A stretch of 64,000 bases of DNA, taken from contig JAEUTH010000017.1 in assembly GCA_016788165.1 (NCBI GenBank), forward strand, positions 1 to 64,000, in the 5' to 3' direction. The translations under genes were made by a program, and so were the position numbers. Below are positions 1 through 64,000 of the stretch, one piece after another. The first letter of the stretch is position 1. Each line of letters starts with the position of its first letter. This stretch comes from Bacteroidia bacterium (lineage in GTDB: Bacteria; Bacteroidota; Bacteroidia; AKYH767-A; OLB10). The notes beneath the pieces are model-generated. The model saw only the letters and a list, made by a program, of their open reading frames with translations, did no database searches and was not told where the DNA came from.

Positions 1-3000
1 TGTTCCATTATTCCACAAATACGTGTAAGGTGTTTTGCCACCACTGCCTGTAGTAGTAATTGCACCATTATTACCCCCATTGCATGAAATGTTTTGATGT
101 AAGGTTGTGTTTAAACCCAAAGGTGCATATTCAACTACTACTGTGCTTCCTGTTATGGTACAACCATTGGCATCGGTAACTGTTACTGTATAGGTGCCTC
201 CGGGTATTAAATCATTTACCTTGGTAGTAGCGCCATTATTCCATAAATAACTATATGGTGTAGCACCATTTGATGCATTTGCAGTTGCTTTTCCGTTTGC
301 AAAGCCATTACAGGTAACATCATTGTTGGTAACATTTAAGCTCATGCCGGTACCGGGTTGTGTTATACTGTTACTTGTTGTAACTGTACAGCCATTAGCA
401 TCGGTAATGGTAACTGTGTAAGTACCCGCTGCTAAATTTATTGCATTTGCCGATGTAGTACCATTACTCCAACTATAGTTATACGGTGTAGTACCTCCGC
501 TAATTGTTGTAGAAATACTGCCTGTTGCTGCACCCAAACAATTTACATTTGTTTTTGCATTACTTGCTGTAAGTATAGCTGGCTGTGTTACAGTGTTTGT
601 TTGAGAAACTGAACAACCATTAGCATCGGTTACTGTAACAGTATAGCTGCCAAAACCTAAGTTTAAGTTGTTAGAACTTGTAACGCCATTGCTCCATATG
701 TATGTATATGGTGATACGCTACCGCTGGAAACAACATTTATTGAACCGTTACTTTGATCATAGCATATTACATTTGTTATAGTAGCATTAAGTTGCAATG
801 AGCTTGGCTGTGTAATAGAAACCGAAACAGATCCTGTGCAATTATTTTGATCTGTAACTGTTACAGTAAAGTTACCTGCGGCAATGTTTGATAGTGATGC
901 TGTTGAAGCACCATTATTCCATAAATAGGAGTAGGGTAGTTGTCCGCCACTTAAGTTTAAGGTGATAGTTCCATTATTTCCATTGTTACAGCTAACATCT
1001 GTCTTATTAGCCGTAACATTTAATGTGCATGCTTCCGTAATTATTATACAAGCACTATTGGTACATCCATTAATATCAGTAATTGTTACACAATAATTTC
1101 CGGGCGATAAGCCAGCAACAGAGTCGCTATAGTTTGGTGGTGTTGTGTTCCAACTGTATGTGTATGGTGCAGTTCCGCCCGAAACGGTTGCTTTGGCCGT
1201 ACCGTTATTTAAACCGGGAGCAGTTACATGTGTAGGGCTAATTGAAATGCTGATAGAATCGGGTTGACTTATATAATATGCTTGTGAATACGTGCAGCCT
1301 TTATTATCGGTTACTGTTAAAATATATGCACCTTCTGCAAACGCAGTGTACAATTTAGTTGTAACTCCGTTGCTCCACAAGTAGGTGTATGGACTTTTGC
1401 CGCCTAAAGCATTTGCCGAAATTAATCCATCACCACCACCATAACAGTTTACGTTTAGTAAGCCCAGTGTTTGAATTGTAAGTGGCGCATACTCGGTAAC
1501 TTCAATACTTGCTGTACCGGTACATCCGTTCGAGTCGGTTACAGTAACGGTGTAAACACCGCCACTTAAATTCGCGTTTACTTTATTCGTATTCCCATTA
1601 CTCCACAAATATGTATAAGGAGTTGAACCGCCTGATGGCTGTGCTGTGGCATTACCGTCAGCCAAACCGGCACAGGTTACATCATTGCTCGATAGCATCA
1701 AAGCCAGGGCAGCAGGATTAATTAATGTGCCCGAAATGGTTGAAGTACATCCATTGGCATCGGTTACAGTTACTATATAAGTTCCGGCTACGTCATTTAA
1801 ACTCGCTGTAGTTAATCCATTACTCCAAACAAACTGATAAGGTGGTGTACCTCCTTCAATTTGCGGTGTTATTGTACCTAAGCTACCCGAGCAAGGTGGA
1901 TGCTGTACATTATTTACAATACTTATTACAGCAGGGCTGTTAACTGCAGCGTTAGTTGATTGTGTACATCCGTTAGCATCTGTTATAGTAATTGTATAAC
2001 TTCCGGCAATAAGATTGTTTATCCCAGCAGTGGTTGCACCGGTATTCCACAAATAGCTGTAAGGATTTATACCACCACTTACATTAGCATTTAAGCTACC
2101 ATCAGATAAACCATTACACGATACATGAGTAGCGATTATGTTTAAATTTATTTGTGTAGGAGCTGTAAGGGTAATACTTGACGAGCCAATGCAATTATTA
2201 GCATCACTAACTGATACTGTAAAAGTACCGGATTGTAAATTTGTGATACTTGCATTTGTAATGCCATTACTCCATAAATAAGTATAAGGAGCAGTACCAT
2301 CATTAACGGTAGCATCAATCTGGCCATCGTTTCCATTAAAGCAGGTAATATTGGAGCCTGATAGTTGAACGTTAATAGCACAAGCTGATTGTATTTGAGC
2401 CGTTGCTGCAACCGTACATCCATTTACATCAGTAACGGTTACTGTATATGTTCCTGCACTTAAACCGGCAATGTTTGCAGTAGTTTGTGCCGGATTTGTA
2501 TTCCAATTATATAAATATGGAGGTGTTCCTCCGCTGGCTGTTACCGAAGCACTGCCATTGTTACCGGGTGGTGTAACATTTACCACCGTTGTATTTGCAG
2601 TTAATAATGACGGTGTGTTAATGGTGTAAGTTTGTTCTACTGTGCAACCCTTATTATCAGTTGCGGTTATAGTATAAGTACCGGCTGTAAATGATGTATA
2701 TGTTTTAGTGGTAACACCATTACTCCACAAGTATGTATAGGGATTTTTGCCACCGGTTGCAGTACAAACTACACCGCCATTGTTGCCACCAAAACACGTT
2801 ACATTTGTTACAGAGGTTGTCGAAATGGTTAAAGGCAAATATTCAGTAACCACAGTAGAGTCTGTAATGCTGCATCCATTTGCATCAGTTACAGTTACGG
2901 TATAAGTACCACCGGGTATTAACGCATTTATTTTGGTAGTACAACCATTGCTCCAAACATAACTATATGGTTGTACGCCATTAGCAGGTTGTGCTGTTGC

Positions 3001-6000
3001 TTCGCCATTCAATAATCCGGCACAGGTTACATCATTAGTAATAAAGCTCAACGTAAGTTGTAACGGTTGTGTTATTGTTGTTGAAATGGAATTGGTACAT
3101 CCCTTACCATCAGTAACTGTTACTGTATAGGTTCCGGCCAATAAATTGGTTTGACTGGCATTGGTGCTGCTGTTGCTCCAGAGATATGTGAACGAAGGCG
3201 TGCCACCAGTAACCAAACTGCTGATTGTACCTGTAGCCGAACCATAACAAACTGCATTTGTCTTGGTTGTACTTATTGTTAAAATTTCGGGTGATACAAT
3301 AGTTGTTGATATACTTTGTGTACAACCATTGGCATCAGTTACTGTACAGGTATAAGTGTTTGCGCTTAAATTCGATAATGATGCCGCTGTACTTCCGTTA
3401 CTCCATAAGTAGGTGTATGGCATTAAACCACCACTTGGATTCATTGTAATATTTCCATCGGTTTGGCCGGCACATGATATATTGTTTTTTATAAAGTTTG
3501 CAACCAACAATGGTGGGCTTGTAATAGTCTGACTTAATGTTACAGAACATGTATAGGCATCAGAAATTGTTACCGTATAGGTGCCGGCAATTAAATTGTT
3601 TAAATTCTGAGTTGTATTTCCATTGCTCCATGTAAAATTATATGGTGCAGTGCCCGAGGTTACATTTACATTGATACTTCCATTATTACCACCAAAGCAG
3701 GATACATTACTGCTACTAATACCAGCAGTTAAATTTGTAGGCGTAATTACGGTAGAAGAGGCAGTTTTGGTGCAACCATTCGCGTCTGTAACCGTTACAG
3801 TATATGTACCTGATGTTAAGTTGTTGATATGAGCCGTGGTTTGAATCGGGTTTGTATTCCATGAATAAGTATATGGCGACACGCCACCCGTAATGTTAGA
3901 AGTTATAGCGCCATTGTTATTTATGTAACAACCTGTTGGTGTGGCAGTTAATGTAATATTAATTACAGGTGCTGCACCAACAGTTAATACTGCGGTTTTT
4001 GTACAACCGGTTGCATCAGTAACTGTAACAGTAAAATTGTTGGCCGACAAATTAGTTCTGCTTGAATTGGTATTGCCTCCATTCCATAAAAATGTATATG
4101 GATAAACACCACCTGCTATACTCAAGCTTATACTACCATTGTTGGCACCCTGACAGGTTATATTAGTAATCGTAGGTGTAATTGTAATGGCTGTTGGTTG
4201 TGTTAGTATAATACTTTTTGATAAAGTACAGCCTTTATTGTCGGTAACTGTTACTGTATAGGTTCCGGCAGGACGACTATTTATTGAACTGGTGGTTGAG
4301 CCTGTATTCCAAATATATGAATAGGGTGTACTTCCGCCCGTTGCTGTAATAGCAGCTGAACCATTATTGCTGGCATTACAAGTTAAATTAACACCCGTAA
4401 TACTAGTGCTAAGTATTGTAGGTTGCGTAAGCGTTGTACTTGCAGTAACAGTACAACCATTTGCATCTGTAACTGTTACCTGATAAGTACCTATGGGTAA
4501 TCCTGTTGCACTTGATGTTGTGCGTACGGGTGTGGTATTCCAGCTATAACTATAAGGCGTTGTACCACCGGATGGATTGGCTGTAGCACTTCCACTGTTT
4601 GTACCAAAGCATACAACCTGAACCGGGTTTATAGTAGTTGTTAAAACATTGGGCTGGGTAATTACGGCCGTTGTAGAACTACTGCATCCTTTTGCATCAG
4701 TTACTGTTACTGTATAAGTACCAATAGATAAGTTAGCTGCATTTTGAGAAAGCATGCCATTGTTCCATTGGTATGTATAAGGTGTATTGCCTCCGCTGAT
4801 CGTATTCGAAACTGCCCCATCAGCACCACCATTACAGCTAACTGCTGTTATTGATTTTGAAATGCTTAGTACATTTGGCTGTGTAACAATTGATGAGGCT
4901 GTTAATGTACAGCCATTTGCATCTGTAACAGTTATCGTATAGGTACCTGCACTTCTGTTGTTTAGCAAACTGTTAGTGTTACCCGTATTCCACAAGTACG
5001 TATATGGCGATGTTCCATTGTATGCTGCAGCACTAACCGAACCATTACCACCTTCATTACAACTTACTGCGGTGTTCAATAAAGTAACAGTAATTGCATT
5101 TGGCGCCACCAATGTTTGAATTAAAACTCTGCTTGCACCTGCAGCATCTGTAACCGTTACTGTGTAAGTACCCGATGCAATATTATTTCTGTTAGCAGTT
5201 GTATGACCTGTACTCCATAGGTAACTGTATGGAGTTGTACCTCCGCTTACATTTGTAGATATACTGCCTGTATTGGTACCACCACAGGTAGGTTGAGTAA
5301 AGCTTAATGTTGCATTTAATTGGCCATTAGTTGTGATGATATAGCGGTTAGAAATCGTACAACCTTTACTATCAGTTGTGGTTACTGTATAAGTACCATT
5401 GTTTAATCCGGATCTGTTTTTAGAGGTTGTTCCGCCATTCCAAACATAGTTATATGCTGGATTCCCATTGGTAGTTGTAAGATTGATAGCACCATTGTTG
5501 CAACCGGTACAAGTTGTTTGTGTAACGGTAGCTGCATTATTTATCAGCGTTGGCGCTACCAATGTAATACTTGAAGTTGCCGTACATCCATTAGCATCGG
5601 TTGCTGTTACTGTATATATGCCAGCCGGCACATTTACCGGGTTTTTAACGGTTGCGCCATTGCTCCAGATATAAGTATATGGCGAAGTGCCGTTTGATGG
5701 ATTGGATGTAACTGTGCCATTACTGCCATTATAACAACTTACACTTGACGATGTGGTGCTATTGGTCAATAATGCGGGTTGCGTAATGTTATAACTTCTG
5801 GTGGTTGTACAACCTTTACTATCTGTTACGGTTACAGTATAGGTGTTAGGGTTCAGATTATTTCTGATAGCTAACGTGTTACCATTATTCCATTGATATG
5901 AATAGGGTTGTGTACCACCACTTGCAATACCACCGGCAATTCCATTTGCTGCACCATTACAAGTAACATTTTTAATATTTGTGTTTGCACTTAAAACGGC

Positions 6001-9000
6001 AGGCTGGCTTAGTATTATTGATTTACTTTTGGTGCATCCGTTGGCATCGGTAATCGTGCATGTATAAGTATTTGCACTTAAATTATTGCGCGTGGCATTG
6101 GTGTTGCCACCATTCCAGGCGTAAGTATAAGGTGTTACACCTCCGCTGGCATTAATTGAAATAGAACCGTTGCCACCGTTGCAATTTATTGGTGTTACAT
6201 TCTCATTGTGAACAATTAAATTTGGTGATGTAACCGTACTGTTGAGAGATATTGTACACCCTTTGTTATCTGTTACAATTACTGAATAGAATCCAATAGG
6301 AATTGTATTATTTACTTTGCTTGTAATGCCATTACTCCAAACATAGGAATATGGGCCTGTACCACCGGTTGGATTGGCTGTTACCGATCCATTACTTCCT
6401 CCATAACAAGCTACATTTACTGTAGTTATGTTTCCTGTTAGCTGTGATGGTTCCGTTATTGTAAAGGAACGGGTGATGGTGCAGTTATTTGCATCGGTTA
6501 CTGTTACAGTATAGGTGCCAGCTGTTAAATTTATAGCGTCACTATTGGTTTGTACCGGTGTCGAATTCCAATAATAAGTATAAGGCGTAATACCACCAAT
6601 AATTACCACAGTTGCTGTGCCATTGTTGCCACCATTGCAATTTACATTTGTACTGGTGTTACCTGTTCCATAATCGAGTTTTGCCGGATGCGTTAATACA
6701 ATCGAATTATTGTTGGTGCAACCATTTGCATCTGTAATAGTTACATTTTTAGTACCATCTTCTAATCCGGTTGCTATAGCAGTTGTTGCGCCACTATTCC
6801 ACAAATATGTATATGGTGTTGTACCTCCGGTAGCAACTACAGTGGCTGTACCATTACTGCCATTAAAGCAACTAATATTTGTACCGCTTATTGACGATGT
6901 AAGTACAGGTGGCTCAGTTATTATGTATGTATCCTGAGCAGTACAGCCAATATTATCTGTTACTGTAAATGTATATGTGCCTGATGCAAGATTGTTATTT
7001 GTTTTAGTTGTATTACCATTAGACCAGGCATAAGTTTGGCCTCCATTACCTCCGGTTATAGTTACAGTAATTTTTCCATTGGTTTCGGCAAAGCATTTTA
7101 CATGATTAAGTGTTGTGGCAGTAATTACCATCGCATCGGGTTGTGTTGCATTAACTGTTGTTGTAGTAGTACATCCATTTACATCGGTTACTGTAAAAAT
7201 GTTTGCTCCTGCTACAATGGTTTTACTGCCGGTTCCGCTATATGGAGGTGTTCCACCACTTGCAGTAATGTTGGCAATTCCTGTGCCCCCATTACAAAGA
7301 ATAGCAGTTGTAATTACACCATTGGCAGTAAGTAACGTAGGTTCAGTAACGGTAGTACTATTCGAAGCCGTACAACCCTTGCTATCTGTAACTGTATAAG
7401 TATATGTGCCCGCTGTAACACTAAACATCCCAACACCGGAGTAGGGTGGTGCGCCACCGGTAGCAACTACTGTAATTGTACTGGTGCCGTTTTTACATAA
7501 TATAGGTGTTTTTGAAAGAACCACTGCTAAGTGCTGAGGTGTAACAACAGTATATGAAGTATTTGCTGTACATCCGTTTGCATCGGTAATACTTGCTGTG
7601 TAAGTACCCGGTGTATGGTTTATCAAACCGGTTCCGGTGTATGGTGCTGTGCCTCCTGTTGCGCCAATGGTTACGTTCACATTGTTACCGTTGCAGGCAG
7701 CATTTACCTGATTTATAGTTATTGCTAACGTATTGGGTTCATTAACAGTGATGCTTGCCGAAGCAGTACATCCGCCATTATCTGTAAGAATGTATGTGTA
7801 AGTACCTGCTGTTACTACAAAATTTCCTACTCCGGTTACAGGAGGTACACCACCACTAGATGTTACGGATACAATTGCATTGCCTCCATTACATAAAATG
7901 TTAGTACTTGTTACTGAGGCTACGAATGTGCTTGGTTGCGTTAAAACATAAGTAGTACTTGCTGTACAACCGGTTGCGTCTGTTACGGTAAATGTGTAAG
8001 TACCCGCAGTTCGCAAATAAACACCCGTACCTGTGTAAGGCGCTGTACCTCCATTTGCTGTTACAAAAATATCTTCACTACCTCCAAAACAAACAATATT
8101 GTTTGAAGTAGCTGTAACAATAAGTTGCGTAGGTTGATTAATTGTTAAGGTAGCTGTATCTGCACAACCATTGGCATCTGTTACTACAAAATGATGGGTA
8201 CCTGCCTGAACTGAAAAATTACCTGTGCCGCTTAATGCTCCTGTTCCTCCCATAGCTGTAACAGTTACCGTACTATAGCCCCCATAACATGTTATCGAAG
8301 TATAAGATGCATTTGCCACTATAGCTGATGGCTGCGTAATATTAATTGTAACCGAATCCGAATTGCCGGCATCATCATTTACTATAATTGAATAAGTGCC
8401 TGCCGAATATGAAAATGTTCCTGTACCGGTGTAATTACCAGACCCGCCTGTTGCCGTAACGGTTACATTACTTAAACCTCCATTACAAAGTATCGGTTGC
8501 ACATTTGCCGAAACTACTAAGGTTGGATATGTGCTTATGATGGCTGTTGAAGTTTTGGTACATCCATTAGCATCTGTTACAGTTACAATATAGGTACCTG
8601 CTGATAAATTTGAAATTGAGGAACCGGTGTTGCCGTTATTCCATAAATATGTGTAAGGTGTTGTACCTCCATTTATTACTGCCGTAGCAGTACCGTTGTT
8701 CCCACCAATGGTTGTAACCGAAGTAGTAGTTAAATTCAGAATTAACGAATCAGGTTGTTGAAGTGTAAATACCTGAATACTTGCACAACCTGCCGCATCA
8801 GAAACAATACATTGATAACTACCGGCTGTTAATCCCGAAATGTTGTTGCTGTCAGCTTGTGTGGGTGTCCATGTAAATGAAAGCGGTGCAGTGCCACCTG
8901 TTACGGATGTTTGAATACTGCCATCATTATTACCATAGCAAGTTGGCATGCTTGCATTTGTCAAAGTTAACTGAGGCGCGTTTTGCGCACTAACTAATGT

Positions 9001-12000
9001 ATTAGCCGAAATACTGCATCCGTTTACATCGGTAACAGATACTGTATATAAACCGGTGCCTATTTGTGTTATGGGTGATACTGTTGCGCCATTTGACCAA
9101 ACATACGAATACGGAGTAGTGCCACCACTTACATTTGCTTGTGCTGTGCCGGTATTTTCTGTACACGAAGTGGTTGTACTACTTGCAGTTGCATTTAATA
9201 TAGCAGGTTGATTAATTATAAAAAGTTTGCTGTTTGTACATCCGTTATTATCTGTTACTGTTACTGTATAAGTATTGGGTGTAAGGTTCTGGATGATTTG
9301 ATTACTACTGCCATTGCTCCATAAATAGGTGTAAGGTGCTGTACCTCCATTGCCACTGGCTTGTATGCTGCCATTGCCAGCATTGTAACAAGTTACATTC
9401 GAAATTGTTTCGGTAATGGTTAAGGCAGTTGGTTGATTTAACACCAATGTAGCACTTGCAACACAACCAAACGAGCCTGTTACAGTTACTGTATATGTTG
9501 CAGATGGAATACCAGATAACTGGCTGTTTGTGGATCCGGTATTCCATAAATAACTATAGGGAGCCATGCCACCGGTAACGGATGCCGTAACACTACCATT
9601 GCTTTGTTCATTGCAGGAAGGCATTACCCCGCTTATTCCTGCTGTCATGCTGCTTGGTGTATTAACGGTTATACTACCCGAGCCTGTGCAACCGTCATTA
9701 TTAGTTACGGTAACTTCATAAGTACCAGGTGTACTTACTGTAATATTATCTAAAGTCTGACCATTAGACCATAAGTAACTGCTGAAACTTGTTGTAGATA
9801 GATTTGTTGATTGGCCCACACAAAAATTAACATTCCCGCTTATTACCGGTTGCGGTGTGTTGCTTATGGTTGTTGTAATTGAAGTTGACTTGGTGCAGCC
9901 GGTTGCATTACTTACCGTAACTGTATAAATATTTGCCTGTATAGCTGTTATCGACTGATTTGTACTTCCGGTACTCCATAAATAGCTTGCTAATCCTGCG
10001 GTTGCAGTTAATTGTGTTGAGCTGCTCTGACAAATCACCGTATTACCGCTGATATTTACAGTTGGTAAAGAATTAACGGTTGTTGTTACCGATGCCGTAC
10101 CCGTTGAGTTATTCAGATTTGTAACAGTTACCGTATATGTTGCAGCATTTTTAACATAAATGCCAGCCGTGGTTTTTCCATTCGACCATAAATAATTTAC
10201 ATAGCCGTTTGCTACATTTAAATAAATAGAATCGTTACTACAAAACGGAGTGTTGCCGTTAATAACCGGGCTGGGGTTAGGGCTCACAACCAAGCCTACA
10301 CTTGCAGTTTTACTGCATCCATAATAGTCTGTTACTGTAACGGTGTAAGTGGTTGATGTGGCAGGCGATGCTAATGGATTTACAATACTTGTACTGCTTA
10401 GTCCTGTAGCCGGTGTCCAGATAAATGTGTTTTGTGGTACCAATGAAAATCGCCATCCTTCCTGATTAGCACCCCAGGTACTGCTGCTATTACGACCAGA
10501 GATAGCTGTTGCATCTGTACCGGTACTGTTTTCGATACCTGCTGTGCGCAAACCTACATTTGGAGAAAGTGTTTGAAGATGCAGTTCAATTAAATTTTGG
10601 TTTTCGCAAAGCACCATTTGAAATGTTTCGGGCATGCCCCCACCAAAATTAGGCACATTTGTAAAAGTAACAGCACATTTTCTGTTTGGTGCGCTACCCG
10701 TTGTTGTATATTCGATGGTTCCACCGGTTGATGGATCTAAATCCGACCAGGCTGCAGCAATTAAATAATTGGGGTCATTAGTTGCCGGAATGCTTTGGCC
10801 AATACAGCAACCACTACCTGCGTTTGCATCAAATGTTATAAATCCATTACTCGAAATATAAAACTGACTATGCTGTACACCATAAAAATCAAAGTTAAAT
10901 CCAATTGGAATTGCCGTTGACAGTTCATCATCGCCTAATACTACTGATGTGCCTGCATTATTAATCATGCCAAACGGAATACTATTAACCAAGTATGCAG
11001 GTCCGTTTGCATTAAGTGGCGTTGCACCAAACTGCGAATTGTTACCGGTAAAAATACTGGCAGGTGTTGCAGTTGCTGCGGCATTTGGCAATGGCCTTTG
11101 TGTAATTGAAATTGTACCACTGCCTGTACAACCGGGTCCGGTGGTAACTGTTACTGTATAGGTGTTTTCAGTGTTAGTGGTAATTGATTGTGTTGTTGCA
11201 CCCGTATTCCAAAGATAACTGCTGTACGAACCTGCATTAAGTGTTACGTTTGTGCCTGTACAAAACGGATTCTGGCTGGCTGTAATAACAGGTGTTGGAT
11301 TATTAACAACGGTGATGTTTTTGTAAGCTACTGCTTTACAGCCTGTCGTAGCTGTAACAATTATTGAATAATTACCCGATTGTTCAACAGTAGCCTTATT
11401 TGCCGTTATTCCATTCGACCATAAATAATTACTAAAAGAGATGTTCGTTGTTAAATCTACACTTGCACCCTGGCAAATCGAAGAAGCAGGTGTTGCAACG
11501 ATACTTGGATTGGGAGCGGTAGTAGTTGGTTTATGCGTAATACTAATTGGTGACGATGAAGTTGTACAACCCGTACCATCAGTAACAGTTACTATATAGG
11601 TTACTGTGTTTGTGGATGCGCCACTGCAAGTGATTGTAATAGCGTTTGTTGTAGCGCCTGTTGACCATATATAACTACTTGCTGAGACTGGGGCAACTAA
11701 TGTAGCAGTTTGTAGTGAGCATAAAGTGTTGCCGTGCCATGTATTGGTAATTAGGGCAATATTTGTATTGGCTTTGGTTAATACAATGGAACCAAAAGAG
11801 TTGCCAACACCAACTGAGCCACGCAATTCAATCTTAGAATTACTATTTAAATATCCCGACCAAACATTGTTATGTGCTATGCCACTGCCTGTATGTACAA
11901 ATATCTGAACGCTATCAATTAAAAGCTCTATTACAGCGTCATGTTCAGGGATATCAATTTGATAATAACCACAAGCAAAACCTTGCCTTTTGGCACTCCA

Positions 12001-13770
12001 CGAGTGATTGTCGTTTGCAACAGTGCAACCCGTATAACCTGATGCACTACTTGGCGAAACGGTTGATGACCAGCGGCTTTGTGTACTAAATGATAAGGTG
12101 TTATCAGTATAATATCCGGCATAAGCCGTATTCCATAAATTGTTTTGATATTGATTACTTCCACTATTAAATGCATATACAATCCACTGATTTGAGCCAA
12201 AAACATTTGTATTACCAGCGGGCAAGTTTATTGCAAATGGTGCCGAAACAGCCGTGCATCCCAATGCATCAGAAATAGTAACTGTATAATTACCTGCTGC
12301 GTTTACCTGCGTTGAATTGGTGGTTGCACCATTACTCCATAAGTAACTATGTGCCACTGTACTGTTTAATGTAACAATTTCGCCTGGGCATATTGTGGTA
12401 TTGCCCGAAACCGATATGCTTGGATTGGTTAATGGTTGAACAGAAATACTTTGTGATACAGTTTGTGTACAGCCCGATGCATTTGTTACAGTTACTGTAT
12501 AGTTGCCAGTACTGTTCACATTAATACTTTGTAGTGTTGAGCCGTTGCTCCATAAGTAGTTTGTACCTGTTGAAACTGTTAGCAAAACAGTATTACCAGG
12601 GCAAATAGTGTTTGGGCCGTTTAATGAAATTGTTGGTGCTTGAAATTGGGATATTGCAACCGGTGCAGTAACCTGAACGCAGCCAGATGTTGTTAGCTGA
12701 ACCGTGTAATTACCAGCCGTTTTAGCAAAAATTGATTGGGTGGTCATGCCATTGCTCCACAAATAACTAATGCCTGTAGGGCAGGTAAGTTCTACTGAGT
12801 CGCCCAGACATAAAGTTGTATTACCATTTACAGTAATTGATGGTGCAGGTGTTACACTTACCACGGTATTGCAAGATGTGGTACGTCCGGTAGCATCTGT
12901 TACTGTTACCGTATAGGTGCCGGCAGCTCTGTTATTTATATTTGAGTTTGTATTGCCACTATTCCATAAATATGTAAAAGGTGTTGTGCCTCCGGTTAAT
13001 ACACTTACCGAAACACTTCCATTGTTATTGCCAATGCAGGAAGCGTTGGTACTGGTACATTGAACTATAAAAGGAGCATTGTTATTTAAATAGGCAAAAA
13101 TGTTTAATCGCAGATTGGTGGCATTGGGTTGTGGGCTATGAAACGAAGCTAAAGTCATGGTGCCAAATAGAACACGACCATATCCACTTATTTTTTCGGC
13201 TAATACGGTGCCTTTATTTCCTGTAATTAATGGTGTAGCTGCACCTCCGGTAATTGTAGCATGTGCAAAAGAAACGCCTGTCCAACTTGTGCCGCAAGCA
13301 TTAGGTCCCGTAAATATCTGATGCGTGTTTTGGCCACTGCTAATGCTGGCATTATTGCTAGCTTTATTATAATTGGTATTAAAGTTTAACATAACACCGC
13401 CAAAACCTAAACCAAAGTTACCACCCTGGTCAGGTGCTGCATTTATAAAAAGCATACCACCATTGCTCACCCAGTTTTCGATTACGGTACCGTTACTTAT
13501 AAGATAATTATTTAATGCAGTTGCTCCTAAGTTGCTGCCATCCATAAATACGAGTTTAGTTGTGTTATTGAAAACCGTTGCAGCAGCCGTGTTTTGAAAT
13601 GTACCTAAAATCCAACCTGAACTTCCAAAGGCTGTATTCATTAGGGTTACATTGTTATTATTAACCCATGGTTCGCCCGAAGATGAACGCATATAATAAA
13701 CGTTTAACGCCTTGCTTTGGGTTAAAATTAAAAGCAATAAAATTGAGAGAAGTAGAACTTTTTTCATCAT
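1..13770 (-). CDS. Giant secreted SprB-repeat adhesin, C-terminus beyond the window
   Basis: The frame is open for 4,590 codons from ATG at 13770 (a second ATG at 13767 gives MKK) to base 1, and its stop lies outside the window. Residues 1-20 are a signal peptide (MMKKVLLLSILLLL). Residues about 25-225 resemble a ThuA/glutamine-amidotransferase-like fold seen at the front of Bacteroidota surface proteins (GGMLFINAAPDQGG). Then come Ig/PKD-like units with the YLWSNG motif, a PA14-like region (about 513-673, with NDNHSW and CGYYQIDIPEHD), a nidogen-like region (about 890-1110, with GDDELSTAIPIGFNFDFYG), and from about residue 1370 some 44 SprB modules (Cys...GGTxPYxYLWxNG...GTYTVTVTDANGC). Proteins of this kind are exported by T9SS and act in surface adhesion or gliding. 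The sorting domain should be at the unseen C-terminus. No SprF partner lies at its 5' side. I found no in-frame stop while translating it. Function as an adhesin is inferred from the family. Confidence 0.92.
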   Translation of the reverse strand, partial: MMKKVLLLSILLLLILTQSKALNVYYMRSSSGEPWVNNNNVTLMNTAFGSSGWILGTFQNTAAATVFNNTTKLVFMDGSNLGATALNNYLISNGTVIENWVSNGGMLFINAAPDQGGNFGLGFGGVMLNFNTNYNKASNNASISSGQNTHQIFTGPNACGTSWTGVSFAHATITGGAATPLITGNKGTVLAEKISGYGRVLFGTMTLASFHSPQPNATNLRLNIFAYLNNNAPFIVQCTSTNASCIGNNNGSVSVSVLTGGTTPFTYLWNSGNTNSNINNRAAGTYTVTVTDATGRTTSCNTVVSVTPAPSITVNGNTTLCLGDSVELTCPTGISYLWSNGMTTQSIFAKTAGNYTVQLTTSGCVQVTAPVAISQFQAPTISLNGPNTICPGNTVLLTVSTGTNYLWSNGSTLQSINVNSTGNYTVTVTNASGCTQTVSQSISVQPLTNPSISVSGNTTICPGEIVTLNSTVAHSYLWSNGATTNSTQVNAAGNYTVTISDALGCTAVSAPFAINLPAGNTNVFGSNQWIVYAFNSGSNQYQNNLWNTAYAGYYTDNTLSFSTQSRWSSTVSPSSASGYTGCTVANDNHSWSAKRQGFACGYYQIDIPEHDAVIELLIDSVQIFVHTGSGIAHNNVWSGYLNSNSKIELRGSVGVGNSFGSIVLTKANTNIALITNTWHGNTLCSLQTATLVAPVSASSYIWSTGATTNAITITCSGASTNTVTYIVTVTDGTGCTTSSSPISITHKPTTTAPNPSIVATPASSICQGASVDLTTNISFSNYLWSNGITANKATVEQSGNYSIIVTATTGCKAVAYKNITVVNNPTPVITASQNPFCTGTNVTLNAGSYSSYLWNTGATTQSITTNTENTYTVTVTTGPGCTGSGTISITQRPLPNAAATATPASIFTGNNSQFGATPLNANGPAYLVNSIPFGMINNAGTSVVLGDDELSTAIPIGFNFDFYGVQHSQFYISSNGFITFDANAGSGCCIGQSIPATNDPNYLIAAAWSDLDPSTGGTIEYTTTGSAPNRKCAVTFTNVPNFGGGMPETFQMVLCENQNLIELHLQTLSPNVGLRTAGIENSTGTDATAISGRNSSSTWGANQEGWRFSLVPQNTFIWTPATGLSSTSIVNPLASPATSTTYTVTVTDYYGCSKTASVGLVVSPNPSPVINGNTPFCSNDSIYLNVANGYVNYLWSNGKTTAGIYVKNAATYTVTVTNLNNSTGTASVTTTVNSLPTVNISGNTVICQSSSTQLTATAGLASYLWSTGSTNQSITAIQANIYTVTVSNATGCTKSTSITTTISNTPQPVISGNVNFCVGQSTNLSTTSFSSYLWSNGQTLDNITVSTPGTYEVTVTNNDGCTGSGSITVNTPSSMTAGISGVMPSCNEQSNGSVTASVTGGMAPYSYLWNTGSTNSQLSGIPSATYTVTVTGSFGCVASATLVLNQPTALTITETISNVTCYNAGNGSIQASGNGGTAPYTYLWSNGSSNQIIQNLTPNTYTVTVTDNNGCTNSKLFIINQPAILNATASSTTTSCTENTGTAQANVSGGTTPYSYVWSNGATVSPITQIGTGLYTVSVTDVNGCSISANTLVSAQNAPQLTLTNASMPTCYGNNDGSIQTSVTGGTAPLSFTWTPTQADSNNISGLTAGSYQCIVSDAAGCASIQVFTLQQPDSLILNLTTTSVTTIGGNNGTATAVINGGTTPYTYLWNNGNTGSSISNLSAGTYIVTVTDANGCTKTSTAIISTYPTLVVSANVQPILCNGGLSNVTVTATGGSGNYTGTGTFSYSAGTYSIIVNDDAGNSDSVTINITQPSAIVANASYTSITCYGGYSTVTVTAMGGTGALSGTGNFSVQAGTHHFVVTDANGCADTATLTINQPTQLIVTATSNNIVCFGGSEDIFVTANGGTAPYTGTGVYLRTAGTYTFTVTDATGCTASTTYVLTQPSTFVASVTSTNILCNGGNAIVSVTSSGGVPPVTGVGNFVVTAGTYTYILTDNGGCTASASITVNEPNTLAITINQVNAACNGNNVNVTIGATGGTAPYTGTGLINHTPGTYTASITDANGCTANTSYTVVTPQHLAVVLSKTPILCKNGTSTITVVATGGAPPYSGVGMFSVTAGTYTYTVTDSKGCTASNSTTVTEPTLLTANGVITTAILCNGGTGIANITASGGTPPYSGTGSKTIVAGANIFTVTDVNGCTTTTTVNATQPDAMVITATTLNHVKCFAETNGKITVTITGGNGGQTYAWSNGNTTKTNNNLASGTYTFTVTDNIGCTAQDTYIITEPPVLTSSISGTNISCFNGSNGTATVVATGGTTPYTYLWNSGATTAIATGLEDGTKNVTITDANGCTNNNSIVLTHPAKLDYGTGNTSTNVNCNGGNNGTATVVIIGGITPYTYYWNSTPVQTNSDAINLTAGTYTVTVTDANNCTITRSFTITEPSQLTGNITTVNVACYGGSNGSVTANPTGGTGPYSYVWSNGITSKVNNTIPIGFYSVIVTDNKGCTISLNSTVTSPNLIVHNENVTPINCNGGNGSISINASGGVTPYTYAWNGGNTNATRNNLSANTYTCTITDANGCTKSKSIILSQPAVLSANTNIKNVTCNGAANGIAGGIASGGTQPYSYQWNNGNTLAIRNNLNPNTYTVTVTDSKGCTTTRSYNITQPALLTNSTTSSSVSCYNGSNGTVTSNPSNGTSPYTYIWSNGATVKNPVNVPAGIYTVTATDANGCTATSSITLVAPTLINNAATVTQTTCTGCNNGAINLTTTNGNPAYNYVWNGGTTSKNRSGLNNGTYTVTTTDSKGCTISNRYIITTNGQLNATLSFTQPTCGGTNTGSISTNVSGGTTPYSYLWSTGHTTANRNNIASGTYTVTVTDAAGASRVLIQTLVAPNAITVTLLNTAVSCNEGGNGSVSAAAYNGTSPYTYLWNTGNTNSLLNNRSAGTYTITVTDANGCTLTASSIVTQPNVLSISKSITAVSCNGGADGAVSNTISGGNTPYTYQWNNGMLSQNAANLSIGTYTVTVTDAKGCSSSTTAVITQPNVLTTTINPVQVVCFGTNSGSATANPSGGTTPYSYSWNTTPVRTTSSATGLPIGTYQVTVTDANGCTVTASTTLTQPTILSTSITGVNLTCNASNNGSAAITATGGSTPYSYIWNTGSTTSSINSRPAGTYTVTVTDNKGCTLSKSIILTQPTAITITPTITNITCQGANNGSISLSIAGGVYPYTFLWNGGNTNSSRTNLSANNFTVTVTDATGCTKTAVLTVGAAPVINITLTATPTGCYINNNGAITSNITGGVSPYTYSWNTNPIQTTAHINNLTSGTYTVTVTDANGCTKTASSTVITPTNLTAGISSSNVSCFGGNNGSINVNVTSGTAPYNFTWSNGNTTQNLNNLIAGTYTVTISDAYTCSVTLSQTITSPPLLVANFIKNNISCAGQTDGNITMNPSGGLMPYTYLWSNGSTAASLSNLSANTYTCTVTDANGCTQSISTTIVSPEILTISTTKTNAVCYGSATGTISSLVTGGTPSFTYLWSNSSTNASQTNLLAGTYTVTVTDGKGCTNSISTTITQPLQLTLSFITNDVTCAGLLNGEATAQPANGVQPYSYVWSNGCTTKINALIPGGTYTVTVTDANGCSITDSTVVTEYLPLTISTTSVTNVTCFGGNNGGVVCTATGGKNPYTYLWSNGVTTKTYTSFTAGTYTITATDNKGCTVEQTYTINTPSLLTANTTVVNVTPPGNNGSASVTASGGTPPYLYNWNTNPAQTTANIAGLSAGTYTVTVTDVNGCTVAATAQIQSACAINVQLSGSNITCFNGNDGQIDATVNDGTAPYTYLWSNGITNASITNLQSGTFTVSVSDANNCIGSSSITLTAPTQINLNIIATHVSCNGLSDGSLNANVSGGINPYSYLWNTGATTAGINNLIAGSYTITITDANGCTQSTNAAVNSPAVISIVNNVQHPPCSGSLGTITPQIEGGTPPYQFVWSNGLTTASLNDVAGTYIVTVTDANGCTSTISGTLINPAALALMLSSNDVTCAGLADGNATAQPSGGSTPYTYLWSNGNTNKVNANLSGGVYTVTVTDSNGCTGTASIEVTEYAPLTIQTLGLLNVNCYGGGDGLISANALGGKSPYTYLWSNGVTTKLYTAFAEGAYILTVTDNKGCTYSQAYYISQPDSISISISPTHVTAPGLNNGTAKATVSGGTAPYTYSWNTTPPNYSDSVAGLSPGNYCVTITDINGCTNSACIIITEACTLNVTANKTDVSCNNGNNGTITLNLSGGQLPYSYLWNNGASTASLSNIAAGNFTVTVTDQNNCTGSVSVSITQPSSLQLNATITNVICYDQSNGSINVVSSGSVSPYTYIWSNGVTSSNNLNLGFGSYTVTVTDANGCSVSQTNTVTQPAILTASNAKTNVNCLGAATGSISTTISGGTTPYNYSWSNGTTSANAINLAAGTYTVTITDANGCTVTTSNSITQPGTGMSLNVTNNDVTCNGFANGKATANASNGATPYSYLWNNGATTKVNDLIPGGTYTVTVTDANGCTITGSTVVVEYAPLGLNTTLHQNISCNGGNNGAITTTGSGGKTPYTYLWNNGT
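119..1480 (-). repeat. Six-module superunit B of the adhesin (about 1362 bp)
   Basis: This is the second full copy of the superunit, with the same order of module types as superunit A. A third copy starts at about 118 and runs off the edge (its first module again has GGKTPYTYLWNNG). Stretches are also similar at DNA level, for example the run giving TYTVTVTDANGC followed by shared bases around the end of module 6. Confidence 0.8.
1481..2830 (-). repeat. Six-module superunit A of the adhesin (about 1350 bp)
   Basis: A higher-order repeat begins at each VTEY(A/L)PL or VVEYAPL junction. These junctions lie at about 2831-2862, 1481-1510 and 119-150. Superunit A has six modules with recognisable position-specific identities: module 1 has GGKxPYTYLWSNG and TDNKGCT, module 2 has a Cys-less APGLNNG or PPGNNG start, module 3 follows an (S/E)AC linker, and module 6 starts with NDVTC and ends at the next EYAPL. 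Confidence 0.8.
7130..8520 (-). repeat. Block of seven short SprB-like modules, 200-bp period
   Basis: Seven consecutive modules are about 66 residues long (about 200 bp) instead of about 76. The central YLWxNGxTT strand is replaced by a short Gly-x-Gly turn (for example GGSGNYTGTGTF, GGVPPVTGVGNF, GGTPPYSGTGSK). The turn motifs sit near 8429, 8233, 8028, 7829, 7630, 7433 and 7228, spacing 195-205 bp. Long modules flank the block on both sides. Confidence 0.85.
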
Positions 13771-14140
13771 TGATTGGTAAAATGTGTAGTGCTTAAATGT
13801 TGTAGGGTAAACTGCACGTACCTTAATAAGGATGTAGGCAGCTTGTTGGATCGGGGGCTTTGTTATAAAAAACTTTTGTGTTGTTAATAACGTTGTTGAA
13901 AACGCTTAAAAATACATTGGCAAAATACAATCAAAAAGTGTTTGGTCAACAAAAAAGTAGTATTCACCTATAAAAAAATGAATTTAGCCAACTGGTTACT
14001 TTCAGCAAGTTGCTTAAGTGCTTGATAGTTAGTGTTTTAACAAAATGAGTTTTCTTCGTAAAAGTTATGAACAAATTGAAGCTCTTTTTAATTTTGTTTC
14101 AATCAGAAAAAGTTTGGTTACTAGAAAATGTGTATTGCTT
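13771..14140. other. Intergenic region upstream of the adhesin, 370 bp
   Basis: AT-rich region between the adhesin start and the cold shock gene terminator. It should hold the adhesin promoter, but I found no exact TAnnTTTG motif on the minus strand here (nearest are CAAAATAC-type partial matches on the plus strand). I see no reading frame of note and no repeat. Confidence 0.6.
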
Positions 14141-14174
14141 AAAATAAAAAAGCCCTGTAAAAAATTACAGGGCT
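14141..14174 (-). terminator. Rho-independent terminator of the cold shock gene
   Basis: A perfect 10-bp stem AGCCCTGTAA / TTACAGGGCT with a 4-base loop (14151-14174) is followed on the minus strand by TTTTTATTTT. It lies 33 bp past the stop codon of the cold shock gene. Confidence 0.85.
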
Positions 14175-14207
14175 CATTAGCGGATTTAATTTATTACAAT
14201 AATTAAA

Positions 14208-14399
14208 TTAAGCTTTTCTTACGTTAACAGCATTAATGCCTCTTTTGCCTTCGCTGGTTTCGAAAGTAACATTGTCAGCCTGACGTATTGGGTCGATTAA
14301 ACCTGTGGCGTGAACAAATACTTCGCGATTCGAACCTTCCTCAACAATAAAGCCGAATCCTTTTTTTTCGTTGTAAAATTTTACGGTACCTTGTAACAT
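14208..14399 (-). CDS. Cold shock domain protein (CspA family)
   Basis: 63-residue single cold-shock domain, the usual size for the family. It is an OB-fold protein that binds single-stranded RNA and DNA and acts as an RNA chaperone in the cytoplasm. RNP1-like KGFGFI (about residues 13-18) and RNP2-like VFVHA (about 27-31) are both present, as is the opening GTVKFYNEKKG typical of Bacteroidota members. It is monocistronic, with its own promoter (14428-14457) and terminator (14141-14174). Whether it is cold-induced cannot be told from the sequence. Confidence 0.95.
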   Translation of the reverse strand: MLQGTVKFYNEKKGFGFIVEEGSNREVFVHATGLIDPIRQADNVTFETSEGKRGINAVNVRKA

Positions 14400-14427
14400 T
14401 GAATAAATTATTAAAATTGAATTTGGG

Positions 14428-14457
14428 CAAAGGTAATTTTATTAGTATAAGGTACAA
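14428..14457 (-). promoter_or_regulatory. Bacteroidota-type promoter of the cold shock gene
   Basis: On the minus strand TACCTTTG (14435-14428) matches the -7 consensus TAnnTTTG exactly, with TTG (14457-14455) 19 bases upstream as the -33 element. The start codon is 28 bases downstream of the -7 motif. Confidence 0.65.
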
Positions 14458-14653
14458 CATGTTTCAACAGACTTAAATAAAATCAAATGTGCTTAAGCTG
14501 GTTTTTTCGTATTGATTTTTGCAACATTAAAAAAACAATACATTAGCCGCCATCTCAAAAATCAATATTTTAATATGCTACAGCATGTGTCACTTTTGAA
14601 ATTAAATTGACATGAATGCTTCAAAACAAACTTAACTTTTTAAAAATCTTATT

Positions 14654-16345
14654 ATGAGTCAAAACAAAACTGCTCATCCAAAGGGCCTCTATGTGCTTTT
14701 TACTACCGAAATGTGGGAAAGGTTTAATTTTTATGGCATGCGTGCCATACTGTCTCTCTTTATGGTTGAGGCTTTGATGCTGGGCGAAAAAAATGCTTCC
14801 ATCATTTATGGAGGATTTTTAGGTCTTTGTTATCTCACACCGATGCTTGGCGGATATCTTTCTGACAAATACTTAGGCAACCGCATTTGTATTTTATTGG
14901 GTGGCTTTATGATGGCTGTTGGCCAGTTTATACTTTTTTATAGTGCCAGCGTTTTTGGAAACGATATAGACTTTGCGAAAGCACTTTTATGGACGGGGCT
15001 TTTGGTTTTAATATTTGGCAACGGATTTTTTAAGCCCAATATCTCATCAATGGTCGGGCAGTTATATCCACCGCATGAAAAAAGTAAACTTGATTCGGCA
15101 TTTACCATCTTCTATCTAGGAATTAATGTGGGTGCTACATTGGGCATACTAATTTGTCCCTTGCTTGGCGATGTAAAAGACAGCTTAGGTGTACGCGACC
15201 TTACTGCATTTAAATGGGGATTTTTTGCTGCAGGTGTGGCTATGTTACTTGCTTGTATCATTTTTTATTTGCTAAAAGATAAATATGTGATTACGCCCGA
15301 AGGTGAGAAAATTGGCGATAAACCAGATCATAATAAACTGAAAGCAAGTGGTGAAGAGCAAGCAAAATTTACAACAAACAGTCTGATTATGTCTGTGCTC
15401 ATTTTAGTCGGTCTTACATTCGCATTTCATTATCTTTCTTTCGACCCTAACGAATCTGACCCGAACCCAATAAAACTTTGGTTGTATCCTTTCATTTATG
15501 CATCGGGTATTAGCTTAGCTTATTTAATAGCATCCGATAAATCACTTACAAAAATTGAACGCGACCGCATTTTTGTACTTTACATTGTAGCATTGTTTGT
15601 AATGTTTTTCTGGGCCGCATTTGAGCAGGCCGGGTCGTCACTCACATTTATTGCCGATAAACAAACCGACACTAATATTTTCGGATGGAATATGCCACCA
15701 AGTATGGTACAAAACTTCAACAGTATTTTTGTTATTGTGTTGGCTTTACCTTTTAGTTTGTTTTGGGCCTGGGCCGATAAAATGTGGCCTAATACAATTT
15801 CGCCACAAAAACAGGCAATTGGTCTTGCATTAATAGCTTTGGGTTATTTTTTAATTGCTACTCAGGTAAAGGGATTAGGTTTAGATGGTAAAATTGGAAT
15901 CATTTGGTTAGTAGTGTTATATCTTTTACATACCATGGGCGAGTTATGTTTATCGCCAATTGGATTATCGCTTGTAGCAAAATTATCTCCTGTTCGTTTT
16001 TCATCATTACTTATGGGTGTATGGTTTATTGCAAATGCTGCAGGTTATGCCTTGGCAGGTACTTTGGGTGCATTGTTGCCACCAACCGGTGATAAGTTTG
16101 AAAAAGCACAAAAGTTAGGCATTGACTTGAAAGCTGTGCTTGATAAATCAGTTGTGCCTACTACCGAGCAAATTGCCATAATGAAACAAAACAACCTACC
16201 CGAAATGTATCCATCGTTTGTGGGTTTTCAGATTGAAAACTTGTATCAGTTTTTCATGCTGTTTGTTATTATTCCGCTTTGTGCTGCTATAATCCTATTT
16301 GCACTTTCACCATTAATGCGAAAACTTATGCATGGTGTTAGATAA
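14654..16345 (+). CDS. Proton-dependent oligopeptide transporter (POT/PTR2 family)
   Basis: 563-residue inner-membrane protein with the hydrophobic pattern of 12-14 membrane helices. It is expected to import di- and tripeptides with protons. The family signature ExxER is present at E19-M-W-E22-R23 in the first helix, which is required for proton coupling, and a second PTR2-type motif FYLGINVGA lies near residue 155. The length fits the bacterial subfamily with extra helices. It stands alone, with a 254-bp AT-rich region upstream in which I find no exact -7 motif. The exact substrate (dipeptide versus other) is not visible. Confidence 0.93.
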   Translation: MSQNKTAHPKGLYVLFTTEMWERFNFYGMRAILSLFMVEALMLGEKNASIIYGGFLGLCYLTPMLGGYLSDKYLGNRICILLGGFMMAVGQFILFYSASVFGNDIDFAKALLWTGLLVLIFGNGFFKPNISSMVGQLYPPHEKSKLDSAFTIFYLGINVGATLGILICPLLGDVKDSLGVRDLTAFKWGFFAAGVAMLLACIIFYLLKDKYVITPEGEKIGDKPDHNKLKASGEEQAKFTTNSLIMSVLILVGLTFAFHYLSFDPNESDPNPIKLWLYPFIYASGISLAYLIASDKSLTKIERDRIFVLYIVALFVMFFWAAFEQAGSSLTFIADKQTDTNIFGWNMPPSMVQNFNSIFVIVLALPFSLFWAWADKMWPNTISPQKQAIGLALIALGYFLIATQVKGLGLDGKIGIIWLVVLYLLHTMGELCLSPIGLSLVAKLSPVRFSSLLMGVWFIANAAGYALAGTLGALLPPTGDKFEKAQKLGIDLKAVLDKSVVPTTEQIAIMKQNNLPEMYPSFVGFQIENLYQFFMLFVIIPLCAAIILFALSPLMRKLMHGVR

Positions 16346-16569
16346 CAGGTTTTAGATTTGAATAGCATGGTAGAAAATAAAATTTGTGAACCGATTTAAA
16401 TATTGAAGTGTAATGTTTATTCGTAAATCAAATTTTTTGTGAAGCTACTGATATTGATTGTACTTACTGTTAGTCAAAAAAAAACGCAAATCAATGTTAC
16501 GTTGTAAGTAGCGTGATACTATTGAACCAATCCAACAGATTATAAAATAGAAAACAGGGATAATAAGTA

Positions 16570-17268
16570 ATGGCTAAGCTTAAAATTTATTGTTTGCAGC
16601 ATGTTGCAGAAGAAGGTTTAGGTTGTATTGATTATTGGGCACAAGCCAGAGGGCATACAGTTACCTTTTGTAAATTGTATGAACCTAATTACGTATTTCC
16701 TGCTATTGAAAGTTTTGATTGGCTTATAATTTTAGGTGGCCCCATGCATGTTGATGATACTGATAAACACCCGTGGCTTAAACCTGAAAAGGCATTTATT
16801 GAACAAGCAATAAAAAAAAATAAAGTTGTTTTTGGTTTTTGCTTAGGTGCACAACTTATTGCTCAAATTTTAGGAGCTAACGTTTATAATATGCCACAAC
16901 CTGAATTGGGATGGCACAGTGTAACATGTACACCATTAGCAAATCAACATGAAGCTTTCAATATTTTTCCTGAATCTTTTATTGGATTTCATTGGCACTA
17001 TCAAATGTTTGACTTGCCTAAACATGGACAACTGATAATGTCGAGTGAGGCTTGTAAGCATCAGGCATTTATTTATGGTAAGCGTACCATTGCATTTCAA
17101 TTTCATCCAGAGGTAACACAAATGGGTGTAGCTGAATTTTTAGCAAATGATGAAAACAAAAATAAATCCGCTGAATTAAAAGATGCATTGGTTGAAAATG
17201 AAATGCACATTGCAGCAATGCATGAAATAATGCGAAAGTTTTTAAATAAAATAAATGAAATGTTATAA
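16570..17268 (+). CDS. Class I glutamine amidotransferase-like protein
   Basis: 232 residues forming a stand-alone GATase1 domain like that of GMP synthase, but with no synthetase partner in the neighbourhood. The triad is complete: Cys91 in GFCLGAQ, His179 and Glu181 in FQFHPE. The oxyanion-strand motif GGPM lies at residues 56-59. Cytoplasmic. Members of this stand-alone group hydrolyse glutamine or gamma-glutamyl compounds, and the substrate here is unknown. The 224-bp region upstream contains one TAGATTTG (16353-16360) far from the start. Confidence 0.85.
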   Translation: MAKLKIYCLQHVAEEGLGCIDYWAQARGHTVTFCKLYEPNYVFPAIESFDWLIILGGPMHVDDTDKHPWLKPEKAFIEQAIKKNKVVFGFCLGAQLIAQILGANVYNMPQPELGWHSVTCTPLANQHEAFNIFPESFIGFHWHYQMFDLPKHGQLIMSSEACKHQAFIYGKRTIAFQFHPEVTQMGVAEFLANDENKNKSAELKDALVENEMHIAAMHEIMRKFLNKINEML

Positions 17269-17335
17269 GTGCCAGGTTGTGTGTTTGATTGAACAAAAAA
17301 TTTACTGCCACTTATAAATTTTTAATGGTTTAGGA

Positions 17336-17935
17336 TTAGTTGATCTTATAAAACTTTTTGCTGTTAGCAAAGGCATCTTTTTGTTTTATGTATTCTTTAA
17401 ACTCACTGAATTTGGGCTTAAAAATACTTGCCGAATCCTCAAGCGTTTTCTTCTCGGCAACCAAATCATCAAGTATGGAACGGTCGTTTTCTGTTTGCTG
17501 TTTAAGGATTAAGGAATTGTTAGAAAACGTTAGACAATATAATATGTAACCATGGTCGGAAACTACATTGAGATAGTAGTTGTTTTTAAACTTTTTCAGA
17601 ACACCATTTTGATTAAGTGTTGCCAAGGTATCGGCCTTAAAATTTAATTTCAAATCAGACAAAACGTTAAGCTGATGCACTTGGTTGTTTATTTTTAATG
17701 TACCATCTAACTTTACATCTGATGTGCTATCTGCATTTGCTGATAAATAGGATGTAATAACTGCCTGTGGCAAAATTTGAATAATGTTTGAATCGTTTGC
17801 CAAATAAATTCCAACTTGATCATCATTAAAATTTGAAATGTTTGGAGTAGCCGGAGGTTGAGGTTCGCTAAATTGTATTTGAGAACTGCAACTTGATATT
17901 AGAACTACCAATAGAAAATAGATGATGTTTTTCAT
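17336..17935 (-). CDS. Hypothetical lipoprotein
   Basis: 199 residues. The N-terminus MKNIIYFLLVVLISSCSS is a lipoprotein signal peptide with the lipobox ISSC (Cys16), so the mature protein should be anchored in a membrane, in Bacteroidota usually the outer membrane. The rest is mostly beta-like, with a Lys/Glu-rich helical tail. I do not recognise a family. It lies 78 bp downstream of the RsmI-like gene on the same strand and may be the last gene of that operon. Confidence 0.75.
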   Translation of the reverse strand: MKNIIYFLLVVLISSCSSQIQFSEPQPPATPNISNFNDDQVGIYLANDSNIIQILPQAVITSYLSANADSTSDVKLDGTLKINNQVHQLNVLSDLKLNFKADTLATLNQNGVLKKFKNNYYLNVVSDHGYILYCLTFSNNSLILKQQTENDRSILDDLVAEKKTLEDSASIFKPKFSEFKEYIKQKDAFANSKKFYKIN

Positions 17936-18013
17936 AGTAAACAGTTATTAAAGTTTACTATTAATTCAGAATAGTTAGTAGCGGTAACCTATACCAACCA
18001 TAATTTAACAAGG

Positions 18014-18727
18014 CTAAAAATTTGAAGCATAAATTAAAAACACCGTTGGTTGTTTATGAATATCATGTTTTTGTTTACGCCATTCTTTAATTGTTTTGGT
18101 TTGTATTTTTTCTGATTTTAGTGTGATGTTAGTTGCTAAACATAAATATGTATGTGCATCACACACAGTTAAAATCTCATTTAATAATTGGTTGTTTCTG
18201 TAAGGAGTTTCAATAAAAAGTTGTGTTTGATTTTTGTTTCGCGATTCTTTTTCGATTGATTTTATTTTCTGAATCAGTGCATCTTTTTCACGTGGCAAGT
18301 ATCCTAAAAAACAAAATTGTTGCCCATTCATACCGCTTGCCATTAATGCAAGCAAAATTGAGGAAGGCCCAACTAATGGTTTTACAATAATATTTTTTTC
18401 ATGTGCCTTGGCAACAATTAAAGCTCCCGGATCGGCAACTGCAGGCACACCTGCTTCGCTAATTAAGCCTATTGATTTACCTGCTAAACAGTTTTTAAGC
18501 ATGGGCAGCAAATCCGTATTGTTTTGGTGTTTGTCTAATTCATGGATGATCAATTCTGATTGTGGTTTGGTAATACTGGTTGCTTTTAAAAATTTTCTGG
18601 CACTTTTTTCATTTTCTACAATAAACTCATCCAACGAATTAATAATTTGTAATGCATCACGAGTTAATACTTTTTGTACATCATCATCTCCCAAAGTGCA
18701 TGGTATTAAATATAGTATGGCTGTCAT
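18014..18727 (-). CDS. RsmI-like SAM-dependent methyltransferase (tetrapyrrole methylase fold)
   Basis: 237 residues of the tetrapyrrole (corrin/porphyrin) methylase fold, closest to RsmI, which 2'-O-methylates C1402 of 16S rRNA. Visible motifs: an N-terminal YLIPCTLGDD loop that replaces the usual PTPIGN of RsmI, GLISEAGVPAVADPGA (about residues 91-106), VGPSSILLALMASG (about 119-132), and FIETPYRN. It is shorter than typical RsmI (about 280) and lacks the C-terminal extension. This short form is common in Bacteroidota, and its exact substrate should not be assumed to be C1402. Its start overlaps the stop of the upstream phosphatase gene by 4 bp, which suggests translational coupling. Confidence 0.85.
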   Translation of the reverse strand: MTAILYLIPCTLGDDDVQKVLTRDALQIINSLDEFIVENEKSARKFLKATSITKPQSELIIHELDKHQNNTDLLPMLKNCLAGKSIGLISEAGVPAVADPGALIVAKAHEKNIIVKPLVGPSSILLALMASGMNGQQFCFLGYLPREKDALIQKIKSIEKESRNKNQTQLFIETPYRNNQLLNEILTVCDAHTYLCLATNITLKSEKIQTKTIKEWRKQKHDIHKQPTVFLIYASNF

Positions 18728-19176
18728 TTATTTAATATTTTATTTATTACACGAATACAAGCTTCATCTAAAAGTTGAAACACATAATCAAAGTCTTCAG
18801 TATTACCATAATATGGGTCGGGTACGTGGCTTGTAGTCATTTCTGCAAAGGGTAAGATGGCAAATAAATGATGTAACTTAATTGCTGTAGTGTTTTTAAT
18901 GTCGGCTAAATTTTGATTATCCATAGTAAAGATAAAGTCGTATGTATCTAAAAGTTGCAACTCAATTTTGCTTGCACGTTGCATACTTATATCTACACCA
19001 TGTTTTTTACAACAACAGATACTTCTTACATCAGGTGGCTCGCCTGCATGAAAACCGATGGTACCTGCTGAATCAATTTGCCAATTAAGTTTTTGTTGTT
19101 GGCAGTGTTTTTTCATTAAACCTTCGGCAATGGGCGAACGACAAATATTACCCAAACAAACCATTAATATTTTCAT
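18724..19176 (-). CDS. Low-molecular-weight protein-tyrosine phosphatase
   Basis: 150 residues, the normal length. The active-site loop C7-LGNIC-R13-S at the N-terminus is the CX5R(S/T) motif, and the general-acid loop VPDPYYG is present near residue 117. It removes phosphate from phosphotyrosine (or low-molecular-weight aryl phosphates) in the cytoplasm. No tyrosine kinase (Wzc-like) or capsule gene is nearby. It is the first gene of a minus-strand operon with the RsmI-like gene, behind the dnaA terminator. Confidence 0.92.
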   Translation of the reverse strand: MKILMVCLGNICRSPIAEGLMKKHCQQQKLNWQIDSAGTIGFHAGEPPDVRSICCCKKHGVDISMQRASKIELQLLDTYDFIFTMDNQNLADIKNTTAIKLHHLFAILPFAEMTTSHVPDPYYGNTEDFDYVFQLLDEACIRVINKILNK

Positions 19177-19190
19177 GTTTAATTAAAATA

Positions 19191-19226
19191 AAAAAGTCTG
19201 AAATCAATTTTGATTTCAGACTTTTT
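19191..19226. terminator. Bidirectional-looking terminator downstream of dnaA
   Basis: A perfect 16-bp inverted repeat (19191-19206 and 19211-19226) with loop ATTT. The stem ends in A5/T5, and on the minus strand it is followed by further T-rich sequence. It lies 20 bp past the dnaA stop and separates dnaA from the phosphatase operon. Confidence 0.85.
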
Positions 19227-19246
19227 GTGGTGGACATAATTCAAAT

Positions 19247-20683
19247 TTATTTCACATTTACGTTAATCAGTTTTTGCAAATCCTGTACTTGTGCTTTAAA
19301 TTTTTTATCGGTTTCGATTAAGTTATTTACCGTACGGCAAGCATGCAATACCGTTGCATGGTCTTTACCTCCGCAATGCATACCAATGTTTGATAATGAT
19401 GATTTTGTAAGACTTTTTGAGAAGTACATAGCCAACTGACGTGCCTGAACCACTTCACGTTTACGTGTTTTTGATTTTAATGTTTCAAGCGTTAAATCGA
19501 AATAATCACACACTACTTTCTGAATGTAGTCAATAGAAATTTCATGCGAGTTGTTTTTAACAAACTTGTCAATCATCTGCTTGGCTAAATCAAGTGTAAT
19601 TGATTTTTTGTTTAATGATGCTTGTGCAATTATTGAGATTAAAGCACCTTCTAACTCACGTATATTACTGGTTATGCTGTAAGCAATGTATTCTGTTATT
19701 TCATTTGGCAACTCAATACCATCCTGATACATTTTCTTTTTTAATATGGCAATTCTTGTTTCTAAATCGGGCGCTTGCAAATCGGCACTTAAGCCCCATT
19801 TAAATCTGCTTAACAAGCGTTGTTCCATACCTTGCAAATCAACTGGTGCTTTATCGCTTGTAAGTATCAGTTGTTTGTTGTTTTGATGCAACAGGTTAAA
19901 TATTTGGAAGAAAACATCCTGTGTACGTTCCTTACCTGCAAAGAATTGAATATCATCAATAATTAAAACATCAACCATTTGATAAAAATGAACAAAATCA
20001 TTGGTCGAATTATTTTTTACAGAATCAATAAATTGATGTATGAATCTATCGCTGGGAACATATAAAACCGTTTTATCCGGGAAATTGTTTTTTATTTCAA
20101 TACCTATTGAATGAATTAAGTGGGTTTTACCTAAACCCACCGCTCCATAAATTAGTAATGGATTAAATGAAGTGCCGCCTGGTTTTTTAGCTACTGCAAA
20201 ACCTGCCGAGCGTGCTAAACGATTGCAATCGCCTTCTACAAAATTTTCGATAGTGTAAGAAGGGTTCAGTTGCGAATCAATTTCTATTTTCTTTAAACCC
20301 GGTATAACAAATGGATTAGGTATTGACGCACTGGTTAACGTACCCGGTACCGATAAGTTTGGATTTTTTAAACTACTGTTCGAACGGCCCGGAAATTTTA
20401 CAGTATAAGGTTGCGCATTGTTTGATGGCGTTTCCATTACAATGCTATACTCTAAACGACCGGTGTTGCCTAATTCCTTTTTTACGGTTTTGCGTAGTAA
20501 ATCTAAATAATGTTCTTCTAACCACTCATATACAAACTGACTGGGTACTTCAATTGTTAGAACACTGTTTTCTAATTTAATTGCTTTAATTGGTTCGAAC
20601 CAGGTTTTAAAATTTTGCGGACTTACGTTATCGCGGATAACTTTTATGCAATTCTCCCAAACTGTTGCAAAATTTTTACTCAT
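19247..20683 (-). CDS. dnaA: Chromosomal replication initiator DnaA
   Basis: 478 residues from MSKNFATVW. Domain I (about 1-85), a variable linker, the AAA+ domain with Walker A GAVGLGKTH and Walker B LIIDDIQFF, and the C-terminal box-binding helix-turn-helix domain with GGKDHATVLHAC. It binds DnaA boxes and melts the origin. An in-frame ATG at 20755 would add 24 residues, but I reject it: the longer leader has no family match and the putative -7 element (20753-20760) overlaps it. No dnaN, gyrB or rpmH is adjacent, so this need not be the origin. Confidence 0.97.
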   Translation of the reverse strand: MSKNFATVWENCIKVIRDNVSPQNFKTWFEPIKAIKLENSVLTIEVPSQFVYEWLEEHYLDLLRKTVKKELGNTGRLEYSIVMETPSNNAQPYTVKFPGRSNSSLKNPNLSVPGTLTSASIPNPFVIPGLKKIEIDSQLNPSYTIENFVEGDCNRLARSAGFAVAKKPGGTSFNPLLIYGAVGLGKTHLIHSIGIEIKNNFPDKTVLYVPSDRFIHQFIDSVKNNSTNDFVHFYQMVDVLIIDDIQFFAGKERTQDVFFQIFNLLHQNNKQLILTSDKAPVDLQGMEQRLLSRFKWGLSADLQAPDLETRIAILKKKMYQDGIELPNEITEYIAYSITSNIRELEGALISIIAQASLNKKSITLDLAKQMIDKFVKNNSHEISIDYIQKVVCDYFDLTLETLKSKTRKREVVQARQLAMYFSKSLTKSSLSNIGMHCGGKDHATVLHACRTVNNLIETDKKFKAQVQDLQKLINVNVK

Positions 20684-20752
20684 GTTAAAAGTGGGTTGTT
20701 GAAGGTTTAGTTTATAATTTATTGATGATTTCTTAGTCGAAAAATAACGTTG

Positions 20753-20760
20753 CAAATATA
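20753..20760 (-). promoter_or_regulatory. Candidate -7 element of the dnaA promoter
   Basis: TATATTTG on the minus strand fits TAnnTTTG exactly. It would place the transcript start near 20746 and give a 5' leader of about 60 bases before the chosen start codon. I see no TTG at the usual -33 spacing. That position is occupied by the inverted repeat at 20775-20809. Confidence 0.5.
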
Positions 20761-20774
20761 ATTGTGGCCTTTAC

Positions 20775-20809
20775 TTTTTGAAATTTTTTGTGAGAAAAAA
20801 TTTCAAAAA
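20775..20809. promoter_or_regulatory. Perfect 15-bp inverted repeat at the dnaA promoter
   Basis: The arms 20775-20789 (TTTTTGAAATTTTTT) and 20795-20809 are exact reverse complements around the 5-base centre GTGAG. The repeat covers roughly -28 to -62 relative to the inferred dnaA start, so it could be an operator. A terminator for 21012-21944 is unlikely because that gene reads toward it from 200 bp away and the stem has no G/C pairs beyond one. Confidence 0.5.
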
Positions 20810-21011
20810 ATTTTTGTGAATCTGTTGGTTGAATTGTTTTTTTTTCAGTGCTAAAAATATTAACGCTATTTTTTTTTATATGTGATTTAATTTATTTAAA
20901 AGCCAACTTTTATTTTTCGTAATTGTAAAGTGTATTAAGGCGTTTGTTGGTTGTTTGGAGTTGATGCTTTATAAAGCGCAATAAATATAAATAGATAATT
21001 AAAAGAAGCAA

Positions 21012-21944
21012 TTATATTTTTTGTGTGGCACTTACTTCATAATTCAATGCAGTAGCAGTTTTTTGTTTCAGGCGTTTTTCTAAATAAAAGTCTATACGGC
21101 CCAATTTTATTCCACCCCATCCAACTTGGGCTACTAAAACCTCCTGGTTAAATCTATTAAAGTACTTATATGGAGTTTGTATAAAGGTATGTGTGTGCGC
21201 GCCAATTATTAAATCAATATTGGCCGATTCTTTTGCCAGCACTTCATCACTTACTTTGCCGTCAGGGTATTTATAACCCAAATGCGATAAACAAATAATT
21301 AAATCGCAGTGCTGTGTTTTTTTTAAATAGTGTGCTTGTTTTGCTGCGCTTTCAATAGGGTTGTAATAAATAGTTGCTCCATATAGTTTATCGGGTACCA
21401 AGCCTTTTAATTCAATACCCATTCCGAAAACGCCAATTCTGATTCCATCTTTTTCAAAAATTTTATGGGGCAATGTTTTACCTTCCATTGCAGTATTCTT
21501 AAAATCATAATTCGAATTTATTAGTGGAAAATTTGCATGTATCAATTGTTTAGCCAATGCATCAATGCCGTTATCAAAATCGTGGTTACCAATAGTACCG
21601 GCATCATATCCCAACAAAGACATGAGTTTAATTTCTACCTCGCCACCAAACATATTATAATAAGGCGTGCCTTGAAACATATCACCGGCATCGAGCAGTA
21701 GTACATTGCGTTCGGTATTTCTTATTTGATGTATGATAGCTGCACGTTGTGCAACACCACCTTTACCTGCAAACTTTGGGTCATTATCCGGAAATGGATC
21801 AACACGGCTGTGAACATCGTTGGTGTGTAGTATGGTAATTTTTACAATGTCTCTTTTTGCAAATGCTTGCAATGGGAAAGCTCCCATACTGAGTAAGGCA
21901 GTACCTGCCGAAAATTGTTTTAAAAAATTTCTTCTGTTACTCAT
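21012..21944 (-). CDS. Tat-exported metallophosphatase, catalytic half of a split 5'-nucleotidase
   Basis: 310 residues of the calcineurin-like phosphoesterase domain of UshA/YfkN-type 5'-nucleotidases. The N-terminus SNRRNFLKQ with a following hydrophobic stretch is a twin-arginine signal, as expected for a protein that folds with its metals before export. Metal motifs: LHTNDVHSR (about 37-45), GDMF, GNHDFDNG, and the C-terminal HTHT. The substrate-binding C-terminal domain of the full-length family is absent here and is encoded by the gene just upstream, whose stop overlaps this start by 8 bp. Together they probably hydrolyse nucleotides or related phosphoesters outside the cytoplasm. Confidence 0.9.
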   Translation of the reverse strand: MSNRRNFLKQFSAGTALLSMGAFPLQAFAKRDIVKITILHTNDVHSRVDPFPDNDPKFAGKGGVAQRAAIIHQIRNTERNVLLLDAGDMFQGTPYYNMFGGEVEIKLMSLLGYDAGTIGNHDFDNGIDALAKQLIHANFPLINSNYDFKNTAMEGKTLPHKIFEKDGIRIGVFGMGIELKGLVPDKLYGATIYYNPIESAAKQAHYLKKTQHCDLIICLSHLGYKYPDGKVSDEVLAKESANIDLIIGAHTHTFIQTPYKYFNRFNQEVLVAQVGWGGIKLGRIDFYLEKRLKQKTATALNYEVSATQKI

Positions 21945-22665
21945 AACTTATTCTGTTATCTAATTTCGGAAATACTTTAATGCCTGATTTTTCCTGTTGC
22001 CTAAATTCATCAACAATCAAATTGCGTAACAACAGGTTCAGGTTTTGTCTTTGATTAACCATACGCAACATTTCCAATTTGTCGCCACCGTTTGCTAAAT
22101 AGTCGCTGGTTAATAAATTATAAGTTTTGCTTTCATCCATTTTTTGATTGCCAATCATAACCTGATAGGGAAGTTTGTTTTTTATAATTATTCGTATGCC
22201 TGCAACCGGTACACCTCCTTTGTCTATGATAAATTGAATGAGCTCTTTTGTTTGTGCACCTGATAATGTAAGTAAAACTACTTCGTTGTCAAATGGCATT
22301 AAGCTATAAACATTACCCATAGTAATTTCGCCAAAAGGTAGAGCGCTTCGTAAACCTCCGTTATTTAAAAAAACAAAATCAATGGGCGTAGTAGTGTGCT
22401 TTTTAGCTTGATTTAAAATAGCATCAGCCACAAAATTTCCCAATGTACTTTCAGGAATATTTTTTTCCATTACCGTTTGGCTGTGGCCAATTACTTCATT
22501 CATAATTGCATCCATTTTTGTTTTATAAGGTGCAATCACAATTTGTGTATTACTATCAATATTTACCTTGGTAATTTCATACTGTTGCAGTTCCTTTTTT
22601 ACAACCACAGAAGTTGGCTTACATGAAACAATTGCAAGTAGCAGTATGAAAATAAAACGGGCCAT
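21937..22665 (-). CDS. 5'-nucleotidase C-terminal domain lipoprotein
   Basis: 242 residues from MARFIFILLLAIVSCKP, a lipoprotein signal with lipobox IVSC. A longer frame starting at 22698 would put 11 extra residues before the signal and is less likely. The remainder is a 5_nucleotid_C domain: ESTLGNFVADAIL, FLNNGGLRSALPFGEIT and TSDYLANGGDKLEM are the family motifs for nucleotide binding. It lacks any metal-binding phosphatase domain. It overlaps the downstream metallophosphatase gene by 8 bp, so the two halves are made together. Confidence 0.9.
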   Translation of the reverse strand: MARFIFILLLAIVSCKPTSVVVKKELQQYEITKVNIDSNTQIVIAPYKTKMDAIMNEVIGHSQTVMEKNIPESTLGNFVADAILNQAKKHTTTPIDFVFLNNGGLRSALPFGEITMGNVYSLMPFDNEVVLLTLSGAQTKELIQFIIDKGGVPVAGIRIIIKNKLPYQVMIGNQKMDESKTYNLLTSDYLANGGDKLEMLRMVNQRQNLNLLLRNLIVDEFRQQEKSGIKVFPKLDNRISYE

Positions 22666-22674
22666 TATGATTTT

Positions 22675-22701
22675 AATTTGTGTGAGCAAGCTACACAAAT
22701 T
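22675..22701. promoter_or_regulatory. Inverted repeat between nucleotidase and thioesterase genes
   Basis: AATTTGTGT-g-AGC-aa-GCT-ACACAAATT: arms of 12 bases with one unpaired G. It lies 10 bp upstream of the nucleotidase lipoprotein start and 66 bp upstream of the divergent thioesterase start. It could be an operator for one or both genes, or a 5'-leader hairpin. Confidence 0.4.
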
Positions 22702-22767
22702 GCCATAAGAATGATGTTAAAAATTATTCGAATTGTTTTATTGTTGCAGTAAATTAAACTGAAATAT

Positions 22768-23178
22768 ATGTTACAATTTACGAATAAGATTAGAGTACGG
22801 TATGCCGAAACAGATAAAATGGGATTTGTGTATTATGGAAATTATGCAACATATTTTGAGGTGGCTCGTGTTGAGTTTTTGCGAAGCATGGGGCTTTCGT
22901 ATAAGTCAGTGGAAGATAGTGGTATTATAATGCCGGTTTTGGAGTTCGGCATTAAGTATTTTAAGCCTGCTTATTATGATGATGAATTATTAATAAAGAC
23001 AACTATTAAAGAAATGCCTGCAATGCGGTTAACTTTTTATCATGAGACATTTAATCAAAATGATATTTGTTTAAACAAAGCCCATGTAACATTGGCAATA
23101 GTTAATAGCAAAACGGGCAAACCATGTCATGCGCCAAATTATTTTGTTGATGCATTGAAAAGTAATTGGCATGATTAA
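22768..23178 (+). CDS. Acyl-CoA thioesterase, YbgC/FadM (4HBT) family
   Basis: 136-residue hot-dog-fold thioesterase. The motif YAETDKMGFVYYGNYATYFE (about residues 13-32) is the 4-hydroxybenzoyl-CoA thioesterase signature with the catalytic Asp16. It hydrolyses acyl-CoA or acyl-ACP thioesters in the cytoplasm; the chain length cannot be predicted. It stands alone, and its stop codon overlaps the convergent YigZ gene by 4 bp. Confidence 0.92.
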   Translation: MLQFTNKIRVRYAETDKMGFVYYGNYATYFEVARVEFLRSMGLSYKSVEDSGIIMPVLEFGIKYFKPAYYDDELLIKTTIKEMPAMRLTFYHETFNQNDICLNKAHVTLAIVNSKTGKPCHAPNYFVDALKSNWHD

Positions 23179-23789
23179 TTTATAAAACGAATGTTTCCTT
23201 TTAATGGGTATTCGTTTAACAATTTCGAAATCAGATTTTGTGCATGTGTTTTAGTAACCACAAAAGTTAGTATGCAATGCTCATTTTGTTGGATGGAAAT
23301 AATTTTAGCCTGATGTTGTTTTAATAAATTTTGTATGATATGCATCCATTCAAAATCAAATTTAACTGTGTGTTGTTCTGTAATTTCATGAGTCGAAATT
23401 CCGGCCAAATGGATAGCCATTTCTGTAGCCGATTTATAAGCGTTAATTAAACCGGGTACGCCTAACAATGTACCGCCAAAATAACGTGTTACAACGCATG
23501 CACATTGCGTTACATCGGCACTTAATAAAGCATTTAAAATAGGTTTGCCTGCACTTCCTGCCGGTTCGCCATCATCGCTTGTTTTGTAAACACTTCGATT
23601 GGTGGTTAAGCGCAATCCATAGCAATGATGGTTTGCTTTAGGGTGTTGTTGTTTGATTTGTAGCAAATGATTTTTAAAGTCATTTTCGGTTTCGATAGTA
23701 AAAATATGCGCAATAAATTTACTGCCTTTAATTCTGAATATGGCTTCGGCCGTAGCATTTATCGTATTATAGGTTGCTTCAAACAACAT
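23175..23789 (-). CDS. YigZ/IMPACT family protein
   Basis: 204 residues. The N-terminal UPF0029 (IMPACT) domain has the signature HHCYGLR and SDDGEPAGSAGKPIL (about residues 76-90), and the C-terminal half is the small DUF1949-type ferredoxin-like domain. The family is linked to translation control in eukaryotes, but the bacterial role is unsettled. It is the last gene of a likely minus-strand operon, 19 bp after the Usp gene. Confidence 0.9.
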   Translation of the reverse strand: MLFEATYNTINATAEAIFRIKGSKFIAHIFTIETENDFKNHLLQIKQQHPKANHHCYGLRLTTNRSVYKTSDDGEPAGSAGKPILNALLSADVTQCACVVTRYFGGTLLGVPGLINAYKSATEMAIHLAGISTHEITEQHTVKFDFEWMHIIQNLLKQHQAKIISIQQNEHCILTFVVTKTHAQNLISKLLNEYPLKGNIRFIN

Positions 23790-23808
23790 TTATAAATTAT
23801 TTACCTAA

Positions 23809-24246
23809 CTATGATTTACCCGGAATAATGAGTACAGGTTTATTCGAATGGCGAACCACATTTTCGGCAACACTGCCCATAATTAAATGGCTTAAACCGG
23901 TACGGCCATGTGTACCCATTACAATTAAATCGCATTGCCAAACTTTAGCTTGGTTTAAAATTATTTCGCTGGGTACGCCTTCTAAGACATGGCTTTCTAT
24001 TCTTACATCCGTTTTTAATTTTTCATTAATATCTGCAATAAGTTTATTGCCACCCTCAAGCAGGGCACCAACTTCGGTTATGGGATATACCACTGTTTCG
24101 GCACCTATTGCTAATATAGCCGGGTCAACTACGTGTAACATACAAACGGTAGCTTGTAACGTATGTGCAAGTTGGCAAGCTGCTTCAGCAGTTTTAAGTG
24201 CAAACGTACTGTCATCAACAGGCACTAATATTTTTTTGATATTCAT
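23809..24246 (-). CDS. Universal stress protein (UspA family)
   Basis: 145-residue single Usp domain. The ATP-binding motif G-x2-G-x9-G(S/T) is visible as GTHGRTGLSHLIMGS (about residues 112-126), so it should be of the ATP-binding type. Cytoplasmic, dimeric in the family, induced by growth arrest and stress in other bacteria. It is 58 bp downstream of the EamA transporter gene on the same strand. Confidence 0.93.
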   Translation of the reverse strand: MNIKKILVPVDDSTFALKTAEAACQLAHTLQATVCMLHVVDPAILAIGAETVVYPITEVGALLEGGNKLIADINEKLKTDVRIESHVLEGVPSEIILNQAKVWQCDLIVMGTHGRTGLSHLIMGSVAENVVRHSNKPVLIIPGKS

Positions 24247-24304
24247 TTTTTTTGTGTTTAAAGGGTTTAATTAAAACTGTAATTCATTATTCTATTAAAT
24301 AAAA

Positions 24305-25162
24305 TTAGTTAGACAATAATATAATTGCAACAATGGCTAATGCAAAGCCTGCATAGTTTTTTACTTTATATCGTTCTTTAAAAAATAAAATTCCACAGAA
24401 AGCTGCAGTAAGCAATACGCCAATATTAATAATTGCAAACGTAGTAGCGCTTTGTGCTTGCGGATATTGCAACGCTTTGATTACAAAATAAATTGAAAAG
24501 TAATTTACAGTGCCTAAAACAATTCCTCCGATAGCATTTTTTAGCGCCACTTCTTTTTTTGCTATTAAAAAATCATAAGTAAGCTTAATAAAACCAATAG
24601 CTGCAGCCGAACCAAAAAGCAATGCAATAAAAATGTTCTCGTTTGCTGCATCAATCCAATGTACTTGTGCAAATTTAATTGACGTATCAACCAAACCACT
24701 GCCAACAAAGTAAACAATCATAAGTAATGCACCTTGCCAGGTTACTTTTTTGTTTGAGCCTTGGCTGTTGGTTAAATAAACGGCAATTAAAGCTAAGGCA
24801 ACACCTATTGCATTGTAGGTGTTTAGGTTTTCATTATATAAGTATAAGCCGGCAAGTACGGGTATAATAACACTCATTTTACTTATTACCGATGCTGTTG
24901 CAACACCTACGGTGCGTGTAACCATTGCCAGGATGTAAAATATACATATAAACAACAAACCAATTGGCAGGCAATAGGGTAGTAGTTTTAAAATGGGTTG
25001 TAGTTCAATTGTTTGGGGAGTTAAAATAAAAGCACAAATACTTGCAGTAAGATAATTAAATACAATGGCTTGAAATGAATCAATTTTAAACGGGTTGAAT
25101 AATCTGATTACAATAAAAAGTAGGGCAACAAATAGTATAGAGAGCGGTATATAGTAATTCAT
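24305..25162 (-). CDS. EamA/DMT-family membrane transporter
   Basis: 285 residues with about ten hydrophobic segments, in two repeats of an EamA-type unit (start to about 140, then about 150 to the end). The second half has the typical FAIINIGVLLTAAFCGILFF and a short basic KERYK loop. The substrate is unknown; family members export amino acids and other metabolites. Its start codon overlaps the ribD stop by one base, so it may serve riboflavin metabolism, but co-transcription alone does not show that. Confidence 0.85.
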   Translation of the reverse strand: MNYYIPLSILFVALLFIVIRLFNPFKIDSFQAIVFNYLTASICAFILTPQTIELQPILKLLPYCLPIGLLFICIFYILAMVTRTVGVATASVISKMSVIIPVLAGLYLYNENLNTYNAIGVALALIAVYLTNSQGSNKKVTWQGALLMIVYFVGSGLVDTSIKFAQVHWIDAANENIFIALLFGSAAAIGFIKLTYDFLIAKKEVALKNAIGGIVLGTVNYFSIYFVIKALQYPQAQSATTFAIINIGVLLTAAFCGILFFKERYKVKNYAGFALAIVAIILLSN

Positions 25163-26205
25163 TAATTAGTTGTATGGTTGTAATAGGTGTAAACTTTATT
25201 ATCTTTTAAATCCAGTTTGGTATTGGCTTTTGCTAATAAAATGGGTGCTTTTAAGCCTTCTTTCATTTTATTATTTGAAACAACTATGCGTGCTTCGTCC
25301 CACAAATTATTATCAATAAACCATTGATGTGTTGCTGCTCCACCTTCGATTATAACCGATTGAAGTTGGTTCTTATATAAATAACTTAAAACATCATACC
25401 ATGGTTGTGTTTTAATTTTTTGATAAGATAAATTGTTAACTGTTGTTTCTTTTTGATTATTAAATATTACAGTTGGCGCATTATCGGATAGTATGTGATA
25501 GGCAGCCGGAATTTGTAGTTGTTTGTCTATAACAATCCGTAACGGATTTTTGCCTTGATGGTATCTGACATTTAATTTCGGATTGTCATACATAGCTGTT
25601 TTAAAACCTACTGCAATGGCGCTTTCCTGCATGCGCCAAAGATGTGACAAGCGCTGTGCATATGCATTGCTAATTTGATCGGGTAATTCGTATTGCAAAC
25701 TGTTTTTATTTCGCGCAATAAATCCATCGGCAGTCATTGCCCATTTTAAAATAACATAAGGTCGGTTTTTGGTGTTAAAGGTTACAAATCGTCTGTTTAA
25801 AAAAAGCGCTTCGTTTTGTAGCACACCGGTAGTAACATTTACTCCGACTTCGGTTAGCATTTTAATGCCTTTGCCATTTACTGCAGCAAAAGGATCGGTG
25901 GTTGCTATTACAACGTTTTTTATACCCGAATTAATTATCAATTGTGCACAAGGGGGTGTTTTTCCATAATGAGCACAGGGTTCTAAATTTACATAGAGCG
26001 TAGTTTTTGATGCATCAAAGTTTTGAGGTGCATTTGCAATGGCATTTACTTCGGCATGCGCTTTACCGTATTGTTGGTGATAGCCTTCGGCAATAATTTT
26101 ATTGTCACAAACCAAAATACATCCTACCATTGGATTGGGTGCCACATGGCCTAAGCCTAACGTTGCCAATTGCAAACAACGTTGCATAAAAAGCGGTTGT
26201 ATCAT
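25162..26205 (-). CDS. ribD: Bifunctional riboflavin biosynthesis protein RibD
   Basis: 347 residues. The N-terminal deaminase domain has the zinc ligands His50 (HAEVNA, with Glu52 as proton shuttle), Cys77 and Cys86 (PCAHYGKTPPC). The C-terminal domain (about 150-347) is the 5-amino-6-(5-phosphoribosylamino)uracil reductase, opening with RPYVILKWAMTADG and ending with IIEGGAATHQWFI. It carries out the second and third steps of riboflavin synthesis from GTP. No other rib genes are present. A -7 motif (TACATTTG, 26218-26211) sits only 5 bases from this ATG, so the mRNA may be leaderless, or translation may begin at Met7 (26187). Confidence 0.95.
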   Translation of the reverse strand: MIQPLFMQRCLQLATLGLGHVAPNPMVGCILVCDNKIIAEGYHQQYGKAHAEVNAIANAPQNFDASKTTLYVNLEPCAHYGKTPPCAQLIINSGIKNVVIATTDPFAAVNGKGIKMLTEVGVNVTTGVLQNEALFLNRRFVTFNTKNRPYVILKWAMTADGFIARNKNSLQYELPDQISNAYAQRLSHLWRMQESAIAVGFKTAMYDNPKLNVRYHQGKNPLRIVIDKQLQIPAAYHILSDNAPTVIFNNQKETTVNNLSYQKIKTQPWYDVLSYLYKNQLQSVIIEGGAATHQWFIDNNLWDEARIVVSNNKMKEGLKAPILLAKANTKLDLKDNKVYTYYNHTTN

Positions 26206-26210
26206 AACGC

Positions 26211-26218
26211 CAAATGTA
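26211..26218 (-). promoter_or_regulatory. Candidate -7 element of the ribD operon
   Basis: TACATTTG on the minus strand matches TAnnTTTG. The predicted transcript start falls at or just before the ribD ATG. No clear TTG at -33. A single short motif in AT-rich DNA can arise by chance. Confidence 0.35.
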
Positions 26219-26279
26219 ACATTGCTGCTTAAAAATTGTAGTTTACTTTATTATTTTGCGTTTGAAACATGGGCGACTT

Positions 26280-27134
26280 ATGAAAATATTTGATTTAAGG
26301 AATCAATTAATCGAATTGCAAAAAAATGTAATGATGCAAGATGAAGCTGCATTTAATGCAGATCAATTATTGAAGCATGTTTTAAAAATCGATGCAATTA
26401 AATTGCATCAGAATTTTAGCAGCCATGCAGACGAAATAGTTATAAAAACTTGCATGGAGCTTAATAACAAACTTATTGCCGGTAAGCCACTGCAATATGT
26501 ACTGGGCTATGCATATTTTTATGGCCATTGTTTTAAAGTTAATCCATCGGTATTGATACCCAGACCCGAAACCGAAGAGTTAGTAAATTTAATTGTAAAA
26601 CATTACAAGCCAAACCGAAATAAAATGCAGGTAATGGATATTGGAACAGGTAGTGGTTGTATAGCCATTTCAATTAAAAAAGTAAAGCCATCATTTGAGG
26701 TAACGGCTATGGATATTTCATCAGAAGCGCTCCAAGTTGCAATGCATAATGCACAAGTAATTGGTGCTGAAATAAATTTTATTCAGGATGATATTGTAAA
26801 CGTGCAATCAAATTTACCTTGCTTTGATATGATAGTTTCAAATCCGCCTTATGTTATGTTTTCGGAGCGTGCTGAGATGTTGCCCAATGTTTTAGACAAC
26901 GAACCGCATTTGGCACTATTTACTCCGGATGATGCCTTGTTTTTTTACAAACACATTTTGCAATTTGCCAAAACCAATTTGAAAACTGATGGAAGTATTT
27001 GGTTTGAAATTAACCCATTAAAAGCTTACGAGTTGATTGATTTAATGCAACCTAATTACCATATAAAATTATTGGACGATATGTTTGGAAAACACCGGAT
27101 GATTTTTGGCATTAAAAAGAATATTGATTTATAA
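26280..27134 (+). CDS. prmC: Release factor glutamine methyltransferase PrmC
   Basis: 284 residues from ATG at 26280 (an upstream in-frame TTG at 26256 is less likely). N-terminal helical domain, then a class I methyltransferase: SAM motif VMDIGTGSGCIAI (about residues 118-130), acidic loop AMDIS, and the catalytic NPPY in VSNPPYV. It methylates the Gln of the GGQ motif in release factors RF1 and RF2. FGKHRMIFGIK near the C-terminus is a family feature. It is divergent from ribD with a 74-bp shared upstream region. Confidence 0.95.
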   Translation: MKIFDLRNQLIELQKNVMMQDEAAFNADQLLKHVLKIDAIKLHQNFSSHADEIVIKTCMELNNKLIAGKPLQYVLGYAYFYGHCFKVNPSVLIPRPETEELVNLIVKHYKPNRNKMQVMDIGTGSGCIAISIKKVKPSFEVTAMDISSEALQVAMHNAQVIGAEINFIQDDIVNVQSNLPCFDMIVSNPPYVMFSERAEMLPNVLDNEPHLALFTPDDALFFYKHILQFAKTNLKTDGSIWFEINPLKAYELIDLMQPNYHIKLLDDMFGKHRMIFGIKKNIDL

Positions 27135-27225
27135 ACTTTGCTTTAAAGCTGCTTAGGTGCTTTGTAAGCTATTTGTTTTGTTTGTTTAGATACTGATAAT
27201 TTTCAGTTCGAAAATATACTTTATA

Positions 27226-27285
27226 AAAGCAAAGGCTTCATTAAAATTATCGTATAATTTTAATGAAGCCTTTGCTTTGGTTTTT
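27226..27285. terminator. Strong terminator between prmC and cyanophycin synthetase
   Basis: A perfect 25-bp inverted repeat (27226-27250 and 27254-27278) with a 3-base CGT loop, followed on the plus strand by GGTTTTT. It lies between two convergent genes and can serve both: 92 bp after the prmC stop and 27 bp past the cphA stop. Confidence 0.9.
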
Positions 27286-27304
27286 AGCCAACAATAAATT
27301 TGTT

Positions 27305-29953
27305 TTAATGTTGATTGGGTATATCGTCAGCCTTAATTTCAAATTGATCTTCTTTTTCTTTGTAGTCCATTATTTGCTCTAATGCAGCCGGCACCACATC
27401 GCTGCAAATAACTATAAAGGCACCTTTTTTTGCATTTTTAATGGCATGTTCAATTGCATCGCGTTCTGATTTGAAAGTGGAAACTGCTTTTTTGTTATCA
27501 ATACTATGTATGCCTTTCATCATTAGCTCAATAATTTCGGTTTCGGAACGGCCGCGTAAATTTTTATCCTGTCGGATTATAATTTCGTCAAACATTTGTG
27601 CACTAATAATGCCTAACTGCATAATATCTTCATCACGTCTATCGCCAACACCTGCAATAATGCCCACTTTGGGTTTGGCTTCAATTCGGTCTAAGAACTT
27701 GCTTATGGCCATAAAGCCTGCAGGGTTATGGGCATAGTCAACCATAACATTAAAGTTTTTAAACTGGAATAAATTCATCCTGCCCGGAGTTTGTGCAGGT
27801 GATGGTATAAATGTTTCCAAAGCCAGTTTAATATCTTCAATTTTAAAATTCCTTATAAAGCCGGTAAGTACTGCAGGCAAAATATTTTGAATCATAAAAA
27901 TAGCCTTGCCCGAAAAAGTTAGCGGTATGTTTACAATCTTATCTACGCGCATTTTCCAGGTGCCACGCATTATGGTAACAAATCCGTTTTCGGCAACAGC
28001 AGCCAAGCCACCGCGCTCGCAGTGTTTGCGCAATACAGGGTTGTTTTCGTCTAAACTAAAATAAGCAACTTTACAATTTACGTGGTCTGACATGGAAGCA
28101 ACCAAAGGGTCATCGGCATTAAGTATAGCATATCCGTTAGGAGTTACGCTTTCAACCACCACACCTTTTACACGCGCCATTTCTTCGATATTGTTTATAC
28201 CTTTTAAGCCCAAATGATCGGCAGCTACATTGGTTACAATTCCGATATCACATTTATGAAAACCTAATCCGGCACGTAATATGCCACCACGTGCACATTC
28301 TAAAACAGCAAAATCAACGGTAGGGTCTTTTAAAACAAACTCAGCACTTTGAGGGCCGGTGCAATCGCCTTGTTGCAACATGTGGTTTTGTATATAGATG
28401 CCATCTGTTGTGGTAAAGCCAACTTTATGTCCCATATATTTACACATGTGTGCAATTAAACGCGTAGTAGTTGTTTTACCATTGGTGCCGGTAACAGCAA
28501 CAATAGGAATACGCGCATTACTGCCAGGAGGAAACAACATATCCACCACCGGTGCAGCCACATTTCTTGCCAAACCCTCTGTGGGTGCAATGTGCATTCT
28601 AAAACCTGGTGCTGCATTTACTTCCAGTACTGCACCACCAACAGCAGTTAAAGGTTGCGAAATATCGGGAGTCATAATATCAATACCACAAATGTCCAAA
28701 CCCAGTATTCGTGCAATACGTTCGCACATAAATACATTGTAAGGATGTACTATATCTGTTACATCGGTCGAAGTACCACCTGTACTTAAATTAGCAGTGC
28801 GTTTAAGCCAAAGCTCTTCGCCAAGGGGCAATACGCTTTCAAGGGTTAGGTTTTTTTCGGTAAGTATGGCAAGTGTGCTTTCATCAACTTTAATACTGGT
28901 AAGTACTTTCTCATGTCCGTAACCCCTGCGTGGATCTTTATTTACCAAATTTATCAGTTGTTGGATGTTTTGTTTGCCATCGCCAATAACGGCAGCCGGT
29001 GTACGCTTGGCTGCGGCTTCAAATTTATAGTTGATAACTAGAATCCGATGATCATAGCCTGTAATATACTTTTCGACTATGACACCACGCGACACTTTTT
29101 TTGCAACAGCTAAAGCGGTTAGTGCATCTTCCCAACTCCTTACGTTTATGGTAGCACCACGGCCATGATTGCCATTTATTGGTTTAAGTACCAATGGAAA
29201 TCGGATATCGTCAATAGCATCTTTAAGTTCTTCTTCCGTATAAATTATGCGCCCGCGTGGTACCGGTATTGATTGTGCTTCGAGCAGGTTTTTAGTATCT
29301 TCCTTATCGCATGCAATTTCTACGGCAATGCTACCAGTTGTTGAAGCTACAGTAGCCTGTATGCGTTTTTGATTCATACCATAGCCCAATTGTACTAATG
29401 AGTGTCTATTGAGCCTAACCCAAGGTATGCCACGTGCTGCAGCTTCTTCTACAATGCTTCCGGTACTGGGTCCCAGTCGTTCATCTTCGCGTATTTCGCG
29501 CATTTTAGTTATGTCTTCTTCTAAGTCATAAGGTTTATTATCAACTATTGCCTGACAAATTCTGATGGCAGCTTTAGCTGCATAAACACCAACTTTTTCT
29601 TCTACATAACTAAACACCACATTGTACACACCATATTCGCCTGTACTACGTGTACGGCCAAAGCCAGTATCCATGCCGGCCATACTTTGTATTTCTAATG
29701 CAACATGCTCGGCCACATGACCCATCCAGGTACCGGTACGTACCCGATGAAAAAAGCCACCCTCATAATCCTCACTACAACGGTGCGAAAACATGCTGGG
29801 CAATGCACGCTCCAATCTTTCCGGAAATCCTTCAATTAAATTGGTCGGTTTTTCTTCCAAATCTTCTAAATCTAATTTCATTACAATAAGCTTATGCCTG
29901 CGTATGCTCCAATAGTTAGGCCCGCGCATGGCACGAATTTCTAATATCCTCAT
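27305..29953 (-). CDS. cphA: Cyanophycin synthetase
   Basis: 882 residues, the usual length for CphA1. An N-terminal domain (about 1-160, opening MRILEIRAMRGPNYWS), an ATP-grasp domain (about 220-480, with LVLKPINGNHGRGA and LEVNAAPGFRMH) that adds Asp to the backbone, and a Mur-ligase-like domain (about 490-880, P-loop GTNGKTTTT near 490, and a VDYAHNPAG motif) that adds Arg to the side chains. It makes multi-L-arginyl-poly-L-aspartate granules as a nitrogen store. It is divergent from cyanophycinase, across 233 bp. Confidence 0.95.
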   Translation of the reverse strand: MRILEIRAMRGPNYWSIRRHKLIVMKLDLEDLEEKPTNLIEGFPERLERALPSMFSHRCSEDYEGGFFHRVRTGTWMGHVAEHVALEIQSMAGMDTGFGRTRSTGEYGVYNVVFSYVEEKVGVYAAKAAIRICQAIVDNKPYDLEEDITKMREIREDERLGPSTGSIVEEAAARGIPWVRLNRHSLVQLGYGMNQKRIQATVASTTGSIAVEIACDKEDTKNLLEAQSIPVPRGRIIYTEEELKDAIDDIRFPLVLKPINGNHGRGATINVRSWEDALTALAVAKKVSRGVIVEKYITGYDHRILVINYKFEAAAKRTPAAVIGDGKQNIQQLINLVNKDPRRGYGHEKVLTSIKVDESTLAILTEKNLTLESVLPLGEELWLKRTANLSTGGTSTDVTDIVHPYNVFMCERIARILGLDICGIDIMTPDISQPLTAVGGAVLEVNAAPGFRMHIAPTEGLARNVAAPVVDMLFPPGSNARIPIVAVTGTNGKTTTTRLIAHMCKYMGHKVGFTTTDGIYIQNHMLQQGDCTGPQSAEFVLKDPTVDFAVLECARGGILRAGLGFHKCDIGIVTNVAADHLGLKGINNIEEMARVKGVVVESVTPNGYAILNADDPLVASMSDHVNCKVAYFSLDENNPVLRKHCERGGLAAVAENGFVTIMRGTWKMRVDKIVNIPLTFSGKAIFMIQNILPAVLTGFIRNFKIEDIKLALETFIPSPAQTPGRMNLFQFKNFNVMVDYAHNPAGFMAISKFLDRIEAKPKVGIIAGVGDRRDEDIMQLGIISAQMFDEIIIRQDKNLRGRSETEIIELMMKGIHSIDNKKAVSTFKSERDAIEHAIKNAKKGAFIVICSDVVPAALEQIMDYKEKEDQFEIKADDIPNQH

Positions 29954-30142
29954 ATTTTAATTTTTAATGATTGGGGTAAATATTTATTGCTAAAAGCAGC
30001 GTTGCCAATGTTGAAATCTTTTTCTTAATAAACAAACAAGCCATTAAACATTGGCATAAAACCAATAGGCGCAGGCATTTTATATTGTTAAATAACTTCG
30101 TTAATCAGTTAAAGTTAGATGTACACAATTAAAAGGTTCTTA

Positions 30143-30150
30143 TATTTTTG
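30143..30150 (+). promoter_or_regulatory. Candidate -7 element for cyanophycinase
   Basis: TATTTTTG matches TAnnTTTG and lies 36 bp upstream of the cphB ATG. No TTG is found at the usual -33 spacing. The divergent cphA start has no matching motif that I can find. Confidence 0.4.
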
Positions 30151-30186
30151 CTGCCTTTAATTTAAAAGTAAACAAGTTTAAACGGT

Positions 30187-31059
30187 ATGATTGTACCTAA
30201 AGGTAAATTAATTTCAATAGGCGGTGCCGAAGATAAAGGCACCGAACCCGAGCCGGATTTTTTACAGAAAAACAATTTGAATTTTTTTGAATTGCAAATT
30301 TTGCAACGCATAGTGCAAGAAGTTGGTGGGCCCGATAAACATATCGAAGTTATTACCTCGGCATCGAGCATACCGTTAGAAGTTGCACACGGTTACCTAA
30401 ATGCTTTTGGCAAACTGGGATGCTCCAATGTGCAGATAATGGACATACGCAAGCGCGATGAGGTTTCGCATACAGGTTATCTTGAACGTATTAAGCAATG
30501 TGATGGTGTAATGTTTACAGGTGGTAATCAGATGCGGCTTAGCACTTTTTTTGGAGGTACGCCCTTTTTAGAAATTTTACACCAACGTTATCGTAACGAA
30601 AATTTTGTAATTGCAGGTACCAGTGCGGGGGCAATGGCTATGAGTAATACCATGATTTACCAGGGCAGCAGCAGCGATGCATTATTAAAAGGTGAAGTTA
30701 AACTTAGTACCGGATTGGGCTTTATGCGCGATGTAATTATAGACTCGCATTTTGTAAAACGAGGCAGGTTTGGCCGTTTAGCCGAAGCAGTTGCAAGCAA
30801 CCCATCCTGTATCGGAATCGGATTGGGTGAGGATACCGGTTTGTTGGTTACCGAAGGTAATTATATGGAAGCAATTGGAAGCGGTTTGGTAATTTTAATT
30901 GATGGCCATAACATTGTGCATACCAACATTGCCGATGTACAATATGGATCGCCAATCAGTATTGAAAATTTAATAGTACACGTAATGGCAAAAGGCAATG
31001 GATATGATTTAGCAGCCCGGCAATTTTATGCCGATGTAAAACAAATGCAAGTAAGCTAA
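30187..31059 (+). CDS. cphB: Cyanophycinase
   Basis: 290 residues, peptidase family S51. The catalytic serine is Ser146 in GTSAGAMAM, and the motifs IGGAEDKG near the start and MFTGGNQMRL (about residues 111-120) are characteristic. It cleaves cyanophycin to beta-Asp-Arg dipeptides. There is no secretion signal, so it acts inside the cell on the cell's own granules. The enzyme that then splits the dipeptide (isoaspartyl dipeptidase) is not in the window. The 3' neighbour is 92 bp away on the same strand. Confidence 0.95.
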   Translation: MIVPKGKLISIGGAEDKGTEPEPDFLQKNNLNFFELQILQRIVQEVGGPDKHIEVITSASSIPLEVAHGYLNAFGKLGCSNVQIMDIRKRDEVSHTGYLERIKQCDGVMFTGGNQMRLSTFFGGTPFLEILHQRYRNENFVIAGTSAGAMAMSNTMIYQGSSSDALLKGEVKLSTGLGFMRDVIIDSHFVKRGRFGRLAEAVASNPSCIGIGLGEDTGLLVTEGNYMEAIGSGLVILIDGHNIVHTNIADVQYGSPISIENLIVHVMAKGNGYDLAARQFYADVKQMQVS

Positions 31060-31151
31060 CCCTTTAATTGATTCGATACTTTGATGTATAAGACCATATT
31101 AATATTTTATTACTTTTAATTTCTTTGTTTACAATAAATACTTTTCAAAAA

Positions 31152-31949
31152 ATGACAAACGATAAAACTTATTTAGGCGAAAAATGGAAGAAAGTTGAAC
31201 TTGGTGTTGAAAGTACTAATTCCATTGTATTAGAAATATCAAACTTCGGCAGGGTAAGAAGCACAACACGTTTTTTTTCGAAACGAATTCTAAAAGGTTC
31301 GATGATTAATGGTTATAAAAATATATCGCTGAAACTTTTTGAACCACGCTCGAAGGCTGTTGAAACCAGACTGGCTTATTATAAAAAGCAAATGGCATTG
31401 TTAAACAAGCGCATTGCCGAAACCACCAAACAAGTTAAAACAAAAGGTATAAGCGCTAAGCAAAAACGCGATAGCCAGCGTTTACTTGCCGATGATACCG
31501 CCCTGTTAAATGGCATAAACGCAAAATATAAAAAGGAGTTCCGGGCCGATGAATTAAGCCGTACTATTAATAAAGCGTTTCTGATACATAAATTAGTTGG
31601 TCAAAATTTTTGCCGTAAACCCAACAGCAATTATCAATTTGTAATTCATTTAGATTATAATAAATTAAATAACAAATACGATAACCTAAAGTGGGCAACA
31701 CAAGCCGAAGTTACGCAACACTCAGCAACCAATCCATTGGTACTAAAAGCAATTAAAGCCCGTAGAGGTAAGCGTATTGAAGGTGCCAACAATTATAAAT
31801 TAACCGAATCGAAGGTGATGATAATTAAGAAGCGAATTGCCGAAGGTAAACCGCTTCGTACTATTGCTAAACAATTTAAGGTTTCAGAAACACAGATATT
31901 GCGCATTAAGCGCAAAATAAATTGGGCAAATGTAAAGGCAGCAATGTAA
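31152..31949 (+). CDS. NUMOD4 - HNH-like - HTH protein (homing-endonuclease-like)
   Basis: 265 residues from ATG at 31152 (an in-frame TTG at 31125 would add nine). Residues about 8-65 match NUMOD4, a DNA-binding module of HNH homing endonucleases (EISNFGRVRS, then RILKGSMINGYKNISL). A Lys/Ala-rich helical insert follows (about 70-135). Residues about 145-190 resemble HNH_3, with both histidines (IHKLV and VIHLDYNK) and the asparagines (KLNN, DNLKWAT) kept. The last 50 residues form a helix-turn-helix (LRTIAKQFKVSETQILRIK). No intron or intein is nearby. It could be an active free-standing endonuclease or a DNA-binding protein co-opted as a regulator. Position between cphB and hutU suggests the latter but does not prove it. 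Confidence 0.75.
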   Translation: MTNDKTYLGEKWKKVELGVESTNSIVLEISNFGRVRSTTRFFSKRILKGSMINGYKNISLKLFEPRSKAVETRLAYYKKQMALLNKRIAETTKQVKTKGISAKQKRDSQRLLADDTALLNGINAKYKKEFRADELSRTINKAFLIHKLVGQNFCRKPNSNYQFVIHLDYNKLNNKYDNLKWATQAEVTQHSATNPLVLKAIKARRGKRIEGANNYKLTESKVMIIKKRIAEGKPLRTIAKQFKVSETQILRIKRKINWANVKAAM

Positions 31950-32024
31950 AACATGCTGTGTTTATAATTTGACAATTGCATCTATAAATTGTTGCATATT
32001 TTTCAATGTAAGCAGTTGTAATTA

Positions 32025-32040
32025 CTGCATTTAAATGCAG
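32025..32040. promoter_or_regulatory. Perfect 16-bp palindrome upstream of urocanate hydratase
   Basis: CTGCATTTAAATGCAG reads the same on both strands, 56 bp before the hutU start. It overlaps a second small inverted repeat, GCAGT-N7-ACTGC (32012-32028). This is a plausible dimeric-repressor operator for hutU. No HutC-like regulator is in the window. Confidence 0.5.
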
Positions 32041-32096
32041 AACACATAACCCAATTAGAATTCGATTTACAATTATAGCATTTAATCAGCATAAAA

Positions 32097-33770
32097 ATGA
32101 TTACTACATCCAAACTTGATTTGACGAAAACGAAGACACCAACAGGCAATAAAATATCATGCAAAGGTTGGGTGCAAGAAGCCGCATTACGCATGTTGCA
32201 TAACAACCTGGATCCTGATGTTGCCGAGCGCCCCGAAGATTTAATTGTTTATGGTGGCACCGGTAAAGCGGCTCGCAACGTAGAGTCGTTCCATTTAATA
32301 GTAAAAGCATTACGCGATTTAGAAGATGACGAAACGCTATTAATACAAAGTGGCAAACCGGTGGGGATATTACCAACACACCCCGATGCACCCAGGGTTC
32401 TGATAAGCAATTCGCAATTGGTACCGCATTGGGCAAATTGGGATAACTTTAGAAAATTAGAAGCACAAGGACTTACCATGTATGGCCAAATGACTGCCGG
32501 CAGTTGGATATATATTGGCTCGCAAGGTATCGTGCAAGGTACTTATGAAACGTATGCCGAAGTGGCCCGTCAACATTTTGGAGGTTCATTAAAAAACACG
32601 CTAAATGTAACTGCAGGTTTAGGTGGTATGGGCGGTGCGCAACCATTGGCAATAACTATGAACGATGGTGTATGCCTTGCAGCTGAAATGGAAATGTGGC
32701 GTGCCGAAAAGCGCATTCAAACCCGCTACTTAGACTACATGTTTACCAACCTGGATGAAGCCATAGACAAGTCTATTGAAGCAAAAAACACCGGTAAAAA
32801 TATTTCGATAGCATATATTGGCAATGCCATTACATTATTAAAAAGACTAATCGAAAGAAATATTACACCCGATACATTAACCGATCAAACATCAGCACAT
32901 GATGAATTGGTTGGATACTTTCCCGAAGGTTTAAGTGTGGAAGAAGCACGCCTGCTAAGAAATGATAATCCACAGGCATACATTAAGCTTAGTAAAGAGA
33001 GTATGGTGCAACATGTTTCATTAATGATTGAGTTGCAAAAAAAAGGAGCTGTAACATTTGATTATGGTAATAACATACGCGGCCAGGCTTTTGCTATGGG
33101 ATTAAAAAATGCTTTCGATTTTCCGGGCTTTGTACCGGCATACATCCGGCCATTATTTTGCGAAGGCAAAGGCCCCTTCAGATGGGCAGCTTTAAGTGGC
33201 GATCCGGAGGATATTTATGAAACAGATAAATTAATTTTAGAAATGTTTCCCGAAGATAAAGCGCTGGCACGTTGGATTAAAATGGCTCAGGAACGTATTG
33301 CTTTTCAAGGATTACCGGCACGCATTTGTTGGTTAGGACAAGGCGATAGAGAAAAAGCCGGTTTGGCATTTAACCGCTTGTTAAAAGAAGGTAAACTAAA
33401 AGCCCCTATTGTAATAGGCCGCGACCATTTAGATACAGGCAGTGTTGCATCGCCTAACCGCGAAACCGAAGCCATGAAAGACGGCAGCGATGCCATAGCC
33501 GATTGGCCTGTTTTAAATGCCTTAATAAATACTGCAGGTGGTGCCAGTTGGGTATCGTTGCACCATGGCGGTGGAGTAGGCATTGGCTACAGCATACATG
33601 CAGGTATGGTTATAGTAGCTGATGGTACAGATGCTGCAGCAACGCGTATTAAGCGTGTTTTGCATAACGACCCAGCTATGGGTGTTTTGCGCCACATGGA
33701 TGCCGGTTATGACATAGCCACAGATACAGCACGTAAGCACCGCTTAGATATACGAGAGCGTTTGAAGTAA
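32097..33770 (+). CDS. hutU: Urocanate hydratase
   Basis: 557 residues, the family's normal length. NAD-binding motif [12 protein letters not shown] (about residues 179-190), the signature [16 protein letters not shown] with the conserved active-site cysteine, and the C-terminal [11 protein letters not shown]. It hydrates urocanate to 4-imidazolone-5-propionate, the second step of histidine degradation, in the cytoplasm. The next enzyme, HutI, is encoded about 23 kb away at 57050; HutH (histidine ammonia-lyase) is not in the window. It has its own terminator (33789-33821). Confidence 0.97.
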
Positions 33771-33788
33771 TGGTGGTTATTAAAGATA

Positions 33789-33821
33789 AAAATGCGGCTG
33801 TTTTTTAGCCGCATTTTTTTT
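33789..33821 (+). terminator. Rho-independent terminator of hutU
   Basis: An 11-bp stem AAAATGCGGCT / AGCCGCATTTT with loop GTTTTTT, followed by a run of T. It lies 18 bp after the hutU stop. Confidence 0.9.
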
Positions 33822-33887
33822 GCCTTATTTGTCTGCTCTGCAATTTAAATTTAAGCCAAGGGTATTGCATCAAATCAAAAGGAGCTA

Positions 33888-35573
33888 ATGAAAAAAAAAG
33901 AAGTTAAAAACAAAGCCAAGCTTGACATAAAAACACAAGATAAAAATTGGCCTTATCTTTTATTGCTGTTTTTGATTACTTGTTTCGCCTTTTGGCCTAC
34001 ATTAAATAATGGTTTTACCAATTGGGACGACCCAACCTATCTCATTAACAACCTCCTTATTAAACAATTAAATGCAACCAGCATTAAACAAATGTTTACC
34101 GAGGTTTACTTTTCAAATTACCAGCCCTTGCATTTACTTTCGTATGCAATTGAATATAAACTTTTTGGTTTAGATCCGAAGGGCTACCACTTAGTAAGTA
34201 TTTTAATGCATGCCGTTAATGCTTGTTTGGTTTTTTGGCTGATAAAAAAGTTAGCTAACAATCAGGTGGCATTTATTACTGCTGCATTGTTTGCCTTATC
34301 GCCATTACGTGTCGAAAGTGTTGCATGGGCATCTGAGCGCAAAGATTTGCTGTATGCCATGTTTTACTTTGCAGCCTTAATTACGTATATTAACTATGTT
34401 AGAAATCAAACATGGGGATTATACTTAGTGGGCACTTTTGCTTTTTTTGTTCTGGCAGTTTTTTCAAAAGCAATGGCTGTATCGCTGGTTCCTTTGTTAT
34501 GGGTGTTTGATTTTTATTTGAAACGAAAGTTTGATTTGAAATGCATACTTGAAAAGGTTCCGTTTTTAATATTGGCCTTAATTATGGGTTTGGTATCTTA
34601 CAATGCATCAGCCACCGATGGCTCTATTGATACTTCGGATTTGTACACTTTTACCGACCGGATATTTTTTGCCGCACACAATTTTATCCAATACATCTTT
34701 AAATCAATTATACCCTATAAACTAAGCGCATTTTATCAGTATGCGCCCAAAGTTACAGCCATTTACTATGGCGCTTTTGCACTTGTTGTTTTATTAATAG
34801 CAACGAGTATTTATTTGTTACGTGCTTCGAAAATATTTTTGTTTACGCTTTTGTTTTTTGGATGCAGCATTTTTTTGGTACTAATGTTAATACCGGTTGG
34901 GCCAACAGTTTTTAGCGAACGTTATGCCTATATACCATCCGTTGCCCTATATTTTTTAATAGCCTGGTATGCCGTTCAATTTTATTATCAATCAAAAAAA
35001 TACAAAGCAATGGTGCAGGTAGCTTTGGTAATAGTTTTAGCTTATTTTACCTATGTATCGCGCATTCGCTGCCAGGTGTGGAACAATAGTATTGCATTGT
35101 GGAGCGATGTGTTATTACAGTTTCCAACAGCGCCACATGCTTTAAATAACAGAGGCGATGCTTATTTTGTAAATCAGCAAATACCCGAAGCTATTGCCGA
35201 TTTTAATTTGGCTATTGCCGGCAATAATAAATATGCACAAGCTTATTACAATCGTGCAAATGCCTATGGCCAACAAGGCAAAGCCGATTTGGCCTTAAAG
35301 GATTTAAATGCTTGCTTAAAATATGATACCGGTAATGCCGAAGCGTATAATAAACGTGGACAGGCGTATGCTATTTTGGGTAATGTAAACAGTGCATTAA
35401 CCGATTTTAATAAAGCATTAGATTTAAAACCTGCGTTAACAGAAGTGTATTACAATTTAGGTATCACCTATTTAAATACAGGCCAAAAAGATTTGGCATG
35501 CCAAAATTTAAGAATGGCATTAAATGCCGGATACGAATTAGCACAAGCGCCATTTGACAATGCCTGTAAGTAA
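33888..35573 (+). CDS. TMTC-like membrane protein with C-terminal TPR repeats
   Basis: 561 residues. A basic N-terminal tail, then about ten membrane helices (about 25-400) with motifs of the GT-C glycosyltransferase fold as in eukaryotic TMTC proteins: NWDDPTYLINN (acidic motif in the first external loop), HAVNACLVF and RVESVAWASERKDLLY. Three or four TPR units follow (about 415-540, for example AYYNRANAYGQQGKADLAL and AYNKRGQAYAIL). A polyprenyl-phosphate-sugar donor and transfer to protein are inferred from the family; the acceptor is unknown. It has a clear Shine-Dalgarno sequence AAAGGAG at 33878-33884, unusual in this genome. The next gene starts right at its stop. Confidence 0.8.
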   Translation: MKKKEVKNKAKLDIKTQDKNWPYLLLLFLITCFAFWPTLNNGFTNWDDPTYLINNLLIKQLNATSIKQMFTEVYFSNYQPLHLLSYAIEYKLFGLDPKGYHLVSILMHAVNACLVFWLIKKLANNQVAFITAALFALSPLRVESVAWASERKDLLYAMFYFAALITYINYVRNQTWGLYLVGTFAFFVLAVFSKAMAVSLVPLLWVFDFYLKRKFDLKCILEKVPFLILALIMGLVSYNASATDGSIDTSDLYTFTDRIFFAAHNFIQYIFKSIIPYKLSAFYQYAPKVTAIYYGAFALVVLLIATSIYLLRASKIFLFTLLFFGCSIFLVLMLIPVGPTVFSERYAYIPSVALYFLIAWYAVQFYYQSKKYKAMVQVALVIVLAYFTYVSRIRCQVWNNSIALWSDVLLQFPTAPHALNNRGDAYFVNQQIPEAIADFNLAIAGNNKYAQAYYNRANAYGQQGKADLALKDLNACLKYDTGNAEAYNKRGQAYAILGNVNSALTDFNKALDLKPALTEVYYNLGITYLNTGQKDLACQNLRMALNAGYELAQAPFDNACK

Positions 35574-36467
35574 ATGAACACTGCTGCCATAACAACCAAA
35601 CGTGCTTATTTATACATGCACCTAAGTATTTTACTTTGGGGCTTAACAGGCATTTTAGGTAAAGCAATTACATTAGGTTTCGAACAAATTGTGTGGTATC
35701 GGATGTTAATTAGCGCATTGGGTTTGTTTATTTTATTGCGCTATACACAAGCATTTAAGTTGCCCCCTGCAAAAGAAATAGGTAAGCTATATATTGTTGG
35801 CTGTATTATTATGATACACTGGATATTATTTTATGCAGCCATTAAGGTAAGTAACGTTTCAATTACTTTAAGTTGTTTTTCATCCATAACGCTTTTTACG
35901 GCATTACTCGAACCGGTTATAAATAAACAACGCATACAAAGAACAGAAATATTTTTTGCCATTATAATAATTGCCGGCATCTATTTAATTTTTGCTTTTC
36001 AGCGATTGTATGTATGGGGCATTGTTTTAGCTGTACTAAGTGCTTTGTTTGGAAGCTTGTTTACAGTACTAAACAAACGATTATTAAATAATCACAGTGC
36101 AGGCAGCATTACTTTTTATGAATTAACTGCCGGTTTTTTATTGCTTTCAGCATGTTTGCCTTTTTATTTTAACTACACCGGACAAACCTTGGTTTGGCCC
36201 GATTTGCAAAATATGATGTTGCTATTGGTGCTAAGTTTATTATGCACTGTGGTGGCTTTTACTATTTCATTACTGGCACTAAAAAAACTCAGTGCATTTA
36301 CATTAAATTTAGCTGTAAACCTGGAGCCTTTGTATAGCATAGTTTTAGCGATATTAATTTTTGAAGAAGATAAGATGCTAAACACCGGTTTTTATGCCGG
36401 CACTGCCATAATTCTTTTCGCTGTTTTTTTGCATGCATGGCAACAGCGTAATTATTTGACCAAATAA
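35574..36467 (+). CDS. EamA/DMT-family membrane transporter
   Basis: 297 residues with about ten membrane helices in two EamA repeats (about 10-140 and 150-290). The second repeat ends with the NLEPLYSIVLAILIFEED motif common in drug/metabolite transporters of the RhaT/YdcZ-like group. The ATG follows the stop of the TMTC-like gene with no space, so the two are translationally coupled. The substrate is unknown. It is not closely similar to the other EamA protein at 24305-25162. Confidence 0.87.
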   Translation: MNTAAITTKRAYLYMHLSILLWGLTGILGKAITLGFEQIVWYRMLISALGLFILLRYTQAFKLPPAKEIGKLYIVGCIIMIHWILFYAAIKVSNVSITLSCFSSITLFTALLEPVINKQRIQRTEIFFAIIIIAGIYLIFAFQRLYVWGIVLAVLSALFGSLFTVLNKRLLNNHSAGSITFYELTAGFLLLSACLPFYFNYTGQTLVWPDLQNMMLLLVLSLLCTVVAFTISLLALKKLSAFTLNLAVNLEPLYSIVLAILIFEEDKMLNTGFYAGTAIILFAVFLHAWQQRNYLTK

Positions 36468-36538
36468 TTTGGCAGTAAGTGAATGAGTTTGGAAAATAAA
36501 AATTAAATGTATTTTGCAACGGCATTATTTGTACTTCG

Positions 36539-39500
36539 TTGAGTTACGTGAAATTTTTCTTACACTTTAGGCTGCTGCTACTTTTATTTGTTTTTAATGC
36601 AACAATAGGTTTTGGCCAACGATACAATTTCACCAATTATCATATTTCTGATGGTTTGCCTATTAACCATATACTTTGTGTTGAGCAAGTACGTAACGGT
36701 CAACTGTGGATAGGCACCACCCACGGGCTAAGTATTTTTGATGGAAACAACTTTGCTAAACTTAATAATGAGCTCGCTTTAAACACAAATCCAATAAAAT
36801 GTATTAGCCAGGATAATATGGGTAATGTATGGATTGGTACTGCAAACAATGGCTTGTTATGTTACCGTGGTAATAAGCGTAAACAAATTAATATCAATGG
36901 CAACAACTTCAATAGTGTTAATGCAATTGCTGCGGATAGCACGGGCTATTTATGGATTTGTACAAACAATGGTATCTACACAATCAAGGACCAAACAAAC
37001 ATCACCAAACTAAATATTAAAAATTTACCTTCTGATACTATTCATAAAATCATTTGTGATGCAAAGGGCAATGTTTGGATAGCTACCTCAAAAGGATTGG
37101 TTGTTTGTCGTAAAAAACAACCCGATCAGGCAATTAAAATTTATGGCTTAGGCCCCGGTGTGGTAAGCGCAATGTGCTTAGATAACCAAAACAATATTTG
37201 GATAGGCGCACAAAACGATTTGTATAAGTTTGATGGACAGCTTACAAAAGTTCATTTAATTAATCCATTAAGTAATGCAAAAATTACATCAATAACGCAG
37301 GATATAAACGGTCAAATATGGCTTGCAACCAATAACGAAGGAATAGGCAAACTCGTAAAAAATTACATTAAAATGTATGCTGTAAAACATGGCCTTGCCA
37401 ACAACAGAATACAACAAATAAAATCTGACCGTGAAGGTAATTTGTGGATGGCAACTTTAAATGGTCTTAGTAAATTTACAGGCGATAGATTTATTGCTTA
37501 CACAACCAACGAAGGCTTAAGTAATAATGATGTGCTAAGTCTTTTTGTTGCCGACAGTAATCATGTATGGGTTGGCACTAATGCAGGTGGTTTAAATTTA
37601 TTAAGCAACAATAGTTTTACAAAAGTCAGCAATGGCTTTATTAGTCCGGTAACCACTGTTTTTAAAATTATCAGAGATGCAAACTCCAACTACTGGTTTG
37701 CAACATCAAACGGACTTGTTAAGTATAGCGAAGCAACTAAAAAATACAGCAAACCCATCGACAAGCTTGCCAACAAAGTTATCTATACAATATTAGAAGG
37801 CAGTAATGGCAAAATGTATTTTGGTACCGATATGGGTTTATTTGTATTATCTAATCAAGGTTTACAACATATAAGTACAAAAGATGGTTTGGTAAATGAA
37901 AAAATTAAAGTATTGTATGAAGATGATGCCCATACGATTTGGATAGGTACACAAAAAGGTCTTTATTATTTGCTAAATGATAAATTATTTAGTTTTAATA
38001 GCCAATATAAAATTCCATTAGCCCCTGTTACATCTATAATTGCCGATAAGCTGCAACATATTATTTTTACTACTTATGGCATGGGTGCCTACGTTTTTAA
38101 TAAAGACAATGCACAAGCAGGCTGTCAAACTATTTCAACTAAAAACGGACTCAAAAACGATTTGTTATTGTTTGGTTTTATTGACTCCGTAAATCAAATT
38201 TGGTTTGGCGATAGTTATGGATTAAATAAGATTTACTGGCCCGATTTTTTAAAAAAATCAGACTTAAAAATCGAATACTTTAATGCCAGCAATGGATATA
38301 GCGGACTCGAAACCAACACAGCCTGTGCCGACCCTAATGGTGATATTTGGTTTGGATCAGTAAATGGTTTGATGAAATATAATATGGAAAGCAAAAGTCC
38401 GGTTTCTATTACACCATTAATTTCGATAAATAAACTGCAATTGCTCAGACGCGATATTAACTGGCAAGACATCTTTGATAGTTTAGACATTTACACCGGT
38501 TTGCCCAAACGATTGATTTTAAATCACGATCAAAACCATATCGGTTTTTCGTTTCAGGGTATTTATTTAACGGCTCCACAAGAACTGCGTTATTGTTTTA
38601 TGCTTAAAGGGTTTGATGATGATTGGATGCCGCCCACCCAAAGAAATGATGCATACTACGTAAACCTGCAACCGGGCGAATACCTGTTTAAAGTAAAAGC
38701 CAGCGTTAATGGTTATGAGTGGAGCAATCCCACATCGTACTTCTTTATAATTGCCACCCCCTGGTGGAAAACCAAGTTAGCATACTTTTTTTATGCAATC
38801 AGTTTTGTTGGCTTAATTTATAGTTTCTTAAAACATCGCACCAAGAATCTCGAAAACAGTAAAAATGCACTAAGTCAAAAAGTTATCGAACGTACCCGCG
38901 AACTTAACCGTACTAATCTGGAGCTATCAAAAATATCGTTAGTTGCCAGCGAAACAAGTAATGCCGTACTCATATTTAATAGCGATTTAATTTTAGAATA
39001 TGCCAATGCAGGTTTTACTAAAATGACCGGATATCAGATTGATGAATTTGTAAAACTAAGAGGCAATTCCATTTACAAGATTACCTATTTTGAAAAAATT
39101 GAAAACCTTATAACCGAAGCCTTACGGGATAGAAAGTCAATGCAATATGAATCTATGATTACCCGCAAGGATGGAAGTAAAATTTGGAGTGCCACCACAT
39201 TAACGCCCATATTTAATAGCAGTGGTAATTTAAAAAATATTGTACTTATTGATACGGATATTGATAGCATAAAACAAATTGAGCAACAATTAATGCAATC
39301 GTTCGAAGAACGTGGTTTGCTGCTTAAAGAAATTCATCACCGGGTTAAAAACAATCTGCAGATTATTATCAGCCTGTTCAATCTGCAATCAAATTTTATT
39401 GATGATGCAGTTGCATTAAAAGCATTACGCGAAGGTCAAAACCGCATAAAATCAATGGCTTTGGTACATGAGCGGTTTTACCAATCGGAAGGACTTTCAA

Positions 39501-39928
39501 AAATTGATTTCGATGTGTACATACATCGCCTGGCCGAAACCCTTTTCAGTTCATACAATATCAGTTCCGAGAAAATAAAATTAAATATTGAGGCCGAAAA
39601 AATTTCTTTGGATATTGATACAGCTATACCTTGCGGCCTGATATTAAATGAGCTGATAAACAACTCCATAAAACATGCATTTAACGAAAACCAGCAAGGC
39701 GAAATTATTGTGCAGTTTTATAGTTTGAACGAACAAACATGCCGCTTGGTTATTGGCGATAATGGTAAAGGAATGGATGCTGATTTTGATTTCGAAAATG
39801 CCGAAACGTTAGGTATGCAGTTAATAACTGCGCTAACGCAACAAATTGACGGCAAATTGAATATTGAGCATACGAATGGCTTGAAATTTATAATTGATTT
39901 TAAAAAACAATTTGCTGAATTAATTTAA
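36539..39928 (+). CDS. Two-component sensor kinase: beta-propeller, Y_Y_Y, PAS, HisKA_2
   Basis: 1129 residues. Signal peptide (about 1-26), then about 13 regulator-propeller repeats (GxLWIGTxxGL type, about 30-620) forming a periplasmic sensor, a Y_Y_Y domain (about 680-745), one membrane helix (about 757-775), a coiled-coil linker, a PAS domain (about 800-905), and a HisKA_2 kinase domain (EIHHRVKNN at 931-939, His933 or His934) with an HATPase_c domain (NELINNSIKHA, DNGKGMD). It probably reads an extracellular ligand, perhaps a glycan, and phosphorylates the regulator encoded next. No ATG lies near the start: the gene must begin at TTG 36539 or GTG 36548. An 11-codon ATG frame (36507-36542) ends across the TTG. 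Confidence 0.92.
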   Translation: MSYVKFFLHFRLLLLLFVFNATIGFGQRYNFTNYHISDGLPINHILCVEQVRNGQLWIGTTHGLSIFDGNNFAKLNNELALNTNPIKCISQDNMGNVWIGTANNGLLCYRGNKRKQININGNNFNSVNAIAADSTGYLWICTNNGIYTIKDQTNITKLNIKNLPSDTIHKIICDAKGNVWIATSKGLVVCRKKQPDQAIKIYGLGPGVVSAMCLDNQNNIWIGAQNDLYKFDGQLTKVHLINPLSNAKITSITQDINGQIWLATNNEGIGKLVKNYIKMYAVKHGLANNRIQQIKSDREGNLWMATLNGLSKFTGDRFIAYTTNEGLSNNDVLSLFVADSNHVWVGTNAGGLNLLSNNSFTKVSNGFISPVTTVFKIIRDANSNYWFATSNGLVKYSEATKKYSKPIDKLANKVIYTILEGSNGKMYFGTDMGLFVLSNQGLQHISTKDGLVNEKIKVLYEDDAHTIWIGTQKGLYYLLNDKLFSFNSQYKIPLAPVTSIIADKLQHIIFTTYGMGAYVFNKDNAQAGCQTISTKNGLKNDLLLFGFIDSVNQIWFGDSYGLNKIYWPDFLKKSDLKIEYFNASNGYSGLETNTACADPNGDIWFGSVNGLMKYNMESKSPVSITPLISINKLQLLRRDINWQDIFDSLDIYTGLPKRLILNHDQNHIGFSFQGIYLTAPQELRYCFMLKGFDDDWMPPTQRNDAYYVNLQPGEYLFKVKASVNGYEWSNPTSYFFIIATPWWKTKLAYFFYAISFVGLIYSFLKHRTKNLENSKNALSQKVIERTRELNRTNLELSKISLVASETSNAVLIFNSDLILEYANAGFTKMTGYQIDEFVKLRGNSIYKITYFEKIENLITEALRDRKSMQYESMITRKDGSKIWSATTLTPIFNSSGNLKNIVLIDTDIDSIKQIEQQLMQSFEERGLLLKEIHHRVKNNLQIIISLFNLQSNFIDDAVALKALREGQNRIKSMALVHERFYQSEGLSKIDFDVYIHRLAETLFSSYNISSEKIKLNIEAEKISLDIDTAIPCGLILNELINNSIKHAFNENQQGEIIVQFYSLNEQTCRLVIGDNGKGMDADFDFENAETLGMQLITALTQQIDGKLNIEHTNGLKFIIDFKKQFAELI

Positions 39929-40002
39929 CAACTGTATTTCATTTTTATAGATTTGAAACGATTGTTTTAAAACGATATAAGGATAAACTAAAAAATCAGG
40001 TA

Positions 40003-41106
40003 ATGCGTAAGACAAAAATTATTGTAATCGAAGATGAAGTGATTGTAGCAAAGGATATTCAGAAATCACTTATTCAATTGGGCTATGATGTACCCGCTGT
40101 TGCTAATTCCGCTCAGGTTGCTTTCGAAAAAATTGACGAATACGAACCTGATTTGGTTTTTTGTGATATAAAGCTAAAAGGCAGTATTGATGGCATTGAT
40201 ATAGCATCTCGTTTACGTGAAGAGTATCTGATACCGGTTATATTTTTAACCAGTTATGTTGACAAGGAAACACTTGATAGGGCAAAAGTAACCGAACCTT
40301 ATGGCTACATAGTAAAACCATTTAATCAAACCGATTTGGAAACTACAGTTGCCATGGCACTCTATAAATTTGAAAAAGATATGGAGGTGCGCGATAATGA
40401 AAAACGTTTTGCTAATGTGATTAGTAATATTGATGAAGCGATTTGTATTGTGAATTTAGAAGACAAAGTAACATTTTTAAATACCAGAGCTGAGCAGTTG
40501 TTTAAGTTAAGTTTTGCCAACTCTTTAGGACATAATTTGGCGCAACTACTCACAATTAGCCATAATAATTATATGCACGGTGTGGTAAAAATGCCGGTTA
40601 CATTAAATAATGCAACTATAAGCAATGTCCACAATTTACAGCCGGTTTCGTGTAATATAGTTATCTCGCCCATACATGACGAGATAAACCAGTTAATTGG
40701 AAATGCAATTATTATCAGGCCCAATGCATTTGCAAATGAGAGTGAAGTTTTAGCGCCACCGCTATCTAAAGAGAGTGAAGAGGCCATGGTGTTTCAGGAT
40801 AGTTTTTTTGTAAAAAAAGGTTCGGTGCTTGTAAAAGTATTTCTTACCAATATACATTGGATACAAGCCATGGATAATTACGTAGTTATTCAAACCAGTG
40901 CCGATCAGTTTGTTGTACATTCAACCATGCGCAATATTGAAGCAAAATTACCAGCCGAAAATTTTGTGCGCGTGCACCGTTCTTACATTGTGCAAACCGA
41001 TAAAATTACTTCAATGGAAGACAATTCAATTGTGATAAATGATAAGATTATACCGGTAGGTAAATCGTATCGTGATTTGTTTTTAAAACGGTTCAACTTT
41101 TTATAG
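40003..41106 (+). CDS. Response regulator REC - PAS-like - LytTR
   Basis: 367 residues. Receiver domain (1-120) with phospho-acceptor Asp55 (VFCDIKL) and Lys105 (VKPF). A PAS-like middle (about 130-240, AICIVNLEDKVTFLNTRAEQL). A C-terminal LytTR DNA-binding domain (about 265-367, VHRSYIVQTDKI). It should control transcription in answer to the upstream kinase, 74 bp away. A TAGATTTG motif at 39948-39955, 47 bp before the ATG, could give it a separate promoter. Its stop is only 11 bp from the convergent PKD gene. Targets cannot be predicted. Confidence 0.93.
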   Translation: MRKTKIIVIEDEVIVAKDIQKSLIQLGYDVPAVANSAQVAFEKIDEYEPDLVFCDIKLKGSIDGIDIASRLREEYLIPVIFLTSYVDKETLDRAKVTEPYGYIVKPFNQTDLETTVAMALYKFEKDMEVRDNEKRFANVISNIDEAICIVNLEDKVTFLNTRAEQLFKLSFANSLGHNLAQLLTISHNNYMHGVVKMPVTLNNATISNVHNLQPVSCNIVISPIHDEINQLIGNAIIIRPNAFANESEVLAPPLSKESEEAMVFQDSFFVKKGSVLVKVFLTNIHWIQAMDNYVVIQTSADQFVVHSTMRNIEAKLPAENFVRVHRSYIVQTDKITSMEDNSIVINDKIIPVGKSYRDLFLKRFNFL

Positions 41107-41117
41107 CGAAGCCTATC

Positions 41118-44100
41118 TTATCGTAAAAGCATTACGGTTCCGGTATTTCTTAATTTTCCTTTTTCGCTCATGTCAATAAGTTTGCTTCCGTTTTCAAACG
41201 TACCCGAAACTTTCCATACATAAGCACCTTGCGGTAATCCCTTGCCATTCATATCAGTTCCTTGCCATTTGCATTTTGATATGCCGTTTTCAAAAGTGGT
41301 TTCTTCACAAAACCAAACTAACTCGCCAAATGGCGAAAATATTTCTAACTTATAATTTTGTATCGAAGTTCCTTTCGCAAAAAAGCTACGTTCTTCGTCA
41401 TTGCCGTTATCAGGCGATACACTGTTGGGCAAGTATAAAGTGCCTGGCAAGTCAACTAAAAAACATGTTACTGCGGTATCGCTACATTCATTATTATTTC
41501 TGGCAATAAGCATAACGCATCTTTCGCCACTGCTATAATATAAATGCAATGGGTTATGAAATATACTGTTGGTGCCATCATCAAAATCCCAAAAAACGGT
41601 ATTTGCATTAATGCTTAAGTCTTTAAACTGATAATAACCGCTTGGCGAAAACATAATCTGATTAACAACTGTATCAACACTTAGATATGAAAATTGTGCC
41701 TGTGGTTTAGCTTGCACGTTAATATAATGCAATCGGTATAAAGTGTCGAAACAAATACCATTGTTGCCGGCAATAAGCCACACACTATATATGCCACTGT
41801 TGTTATATTGTTGTGGTGGTGGCGCTGCTAGGGTAGATGTTGTTCCATTACCAAAATTCCAATAAAATGTATTTGCATTGCTGCTGCTGTTTTGTGTAAA
41901 AGTAACTACATCGCCAGGGCATATTACCGTATCGCTAGCGCTAAAATTTGTAACTGGTGCAGCATATACATTAATCAACGTATCGCTGCTGCTTTTACAT
42001 CCATATAAATTATTTGCAATTAGCGTAGTTGTAAATGATGTATCGTTATTATAAGTACGTACCGGATTGGTTTGTTGTGAGCTATCTGTAACTCCAAAAT
42101 ACCATTGGTAACTACCGGCTGATACACTTTGGTTTATAAAATTAATTTGTGCAGGCATGGCACACAAGGGTACTTGTGTAAACGTAAAATCAGCAATGGC
42201 AATGGGGCGTATAAACACACTGTTAAAGGTTGTATCGAAACTACAATTATTACCATCGGTAACGGTAAGGGTTACAGCATACATACCTGTATCGCTATAA
42301 ACATAATTTACAGGCGGGTTGTTATTTATGGTTACACCATCGCCCATATTAAAACTGTAAAACACATTGTTGCCAGAGGTTGCCGTTACCGTTATGGGCA
42401 AGCCTAAACATACTTGATTTATAGGTACTGATAAGTTTGCTGTTGGCGTAGGCACAATGGTAACGTTGGTAGTAAACGTATCGCGGCAGCCGTTTAAACT
42501 ATTAGCCACAAGACTAATCTGAAAAATACCGGTTGACGTAAAAACATGTTGTGCGTTAACCGTTGAATCGGGTAGTGAGCCATCGCCAAAGTTCCAGCTA
42601 TAACCGGCACCATTGCCTAGGTTATTAAACTGAACCACACCGTTTACACAATTTACAGGTGCTACCGTAAAAGTATCAACAGGTGGTGGCAAAACTGTTA
42701 TTGTTTTCGAAATCGAATCAATGCCACATTGGTAAGCGTGCATCCAAACGGTATATGTACCGGGCTGTTGGTATGTGTGTGTAACTGTATCGTTACTGGC
42801 AAAATTACCATCACCATAATTCCAGCTAATAGCAGCACCAGGTACCAATAAGCTGGTTACACTTACAAAATTTACCGGTGTGCCCAGGCAAACCGTTTCA
42901 TCTGAAGCATTAAACAAAGCCTTAATAGTACCGGGATGTATGGTATCGGTTACAATCATGGTGTCGCTACCACATTCGTTGTTGGCAATAAGCATAAACG
43001 TATAAACACTATCGGCACTATCGGTGGTTAGTATGTAGTATGGTGCTATGTTGATAGGTATGCCATTCAGATAAAGAGCAAAATTATCAGGTATGCCAGC
43101 CGAGTAATCGTAAAAGTAAACCGTATCAGGTGAACACCCGGTAGTATTTATCAAAGCAAAACCTGCATCGGGGCTGGGGCTTATAACCACACTATCCATA
43201 TAGGTTACTGTACCGCAACAGCTATTTATGGTAGCTTGTATGTAATAGGTTTTAATCAGTGTATCGGTAGCGTATTGATGCGCTGCCGGTGCATAGCTGC
43301 TGTCAATGGTTCCATCTCCAAAATTCCATATATAACTAAAGTTGGTATCTGCAGGTGTTGAAAAACTTACTGAAATGGGCAATGCACTGCAAGCGGTATC
43401 TTTGCTAACTGAAAAATTGGGTATGGCTGAATTAACTACATAAACATTTTGTGTAATGGTATCGAGACAAAAAGGCGATTGTGTATTTTGGAGAATAAGC
43501 GTAATAATATAATTGCCGGTAATTGTATAAGTATGTGTGGTATTGTTTGAAGTAACGGGTGGGGTTAAGTCGCCAAAATCCCAGGTGGCAATGGTGTTTG
43601 CTATGGTATCTTCGAACAAGACAGGTGTATTTACGCAAATGCATGTGGGTATATTAAACGCTGCGGCAGGTGGACTGCTAAGTGTTATCAGCAATGTATC
43701 AATAATGGTACAGCCGCCTGTATTTATAGTATATGTTACAATTGCAGGATTAGCTGTGGCCGAATCGGGATTAAATATTCCCGTATTACTAACAATACCA
43801 TTGCCTTGCCAAAAACCCGTTGCCGGTAATGCGCCACCACTTATGTTTACAGTATCACTATTACTGCATAAATCAATATCGTTACCGGCTGTAATGCCTA
43901 AACCAACAACGTTTACAATAATGGTATCAGATACATCACAACCTGTTGGCCCTGTTGTGAAAATTAAATTATTGGTTGCTGTTTGAGTTGAACCCGGGTT
44001 GAACAAAGCCGGTTGCAAAATGTTTCCATTCCAAGTCCATGTGCCATTTAAGTTGTTCGAAATAATATTTAAATCAATAGGCAAGGCATTTATACAAACC

Positions 44101-45398
44101 GTGCTATCTGTTTTAATATTTGGATTGGGTGGTGGTGTGCTTACAACAAAATTATAGGCATACATTAATGTATCGCATGTGTTTGAAACCTGAATATTAA
44201 ACTGATAATGACCCGTATCGGTAATTTGTGCTATGCCAGCACTATTAATAAGCACAGGCATTCCATTTACCAATAAACTCCAACTGCTATCTAAATTAAA
44301 TGGGCTAAAAGTTACATGGTTGCTTAGGTTTAATGCGTAGTTAACCGGCCATGCCACACAAGTATCGGCAATGGGTGTGTACAAGGCACTTGAGCCTTGT
44401 AAAAAGGTTATGCTATCATTCCATAAACACCAACTACCCGAAAAAAACGGGCTGCAGCAAATCATATCGCCTACCTGCACCTGAAAGCCATACGTATTGG
44501 TGTTAAGTGCAATAAATTGAGGCTGGCTGTCGTTGGGGTTGGATATGCTTACACCTGCCGGATTAACTTGCCAAAGCCATGCATAACCAGCGGTGTTCTG
44601 ACTGTTTACTATTACGCCCATTGTATCAGGTGTGCAACCATTATAATTGGTAAATACCGGATTTAAAACGGGTTTTGCTTTTATATGCATGGTTTGCGAT
44701 GTGCTGGTGGTACCGCATGAATTGCTTTGTGTTAATGTTACTGTATAGGTACCCGGTATCAGATATTGATAGGCTGGCGCTGGTACCGTTACGTTACTGT
44801 TGGTACTATACAAATTAAATACAGTACCATCGCCCATATCCCACGTAATAAAAGTGGTATCAAGCATATCGGCATTAGCGCACCCCAATATTGTAATGGG
44901 CAAGGGCGCATCCTGGCAAATGGTATCCGGTATTTGAAAGCGGCTGTTAGGCAAAAATTTAACCTTAGGATATGTATTAAAAGTATTAGAGCTATAGCCC
45001 AATGCACAGTGCTTAATATAAAAAATGGTTACGGTAGGATTTAAAAAGTTACTGCCATTACTTAAACATGTGTCGGCTTTGAAGTTGTATTTATGATACA
45101 AACAATTGGAAATGTTACCTACTACGGTATCGGTTAAGCCATCTCCCCAACAAACAAAAACCGAGTCGAAAGGTAAGGCTGATGTGGTTGTAATACCAAT
45201 CGAATCGCTAACACAAAAAGCAATACTGCCGCATGAAACCGTAACCCCGGGCAATATTTGTCCACAGGTTGAATCGGAGAGTGAAAATGATGAACCGGGT
45301 GGACAGTTTTGAGCCTTCAGGCCACAGGTTATTATCAACCCAATAAACAAGCAATAAAGTTGCTTGTAACTGATGGTATTAAAAATGTTTGTATGCAA
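41118..45398 (-). CDS. PKD-repeat secreted protein with T9SS type B sorting domain
   Basis: 1426 residues. Signal peptide ending near residue 29 (ITCGLKAQ). About nine PKD or PKD-like domains marked by WxFGDGT variants (ITWDMGDGT near 200, YIWNFGDGT, ISWNYGDGN, YSWNFGDGS, FYWNFGNGT, VFWDFDDGT near 1285). The last about 90 residues are the gliding-motility C-terminal (CHU_C) sorting domain: LYLPNSVSPDNG, YKLEIFSPFGELV, and LPQGAYVWKV. It is expected to be exported by the type IX system and held at the surface. It overlaps the upstream SprF-like gene by 20 bp, so the two are made as a pair. The ligand or role (adhesion, polymer binding) is not visible. Confidence 0.93.
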   Translation of the reverse strand: MHTNIFNTISYKQLYCLFIGLIITCGLKAQNCPPGSSFSLSDSTCGQILPGVTVSCGSIAFCVSDSIGITTTSALPFDSVFVCWGDGLTDTVVGNISNCLYHKYNFKADTCLSNGSNFLNPTVTIFYIKHCALGYSSNTFNTYPKVKFLPNSRFQIPDTICQDAPLPITILGCANADMLDTTFITWDMGDGTVFNLYSTNSNVTVPAPAYQYLIPGTYTVTLTQSNSCGTTSTSQTMHIKAKPVLNPVFTNYNGCTPDTMGVIVNSQNTAGYAWLWQVNPAGVSISNPNDSQPQFIALNTNTYGFQVQVGDMICCSPFFSGSWCLWNDSITFLQGSSALYTPIADTCVAWPVNYALNLSNHVTFSPFNLDSSWSLLVNGMPVLINSAGIAQITDTGHYQFNIQVSNTCDTLMYAYNFVVSTPPPNPNIKTDSTVCINALPIDLNIISNNLNGTWTWNGNILQPALFNPGSTQTATNNLIFTTGPTGCDVSDTIIVNVVGLGITAGNDIDLCSNSDTVNISGGALPATGFWQGNGIVSNTGIFNPDSATANPAIVTYTINTGGCTIIDTLLITLSSPPAAAFNIPTCICVNTPVLFEDTIANTIATWDFGDLTPPVTSNNTTHTYTITGNYIITLILQNTQSPFCLDTITQNVYVVNSAIPNFSVSKDTACSALPISVSFSTPADTNFSYIWNFGDGTIDSSYAPAAHQYATDTLIKTYYIQATINSCCGTVTYMDSVVISPSPDAGFALINTTGCSPDTVYFYDYSAGIPDNFALYLNGIPINIAPYYILTTDSADSVYTFMLIANNECGSDTMIVTDTIHPGTIKALFNASDETVCLGTPVNFVSVTSLLVPGAAISWNYGDGNFASNDTVTHTYQQPGTYTVWMHAYQCGIDSISKTITVLPPPVDTFTVAPVNCVNGVVQFNNLGNGAGYSWNFGDGSLPDSTVNAQHVFTSTGIFQISLVANSLNGCRDTFTTNVTIVPTPTANLSVPINQVCLGLPITVTATSGNNVFYSFNMGDGVTINNNPPVNYVYSDTGMYAVTLTVTDGNNCSFDTTFNSVFIRPIAIADFTFTQVPLCAMPAQINFINQSVSAGSYQWYFGVTDSSQQTNPVRTYNNDTSFTTTLIANNLYGCKSSSDTLINVYAAPVTNFSASDTVICPGDVVTFTQNSSSNANTFYWNFGNGTTSTLAAPPPQQYNNSGIYSVWLIAGNNGICFDTLYRLHYINVQAKPQAQFSYLSVDTVVNQIMFSPSGYYQFKDLSINANTVFWDFDDGTNSIFHNPLHLYYSSGERCVMLIARNNNECSDTAVTCFLVDLPGTLYLPNSVSPDNGNDEERSFFAKGTSIQNYKLEIFSPFGELVWFCEETTFENGISKCKWQGTDMNGKGLPQGAYVWKVSGTFENGSKLIDMSEKGKLRNTGTVMLLR

Positions 45399-46446
45399 AG
45401 CAGTTTACAATCGTTTTAAAAAGTTTTTTAGCGGTAATGTTTAATGTTACTTCAACAATACCTCCGCTTTGTGCACTTAAGCCGCGGTTGTTATAATCGT
45501 AAGATAAGCAAATGTTATAGCGGTCGGTACTGCCAATTTCTGTTCCAATTAAAAATACGTATCCATCGGTGTTTTGAGTTACAGCGTTTGCAAAATAACT
45601 ATTTACATAGTAAGCCCCAATGTAAACGTTGCAAGGTGCATCTTCGCCAGCAAAATTAAGTGCGGCACCGGCTGTAAATTTTTCGATGGTACTTTGTTTG
45701 TCATACTGAAATAATAAATGGCGCAGGTGTATGCCATCAGGGCTTAAAGCAGTTAGCGATGTGGTTGCAGTGGCTATTAAACGCACGGGTAAACGTGTGT
45801 TTATGCCTAACAACGATTCGGTTGGGCGGCTTATGTGATGTGCTGTAAATGAAAACGAAAAAGGTACTCGGTAATTTTTAACCATATCGTTATTTAGTAT
45901 GCGGCTTAAATCTAAATTGGCATTTGTCCAGGTAAAACCGGCACTTAAATCTAAAAACTGTGTAGCATCAATATTCATATTTAATGCTGCCGGGTTTACA
46001 CCAAAAACCGGGTTTAAGTCATTTGCAAATATTAACTCAGGCTTGCCTAAGTTTTTACGTATAAATGCTACATCAATGGCTGCAACCAATTGATGCTTGC
46101 TTTTAGCCTGGCGGTGTATCAGGTTATATCGGGTAGTTAATTTTGCTTGTTGTGTTTTTAAGTTACCTACGCCTTCAACATCTTGCATCAGCGATAAACC
46201 AACACCTAAGCCTGATGATGGAAATGGCATGTGAATGCCGGCAAATAGTGTATTAAAATCATCATTGCCTAAACCCATCCATTGCTTATGATATGCGGTT
46301 TGTATTTGAACCACCCTTTTATTCATAATTACATTAGAAGGCTGTGTGAACTGAAACGTGTTACTTACCTGCGAAAAGGCTGCATCTTGTGCAAAAGCAC
46401 CGATACTTACAAAAAACAATATTATAAGTAAGTAATATTTACGCAT
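45379..46446 (-). CDS. PorP/SprF family type IX secretion outer-membrane protein
   Basis: 355 residues. Signal peptide (MRKYYLLIILFFVSIGAFAQ), then the PorP/SprF beta-barrel profile: QDAAFSQ at the mature start, QWMGLGNDDF, LGVGLSLMQDVEG, and a closing barrel strand region. SprF-like proteins help a specific type IX cargo reach or stay at the cell surface; here the cargo is almost surely the PKD/type B protein encoded immediately downstream. The promoter at 46495-46522 precedes it. It is not next to the giant SprB-repeat adhesin. Confidence 0.93.
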   Translation of the reverse strand: MRKYYLLIILFFVSIGAFAQDAAFSQVSNTFQFTQPSNVIMNKRVVQIQTAYHKQWMGLGNDDFNTLFAGIHMPFPSSGLGVGLSLMQDVEGVGNLKTQQAKLTTRYNLIHRQAKSKHQLVAAIDVAFIRKNLGKPELIFANDLNPVFGVNPAALNMNIDATQFLDLSAGFTWTNANLDLSRILNNDMVKNYRVPFSFSFTAHHISRPTESLLGINTRLPVRLIATATTSLTALSPDGIHLRHLLFQYDKQSTIEKFTAGAALNFAGEDAPCNVYIGAYYVNSYFANAVTQNTDGYVFLIGTEIGSTDRYNICLSYDYNNRGLSAQSGGIVEVTLNITAKKLFKTIVNCFAYKHF

Positions 46447-46789
46447 GCTTAAAACTTCTACACCTCAATGGTGATAGTGTTTATTGAATAAGGTCAAAGG
46501 TATTAATAAAGTAATGTAACAAAGGGGGTAAATATATTTTACAAATCGGTTACAACTATAGTATGTTCATTTATTCGAACTGTAACAATTTTTGCTGCAA
46601 CTAAAATGGGTAGGCTTAATATCTGATTATGCCGAAAACATACTTGTAAAACCAATTTATTTTAAACAGCAGGCAAGTAAAAGTTGCCATATACACGTTT
46701 TGTAAAAATTTAATGGTTTTGCTTTTAATTTTTGAATTAATTATGCAGCATTCTATTTCTATAAACGCACTTTAAAATAATAAACTATT
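46447..46789. other. Intergenic region, 343 bp, divergent promoters
   Basis: Separates the SprF operon (minus) from the dehydrogenase operon (plus). It contains the minus-strand promoter at 46495-46522. Toward the plus strand I find no exact TAnnTTTG, only near matches. No coding frame or repeat is seen. Confidence 0.6.
46495..46522 (-). promoter_or_regulatory. Bacteroidota-type promoter of the SprF/PKD operon
   Basis: TACCTTTG (46502-46495) matches TAnnTTTG, with TTG (46522-46520) 17 bases upstream. The start codon is 48 bases downstream. The -7 octamer is identical to that of the cold shock gene promoter. Confidence 0.6.
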
Positions 46790-48061
46790 ATGTCAGAAAA
46801 GCGGCCACATGTAATTGTAATAGGTGGTGGTTTCGGAGGCTTACAGCTCATTAAAAAATTGGGCAACAAACCTGTTGATATAACATGGTTTGATAAGAAT
46901 AACTACCATACATTTCAACCTTTATTGTACCAGGTGGCCAGCGGTGGTTTAGGTCCTGATAGTATTGCATATCCTTTAAGAAAATTGGCAGCTAAGCTAC
47001 CCAATGTAAAATTTAGGATGGCACAGGTACTTGAAATTAAGCCGGCACAAAATCAAATTATAACAGCCATAGGCAATTTTACCTTCGATTACTTAGTAAT
47101 AGCAACAGGTTCGGTAACCAATTTTTATGGCAACAAAAGTTTGGAAAACAATTGCATGCAATTAAAAACAATTGGCCATGCACTTGATTTGCGTAGTGAT
47201 ATATTACAAGAGTTTGAAAAAGCTATTGTGCAACAAAATACCGAAACCATACATCAGATTTTAAACTTTGTAATTGTAGGTGGCGGGCCAACAGGTGTTG
47301 AAACAGCCGGTGCCATTGCCGAAATTAAAAACAATGTTTTACCGGCCGATTATCGCGAACTAAATCCCGATATGATGCAGGTACATTTAATTGAATCGGG
47401 TAATGTTTTATTGTCCATGTTCGATTCAAAACTTTCAGAAAAAGCCAATGCCGACCTCACAAAATTAGGCGTAAAAGTTTGGCTAAATACAAGAGTAATT
47501 TCATACGAAAATGGTTTATTACAATTAAGTAACGGTACTAATTTTAAAACCGATACCGTAATTTGGAGTGCCGGTGTTGCCGGTCAAACAATTAAAGGGT
47601 TAGAAACAGCCGTGGTAAAAGGCAACCGGTATCAGGTTAATGAGTTTAATAATATTGCCGGGTTCGATAATATTTTTGCCATTGGCGATGTTGCAGCAAT
47701 GTATGATACTGCAACGCCCAACGGACATCCGCAAGTAGCACCAGTAGCCATACAGCAAGCAGCTTTATTGGCACAAAATATATTAATGCATATTAATGCA
47801 AAACCTTTAAAACCTTTTGCTTATAAGGATAGGGGAAGTATGGCAACCATAGGCAGGCATAAGGCAATTGTACAATCTATGGGTTTTAAATGGTCAGGTT
47901 ATACAGCATGGTTTGTATGGATGTTTTTGCATTTAATGTTATTAGTTAGTTATCGAAACCGATTAATGGTATTAGTTAACTGGATGTGGAATTACTTTAC
48001 CTACCAAAGAGCCATACGTATAATTGTGCGGCCATTTGTAAATCAACAATTAAAAAATTAA
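46790..48061 (+). CDS. NDH-2-like NAD(P)/FAD-dependent oxidoreductase
   Basis: 423 residues. FAD-binding GGGFGG at residues 12-17, NAD(P)-binding VGGGPTGVETAG near 164-175, and the FAD motif FAIGDVAA near 300. NYHTFQPLLYQVASG is typical of type II NADH dehydrogenases. It probably passes electrons from NADH to quinone at the inner face of the membrane without pumping protons. The C-terminal about 60 residues contain hydrophobic, aromatic-rich segments that fit membrane attachment. DoxX follows after 11 bp. Confidence 0.9.
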   Translation: MSEKRPHVIVIGGGFGGLQLIKKLGNKPVDITWFDKNNYHTFQPLLYQVASGGLGPDSIAYPLRKLAAKLPNVKFRMAQVLEIKPAQNQIITAIGNFTFDYLVIATGSVTNFYGNKSLENNCMQLKTIGHALDLRSDILQEFEKAIVQQNTETIHQILNFVIVGGGPTGVETAGAIAEIKNNVLPADYRELNPDMMQVHLIESGNVLLSMFDSKLSEKANADLTKLGVKVWLNTRVISYENGLLQLSNGTNFKTDTVIWSAGVAGQTIKGLETAVVKGNRYQVNEFNNIAGFDNIFAIGDVAAMYDTATPNGHPQVAPVAIQQAALLAQNILMHINAKPLKPFAYKDRGSMATIGRHKAIVQSMGFKWSGYTAWFVWMFLHLMLLVSYRNRLMVLVNWMWNYFTYQRAIRIIVRPFVNQQLKN

Positions 48062-48072
48062 AACTGTTTAAT

Positions 48073-48474
48073 ATGAAACTCACTTCAATTAAGCCCATAC
48101 AATCCGATTTAGGTTTACTAATTATACGAATAGGCTTTGGTGGCTTAATGGCATTTAGCCATGGTTACCGCAAGCTTCAGTATTTTGATGATATCGCCCC
48201 CGACTTCTATGATTTTTTGGGCTTAGGGATGAAAACATCCTTAGTACTTGCAATTATGGCCGAACTATTAGGTGCCGTATTTTTAGTACTCGGATTATTT
48301 ACAAGACCTGCATTATTTCTTTTAATTGTAACTATGGCAGTTGCCGTTTTTGATGTGCATGGAGGCGACCCAATAAGCGACAGCGAACATGCCCTGTTGT
48401 TCTTAGTAGCATATATTGGTTTGTTTTTTACAGGGCCGGGTAAACTATCAATTGATGCGAAATTGAAAATGTAA
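48073..48474 (+). CDS. DoxX family membrane protein
   Basis: 133 residues from ATG at 48073 (a longer frame from 47986 lies inside the preceding gene and is rejected). Four hydrophobic helices, with the DoxX pattern LGLLIIRIGFGGLMAFSHGYRK at the start (here shown over residues 12-33), a Glu in the second helix (AELLGAVFLVLGLFTRPA) and a conserved HALLFL near the end. The family includes subunits of thiosulfate:quinone oxidoreductase and small redox-linked membrane proteins. Co-transcription with the NDH-2-like enzyme suggests a respiratory link. Confidence 0.88.
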   Translation: MKLTSIKPIQSDLGLLIIRIGFGGLMAFSHGYRKLQYFDDIAPDFYDFLGLGMKTSLVLAIMAELLGAVFLVLGLFTRPALFLLIVTMAVAVFDVHGGDPISDSEHALLFLVAYIGLFFTGPGKLSIDAKLKM

Positions 48475-48532
48475 TAACACAAGTTTAAAAAATAATTCAC
48501 CATTGCAGTTTAATTTTCCCCATGATCAATAT

Positions 48533-49558
48533 ATGAGATTTACAAAATATTTGGTACTGATTATCTGTTGCACTGCTGCCTGCACAAAAAAAGTATCACA
48601 AAACAATAGCAAACCCAAAACGCCACCTACGGTAAGTGTTCAAATAGCTACACCTGTTGCTATTGATAATGTGATTCATACAACAGGCACGTTACAAGCT
48701 AATGAGTCAATTGAAATCAGACCCGAAACCAATGGCATCATTACAACCATAAACTTTATTGAAGGCAAGCCGATTCGAGCAGGCCAGGTGTTGTTAAAAA
48801 TTAATGATGATGATTTAATTGCTGAGAAAAAGAAAGCACAGGTAGCATTAAACTTTGCGCGCGAAAACGCGGGCAGAAATGCCAAACTGCTTGCCATTGA
48901 AGCCATAAGCAACGAAGATTTCGACAGAGTAGTAAATGAATTAAAAAAAGCCGAGGCCGAATGCGAACTAATTGAAGCACAACTGGCCAAAAAAATAATT
49001 AAGGCACCATTTAATGGTATAATGGGTTTGCGTAATGTGAGTGTAGGGCAGTATGTTGCTTCGGGTACCTTATTGGCCACATTAAATCAGGTACATGTCT
49101 TAAAAGTAAATTTTGCCATACCCGAAAAATATGTACAGCAAGTAAAGGTTGGCAATACAATTAGCTTTACAGTGGCAGGCGATACAACCAACTTTGATGC
49201 AAAAATTTATGCCATTGATAATAGCATTGACGAAACAACACGCAGTGTTATGGTAAGGGCATTAAGTAATAATCCTGATGGTAAATTGCATGCAGGCTCA
49301 TTTGCCAAAGTAGCTGTTTCATTAGGTAGTGTGCCCGATGCAATTATGATACCTGCCGATGTATTAATGCCTGAATTGGACGGTAATAAAATTTACGTGC
49401 TTAGTAACGGTAAAGCAATTGCGCATAAAGTATCTACAGGCATCAGAAACGAAACCAGTATCGAAATTGTTTCGGGCATGCATGCAGGCGATACATTAAT
49501 AACCAGTGGCTTGCTCATGCTTAAGGATAGCATGGACGTAAAACCTGTTTTCAAATAA
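48533..49558 (+). CDS. RND efflux periplasmic adaptor (membrane fusion protein)
   Basis: 341 residues from ATG at 48533 (an upstream in-frame TTG at 48503 is less likely). The N-terminus MRFTKYLVLIICCTAACTKK is a likely lipoprotein signal with Cys17. The barrel-sandwich (lipoyl) halves are IEIRPETNGIITTINFIEG and IKAPFNGIMGLRNVSVGQYV (each about 20 residues around 65 and 160), with an alpha-hairpin between them. It links the inner-membrane pump to the outer-membrane channel. First gene of a three-gene efflux operon; the pump follows after 33 bp. Confidence 0.93.
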   Translation: MRFTKYLVLIICCTAACTKKVSQNNSKPKTPPTVSVQIATPVAIDNVIHTTGTLQANESIEIRPETNGIITTINFIEGKPIRAGQVLLKINDDDLIAEKKKAQVALNFARENAGRNAKLLAIEAISNEDFDRVVNELKKAEAECELIEAQLAKKIIKAPFNGIMGLRNVSVGQYVASGTLLATLNQVHVLKVNFAIPEKYVQQVKVGNTISFTVAGDTTNFDAKIYAIDNSIDETTRSVMVRALSNNPDGKLHAGSFAKVAVSLGSVPDAIMIPADVLMPELDGNKIYVLSNGKAIAHKVSTGIRNETSIEIVSGMHAGDTLITSGLLMLKDSMDVKPVFK

Positions 49559-49591
49559 GTAATCTTAATTAAAAAATAAAACAGCAATATT

Positions 49592-52500
49592 TTGAATATA
49601 AGTATCACAAGTATTAACAGGCCTGTTTTTGCAACGGTAGTTAGCATACTTATTTTGCTTTTTGGTGGTATTGGATATTATTATTTGGGCGTGCGCGAAT
49701 TTCCCAGTGTTGACCCACCGGTAATAACCGTATCAACCAATTATACCGGAGCTAATGCCGAAGTTATCGAATCACAAATAACCGAACCGTTAGAAGAAAA
49801 TATAAACGGCATAGCCGGCATACGCTCAATTACCAGTACCAGCAGTGATGGGCGCAGCAATATTAGCGTAGAGTTTGAATTAGACCGCGACCTCGAAGCC
49901 GCAGCCAATGATGTACGCGATAAAGTATCGGGAGCTATCAGGCAATTGCCTGTTGATTGCGACCCACCTACCGTTGTAAAAAGCGATGCCAATGCAAGTG
50001 CCATTGCCTCAATACTCATTACAAGCGATAAGCGTAGTTTGTTAGAGCTATCTAAAATTGCCAACGATTTATTTAAAGAAAATTTTCAAACCATACCCGG
50101 TGTAAGTCAGGTGCAGATTTGGGGCGAGCGCAAGTATGCCATGAAACTTTATATGGATCCGCAAAAGCTGGCCGCTTACGGCCTAACGCCCTTAGATGTA
50201 CGTAATGCATTGCTTGCACAAAATGTTGAAACACCGGCTGGCCGTATCGAAGGTTTGGCCAATGAATTAACCATACGAACCCTGGGCCGACTTAGTACAG
50301 CCGATGAATTTGATAACATAGTTTTGCTGCAAAGAAGTGGCTTAACCGTAAAATTTAAAGATGTAGGTTATGCCGAAATGGCTGCGCAAAATGAAAGAAC
50401 CATTTTGCGTGGCAACGGTGTAGTACCCATGATTGGTGTGGGCGTTACACCACAACCCGGTGCCAATTATATAAGCATTGCTAACGAGCTGTATAAACGT
50501 TTAGAAATAATTAAAAAAGATTTGCCGGCAGATATTAATGCCGAATTAGGTATAGATTTTACCTTAGGTATCAGACGAGCCATAACAGAAGTTGTTGAAA
50601 CCATTGCCATAGCCTTTTTATTGGTAATGATGGTAATTTTTATTTTCCTGCGCGAATGGCGTACAACCTTAATACCCATTGTTGCTATACCGGTTTCATT
50701 AATTGGTAGTTTTTTTATCATGTATCTGGCCGGATTTTCCATAAACATTTTAACGCTGTTAGGTATCGTACTGGCCACCGGTTTGGTAGTTGACGATGCC
50801 ATTGTTGTACTCGAAAACATCTATACAAAAATTGAAGATGGTATGGCGCCCATGCAAGCCGGTTACCAAGGCAGTAAAGAAATTACCTTTGCAATTATAT
50901 CAACCACCATCACTCTGGCAGCCGTGTTTTTACCGGTAATATTTTTGCAAGGATTAACGGGTCGTTTGTTTCGCGAATTTGGCGTAGTTGTAGCCGGCTC
51001 GGTTTTAATTTCGGCAATTGTATCACTTACACTTACGCCCATGATGAGTGCACGCTTTTTAAAACATCAAAAGCACAGCACATTTTACACCAGAACTGAA
51101 AAGTATTTCGAACGTCTTTTAAGCAGCTACCAAAATGCATTGCATAGATTTTTAAATCGTAAAAAAGCAGCCTGGCTAATACTCGCATTGTCGGCAGTAT
51201 TAATTGGTTGGTTGGGTGTAATTTTACCAAGCGAGTTAGCGCCATTAGAAGACAAAGGCCGGTTTCAGATTGCCGCCACTGCTCCCGAAGGTGTATCGTT
51301 CGAAAAAATGGACGAATACATGAAAACCATAGCGCACCTTGCCGATACCCTACCCGAAAAACGCGTTTTAATTGAAGTAACTTCACCGGGCTTTGGTTCA
51401 TCTGTATCTGTAAACTCGGGCTTTATGCGCGTGGTTTTAGTTGATGCCGATAAACGCAACCGGTCGCAACAACAATTGGTTGATGTTATGAATGCCGAAG
51501 TACGCAAGTACAATTTTGCACGTGCATTTGTAATTCAAGACCAAACCATTGGTGGAGGCCGCTTTAATACCTTGCCCGTTCAGTACGTTATACAAACGCA
51601 GGATTTTGAAAAATTGAAAAAAGAATTACCGGCTTTTATGGAAGCGGTGCAAAACAGTAAGGTGTTTACGCAAAGCGATTTAAATTTAAAATTTAATAAA
51701 CCCGAACTAACGGTACAAGTTAACCGCGAGCGTGCAACTGCTTTAGGTATTAACGTAAAGGACATTGCCGAAACCATGCAGTTTTATTTCAGCGGTCAAC
51801 GTTATGGTTATTTTATTATGGATGGCAAACAATATCAGGTTATTGGCCAGGCTACACGTGATAACAGAAATAAGCCTTTAGATTTAACTTCTATTTTCGT
51901 TCGCAATCAAGCCGGCACACTTGTACAATTAGATAATGTGGTAGATGTAAGTTACAGCACATCACCTCCGCAATTATACCGTTACAACCGTTATGCAAGC
52001 GCAACCATTAGTGCGCAACCTGCAGCCAATATTAGTTTAGGGCAAGGCATAGCCGAAATGGATAGAATAAAAAAACAAGTGCTTGACGATTCGTTTACCT
52101 CATCGCTTACAGGTGTAAGTAAAGAATTTGCCGAAAGCTCAAACACATTATTGTTTGCGTTTTTATTGGCGCTACTCCTTATTTATTTAATACTTGCTGC
52201 ACAGTTCGAAAGTTTTGTTGACCCCTTGATAATTATGTTTACAGTTCCGCTTGCACTTGCAGGTGCATTGCTTTCGCTTTGGATGTTTAATCAAACACTA
52301 AATATTTTTTCTGAAATTGGCATCATTGTACTCATTGGTATCGTTACTAAAAACGGTATATTAATAGTTGAATTTGCAAACCAACGCAAAGCCGGTGGCT
52401 TAAACAGGTTAGAGGCAGCAACAGAAGCTGCCCTGCAACGTTTCCGCCCTATTTTAATGACAAGTTTAGCAACCATGTTAGGCGCTTTGCCTATAGCTTT

Positions 52501-52648
52501 GGCATTAGGAGCATCGGCACAAAGCAGGGTAAGTATGGGTATTGCTATTATTGGTGGATTGTTATTCTCTTTAATACTAACCTTATTTGTTATACCGGCA
52601 TTGTATGCTTTAATGAGTCGTAATGCTAATAAACCTGCTACAGTATGA
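49592..52648 (+). CDS. RND efflux pump, AcrB/HAE1 type
   Basis: 1018 residues, 12 membrane helices and two large periplasmic loops. The start N-I-S-I-T-S-I-N-R-P-V-F-A-T-V matches the family's N-terminus exactly, but the codon is TTG (49592); a stop lies only 5 codons upstream and the next ATG is far inside. The proton-relay aspartates are in GLVVDDAIVVLENI (helix 4), and motif FLREWRTTLIPI follows helix 2. It uses the proton gradient to expel drugs, solvents or other small compounds. Substrate range cannot be predicted. The 3' end overlaps the TolC-like gene by 4 bp (ATGA). Confidence 0.95.
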   Translation: MNISITSINRPVFATVVSILILLFGGIGYYYLGVREFPSVDPPVITVSTNYTGANAEVIESQITEPLEENINGIAGIRSITSTSSDGRSNISVEFELDRDLEAAANDVRDKVSGAIRQLPVDCDPPTVVKSDANASAIASILITSDKRSLLELSKIANDLFKENFQTIPGVSQVQIWGERKYAMKLYMDPQKLAAYGLTPLDVRNALLAQNVETPAGRIEGLANELTIRTLGRLSTADEFDNIVLLQRSGLTVKFKDVGYAEMAAQNERTILRGNGVVPMIGVGVTPQPGANYISIANELYKRLEIIKKDLPADINAELGIDFTLGIRRAITEVVETIAIAFLLVMMVIFIFLREWRTTLIPIVAIPVSLIGSFFIMYLAGFSINILTLLGIVLATGLVVDDAIVVLENIYTKIEDGMAPMQAGYQGSKEITFAIISTTITLAAVFLPVIFLQGLTGRLFREFGVVVAGSVLISAIVSLTLTPMMSARFLKHQKHSTFYTRTEKYFERLLSSYQNALHRFLNRKKAAWLILALSAVLIGWLGVILPSELAPLEDKGRFQIAATAPEGVSFEKMDEYMKTIAHLADTLPEKRVLIEVTSPGFGSSVSVNSGFMRVVLVDADKRNRSQQQLVDVMNAEVRKYNFARAFVIQDQTIGGGRFNTLPVQYVIQTQDFEKLKKELPAFMEAVQNSKVFTQSDLNLKFNKPELTVQVNRERATALGINVKDIAETMQFYFSGQRYGYFIMDGKQYQVIGQATRDNRNKPLDLTSIFVRNQAGTLVQLDNVVDVSYSTSPPQLYRYNRYASATISAQPAANISLGQGIAEMDRIKKQVLDDSFTSSLTGVSKEFAESSNTLLFAFLLALLLIYLILAAQFESFVDPLIIMFTVPLALAGALLSLWMFNQTLNIFSEIGIIVLIGIVTKNGILIVEFANQRKAGGLNRLEAATEAALQRFRPILMTSLATMLGALPIALALGASAQSRVSMGIAIIGGLLFSLILTLFVIPALYALMSRNANKPATV

Positions 52649-53958
52649 CCATTAGTTTCCAATATAAAATAATAACAGTTTGCCTTTTTTGTAGTTTGAT
52701 ATTACACAATATGCAGGCGCAATACTTAACCGTACAGCAAGCAGTTGCAATAACAGTCGAAAATAATTTTGGTATTCTGCTTAAACAAAATGAAATTAAA
52801 AAGTTAAGTGTAAACAATACTGCAGGCGCAGCGGGTATGTTACCAAACCTATCGGCAGGTGCCACTAAAACGTACAATGTAAATAACACCGAACTCGACT
52901 TTTTTAGCGGTGACGTACGAAAAGAAAATGGTGCTAAATCAAACTCAACCGTGGCCGATGCAACCATTCGCTGGACTGTGTTTGACGGCTTAGGCATGTT
53001 TGCCGCTAAAGATTATTTAAACCAACTTGAAAAAGCCGGCAAAGCCGATTTAACGGCCAAAATTGAGCAAACCATTGTGGATGTAATTGATAAACATACG
53101 GAGATTGTATTGCTAAAAAAGTATATAGCTACTTTGGAAGAAAATTTGAAGCTTTCCAATGCACGCAAAAATATTGCAGATAAGAAAAAACAAATTGGTA
53201 CCGGTTCGGCCCTAAGTGCCAATCAGAGTATGGTTGATTTGATAAATGACAGTACCACATTAATAACGCAACAAATAAATTACGAAAAAGCTAAAGTTGA
53301 TTTAAATCAATTAATGGCATTGCCGCCCGATAGCCCGGTGCTTGTAGATACAGCAATTACGCTTATTAAAAATTTTGCATACGATACTTTATTGCAAGCA
53401 GCACAAAATCAAAACAGTATATTGCAAGTAGCGCGTTATAATAAAATGGCAACTGCTGATTATTTACGCATGCAACAAGCTTTGCGCTTACCTAGTATAA
53501 ATTTATTTGGTGGGTTGGCTTTCAGCCAATCGCAAGCCGAAATTGGCGTTTTAGAGCGAAGCCAAAATATGGGCGTCAATTATGGTGCTTCAATTAGTAT
53601 TCCGCTATTTGATGGAGGTAGCATAAACCGACAGGTAGCCACATCTAAAATAGATGCATTAAATGCAGCTATCAATGTAAAAGATAAATTATTAGACTTA
53701 GAAACACAGTTTAATCAGGCTGTAACAGAACACAAAGGTTTGTTGGTTATTTTGCAACTAAGTCAACAAAATGTTAGCATAGCTAAAAGCAATGCAACCA
53801 TTGCATTGGAACAATATCGAAACGGTGCCACTACCGATATTGATTTTAGAGCTACGCAACAAATAGCCATTGTAGCCGAAAACGATTTGCTTACAGCAAT
53901 GTATAAACTTAAAGTTGTCGAAAGTAAATTGTTGCAACTAAGTGGTAATTTGTATTAA
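52645..53958 (+). CDS. TolC-family outer-membrane efflux channel
   Basis: 437 residues. Signal peptide with a hydrophobic stretch ending near QAQ (residue about 25), then the two-repeat OEP domain: YLTVQQAVAITVENNFGILL opens the first half, and long alpha-helical stretches and LRLPSINLFGGLAFS mark the strand between. It completes the tripartite pump with the two genes upstream, and its ATG overlaps the pump's stop as ATGA. The last third has a helical hairpin (FNQAVTEHKGLLVILQLSQQ) and ends with an LLQLSGNLY tail. Confidence 0.93.
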   Translation: MTISFQYKIITVCLFCSLILHNMQAQYLTVQQAVAITVENNFGILLKQNEIKKLSVNNTAGAAGMLPNLSAGATKTYNVNNTELDFFSGDVRKENGAKSNSTVADATIRWTVFDGLGMFAAKDYLNQLEKAGKADLTAKIEQTIVDVIDKHTEIVLLKKYIATLEENLKLSNARKNIADKKKQIGTGSALSANQSMVDLINDSTTLITQQINYEKAKVDLNQLMALPPDSPVLVDTAITLIKNFAYDTLLQAAQNQNSILQVARYNKMATADYLRMQQALRLPSINLFGGLAFSQSQAEIGVLERSQNMGVNYGASISIPLFDGGSINRQVATSKIDALNAAINVKDKLLDLETQFNQAVTEHKGLLVILQLSQQNVSIAKSNATIALEQYRNGATTDIDFRATQQIAIVAENDLLTAMYKLKVVESKLLQLSGNLY

Positions 53959-54003
53959 TAAATTGCGGATGTTCCAACTATTAAAACTTTAATTTCTCAC
54001 TGT

Positions 54004-55404
54004 ATGCAAATAACATTTTACGGAGCTGCACAAACTGTTACCGGTAGCAAACACCTGCTTCGCTTAAAAAGCGGATACGCTGTTTTGCTTGATTGTGGCA
54101 TGTTTCAAGGTATGGGGGCTCAAAATTTAAGTTTAAACAGCCACCTCGGTTTCGACCCAACTCAAATCAATGCAGTGTTATTATCGCATGCACATATTGA
54201 CCATAGTGGTTTGTTACCCTTGTTAATAAAACAAGGGTATCGTGGTGTTATTTACAGCACACATGCAACACATGACTTATGCCAACTTATGTTACTTGAT
54301 AGTGCACATATACAGGAGCAGGATGCCAAGTTTGTAAACAAAAGAAAAAGCAAACAAAATAAGCCACACATCAAACCTATATATACGCAGCAAGATGCAT
54401 CGTTAGCACTAACGCAGTTTAAAACAGTGCATTATAACCGTTGGATAAAACTCAATAACGAGGTGTCGTTTATGTTTACCGATAATGGGCATATTTTAGG
54501 TGCAGCGGGTATAAGTATTAAAGTAACAGAAGATGGCGAATCGAAAACACTTTTTTATTCAGGTGATATTGGCCGGCCACATCACCCCATTCTGAAAAAG
54601 CCACAGTCATTTCCGCAAGCCGATTATTTAATTATTGAATCAACTTATGGCAACCGCCTGCACGATGAAAATACAAAAGCACAAGCACAATTGCTGCAGG
54701 AAATTAAACGGATTATTGATGCCGGTAAAGGCAAAATAATTATTCCGGCATTTAGTGTTGGCCGTACACAAGAAGTGGTTTATAATCTCGATCGTTTTAT
54801 TTCAGAAGGCAAAATACCGGCTATTGATGTTTATGTTGATAGTCCTTTGTCGGTAAATGCCACATCGGTTTTCAGAAAACACCCTGAAGATTTTAATGCC
54901 GATATTACCAATTACATGATGCACGATGACGATCCGTTTCATTTTTCGAAACTGCATTATATAACGGATGTGGAAGACTCGAAGGCATTAAATCTATTAA
55001 CAGGGCCATGTATCATCATATCATCATCGGGGATGACAGAAGCCGGCCGCATCAAACATCATATTGCTAATAATGTGGGTAGTGCCGATAATACAATTTT
55101 GCTGGTAGGATATTGCCCGCCACAAACTATTGGTGGCCGTTTAGCCGATGGTGCGCCTGAGGTGCGCATATTTGGTGAAATGTATTCTGTTAAAGCCAAG
55201 GTTGTAATGCTGGGTAACTTTAGTGCCCATGCCGATTATCTTGAAATGATAGATTATCTGCAATGCCAAAATGCCGAACTGATTAAAAAAATATTTTTAG
55301 TGCATGGCGAAACAGATGTTCAACAAGCATATAAACAGCATTTAATACAAGCTGGTTTTGAACGAATCATGATACCCGAAATGGGTCAATCGTTTGATTT
55401 GTAG
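54004..55404 (+). CDS. Metallo-beta-lactamase/beta-CASP RNA-processing hydrolase
   Basis: 466 residues. The metal site SHAHIDHSG (His62, His64, Asp66, His67) and YSGDIGRPHHPIL lie in the metallo-beta-lactamase domain. A beta-CASP domain (about 250-370, starting around IIPAFSVGRTQEVVY) and a C-terminal RMMBL motif (AKVVMLGNFSAHADYLEM) complete the CPSF-73-like arrangement. Members process or degrade RNA as endonucleases or exonucleases. It is cytoplasmic and stands alone, 45 bp after the TolC-like gene. Confidence 0.92.
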   Translation: MQITFYGAAQTVTGSKHLLRLKSGYAVLLDCGMFQGMGAQNLSLNSHLGFDPTQINAVLLSHAHIDHSGLLPLLIKQGYRGVIYSTHATHDLCQLMLLDSAHIQEQDAKFVNKRKSKQNKPHIKPIYTQQDASLALTQFKTVHYNRWIKLNNEVSFMFTDNGHILGAAGISIKVTEDGESKTLFYSGDIGRPHHPILKKPQSFPQADYLIIESTYGNRLHDENTKAQAQLLQEIKRIIDAGKGKIIIPAFSVGRTQEVVYNLDRFISEGKIPAIDVYVDSPLSVNATSVFRKHPEDFNADITNYMMHDDDPFHFSKLHYITDVEDSKALNLLTGPCIIISSSGMTEAGRIKHHIANNVGSADNTILLVGYCPPQTIGGRLADGAPEVRIFGEMYSVKAKVVMLGNFSAHADYLEMIDYLQCQNAELIKKIFLVHGETDVQQAYKQHLIQAGFERIMIPEMGQSFDL

Positions 55405-55520
55405 TTTACATTATAAACAAAGGGTTGTGCATCATAACATATGCAATATTATAAGGCCTTAAGTGGTAAATAAATATATTAGTGGCCTAAACCACATTTT
55501 ATCAATTTGAATAACTTTTT

Positions 55521-56999
55521 ATGGCAGGCCGCATCATCATAATATTAGTCATGGTTTTAGGGCCGTTTGCTATTTGTGCGCAATTGTATAACATGGGGCA
55601 AACCAATATTGTATTTAATGATGCTGCACGCGACAAACGTAAAATAAGTACCGATGTATTTTACCCGGCAATTAGCAATGGAAAAAATACAGCAATGGCA
55701 GGTGGGCTTAATCAGCAGTTTCCGTTGGTAGTTTTTGCACATGGTTTTGCTATAAATAATGAAGCATATCTACCCATGATAAATAGTTTGGTAAACCAGG
55801 GTTATATAGTTGCCATGCCGCGTACCGAAAGTAGTTTTTCACCCAATCAAATATACTATGCAATGGATCTGGCATTCTTGGTTAATGCCATGCAAGGACA
55901 GAGCTTAATGAAAAACAATTTACTTACCGGGCGCATTAATCGCAAATCATGCATTATTGGTCATAATATGGGTGGCGGTTGTGCACTGTTAGCATCAAGC
56001 TATAATAAAAACATTACAACCTATATCACTTTAGCACCGGCCGAAACCAATCCATCTGCAGTTAATGCAGCCACAAAAATTTATGTGCCGGTTTTAAACA
56101 TTACAGCCGGCAACGATTGTGTTACACCGGCTTCCGAAAATGCAAGTCCTATGTATGAAGCATTATCCGGAAATTGTAAAATGCTTATAAACATAAAAGG
56201 CGGCAGCCATTGCCAGTTTGCAAACTTTAACAACAACTGTAATGCTGCCGAGCAAGGTTGCAGTGTTGCTGCAATAAGCCGAACCCAACAACAGTCAATA
56301 GCCATGCGCTATATATTGCTGTGGTTAGATTTTCGTCTGAAAAATAATTGCACTGCACACTTTACGTTGATGGATGAAACCGCAAATGACAATGCAATAG
56401 AAACTCGGCAAGCCTGTAATAATGCGGTAGTTTGTGTATCGCCAGCAAATAAAACTGCTACTGACATTGGCCCAACTACTGCATTACTTAAATGGAAAGC
56501 TAACACCTGTGCCGCAACCTATGAATTACGCTATAAAAACAGCAATGTCTTGCAATGGATATCGTTAGGTACAATTGGTGCTGTAACCAGTTATATGCTA
56601 ACAGGTTTAACACCGGGCATGAGTTACGATTGGTCATTACGTACAATTTGTGATGATGATGCAACAACCATATCAACCTGGGGTAATAAAAAAACATTTA
56701 CTACTGCAACCCAACAATTAATTGGCTTTAATGCTGAGAATAAACAAGATGTATCCTTCGATATCAATCCCAATCCTTCATTTGGTAAGTTCTCAATGGC
56801 TGCATCAATTAATGCACTTAAGCCCATAGTTATTTCTGTGTATAGCAGTATCGGAAAAAAAGTAAGCGAAACCACTATAATGCCCAAAGAAACAGAACTT
56901 ACCCATTTAGTTGATTTAAGCAACGAATCGTCAGGTATTTATTTTGTGCGCATTAATTACGGTGATATAATTGACACACAGCGCATTGTAAAACGCTAA
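55521..56999 (+). CDS. Secreted alpha/beta hydrolase with Ser-to-Asn nucleophile change, Fn3 and T9SS type A domain
   Basis: 492 residues. Signal peptide (about 1-21). An alpha/beta hydrolase of the PETase/chlorophyllase-like group (about 25-275): VVFAHGFAINNE oxyanion region, then GHNMGGG at 147-153 where the family has GHSMGGG. The nucleophile position is Asn149 (AAT at 55965-55967). The other triad members look intact: Asp199 (AGNDCVTP) and His230 (GGSHCQF). A fibronectin type III domain follows (about 310-400), then a T9SS type A sorting domain (about 420-492, NPNPSFGKF ... SGIYFVRI ... RIVKR). As written the enzyme should lack ordinary serine-hydrolase activity, unless another residue serves. 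It may have become a binding protein. Confidence 0.85.
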   Translation: MAGRIIIILVMVLGPFAICAQLYNMGQTNIVFNDAARDKRKISTDVFYPAISNGKNTAMAGGLNQQFPLVVFAHGFAINNEAYLPMINSLVNQGYIVAMPRTESSFSPNQIYYAMDLAFLVNAMQGQSLMKNNLLTGRINRKSCIIGHNMGGGCALLASSYNKNITTYITLAPAETNPSAVNAATKIYVPVLNITAGNDCVTPASENASPMYEALSGNCKMLINIKGGSHCQFANFNNNCNAAEQGCSVAAISRTQQQSIAMRYILLWLDFRLKNNCTAHFTLMDETANDNAIETRQACNNAVVCVSPANKTATDIGPTTALLKWKANTCAATYELRYKNSNVLQWISLGTIGAVTSYMLTGLTPGMSYDWSLRTICDDDATTISTWGNKKTFTTATQQLIGFNAENKQDVSFDINPNPSFGKFSMAASINALKPIVISVYSSIGKKVSETTIMPKETELTHLVDLSNESSGIYFVRINYGDIIDTQRIVKR

Positions 57000-57049
57000 T
57001 TTTTTAAAATTAAACTGTAAAGCGCAATACATTTTATTTGCTTTGCAAC

Positions 57050-58285
57050 ATGGCAACTATCATTATTAATATTGGTAAGCTGTTAGGTTTACATGCAAAT
57101 CAACCACTGAAAATACCGGCCGTAAACGATGTGGCATACATTGACAATGCCTGGCTTTTAATTACAGATGGAAAAATAAAACAATGGGGCAGTGGTACCA
57201 CGTGGCAAGCAGCGGCAATTGCTGCATCACAAATAATTGATGCCGAGGGCGGATGGATTATGCCTGCATTTTGCGATTCGCACACACATATAGTTTTTGA
57301 TGCCTGGCGCGAAAAAGAATTTGAAGACAGAATTAACGGCTTAACCTATCAGGAAATTTTTGCCCGTGGAGGCGGCATACTTAATTCAGTTGAAAGGCTG
57401 CGAAAAGCTGACGAAGTAAAATTATATGACGATGCATATCAGCGTTTGTACAGCATGATGTTGCAAGGCACCGGAGCCATTGAAATAAAAAGTGGATATG
57501 GTTTAAGCCTTGAATCGGAATTAAAAATGCTGCGTGTTATCAGAAAACTTAAAAACCAAACTCCGGTAATTATTAAGTCAACTTTTTTAGGCGCTCATGC
57601 TGTACCTGTTGAATTTAAAAACGATATGGCTGGTTACATCAAACATATAATTGATGATATGTTACCGGCCATTGCCGATGAAGGCTTGGCCGATTTCTGT
57701 GATGTTTTTTGTGAGCAAGATTATTTTACTGCTGACGATACCAAACTTATTTTAGAAACTGCTGCCAAATACGGGATGAAACCCAAAGTACATGCCGAGC
57801 AGTTAAGTCATAGCAATGGCATTAGCACCGGTATTAATTGTAATGCCATTAGTGTTGACCATTTAGAGTTTTGTAACGAGGCTGATATAGATGCCCTTAG
57901 TGCAGGTAATACCATAGCAACCATACTGCCCGGAGCTCAGTTTTTTCTATCGTTACAAAAACCACCGGCACGCCAACTTATAAATGCAGGTGCTATTGTG
58001 GCACTTGCAACTGATTATAATCCGGGAAGTTCGCCAATGGGCAATATGGCGTTAATGATGAGTATGGCTTGTATTATGTACAAATTTACACCGCAGCAAA
58101 GTTTTAATGCAGCAACTATTAATGGTGCTTTTGCAATGGATGTTGGTGCAAGTACAGGTAGTATTGTTGAAGGCAAATGCGCCAATCTGATACTAACCAA
58201 ACCCTTGCCATCTTTAGCTTTTATACCATATGCAGTGGGCCATACATTTATCGAAAGCGTATTTATAAACGGCATTAAACAATAA
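57050..58285 (+). CDS. hutI: Imidazolonepropionase
   Basis: 411 residues from ATG at 57050 (an in-frame TTG at 57038 would add four). Amidohydrolase fold with metal ligands in CDSHTHIVFD, LGAHAVP, HAEQLSH and ATDYNPGSSP. It opens the ring of 4-imidazolone-5-propionate to N-formimidoyl-L-glutamate, the third step of histidine degradation. ftcD follows 21 bp downstream, so the two act in sequence from one transcript. Confidence 0.96.
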   Translation: MATIIINIGKLLGLHANQPLKIPAVNDVAYIDNAWLLITDGKIKQWGSGTTWQAAAIAASQIIDAEGGWIMPAFCDSHTHIVFDAWREKEFEDRINGLTYQEIFARGGGILNSVERLRKADEVKLYDDAYQRLYSMMLQGTGAIEIKSGYGLSLESELKMLRVIRKLKNQTPVIIKSTFLGAHAVPVEFKNDMAGYIKHIIDDMLPAIADEGLADFCDVFCEQDYFTADDTKLILETAAKYGMKPKVHAEQLSHSNGISTGINCNAISVDHLEFCNEADIDALSAGNTIATILPGAQFFLSLQKPPARQLINAGAIVALATDYNPGSSPMGNMALMMSMACIMYKFTPQQSFNAATINGAFAMDVGASTGSIVEGKCANLILTKPLPSLAFIPYAVGHTFIESVFINGIKQ

Positions 58286-58306
58286 GCAACTTTAAAAATT
58301 TATATA

Positions 58307-59983
58307 ATGAAACAACTAATAGAATGCGTACCAAACTTTTCAGAAGGTGTTAACCTTGAAATTATAAATCAAATTACCGATGCCATTCAAAGTGTGAATG
58401 GCGTATCGCTTTTAAATGTTGATCCGGGTAAGGCCACAAATAGAACAGTTGTAACCTTTATTGGCGAACCCGAGGCAGTTATCGAAGGTGCTTTTAGAGG
58501 AATTGCCAAAGCAGCACAATTAATTGATATGACCAAACAAAAGGGCGAACATCCACGCATGGGTGCTACCGATGTATGTCCCTTAATACCCGTTGCAAAT
58601 ATCACCATGGAAGAAACCGCAGCCTATAGTGTAAAGTTAGCACAACGTGTAGGCAACGAGTTACAAATTCCGGTATATCTTTATGAAGCATCGCAGCCTG
58701 ATGCAAAACGAAATAACCTTTCCGTTATACGTGCAGGCGAATATGAGGGCTTTGCAAAAAAAATTACAGAGCCTGATTGGAAACCCGATTTTGGTCCGCA
58801 AACATTTAATATAAGAAGTGGCGCTACTGTAATTGGCGCACGCGATTTTTTAATTGCATACAACGTAAACCTAAATACCAAATCGGTAAAGCGCGCCAAT
58901 TCAATTGCATTTGATATACGCGAAGCCGGACGTGTTAAAACCGAAAACGGTAAAAAAGTTTTAGATGCACATGGCAATGAAATTCGCATACCCGGTTTAC
59001 TTAAAGGCGTTAAAGCTATTGGCTGGTATATTGACGAATACAAACAAGCACAGGTATCTATAAACATAACACGTTTTCGCGAAACACCTTTGCATGTTGT
59101 ATTTGATGCCTGCGTTAATGCAGCCCACCAACGTGGGTATCGTGTAACCGGCAGTGAGTTGGTAGGCTTGGTACCATTAAGCGCCATGCTTGATGCCGGA
59201 CGATATTTTTTAAACAAGCAAAAACTATCATCAGGTGTAAGCGATGATGAGTTAATACACATAGCAGTTAAGTCAATGGGCTTAGATGAGTTGGCGCCAT
59301 TCAATCCCAAACAACGCATTATAGAGTTTAGCATGGCGCAAAACAAACGCCCACTGGTAAACATGAATCTGGAAGCATTTGCTAACGAAACCGCAAGCGA
59401 CTCGCCTGCACCGGGTGGTGGCAGCATCTCGGCTTATGTAGCAACACTGGGTGTTTCATTAGGCATTATGGTGGCTAACTTATCTGCATCTAAAACCGGA
59501 TGGGAATCAACCTGGCAATCGTTTTCTGATTGGGCCGAAAAAGGTCAGTTGCTCAAAAAGCAATTGCTTGATTTAGTTGATGAGGATACAGCAGCCTACA
59601 ATAAAATTTTAGATGCATTTCAATTACCCAAAGCTACGGATGAAGAAAAGCAAATTAGAAAAGCGGCAGTTCAAGCTGCAACACGTTATGCTATCGAAGT
59701 GCCTGCACGTGTAATGGAAGTGAGCTATAGTTGTTTCGACTTGATTGCCGAAATGGTTAAAAAAGGAAACCCAAATTCAGTTACCGATGCTGCCGTGGGT
59801 GCACTCTGCATCAGAACAGCCGTAATGGGTGCACATCTTAACGTGCAAATTAATACAGTAGGCTTTGCCGATAAAGATTTTGTGAATGCAGTTATGCATA
59901 AATGTCAAGTAATAGCTGACAATACCCAACTCCGCGAATCCGAAATATTAGCAGCCACTCAAAACATTATAAATAAAGCCTGA
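58307..59983 (+). CDS. ftcD: Bifunctional glutamate formimidoyltransferase / formimidoyl-THF cyclodeaminase
   Basis: 558 residues, the full bifunctional length. Transferase N-domain (about 1-180, ECVPNFSEG and GEHPRMGATDVCPL with the catalytic His), transferase C-domain (about 181-330), and the helical cyclodeaminase domain (about 350-545, starting SDSPAPGGGSISAYVA). It moves the formimino group of formimidoylglutamate to tetrahydrofolate and releases ammonia to give 5,10-methenyl-THF, leaving glutamate. This uses the folate route of histidine degradation and not HutG or HutF hydrolysis. The DUF4476 gene begins 2 bp after its stop. Confidence 0.96.
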   Translation: MKQLIECVPNFSEGVNLEIINQITDAIQSVNGVSLLNVDPGKATNRTVVTFIGEPEAVIEGAFRGIAKAAQLIDMTKQKGEHPRMGATDVCPLIPVANITMEETAAYSVKLAQRVGNELQIPVYLYEASQPDAKRNNLSVIRAGEYEGFAKKITEPDWKPDFGPQTFNIRSGATVIGARDFLIAYNVNLNTKSVKRANSIAFDIREAGRVKTENGKKVLDAHGNEIRIPGLLKGVKAIGWYIDEYKQAQVSINITRFRETPLHVVFDACVNAAHQRGYRVTGSELVGLVPLSAMLDAGRYFLNKQKLSSGVSDDELIHIAVKSMGLDELAPFNPKQRIIEFSMAQNKRPLVNMNLEAFANETASDSPAPGGGSISAYVATLGVSLGIMVANLSASKTGWESTWQSFSDWAEKGQLLKKQLLDLVDEDTAAYNKILDAFQLPKATDEEKQIRKAAVQAATRYAIEVPARVMEVSYSCFDLIAEMVKKGNPNSVTDAAVGALCIRTAVMGAHLNVQINTVGFADKDFVNAVMHKCQVIADNTQLRESEILAATQNIINKA

Positions 59984-59985
59984 AA

Positions 59986-61053
59986 ATGAAAAAAATATTT
60001 GTTCTAATTTTTGCATTGCATGCAATATGTTATGCCCAAACACCTTGCAGCCAACCCATAGAAGGCACTGAATTTAATAAGCATTTTGATGTTTTAAACC
60101 GCATACAAAATGACCAGGACAGATTAGCCACTGCCAAAGATTTGTTCCGTAATAAATGTTTAAGTGCCAAACAATTAAAAATTGTTTGCATGATTTTTAA
60201 TAATGAACGTCCGCGTTTAAATTTTGCATTATATGCATTTGACCGTGTAGCTGATAAAGACGAATTTTACGAAGTACTGGATGCTTTTAAATTGTACTCA
60301 TCGGCTTTTAAATTATACGATGTAATGAAAGGTGGCAGCATTCAAAATATTGATGAGCCTTTTGTTACACCACCCTCGGCAATTACGTTTCCGTTGTTTG
60401 ATGGTTACAATGGCCCTAAGGGTTGCACCATGCCTTTAAGTGATAATGATTTTAATGTATTGACTCTAAATTTTAAGCAACAGCCAAATGAGGCAAATCG
60501 CATGCATGAAATTAATGCATTTGTTGAGAAGCATTGCGTAAGTATGGCGCAACTAATGAAACTAAGTTTAATGCTACAGTTAGAAAGCAGCCGTCTTCAG
60601 TTTTTGAAAAAGAATTTTGATAAAGTTTACGATATGGGCAGCTACCCATATGCAAGTGCTGTATTTAATACGGGCTTATACAAATCCGACTGGGAAAATT
60701 ATTGTAGTAATAAATTAGCGCCTCCTGTTCCGGTATTGCCAACACAACCGGTTGCTGTGCCTTGTTCTGTAAGCAACGAAGATTTTCAGGCCGCCAAAAA
60801 ATCCATTCAAAACGAATCGGGCAATACAGTGCGTTTGGCGCTTACCAAACAAATTATATCTGCAAAAAAGTGCTTTACTTCTTTACAAATTAAAGAGTTG
60901 GTTGCTATGATGTTTTATGAAACCGGTCGTATGGAAATAGCCAAATTTGGATTTGATTATGCTATTGATAAATCAAACTATTATCAGGTAGCCGAAGCAT
61001 TGCAATACGCATCCAGTAAAACAGAATTGATGGAGTTTTTAAAAGGTAAGTAA
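59986..61053 (+). CDS. Exported protein with three DUF4476 domains
   Basis: 355 residues. Signal peptide MKKIFVLIFALHAICYA. Three tandem repeats, about 28-120, 150-240 and 262-355, each with a Cys near its start, a helix-rich body and the pattern CLSAxQLK...NNERPRLNFALYAFD or its variants (CVSMAQLM...ESSRLQFLKKNFD; CFTSLQIK...ETGRMEIAKFGFD). The last matches DUF4476 best. The middle linker is proline-rich (PPVPVLPTQP). Function is unknown for the family. It is 2 bp after ftcD, so it is co-transcribed with histidine degradation, though nothing links it to that pathway directly. Confidence 0.85.
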   Translation: MKKIFVLIFALHAICYAQTPCSQPIEGTEFNKHFDVLNRIQNDQDRLATAKDLFRNKCLSAKQLKIVCMIFNNERPRLNFALYAFDRVADKDEFYEVLDAFKLYSSAFKLYDVMKGGSIQNIDEPFVTPPSAITFPLFDGYNGPKGCTMPLSDNDFNVLTLNFKQQPNEANRMHEINAFVEKHCVSMAQLMKLSLMLQLESSRLQFLKKNFDKVYDMGSYPYASAVFNTGLYKSDWENYCSNKLAPPVPVLPTQPVAVPCSVSNEDFQAAKKSIQNESGNTVRLALTKQIISAKKCFTSLQIKELVAMMFYETGRMEIAKFGFDYAIDKSNYYQVAEALQYASSKTELMEFLKGK

Positions 61054-61225
61054 CATACACAGCTGGTTATTTATTCAAATTTATATTTTCAGTTGTGTTT
61101 AAATAGCAACCATAAATTGATTTGGTGTTTATAATTAACCTGCGTCAATATAAAAAACGTTGGTTTAGCAGTTAATGTAAAACAAAGTATGGTAAAGTAA
61201 TTTCAAATACTACCTTGCTAACCGT

Positions 61226-63466
61226 ATGCGCAAGCTAAAAACCCGTTTACATCGAATTGTATTTTCGTTTCCAATACAGTTGTTGCTGGTTGAGTTAAAA
61301 AAAAATCAACTGCAATTAATTTATTGGGTGTTAATTTATGCCATTGTAAGTGGTAGCTTATTTACCCGTTATGGGTTACATTATTTATTTGTTGACCCCG
61401 AGTATTTAGGTCATGTAAATGCACTCTCATTTTTTATTGTAGGCATTTCATTCGGCACATTTGTAATGGCTTTTAATATTTCAAGCTACTTACTCAATGC
61501 ACATCGGTTCCCGTTTTTAGCTTCGTTATCAGCTACATTTTTTAAATTCAGTCTTAATAATTTTATACTGCCAACATTATTTTTTTTCATTTATCTGTAT
61601 CGTATTGTCAGCTTTCAGTATTTTGATGAGTTGCGCAGCTTAGGTCAGGTAATGTTTAATGTAATGGGATTTTTTGCCGGCTATACATTATTAGTATGGT
61701 TGGTGTTTCGTTTTTTTAAAGTAATAAATACCGATGTGTTTAAAATGTATGAAATCGAAACTGCAGATTCAAACAGTCATACCAAACCACTTACGTATTC
61801 ATTTAAACAAGGTGTACGTAATTATGAAACAACAGAACATCCGCACAGTTGGCATGTAGAAGTGTATCTGGCATCATTTACAAGATTACGAATTGTACGC
61901 GATGTATCGCATTACCCTACAACCATGCTTAAAGCAGTGTTTAAGCAAAACCACCGCAATGCAGCCATTTTTCAAATAACATTATTTTTAATTTTCTGCA
62001 CATTAGGCTTACTAAGCGATTTTTCTTTGTTTAAAATACCTGCTGCTGCAAGTTTACTTTTATTGTTTGCCATGTTTATTATGTTGGCCGGTGTTGTTAG
62101 GTTTTGGCTCAGAGGTTGGGCTACATTGGTAATGTTGCTTTTTTTTATTTTCATAAACTACCTAACGCAGTTTCCTTTTTTTAATACAACCAGTAAAGCC
62201 TATGGGCTTAATTATCACATCCGGCCTGCGGACTACAATTTACAAACATTGGCCGTTAATGCCGATAGCGTTGCATGCGTTAAATCATTAGATACTACAC
62301 ATCAGATTTTAAATAACTGGTTAATAAATCAGCAACAGGCCAAACCTAAATTAGTGCTGCTCAATATTAGTGGTGGCGGTGTTAGGTCTATGTTGTTTTC
62401 ATATAAAGCCTTAGCAGTTATTGATAGCACCTTGCAGGGTAATTTAATGCGCCATACAACTTTAATAGCAGGCTCGTCAGGTGGTATGATTGCCGCTACC
62501 TATTTCAGACAACAATATGTAGCAAACAGGTTTAAGCCATTAGCAACAGCACAGTTACAGGAAGGGATTAATGCCGTTAGTAAAGATTTATTAAACGGTA
62601 TTGCATTTAAACTTACCGTAAGCGATTTGTTTTTTAACTCGCAACGTGTTGTTGATGGCAGCTATCATTATGTAAAAGACAGAGGCACTGCCTGGGAAAA
62701 GCAATTAACCGATAACCTGCCATTACTTTCAAATAAAAGGTTGATTGATTTTAAAACGATTGAATATGAGGCAAAGGTTCCTTTGATTGTTTATACCCCA
62801 ACTGTTATTAATGACGGGCGTGCACTCTTTATCGCCTCACAACCGGTTACTTATTTATTGCAAGCGCCTACAACGACATTAGGTAATGATGCAACCATTG
62901 TTAATGGCGTTGAGTATGCAACTTTTTTTGCAGCACAGGATGCAATGAATATAAAAATCAGCAGTGTGTTGCGTTTAAATTCTACATTCCCTTATGTATC
63001 GCCTGTAGTTTCATTACCATCTGTACCACCTATCGAGGTAATGGATTCGGGTATTCGCGATAATTTTGGTATTACAACATCGGCTCGTTATATGATGGTA
63101 TGTAAGCAATGGATAGAAGAAAACACTTCAGGTGTTATTGTATTACAAATACGTGATACTTATAAACAAGCAGCCATACAACAAAGTGGTGCACCTACAT
63201 ACATGCAAAAACTGGCCGCACCTTTTCGAAACTTATCAGGCAACTTTTTATTGATGCAGGATTATAGTAATGATGCATTAATAGCAATGGTTCAGTCGTC
63301 AATTAAAGTGCCGGTTTCAACTGTAAATTTCGAGTTGCCTGATAGTGAGCATAAAGTATCGCTAAGCTGGCATTTAACCAAGCGCGAACGCATGTTTACA
63401 TTAGCTCAAATGTACAATGCTTATAACCAAAATCAGTTACAACAACTAAAGCAGCTATTAAGATGA
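61226..63466 (+). CDS. Membrane patatin-like phospholipase
   Basis: 746 residues. The N-terminal about 330 residues contain several membrane helices (for example 36-58, 75-95, 150-170, 250-300). A patatin-like domain follows (about 370-700): the oxyanion loop SGGGVRS, the nucleophile elbow GSSGG (416-420, Ser418) and the dyad Asp607 in MDSGIRDNFG, which replaces the usual DGG/DGA. It probably hydrolyses membrane lipids at the cytoplasmic face. The membrane-fused form differs from free or T9SS patatins. The gene ends with a 9-bp overlap of the convergent methyltransferase gene. 172 bp upstream holds no clear promoter motif. Confidence 0.8.
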   Translation: MRKLKTRLHRIVFSFPIQLLLVELKKNQLQLIYWVLIYAIVSGSLFTRYGLHYLFVDPEYLGHVNALSFFIVGISFGTFVMAFNISSYLLNAHRFPFLASLSATFFKFSLNNFILPTLFFFIYLYRIVSFQYFDELRSLGQVMFNVMGFFAGYTLLVWLVFRFFKVINTDVFKMYEIETADSNSHTKPLTYSFKQGVRNYETTEHPHSWHVEVYLASFTRLRIVRDVSHYPTTMLKAVFKQNHRNAAIFQITLFLIFCTLGLLSDFSLFKIPAAASLLLLFAMFIMLAGVVRFWLRGWATLVMLLFFIFINYLTQFPFFNTTSKAYGLNYHIRPADYNLQTLAVNADSVACVKSLDTTHQILNNWLINQQQAKPKLVLLNISGGGVRSMLFSYKALAVIDSTLQGNLMRHTTLIAGSSGGMIAATYFRQQYVANRFKPLATAQLQEGINAVSKDLLNGIAFKLTVSDLFFNSQRVVDGSYHYVKDRGTAWEKQLTDNLPLLSNKRLIDFKTIEYEAKVPLIVYTPTVINDGRALFIASQPVTYLLQAPTTTLGNDATIVNGVEYATFFAAQDAMNIKISSVLRLNSTFPYVSPVVSLPSVPPIEVMDSGIRDNFGITTSARYMMVCKQWIEENTSGVIVLQIRDTYKQAAIQQSGAPTYMQKLAAPFRNLSGNFLLMQDYSNDALIAMVQSSIKVPVSTVNFELPDSEHKVSLSWHLTKRERMFTLAQMYNAYNQNQLQQLKQLLR

Positions 63467-64000
63467 TTTTGTAAAAACGGCTCTAAACATAATGTCGGCA
63501 CCATAAACATTGCCATTTATAACCGTATGGCTTACATGGGCATTACAAAATTGATTTGCTTCATTAATAACATCTTCGTTTTCGGCAGCAAACATGCTAC
63601 AAGTAATGTAAATCAGTTTACCACCCGGTTTTAAATGAAGCCATGCGTTTTTAATTAAAGCTATTTGACGGTGCTTAAAACTATTTAGGCTTAAAACATC
63701 AAAGTGCCTATAATGTTCCGGTGCACGTTTCCAGGTGCCCGATCCACTGCAAGGTGCATCTACAATAATGCCGTCAAACCTTTGATCCAAAGGCATAACG
63801 GCATCGTGCATTTTAATTTCAATTTTTTTTAGCCCTGTTTTCTTGAAACGGTTTCCGGCTTCCTGCAGTACATCCTGTCTTATGTCGCTAACCAATAATT
63901 TCGTTTCCGGATTGTTTTGTTTAAAGTACAAACTCTTTCCACCGGCACCGGCACAACAATCCCACCAAAATTCTTCAGGTGTTGTATAAATATCTGCCAA
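63458..64000 (-). CDS. RsmB/NSUN-type cytosine-C5 RNA methyltransferase, C-terminal part
   Basis: The last 180 residues of a Fmu/RsmB/Nol1 (NSUN) family methyltransferase; its true start is outside the window to the right. The SAM-binding start CCAGAGGKSLYF, the acidic VSDIR, and both conserved cysteines, in DAPCSGSG and ITCSM, are present. It methylates C5 of cytosine in rRNA or tRNA. The exact target cannot be given from this part. It converges on the patatin gene with a 9-bp overlap. Confidence 0.9.
   Translation of the reverse strand: MADIYTTPEEFWWDCCAGAGGKSLYFKQNNPETKLLVSDIRQDVLQEAGNRFKKTGLKKIEIKMHDAVMPLDQRFDGIIVDAPCSGSGTWKRAPEHYRHFDVLSLNSFKHRQIALIKNAWLHLKPGGKLIYITCSMFAAENEDVINEANQFCNAHVSHTVINGNVYGADIMFRAVFTKSS

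Follow-up and report, generated by a model that had tools for sequence, protein, structure and literature searches.

A giant gene at the edge of a contig

Do whole blocks of modules, and not single modules, make up the array at the C-terminal end of the giant surface protein encoded here, and how did such blocks arise? The window, i.e., the whole stretch of DNA analysed, covers the initial 64 kb of contig C46 in a 3.34-Mb genome of 46 contigs. A gene for a giant SprB-repeat surface protein occupies positions 1 to 13770 on the minus strand. Because the window starts where the contig starts, the assembly truncates the reading frame: only the N-terminal 4590 of at least 4791 residues lie on this contig. 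The last 124 bases of the frame on C46 are exactly the first 124 bases of contig C23, and an assembly search detected no second full-length copy of this 124-bp junction sequence. Joining the two contigs extends the frame by 201 codons to a stop at residue 4791 (continuation L012:125-730). The C23 part supplies the remainder of module 1 of the third block (block C below), one module 2, and then a C-terminal sorting domain. The number of blocks given here is a minimum; the assembly break could conceal more identical copies, none of which is visible.

Other SprB genes of the assembly likewise lie at contig ends. The ends of C38 and C45 share an exact overlap of 136 bp, as the starts of C46 and C23 share 124 bp, and these contigs were left unjoined. 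The overlapping contigs end within repeat-rich genes, and the unequal overlap lengths indicate that the overlaps do not reflect one fixed k-mer.

The Pfam SprB family (PF13573) matches the protein in tandem (1008.7 bits, 37 stretches, plus 2 in the C23 part), and the whole protein contains about 55 modules. Its N-terminal MMKKVLLLSILLLLILTQSKALN resembles a signal peptide as judged by eye. For the N-terminal domain of 213 residues, the class sample yielded distant relatives in 7 other genomes; 23 further members of the family gave no match, and the domain has no Pfam assignment. A nidogen-like stretch (PF06119; E=5e-5) scores 23.8 bits, just under the Pfam cut-off of 25. Because the N-terminal domain has no Pfam match and the nidogen-like stretch stays below the cut-off, an adhesive role of the protein, as read from its sequence, is at most plausible. 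In the middle of the protein (7060-8700), shorter SprB-like modules lacking Trp are spaced about 66 residues apart.

The C-terminal sorting domain (L012:2-730) is matched by PF18962 (E=5.9e-15) and by TIGR04183, the type A model of the type IX secretion system (T9SS; E=8.5e-12). No type B domain was found in this part: TIGR04131 was not among the listed matches, and CHU_C matched only below its cut-off. The genome encodes a T9SS translocon (SprA_N, E=5.7e-156). The gene next downstream of the SprB-repeat gene encodes an MgsA/RarA-type ATPase; no SprF/PorP-family carrier gene is adjacent, and the five PorP-family genes of the genome lie elsewhere. The gene would thus encode a surface stalk of at least 4791 residues, built of tandem Ig-like SprB modules and exported through the T9SS by way of a type A sorting domain. 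Such a stalk would have its anchor at the C-terminus, and the phased blocks described below would be the part closest to it.

In being a giant T9SS-exported surface filament with SprB-type repeats (PF13573), the protein resembles the gliding adhesin SprB of Flavobacterium johnsoniae. SprB, however, is a type B substrate with SprF as its carrier (PMC12635249), whereas the protein studied here has a type A sorting domain and no SprF neighbour. It is not SprB itself, because it has a type A tail and is followed by an MgsA/RarA-type gene, not by SprF. Elsewhere in the window, a PKD-domain protein (41118-46446) with a weak CHU_C (type B) tail adjoins a PorP/SprF-family gene; judged by sequence, this is likely a type B substrate with its carrier.

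A six-module period next to the sorting domain

A preliminary description of the window had proposed a six-module higher-order repeat delimited by a recurring linker. The regular part of the joined protein was split at the conserved Trp, yielding 33 modules (m00 to m32), which were aligned by HMM; a MAFFT alignment of all modules was too gappy for lag tests. Tandem Repeats Finder detected no repeat, as expected for units so diverged. In the last 15 modules (m18-m32), mean pairwise identity is 41.7% and rises to 52.0% at lag 6 and 59.1% at lag 12 (each p=0.0002, module order shuffled 5000 times). Every other lag lies between 38.8 and 43.1%, and lag 1 is not elevated. The 18 regular modules upstream (m00-m17, minus strand, 3094-7164, the upper bound being approximate) show no lag-6 excess. 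The proposed period is thus borne out at lags 6 and 12, with positions 4 and 5 of the block only weakly in phase or not at all (see below).

Numbered from the linker, the first module in phase is a position-6 module, m18 (2866-3093, minus strand), which precedes block A and is 58% identical to m24 and 64% identical to m30. Block A comprises positions 1 to 6 (m19-m24, 1516-2865, minus strand, coordinates taken from the Trp anchors), and block B follows with m25-m30 (154-1515, minus strand). Both are supported by the lag-6 test. Block C starts with its position-1 module m31 (1-153, minus strand) and continues on C23 with m32 (position 2) and the sorting domain. Hence, no more than two blocks are complete, and the third ends with its modules 1 and 2, ahead of the type A T9SS sorting domain.

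The linker V(T/V)EY(L/A)PL is present, as described, on the minus strand at each junction of positions 6 and 1: VTEYLPL at 2830-2850, VTEYAPL at 1480-1500 and VVEYAPL at 118-138. Its starts are 450 and 454 residues apart, exactly six modules in both cases; the description had the module count right, and its distances of 451-453 residues were slightly off. The motif was absent elsewhere in the fetched SprB loci of this genome and in 34 public-genome loci.

We asked which positions carry the phase. Modules at positions 6, 1 and 3 have their nearest partners at a distance of 6 or 12 modules, and this largely holds for position 2 as well. In a maximum-likelihood (ML) tree of the 33 modules (IQ-TREE), equal positions form the groups m18/24/30 (support 100/98), m19/25/31 (98/89) and, among the labelled rows, m20/26/32 (91/79); positions 3, 4 and 5 form no single groups. 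The position labels require 7 changes on this tree, as compared to 10.3 when shuffled (as low in 0 of 200). The tree is thus not one in which neighbouring modules group together, although equal positions do so at only three of the six. Per-position tests, run with row and column means removed, gave p<=0.006 in every comparison for positions 6 and 1, 0.008-0.083 for position 2, p=0.006 for position 3, a marginal p=0.031 for position 4 and p=0.20 for position 5. When positions 3 to 5 were pooled, in-phase likeness still exceeded that of random pairs (p=0.0009; positions 4 and 5 alone, p=0.039). According to these p values, in-phase similarity declines away from the VTEYAPL junction.

Possible traces of phase extend farther upstream. 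Six modules contain the two-residue insert type WNTxPxxTT; five of these share one phase, two of the five lying upstream (p=5e-4), and a comparison of m12-m17 with m18-m23 gave p=0.045. An older, nearly erased phase upstream of m18 is possible but not established. The earlier statement that no phase exists upstream of about position 3050 was therefore nearly right: m18 (3093-2866) is itself in phase, and the insert type recurs beyond it.

We propose, at a probability of roughly 0.7, that the gene encodes a stalk protein in whose anchor-proximal part a six-module run was long ago duplicated in tandem at least twice, and whose modules are probably tied together by disulfide bonds. Duplication of a multi-module block, as first suggested, is supported for at least the four contiguous positions 6-1-2-3 and not for position 5. 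Since positions 3 to 5 remain ungrouped in the tree and position 5 lacks in-phase similarity, the step from these positions to all six modules is partly an extrapolation. The same data could reflect a shorter cassette, three or four modules long (6-1-2, perhaps 3), of which three copies came to lie among unrelated modules; the equal six-module spacing would then be a coincidence or a later adjustment. The restriction of the ML groups to positions 6, 1 and 2, the absent in-phase similarity at position 5 and the marginal result for position 4 would fit such a cassette. Against it, both intervals are exactly six modules, the pooled likeness of positions 3 to 5 (and of 4 and 5 alone) is above chance, and full blocks duplicate as a unit in other arrays (see below). 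We consider the cassette unlikely.

The probable block duplication is ancient

At in-phase sites encoding the same residue, the codon is identical in 40.9% of cases (0.409), as compared to 43.6% (0.436) expected from codon usage. Synonymous codon agreement is at chance level; therefore, synonymous sites are saturated. DNA identity between in-phase modules amounts to 51-66%, with exact runs of at most 20 bases in common. The longest exact repeat in the gene (26 bp) is out of phase, and the top blastn self-alignment of the gene shows 66.7% identity over 520 aligned positions. The block duplication is thus ancient.

These values bear on the earlier suggestion that the repeat is a substrate for recombination altering adhesin length. 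In a periscope-type system, blocks would be live substrates of homologous recombination and adhesin length would vary between strains. The contig break inside the third block, the position of the other SprB genes at contig ends and the recent block duplications in other species (see below) are what such a system might produce. However, length variation in periscope proteins accompanies high DNA identity between repeats (PMC8201768), and in this gene neither the best self-match nor any exact run approaches such identity; moreover, no further full-length copy of the 124-bp junction was found in the assembly. A recombination-substrate role is not supported, since synonymous sites are at chance and no more than 20 exact bases are shared in phase. 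The block repeat is very unlikely to be an active length-changing switch, and of all the explanations considered, live recombination is the one to which we give the least credence.

According to our preferred reading, synonymous sites have been randomised since the tandem duplication, so that shared origin is still clear only at positions 6, 1, 2 and 3. The residual likeness is strongest around the VTEYAPL 6/1 junction and was most likely kept by selection, on an inter-module joint or a repeated surface, and not by ongoing recombination. Selection could also be invoked without any block duplication, if a regularly spaced feature had been favoured and every sixth module had converged. Synonymous sites indeed bear no trace of common descent, and similarity centred on one junction is what functional convergence would give. 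On the other hand, four consecutive positions share differing idiosyncratic features in the same order, and multi-module duplication is demonstrably frequent in SprB arrays. Convergence is, in our view, very improbable.

Module blocks duplicate as units in other SprB arrays

For comparison, we used other SprB genes of this genome, 34 public-genome loci and a further 40 loci of relatives belonging to the class. Since many high lag-2 scores only mirror similarity between neighbours, a strict contrast was applied to arrays of at least 12 modules: one lag had to exceed both neighbouring lags (p<=0.01) and also lag 1. Of the 65 SprB arrays, 13 showed such periodicity. The best lag was 4 in five arrays, 7 in three Maribacter species, 6 in two arrays, and 2, 5 and 10 in one each. 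The window gene as a whole reached p=0.039, because its phase spans only the last 15 of 55 modules.

A fresh case was found in Poritiphilus flavus (L066, NZ_WXYO01000001.1), where one SprB-type gene contains two separate pairs of six-module copies; one pair is 98.2% identical in DNA along 1731 bp, the other 97.9% along 1651 bp. Nearly all synonymous codons are identical in most of the copied modules, and these copies are a recent block duplication. In another array (L054), a duplication with a four-module period shows 93% identity. These fresh cases show that module blocks duplicate as units, of which the window gene is an old case. Since related arrays hold fresh four- and six-module duplications, block duplication is also plausible here. 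It is the usual mode in proteins generally, where repeats expand by duplication of several domains at once (PMC1553488). The three Maribacter arrays (L061, L063 and L064) have a seven-module phase at identical module numbers, with saturated synonymous sites.

An array at the other end of C46 (L015, G000:C46:205000-214960) had a best lag of 10. Its even lags are raised while the odd ones are lowered, which points to a basic period of two modules. The same even/odd pattern, with two alternating module types, was seen in L011 (G000:C6:1-12000), a likely continuation of L015; the two are probably contig-end fragments of one SprB-repeat gene. This gene ends with a type B sorting domain, and a PorP/SprF-family gene (C6:5051-5926) lies directly downstream.

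A proposed relocated cysteine at position 2

All modules of the block region carry a Cys near W-23 (C1) and another near W+27 to W+29 (C2), with position 2 as the exception. In all three blocks, the position-2 module lacks C1 and retains C2; contrary to the earlier description, it is not Cys-less. In block A this module is m20 (2413-2643, minus strand), with the two-residue insert in WNTNPAQTT, and in block B it is m26 (1060-1290, minus strand). In both blocks, a Cys stands at W+41 in the linker that follows: in SAC after m20 (2380-2382, minus strand), proposed as a stand-in for the lost C1, and in EAC after m26 (1027-1029, minus strand). In block C, only the sorting domain follows. What had been taken for an extra linker before the third module adds no residues and is this Cys-bearing linker after position 2. 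The supposed Cys-less module and extra linker are thus one coupled feature, a first Cys relocated into the next linker.

The coupling recurs in other proteins. A giant protein of 68 modules (L022, G000:C11:60000-77083) has about 40 consecutive modules without C1, with a Cys in the next linker. In the other proteins, with this C11 gene left aside, a following-linker Cys accompanied 6/10 modules without C1 as compared to 36/394 with it. In an independent set the counts were 5/7 and 8/650, all five cases coming from the L092 protein.

We then examined where in arrays each Cys is missing. C1 is absent from 10/50 last modules as compared to 7/851 interior ones (p=1.6e-9), with no surplus of C2 loss. 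Conversely, C2 is absent from 9/39 first modules as compared to 6/851 interior ones (p=9.5e-10), with no surplus of C1 loss. With similar rows collapsed, the excess loss of C1 from last modules held in the first set (p=2e-4) and, separately, in the independent set (p=0.0024), as did that of C2 from first modules (p=0.0015 and 8e-7, respectively). A table of the presence of C1 in a module against C2 in the next was significant in the first set; this covariation was not replicated in the independent set, where almost no C2 losses occur inside arrays. The last module of the window protein lacks C1, as the array-end pattern predicts.

In an AlphaFold model of positions 1-2-3 (mean pLDDT 96.1, 85 sequences), every module consists of six strands. 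C1 (residue 19) follows the first strand at the pole toward the next module, and C2 (residue 69) precedes the last strand at the pole toward the previous one. From this predicted strand order, C1 of one module and C2 of the next would meet at one interface. With such pairing, C1 would be dispensable in the last module and C2 in the first. The array-end statistics imply, at the level of sequence, that SprB modules may be joined by disulfides from C1 of module i to C2 of module i+1.

Pairing of C1 with C2 inside one module was considered first, because the linker Cys tracks loss of C1 in the same module. It was rejected: C1 and C2 of the same module show no significant covariation (OR 0.4-3), they lie at opposite poles according to strand order, and the C2 of the last module would be left unpaired. 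Intra-module pairing predicts none of the array-end losses, and the array-end test points to pairing between modules.

Hence, given the array-end result, position 2 would hold a relocated inter-module link. In our preferred model, a C1-C2 disulfide probably joins each module to its successor. Where position 2 lacks C1, the Cys of the following linker would substitute in blocks A and B; the last block would need no substitute because no module follows. Additional cysteines were seen in the window protein. Two are in neighbouring modules, at residue 3610 (m18) and residue 3669 (m19), and two within m26, at residues 4227 and 4241; they come in twos, as extra disulfides would require.

We lean, by a little over even odds, toward the general view that SprB-type stalks are covalent chains linked from C1 to the C2 of the next module, in which blocks carry position-specific variants of the link. 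If so, the bond donor of blocks A and B has moved from module 2 to the linker that precedes module 3, and this relocated link could set a bending point of the stalk or its resistance to force. The relocated link also fills about 40 consecutive modules of the C11 giant protein.

Super-repeats and stalk cohesion in giant T9SS proteins

The higher-order block repeat resembles the super-repeats of titin, an already known kind; the proposed disulfide chain is more novel. In the titin A-band and in nebulin, as here, block duplication would explain why equal block positions are more similar than neighbours. Titin shows this strongly in certain blocks and at certain positions only (PMC10665226), and the expansion of nebulin proceeds by seven domains at once (PMC1553488). 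Titin and nebulin work in animal muscle, have many blocks and are known to act like rulers, whereas the window protein belongs to a bacterial surface, has two full blocks and a partial third, and has no known partner lattice. Unlike in an ideal super-repeat, its phase is not kept at all positions (absent at 5, marginal at 4).

With the periscope proteins (SasG, Rib and Sgo_0707), the protein shares a long stalk of tandem folded domains. Their repeats are nearly identical in DNA and variable in number (PMC8201768), in contrast to the diverged in-phase modules and random synonymous sites found here. A direct sequence search matched no solved structure to the block region. By sequence profile and fold, the best solved-structure matches were fragments of the Aureispira grappling hook protein GhpA (about 20% identity), which is likewise giant, T9SS-secreted and made of Ig-like modules; no end-to-end sequence similarity between the two proteins was found.

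Animal muscle proteins are the best-known carriers of super-repeats. The arrays compared here show that such repeats, with periods of two or more modules, recur in bacteria, in a common class of giant surface proteins. They reveal how SprB arrays grow, in cases ranging from 98% identical to nearly erased. Our literature search returned no description of a disulfide chain from module to module, which does not prove that none exists. Such a chain, if it holds, is a testable statement on the cohesion of T9SS-exported filaments.

Follow-up and report, generated by a model that had tools for sequence, protein, structure and literature searches.

Esterases that are exported by the type IX secretion system (T9SS) and have PET-hydrolysing activity are known from Aequorivita (PET27) and Kaistella jeonii (PET30) (PMC8767016). 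Like the protein described here, they combine a PETase fold with a PorC sorting domain. Unlike it, they have an Asp-His-Ser triad and measured activity, and their substrate motifs are F-M-W and F-M-Y, where ours is F-M-A. Compared by motif, PET38 of Fluviicola taffensis resembles our protein in its sorting domain and F-M-A pocket (Phe76, Met150 and Ala174 in ours) but keeps the catalytic Ser. It was expressed poorly, and no activity was seen (PMC8767016). Among solved structures, the best phmmer match is IsPETase (its top-scoring engineered variant has an E-value of about 1e-13), and we derived the IsPETase numbering from the printed coordinates of that alignment. IsPETase differs in having Ser160 at the position of our Asn149 and Ser121 at that of our Gln110, and it is without the Fn3 and sorting domains.

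Proteins of the alpha/beta-hydrolase fold that have turned into non-catalytic binders are of an already known kind. Neuroligins and the gibberellin receptor GID1 have this fold, with a triad residue replaced, and act by binding; they are eukaryotic, belong to other subfamilies, and carry other substitutions than Asn. An Asn at the nucleophile elbow of the fold is found in the Asp124Asn mutant of the haloalkane dehalogenase DhlA, which Pries and colleagues reportedly saw reactivated through deamidation in 1995. However, that is a laboratory mutant of an enzyme that uses Asp, whereas our Asn is natural and appears to have replaced an ancestral Ser. In the limited literature collection that we searched, we found no work combining PETase with pseudoenzyme, no match to the combination of hydrolase fold, pseudoenzyme, catalytic serine and asparagine, no Asn variant of a PETase-like T9SS protein, and no link between His110 and the catalytic Ser.

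The gene lies in a window of 64,000 nt, the whole stretch of DNA that was analysed; all coordinates are positions in this window, and all features of the gene are on its forward strand. The open reading frame (55521-56999) encodes 492 amino acids without internal stops, and profile matches divide it into a PETase-like alpha/beta-hydrolase domain, a fibronectin type III (Fn3) domain and a type A sorting domain. A frameshift or truncation was rejected because the frame is open across all three. A probable signal peptide, judged by eye, covers residues 1-20 (55521-55580), which are hydrophobic with ICA at the C-terminal end. The catalytic-type domain (residues 22-285, 55584-56375) matches the PET hydrolase-like Pfam profile PF12740 with 53.3 bits, against a curated cut-off of 28, and thus belongs to this sequence family. 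The Fn3 domain (residues 307-379, 56439-56657) exceeds its Pfam cut-off, as does Por_Secre_tail. The latter marks residues 415-488 (56763-56984) as a C-terminal sorting domain of the T9SS type A kind, which scores 37.1 bits with TIGR04183 (cut-off 23) and 32.5 bits with PF18962 (cut-off 27), as expected of type A cargo. The genome also encodes SprA (2547 bits), which makes a type IX system very likely, and the PETase-like protein is probably exported from the cell. Codon usage of the frame resembles that of its neighbours (0.163 versus 0.153-0.193). A scan for promoters and terminators gave no signal above shuffled sequences, and a plasmid collection contained no match.

The preliminary description of this DNA had proposed that the nucleophile Ser of a secreted hydrolase is replaced by Asn, with the rest of the triad and the two accessory domains intact. 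All of this was borne out. Reading codon 149 of the intact frame gives AAT (55965-55967), within ...CIIGHNMGGGCALLA..., and the encoded Asn stands in a GHNMGGG elbow that aligns with IsPETase Ser160 in the phmmer alignment. The same alignment places the triad acid Asp199 (56115-56117) at IsPETase Asp206 and the triad histidine His230 (56208-56210) at His237. A serine esterase is expected to have Ser in G-H-S-M-G together with the triad Asp and His; our protein has the last two, and Asn149 in place of the first. The oxyanion-hole pair of Tyr or Phe with Met is present in the alignment as Phe76 and Met150. Since the encoded residue is Asn, the protein as encoded is not of the Asp-nucleophile type of haloalkane dehalogenases and epoxide hydrolases. 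With an essential catalytic residue replaced and the fold kept, as judged by homology, it has the sequence features of a pseudoenzyme. Cys154, near the elbow, was considered as an alternative nucleophile and set aside because a Ser-bearing homologue (L033) also has Cys there.

We collected 144 homologue rows, four of which have a gap at column 149, from 61 genomes of a search for relatives (the source genome included), one named contig, and 395 class genomes, of which 135 had a match. Identical or overlapping copies of one reading frame were omitted, as were class-genome matches weaker than about E 1e-8, so the counts below rest on the matches listed. A quick tree was made from the 140 rows left after omitting those shorter than 200 residues, and a careful tree from 36 of these, chosen by hand. 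In both, our protein groups with four Ser-bearing proteins (L012, L013, L015 and L016) encoded by other members of its taxonomic family, with support of 96/92 in the careful tree and 93 in the quick one. These four share its domain order (catalytic, Fn3, sorting) but differ in having Ser149 and His110 and a catalytic domain that changes more slowly. Among 13 proteins tested, they are the only ones to share the Fn3 domain. The grouping and the common Fn3 domain suggest that our protein is most likely their orthologue. The gene is single-copy in the source genome, whose two further PF12740 matches are weak ones that miss the cut-off. It is therefore not a redundant duplicate, and we rejected the idea of a recent copy freed by a Ser-bearing paralogue.

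The terminal branch of our protein is long (1.83 changes per column), but to take this as proof of relaxation would be too simple because the comparison includes no other genome of the genus. The catalytic domain of our protein is 44-48% identical to those of the four relatives, which are 67-73% identical among themselves. The corresponding values are 35-41% and 36-51% for Fn3, and 20-22% and 20-30% for the sorting domain. This gives distance ratios of 2.34 for the catalytic domain (bootstrap 1.90-2.89), 1.13 for Fn3 (0.86-1.50) and 1.28 for the sorting domain (0.90-2.01). The catalytic ratio was at or below that of Fn3 in none of 2000 bootstraps and at or below that of the sorting domain in 0.85% of them; with each relative taken in turn as the focal row, it ranged from 0.82 to 1.21. 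The ratios for the Fn3 and sorting domains are compressed, their distances being almost saturated. However, the neighbouring housekeeping gene FTCD is unsaturated and agrees with them: its ratio of 1.20 puts the effect of the genome's isolation at 1.2-fold. By these distances, the acceleration is confined to the catalytic domain.

Within this domain we looked at the 35 columns that are at least 95% conserved among 133 Ser rows. Our protein departs from them at four positions: Ser149Asn, His110Gln (CAA, 55848-55850), Gly196Ala (56106-56108) and Gly243Ala (56247-56249). The Gly of column 243 is also gone in all other non-Ser rows. When only the 130 full-length rows are used, the same four departures are found among 37 columns. 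Some Ser rows depart just as often (8 of 133, or 5 of the 130 full-length ones). Pocket residues are kept: Phe76 (in HGF, 55746-55748), an oxyanion and substrate position that we take to be the equivalent of IsPETase Tyr87, is Phe in 130 of 131 Ser rows in the alignment, and 129 of the 130 full-length Ser rows share the pocket residue Ala174.

Column 110, which aligns with IsPETase Ser121 in the phmmer alignment, is His in 132 of the 133 Ser rows and in none of the six non-Ser rows, ours included. It ranks first of 300 columns for tracking Ser149 in a Fisher ranking (His in 0 of 5 non-Ser rows, L038 being omitted as a near-copy of L037), which cannot serve as a probability because the rows share kinship. 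On supported branches, three independent comparisons pair the loss of Ser with that of His110 (four on the best tree), all in the expected direction; these are too few for significance (sign test, p = 0.25). The sole exception among Ser rows, L031, has Gln110, so that this residue by itself is no proof of inactivity. In IsPETase, Trp185 binds substrate and adjoins residue 186. In ThermoPETase-type variants, Ser121 is paired with residue 186 by engineered hydrogen bonds (PMC10546322). By analogy, this pairing beside Trp185 makes a position of residue 110 near the active-site cleft plausible. A predicted structure made from two sequences was set aside as a means of locating this residue (pLDDT 42.9).

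We consider it likely that a PETase-like esterase gave rise to this protein as a secreted pseudoenzyme, which probably acts as a binding protein at the surface or outside the cell. The preliminary description had offered this reading with a polymer as the ligand. It is the best supported one, given the conserved scaffold, the sorting domain, SprA, the loss of His110 and the acceleration of the catalytic domain, yet as a whole it is partly supported, with a polymer standing beside esters, glycans and partner proteins as a possible ligand. The ancestor would have been a PETase-like hydrolase with a normal Ser-His-Asp triad and export through the type IX system. On the branch leading to the source genome, the nucleophile Ser would have become Asn and the near-invariant His110 would have become Gln, while the fold, the triad acid and histidine, the Phe76/Met150 pocket and the secretion signal were retained. 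The catalytic domain diverged faster than the remainder of the protein. Going by serine-hydrolase chemistry, no acyl-enzyme can form once the nucleophile is replaced, so ester hydrolysis by this route would be lost and the protein would be catalytically dead or nearly so. Some hydrolases do retain weak activity after loss of the nucleophile. More tentatively, the exported domain may now serve as a binder, with an ester, a polymer or a partner protein as its target, and selection may now be on this binding.

Some of the same observations could be those of a gene in decay, in which catalysis was no longer needed and was lost, leaving a protein that has as yet no selected function. An accelerated catalytic domain, the additional loss of the near-invariant His110 and the lack of a match to the gene in 15 of the 24 genomes of the family are all compatible with this. 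But a decaying gene would hardly keep 31 of 35 near-invariant columns along so long a terminal branch, together with a frame open over three domains, neighbour-like codon usage and a sorting domain above its cut-off. We regard decay as unlikely.

Could the Asn instead be a one-base error of sequencing or assembly in a gene for an ordinary Ser hydrolase? It is a single codon in the only genome of its genus in the comparison, and the case of L031 indicates that Gln110 and Ser can coexist. Among the 140 homologue rows with a residue at column 149, 135 have Ser, four Gly, one Asp and none Asn, so that the elbow does not look like a match by chance. A DNA pattern for GHNMGGG was found in one of 395 genomes of the phylum, the source genome itself. 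The preliminary description depended on the homologues not being uniformly Ser; they come near to it, but five of them, in three other lineages, have another residue. It had also pointed out that AAT is one base from the Ser codon AGT. This holds for the codon itself, and AGT or AGC encodes the Ser in 38 of the 135 Ser rows, but the four nearest Ser-bearing relatives use TCN, at least two bases away. Moreover, the domain deviates at three further near-invariant positions, a domain-wide acceleration cannot arise from one miscalled base, and the assembled contigs reach 99.83% completeness at 0.08% contamination. The further changes in the catalytic domain suggest a real functional change and not a sequencing slip, and we judge an error to be quite improbable.

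Including ours, 6 of 141 sequences have a residue other than Ser at column 149, and these belong to no fewer than three or four distinct lineages. The best tree needs four changes and the supported branches force three; a single origin of all non-Ser rows was rejected (p-AU = 0.0008). On these trees, Ser is lost independently elsewhere in the family. Gly replaces it in L036 (GHGSGGG; contig C1 of G002) and in L037 and L038 (GHGMGAS; G009 and G014). L149 (contig C59 of G337, reverse strand, frame 216-2009) has Asp in a GHDFGAA elbow, with the other two triad residues kept, and is thus a candidate for a natural Asp-His-Asp, PETase-like, T9SS-exported protein. All four of these genomes also encode a Ser-bearing paralogue, and the two copies of G002 are about 12 kb apart. 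Two later-found members from the order of L149 have Ser and His110. The sister of L149, L032 (contig C32 of G042), has lost the whole triad (Gly, Lys and Phe), although its frame is full-length and ends in a sorting-type C-terminus; it is the only exception to the presence of the triad Asp and His in rows with residues at these columns. Ser-bearing copies of the hydrolase also occur as neighbours (L029 and L035 on contig C15 of G054, L113 on C1 of G097), and one match in G097 has an in-frame stop.

The preliminary description had allowed for a rare enzyme that works by another mechanism, a possibility that finds little support. The protein would still be an enzyme if His230 and Asp199 activated water without a covalent intermediate, or if Asn149 were converted into a nucleophilic Asp. 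The retention of Asp199, His230, Phe76 and Met150, and the Asp of L149 among intact triad partners, fit such schemes. Against them, His110 is lost, as it is in the Gly members that are incapable of a nucleophile there, the encoded residue is Asn and not Asp, and the sister of L149 has no triad at all, which speaks of decay rather than of a new catalytic line. We find a different mechanism very improbable. The specific scheme in which Asn149 is a latent nucleophile, deamidated after export by His230 and Asp199 to give an Asp-His-Asp hydrolase of the dehalogenase or epoxide-hydrolase type in a PETase scaffold, with L149 as the hard-wired version, would be the boldest reading and is very improbable, given that both proteins have lost His110 and that the sister of L149 is dead.

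PETase-like hydrolases exported by T9SS are mined by profile for plastic degradation, and a profile match does not prove the nucleophile. Our protein is a member of the PF12740 sequence family, yet the lack of the nucleophile means that annotating it as a PET hydrolase or a serine esterase would be wrong. His110 tracks the catalytic Ser almost perfectly, which makes it a candidate active-site residue of this subfamily. Were the protein to bind but not cleave its target, a polyester-hydrolase scaffold would have yielded a natural binder that does not hydrolyse.
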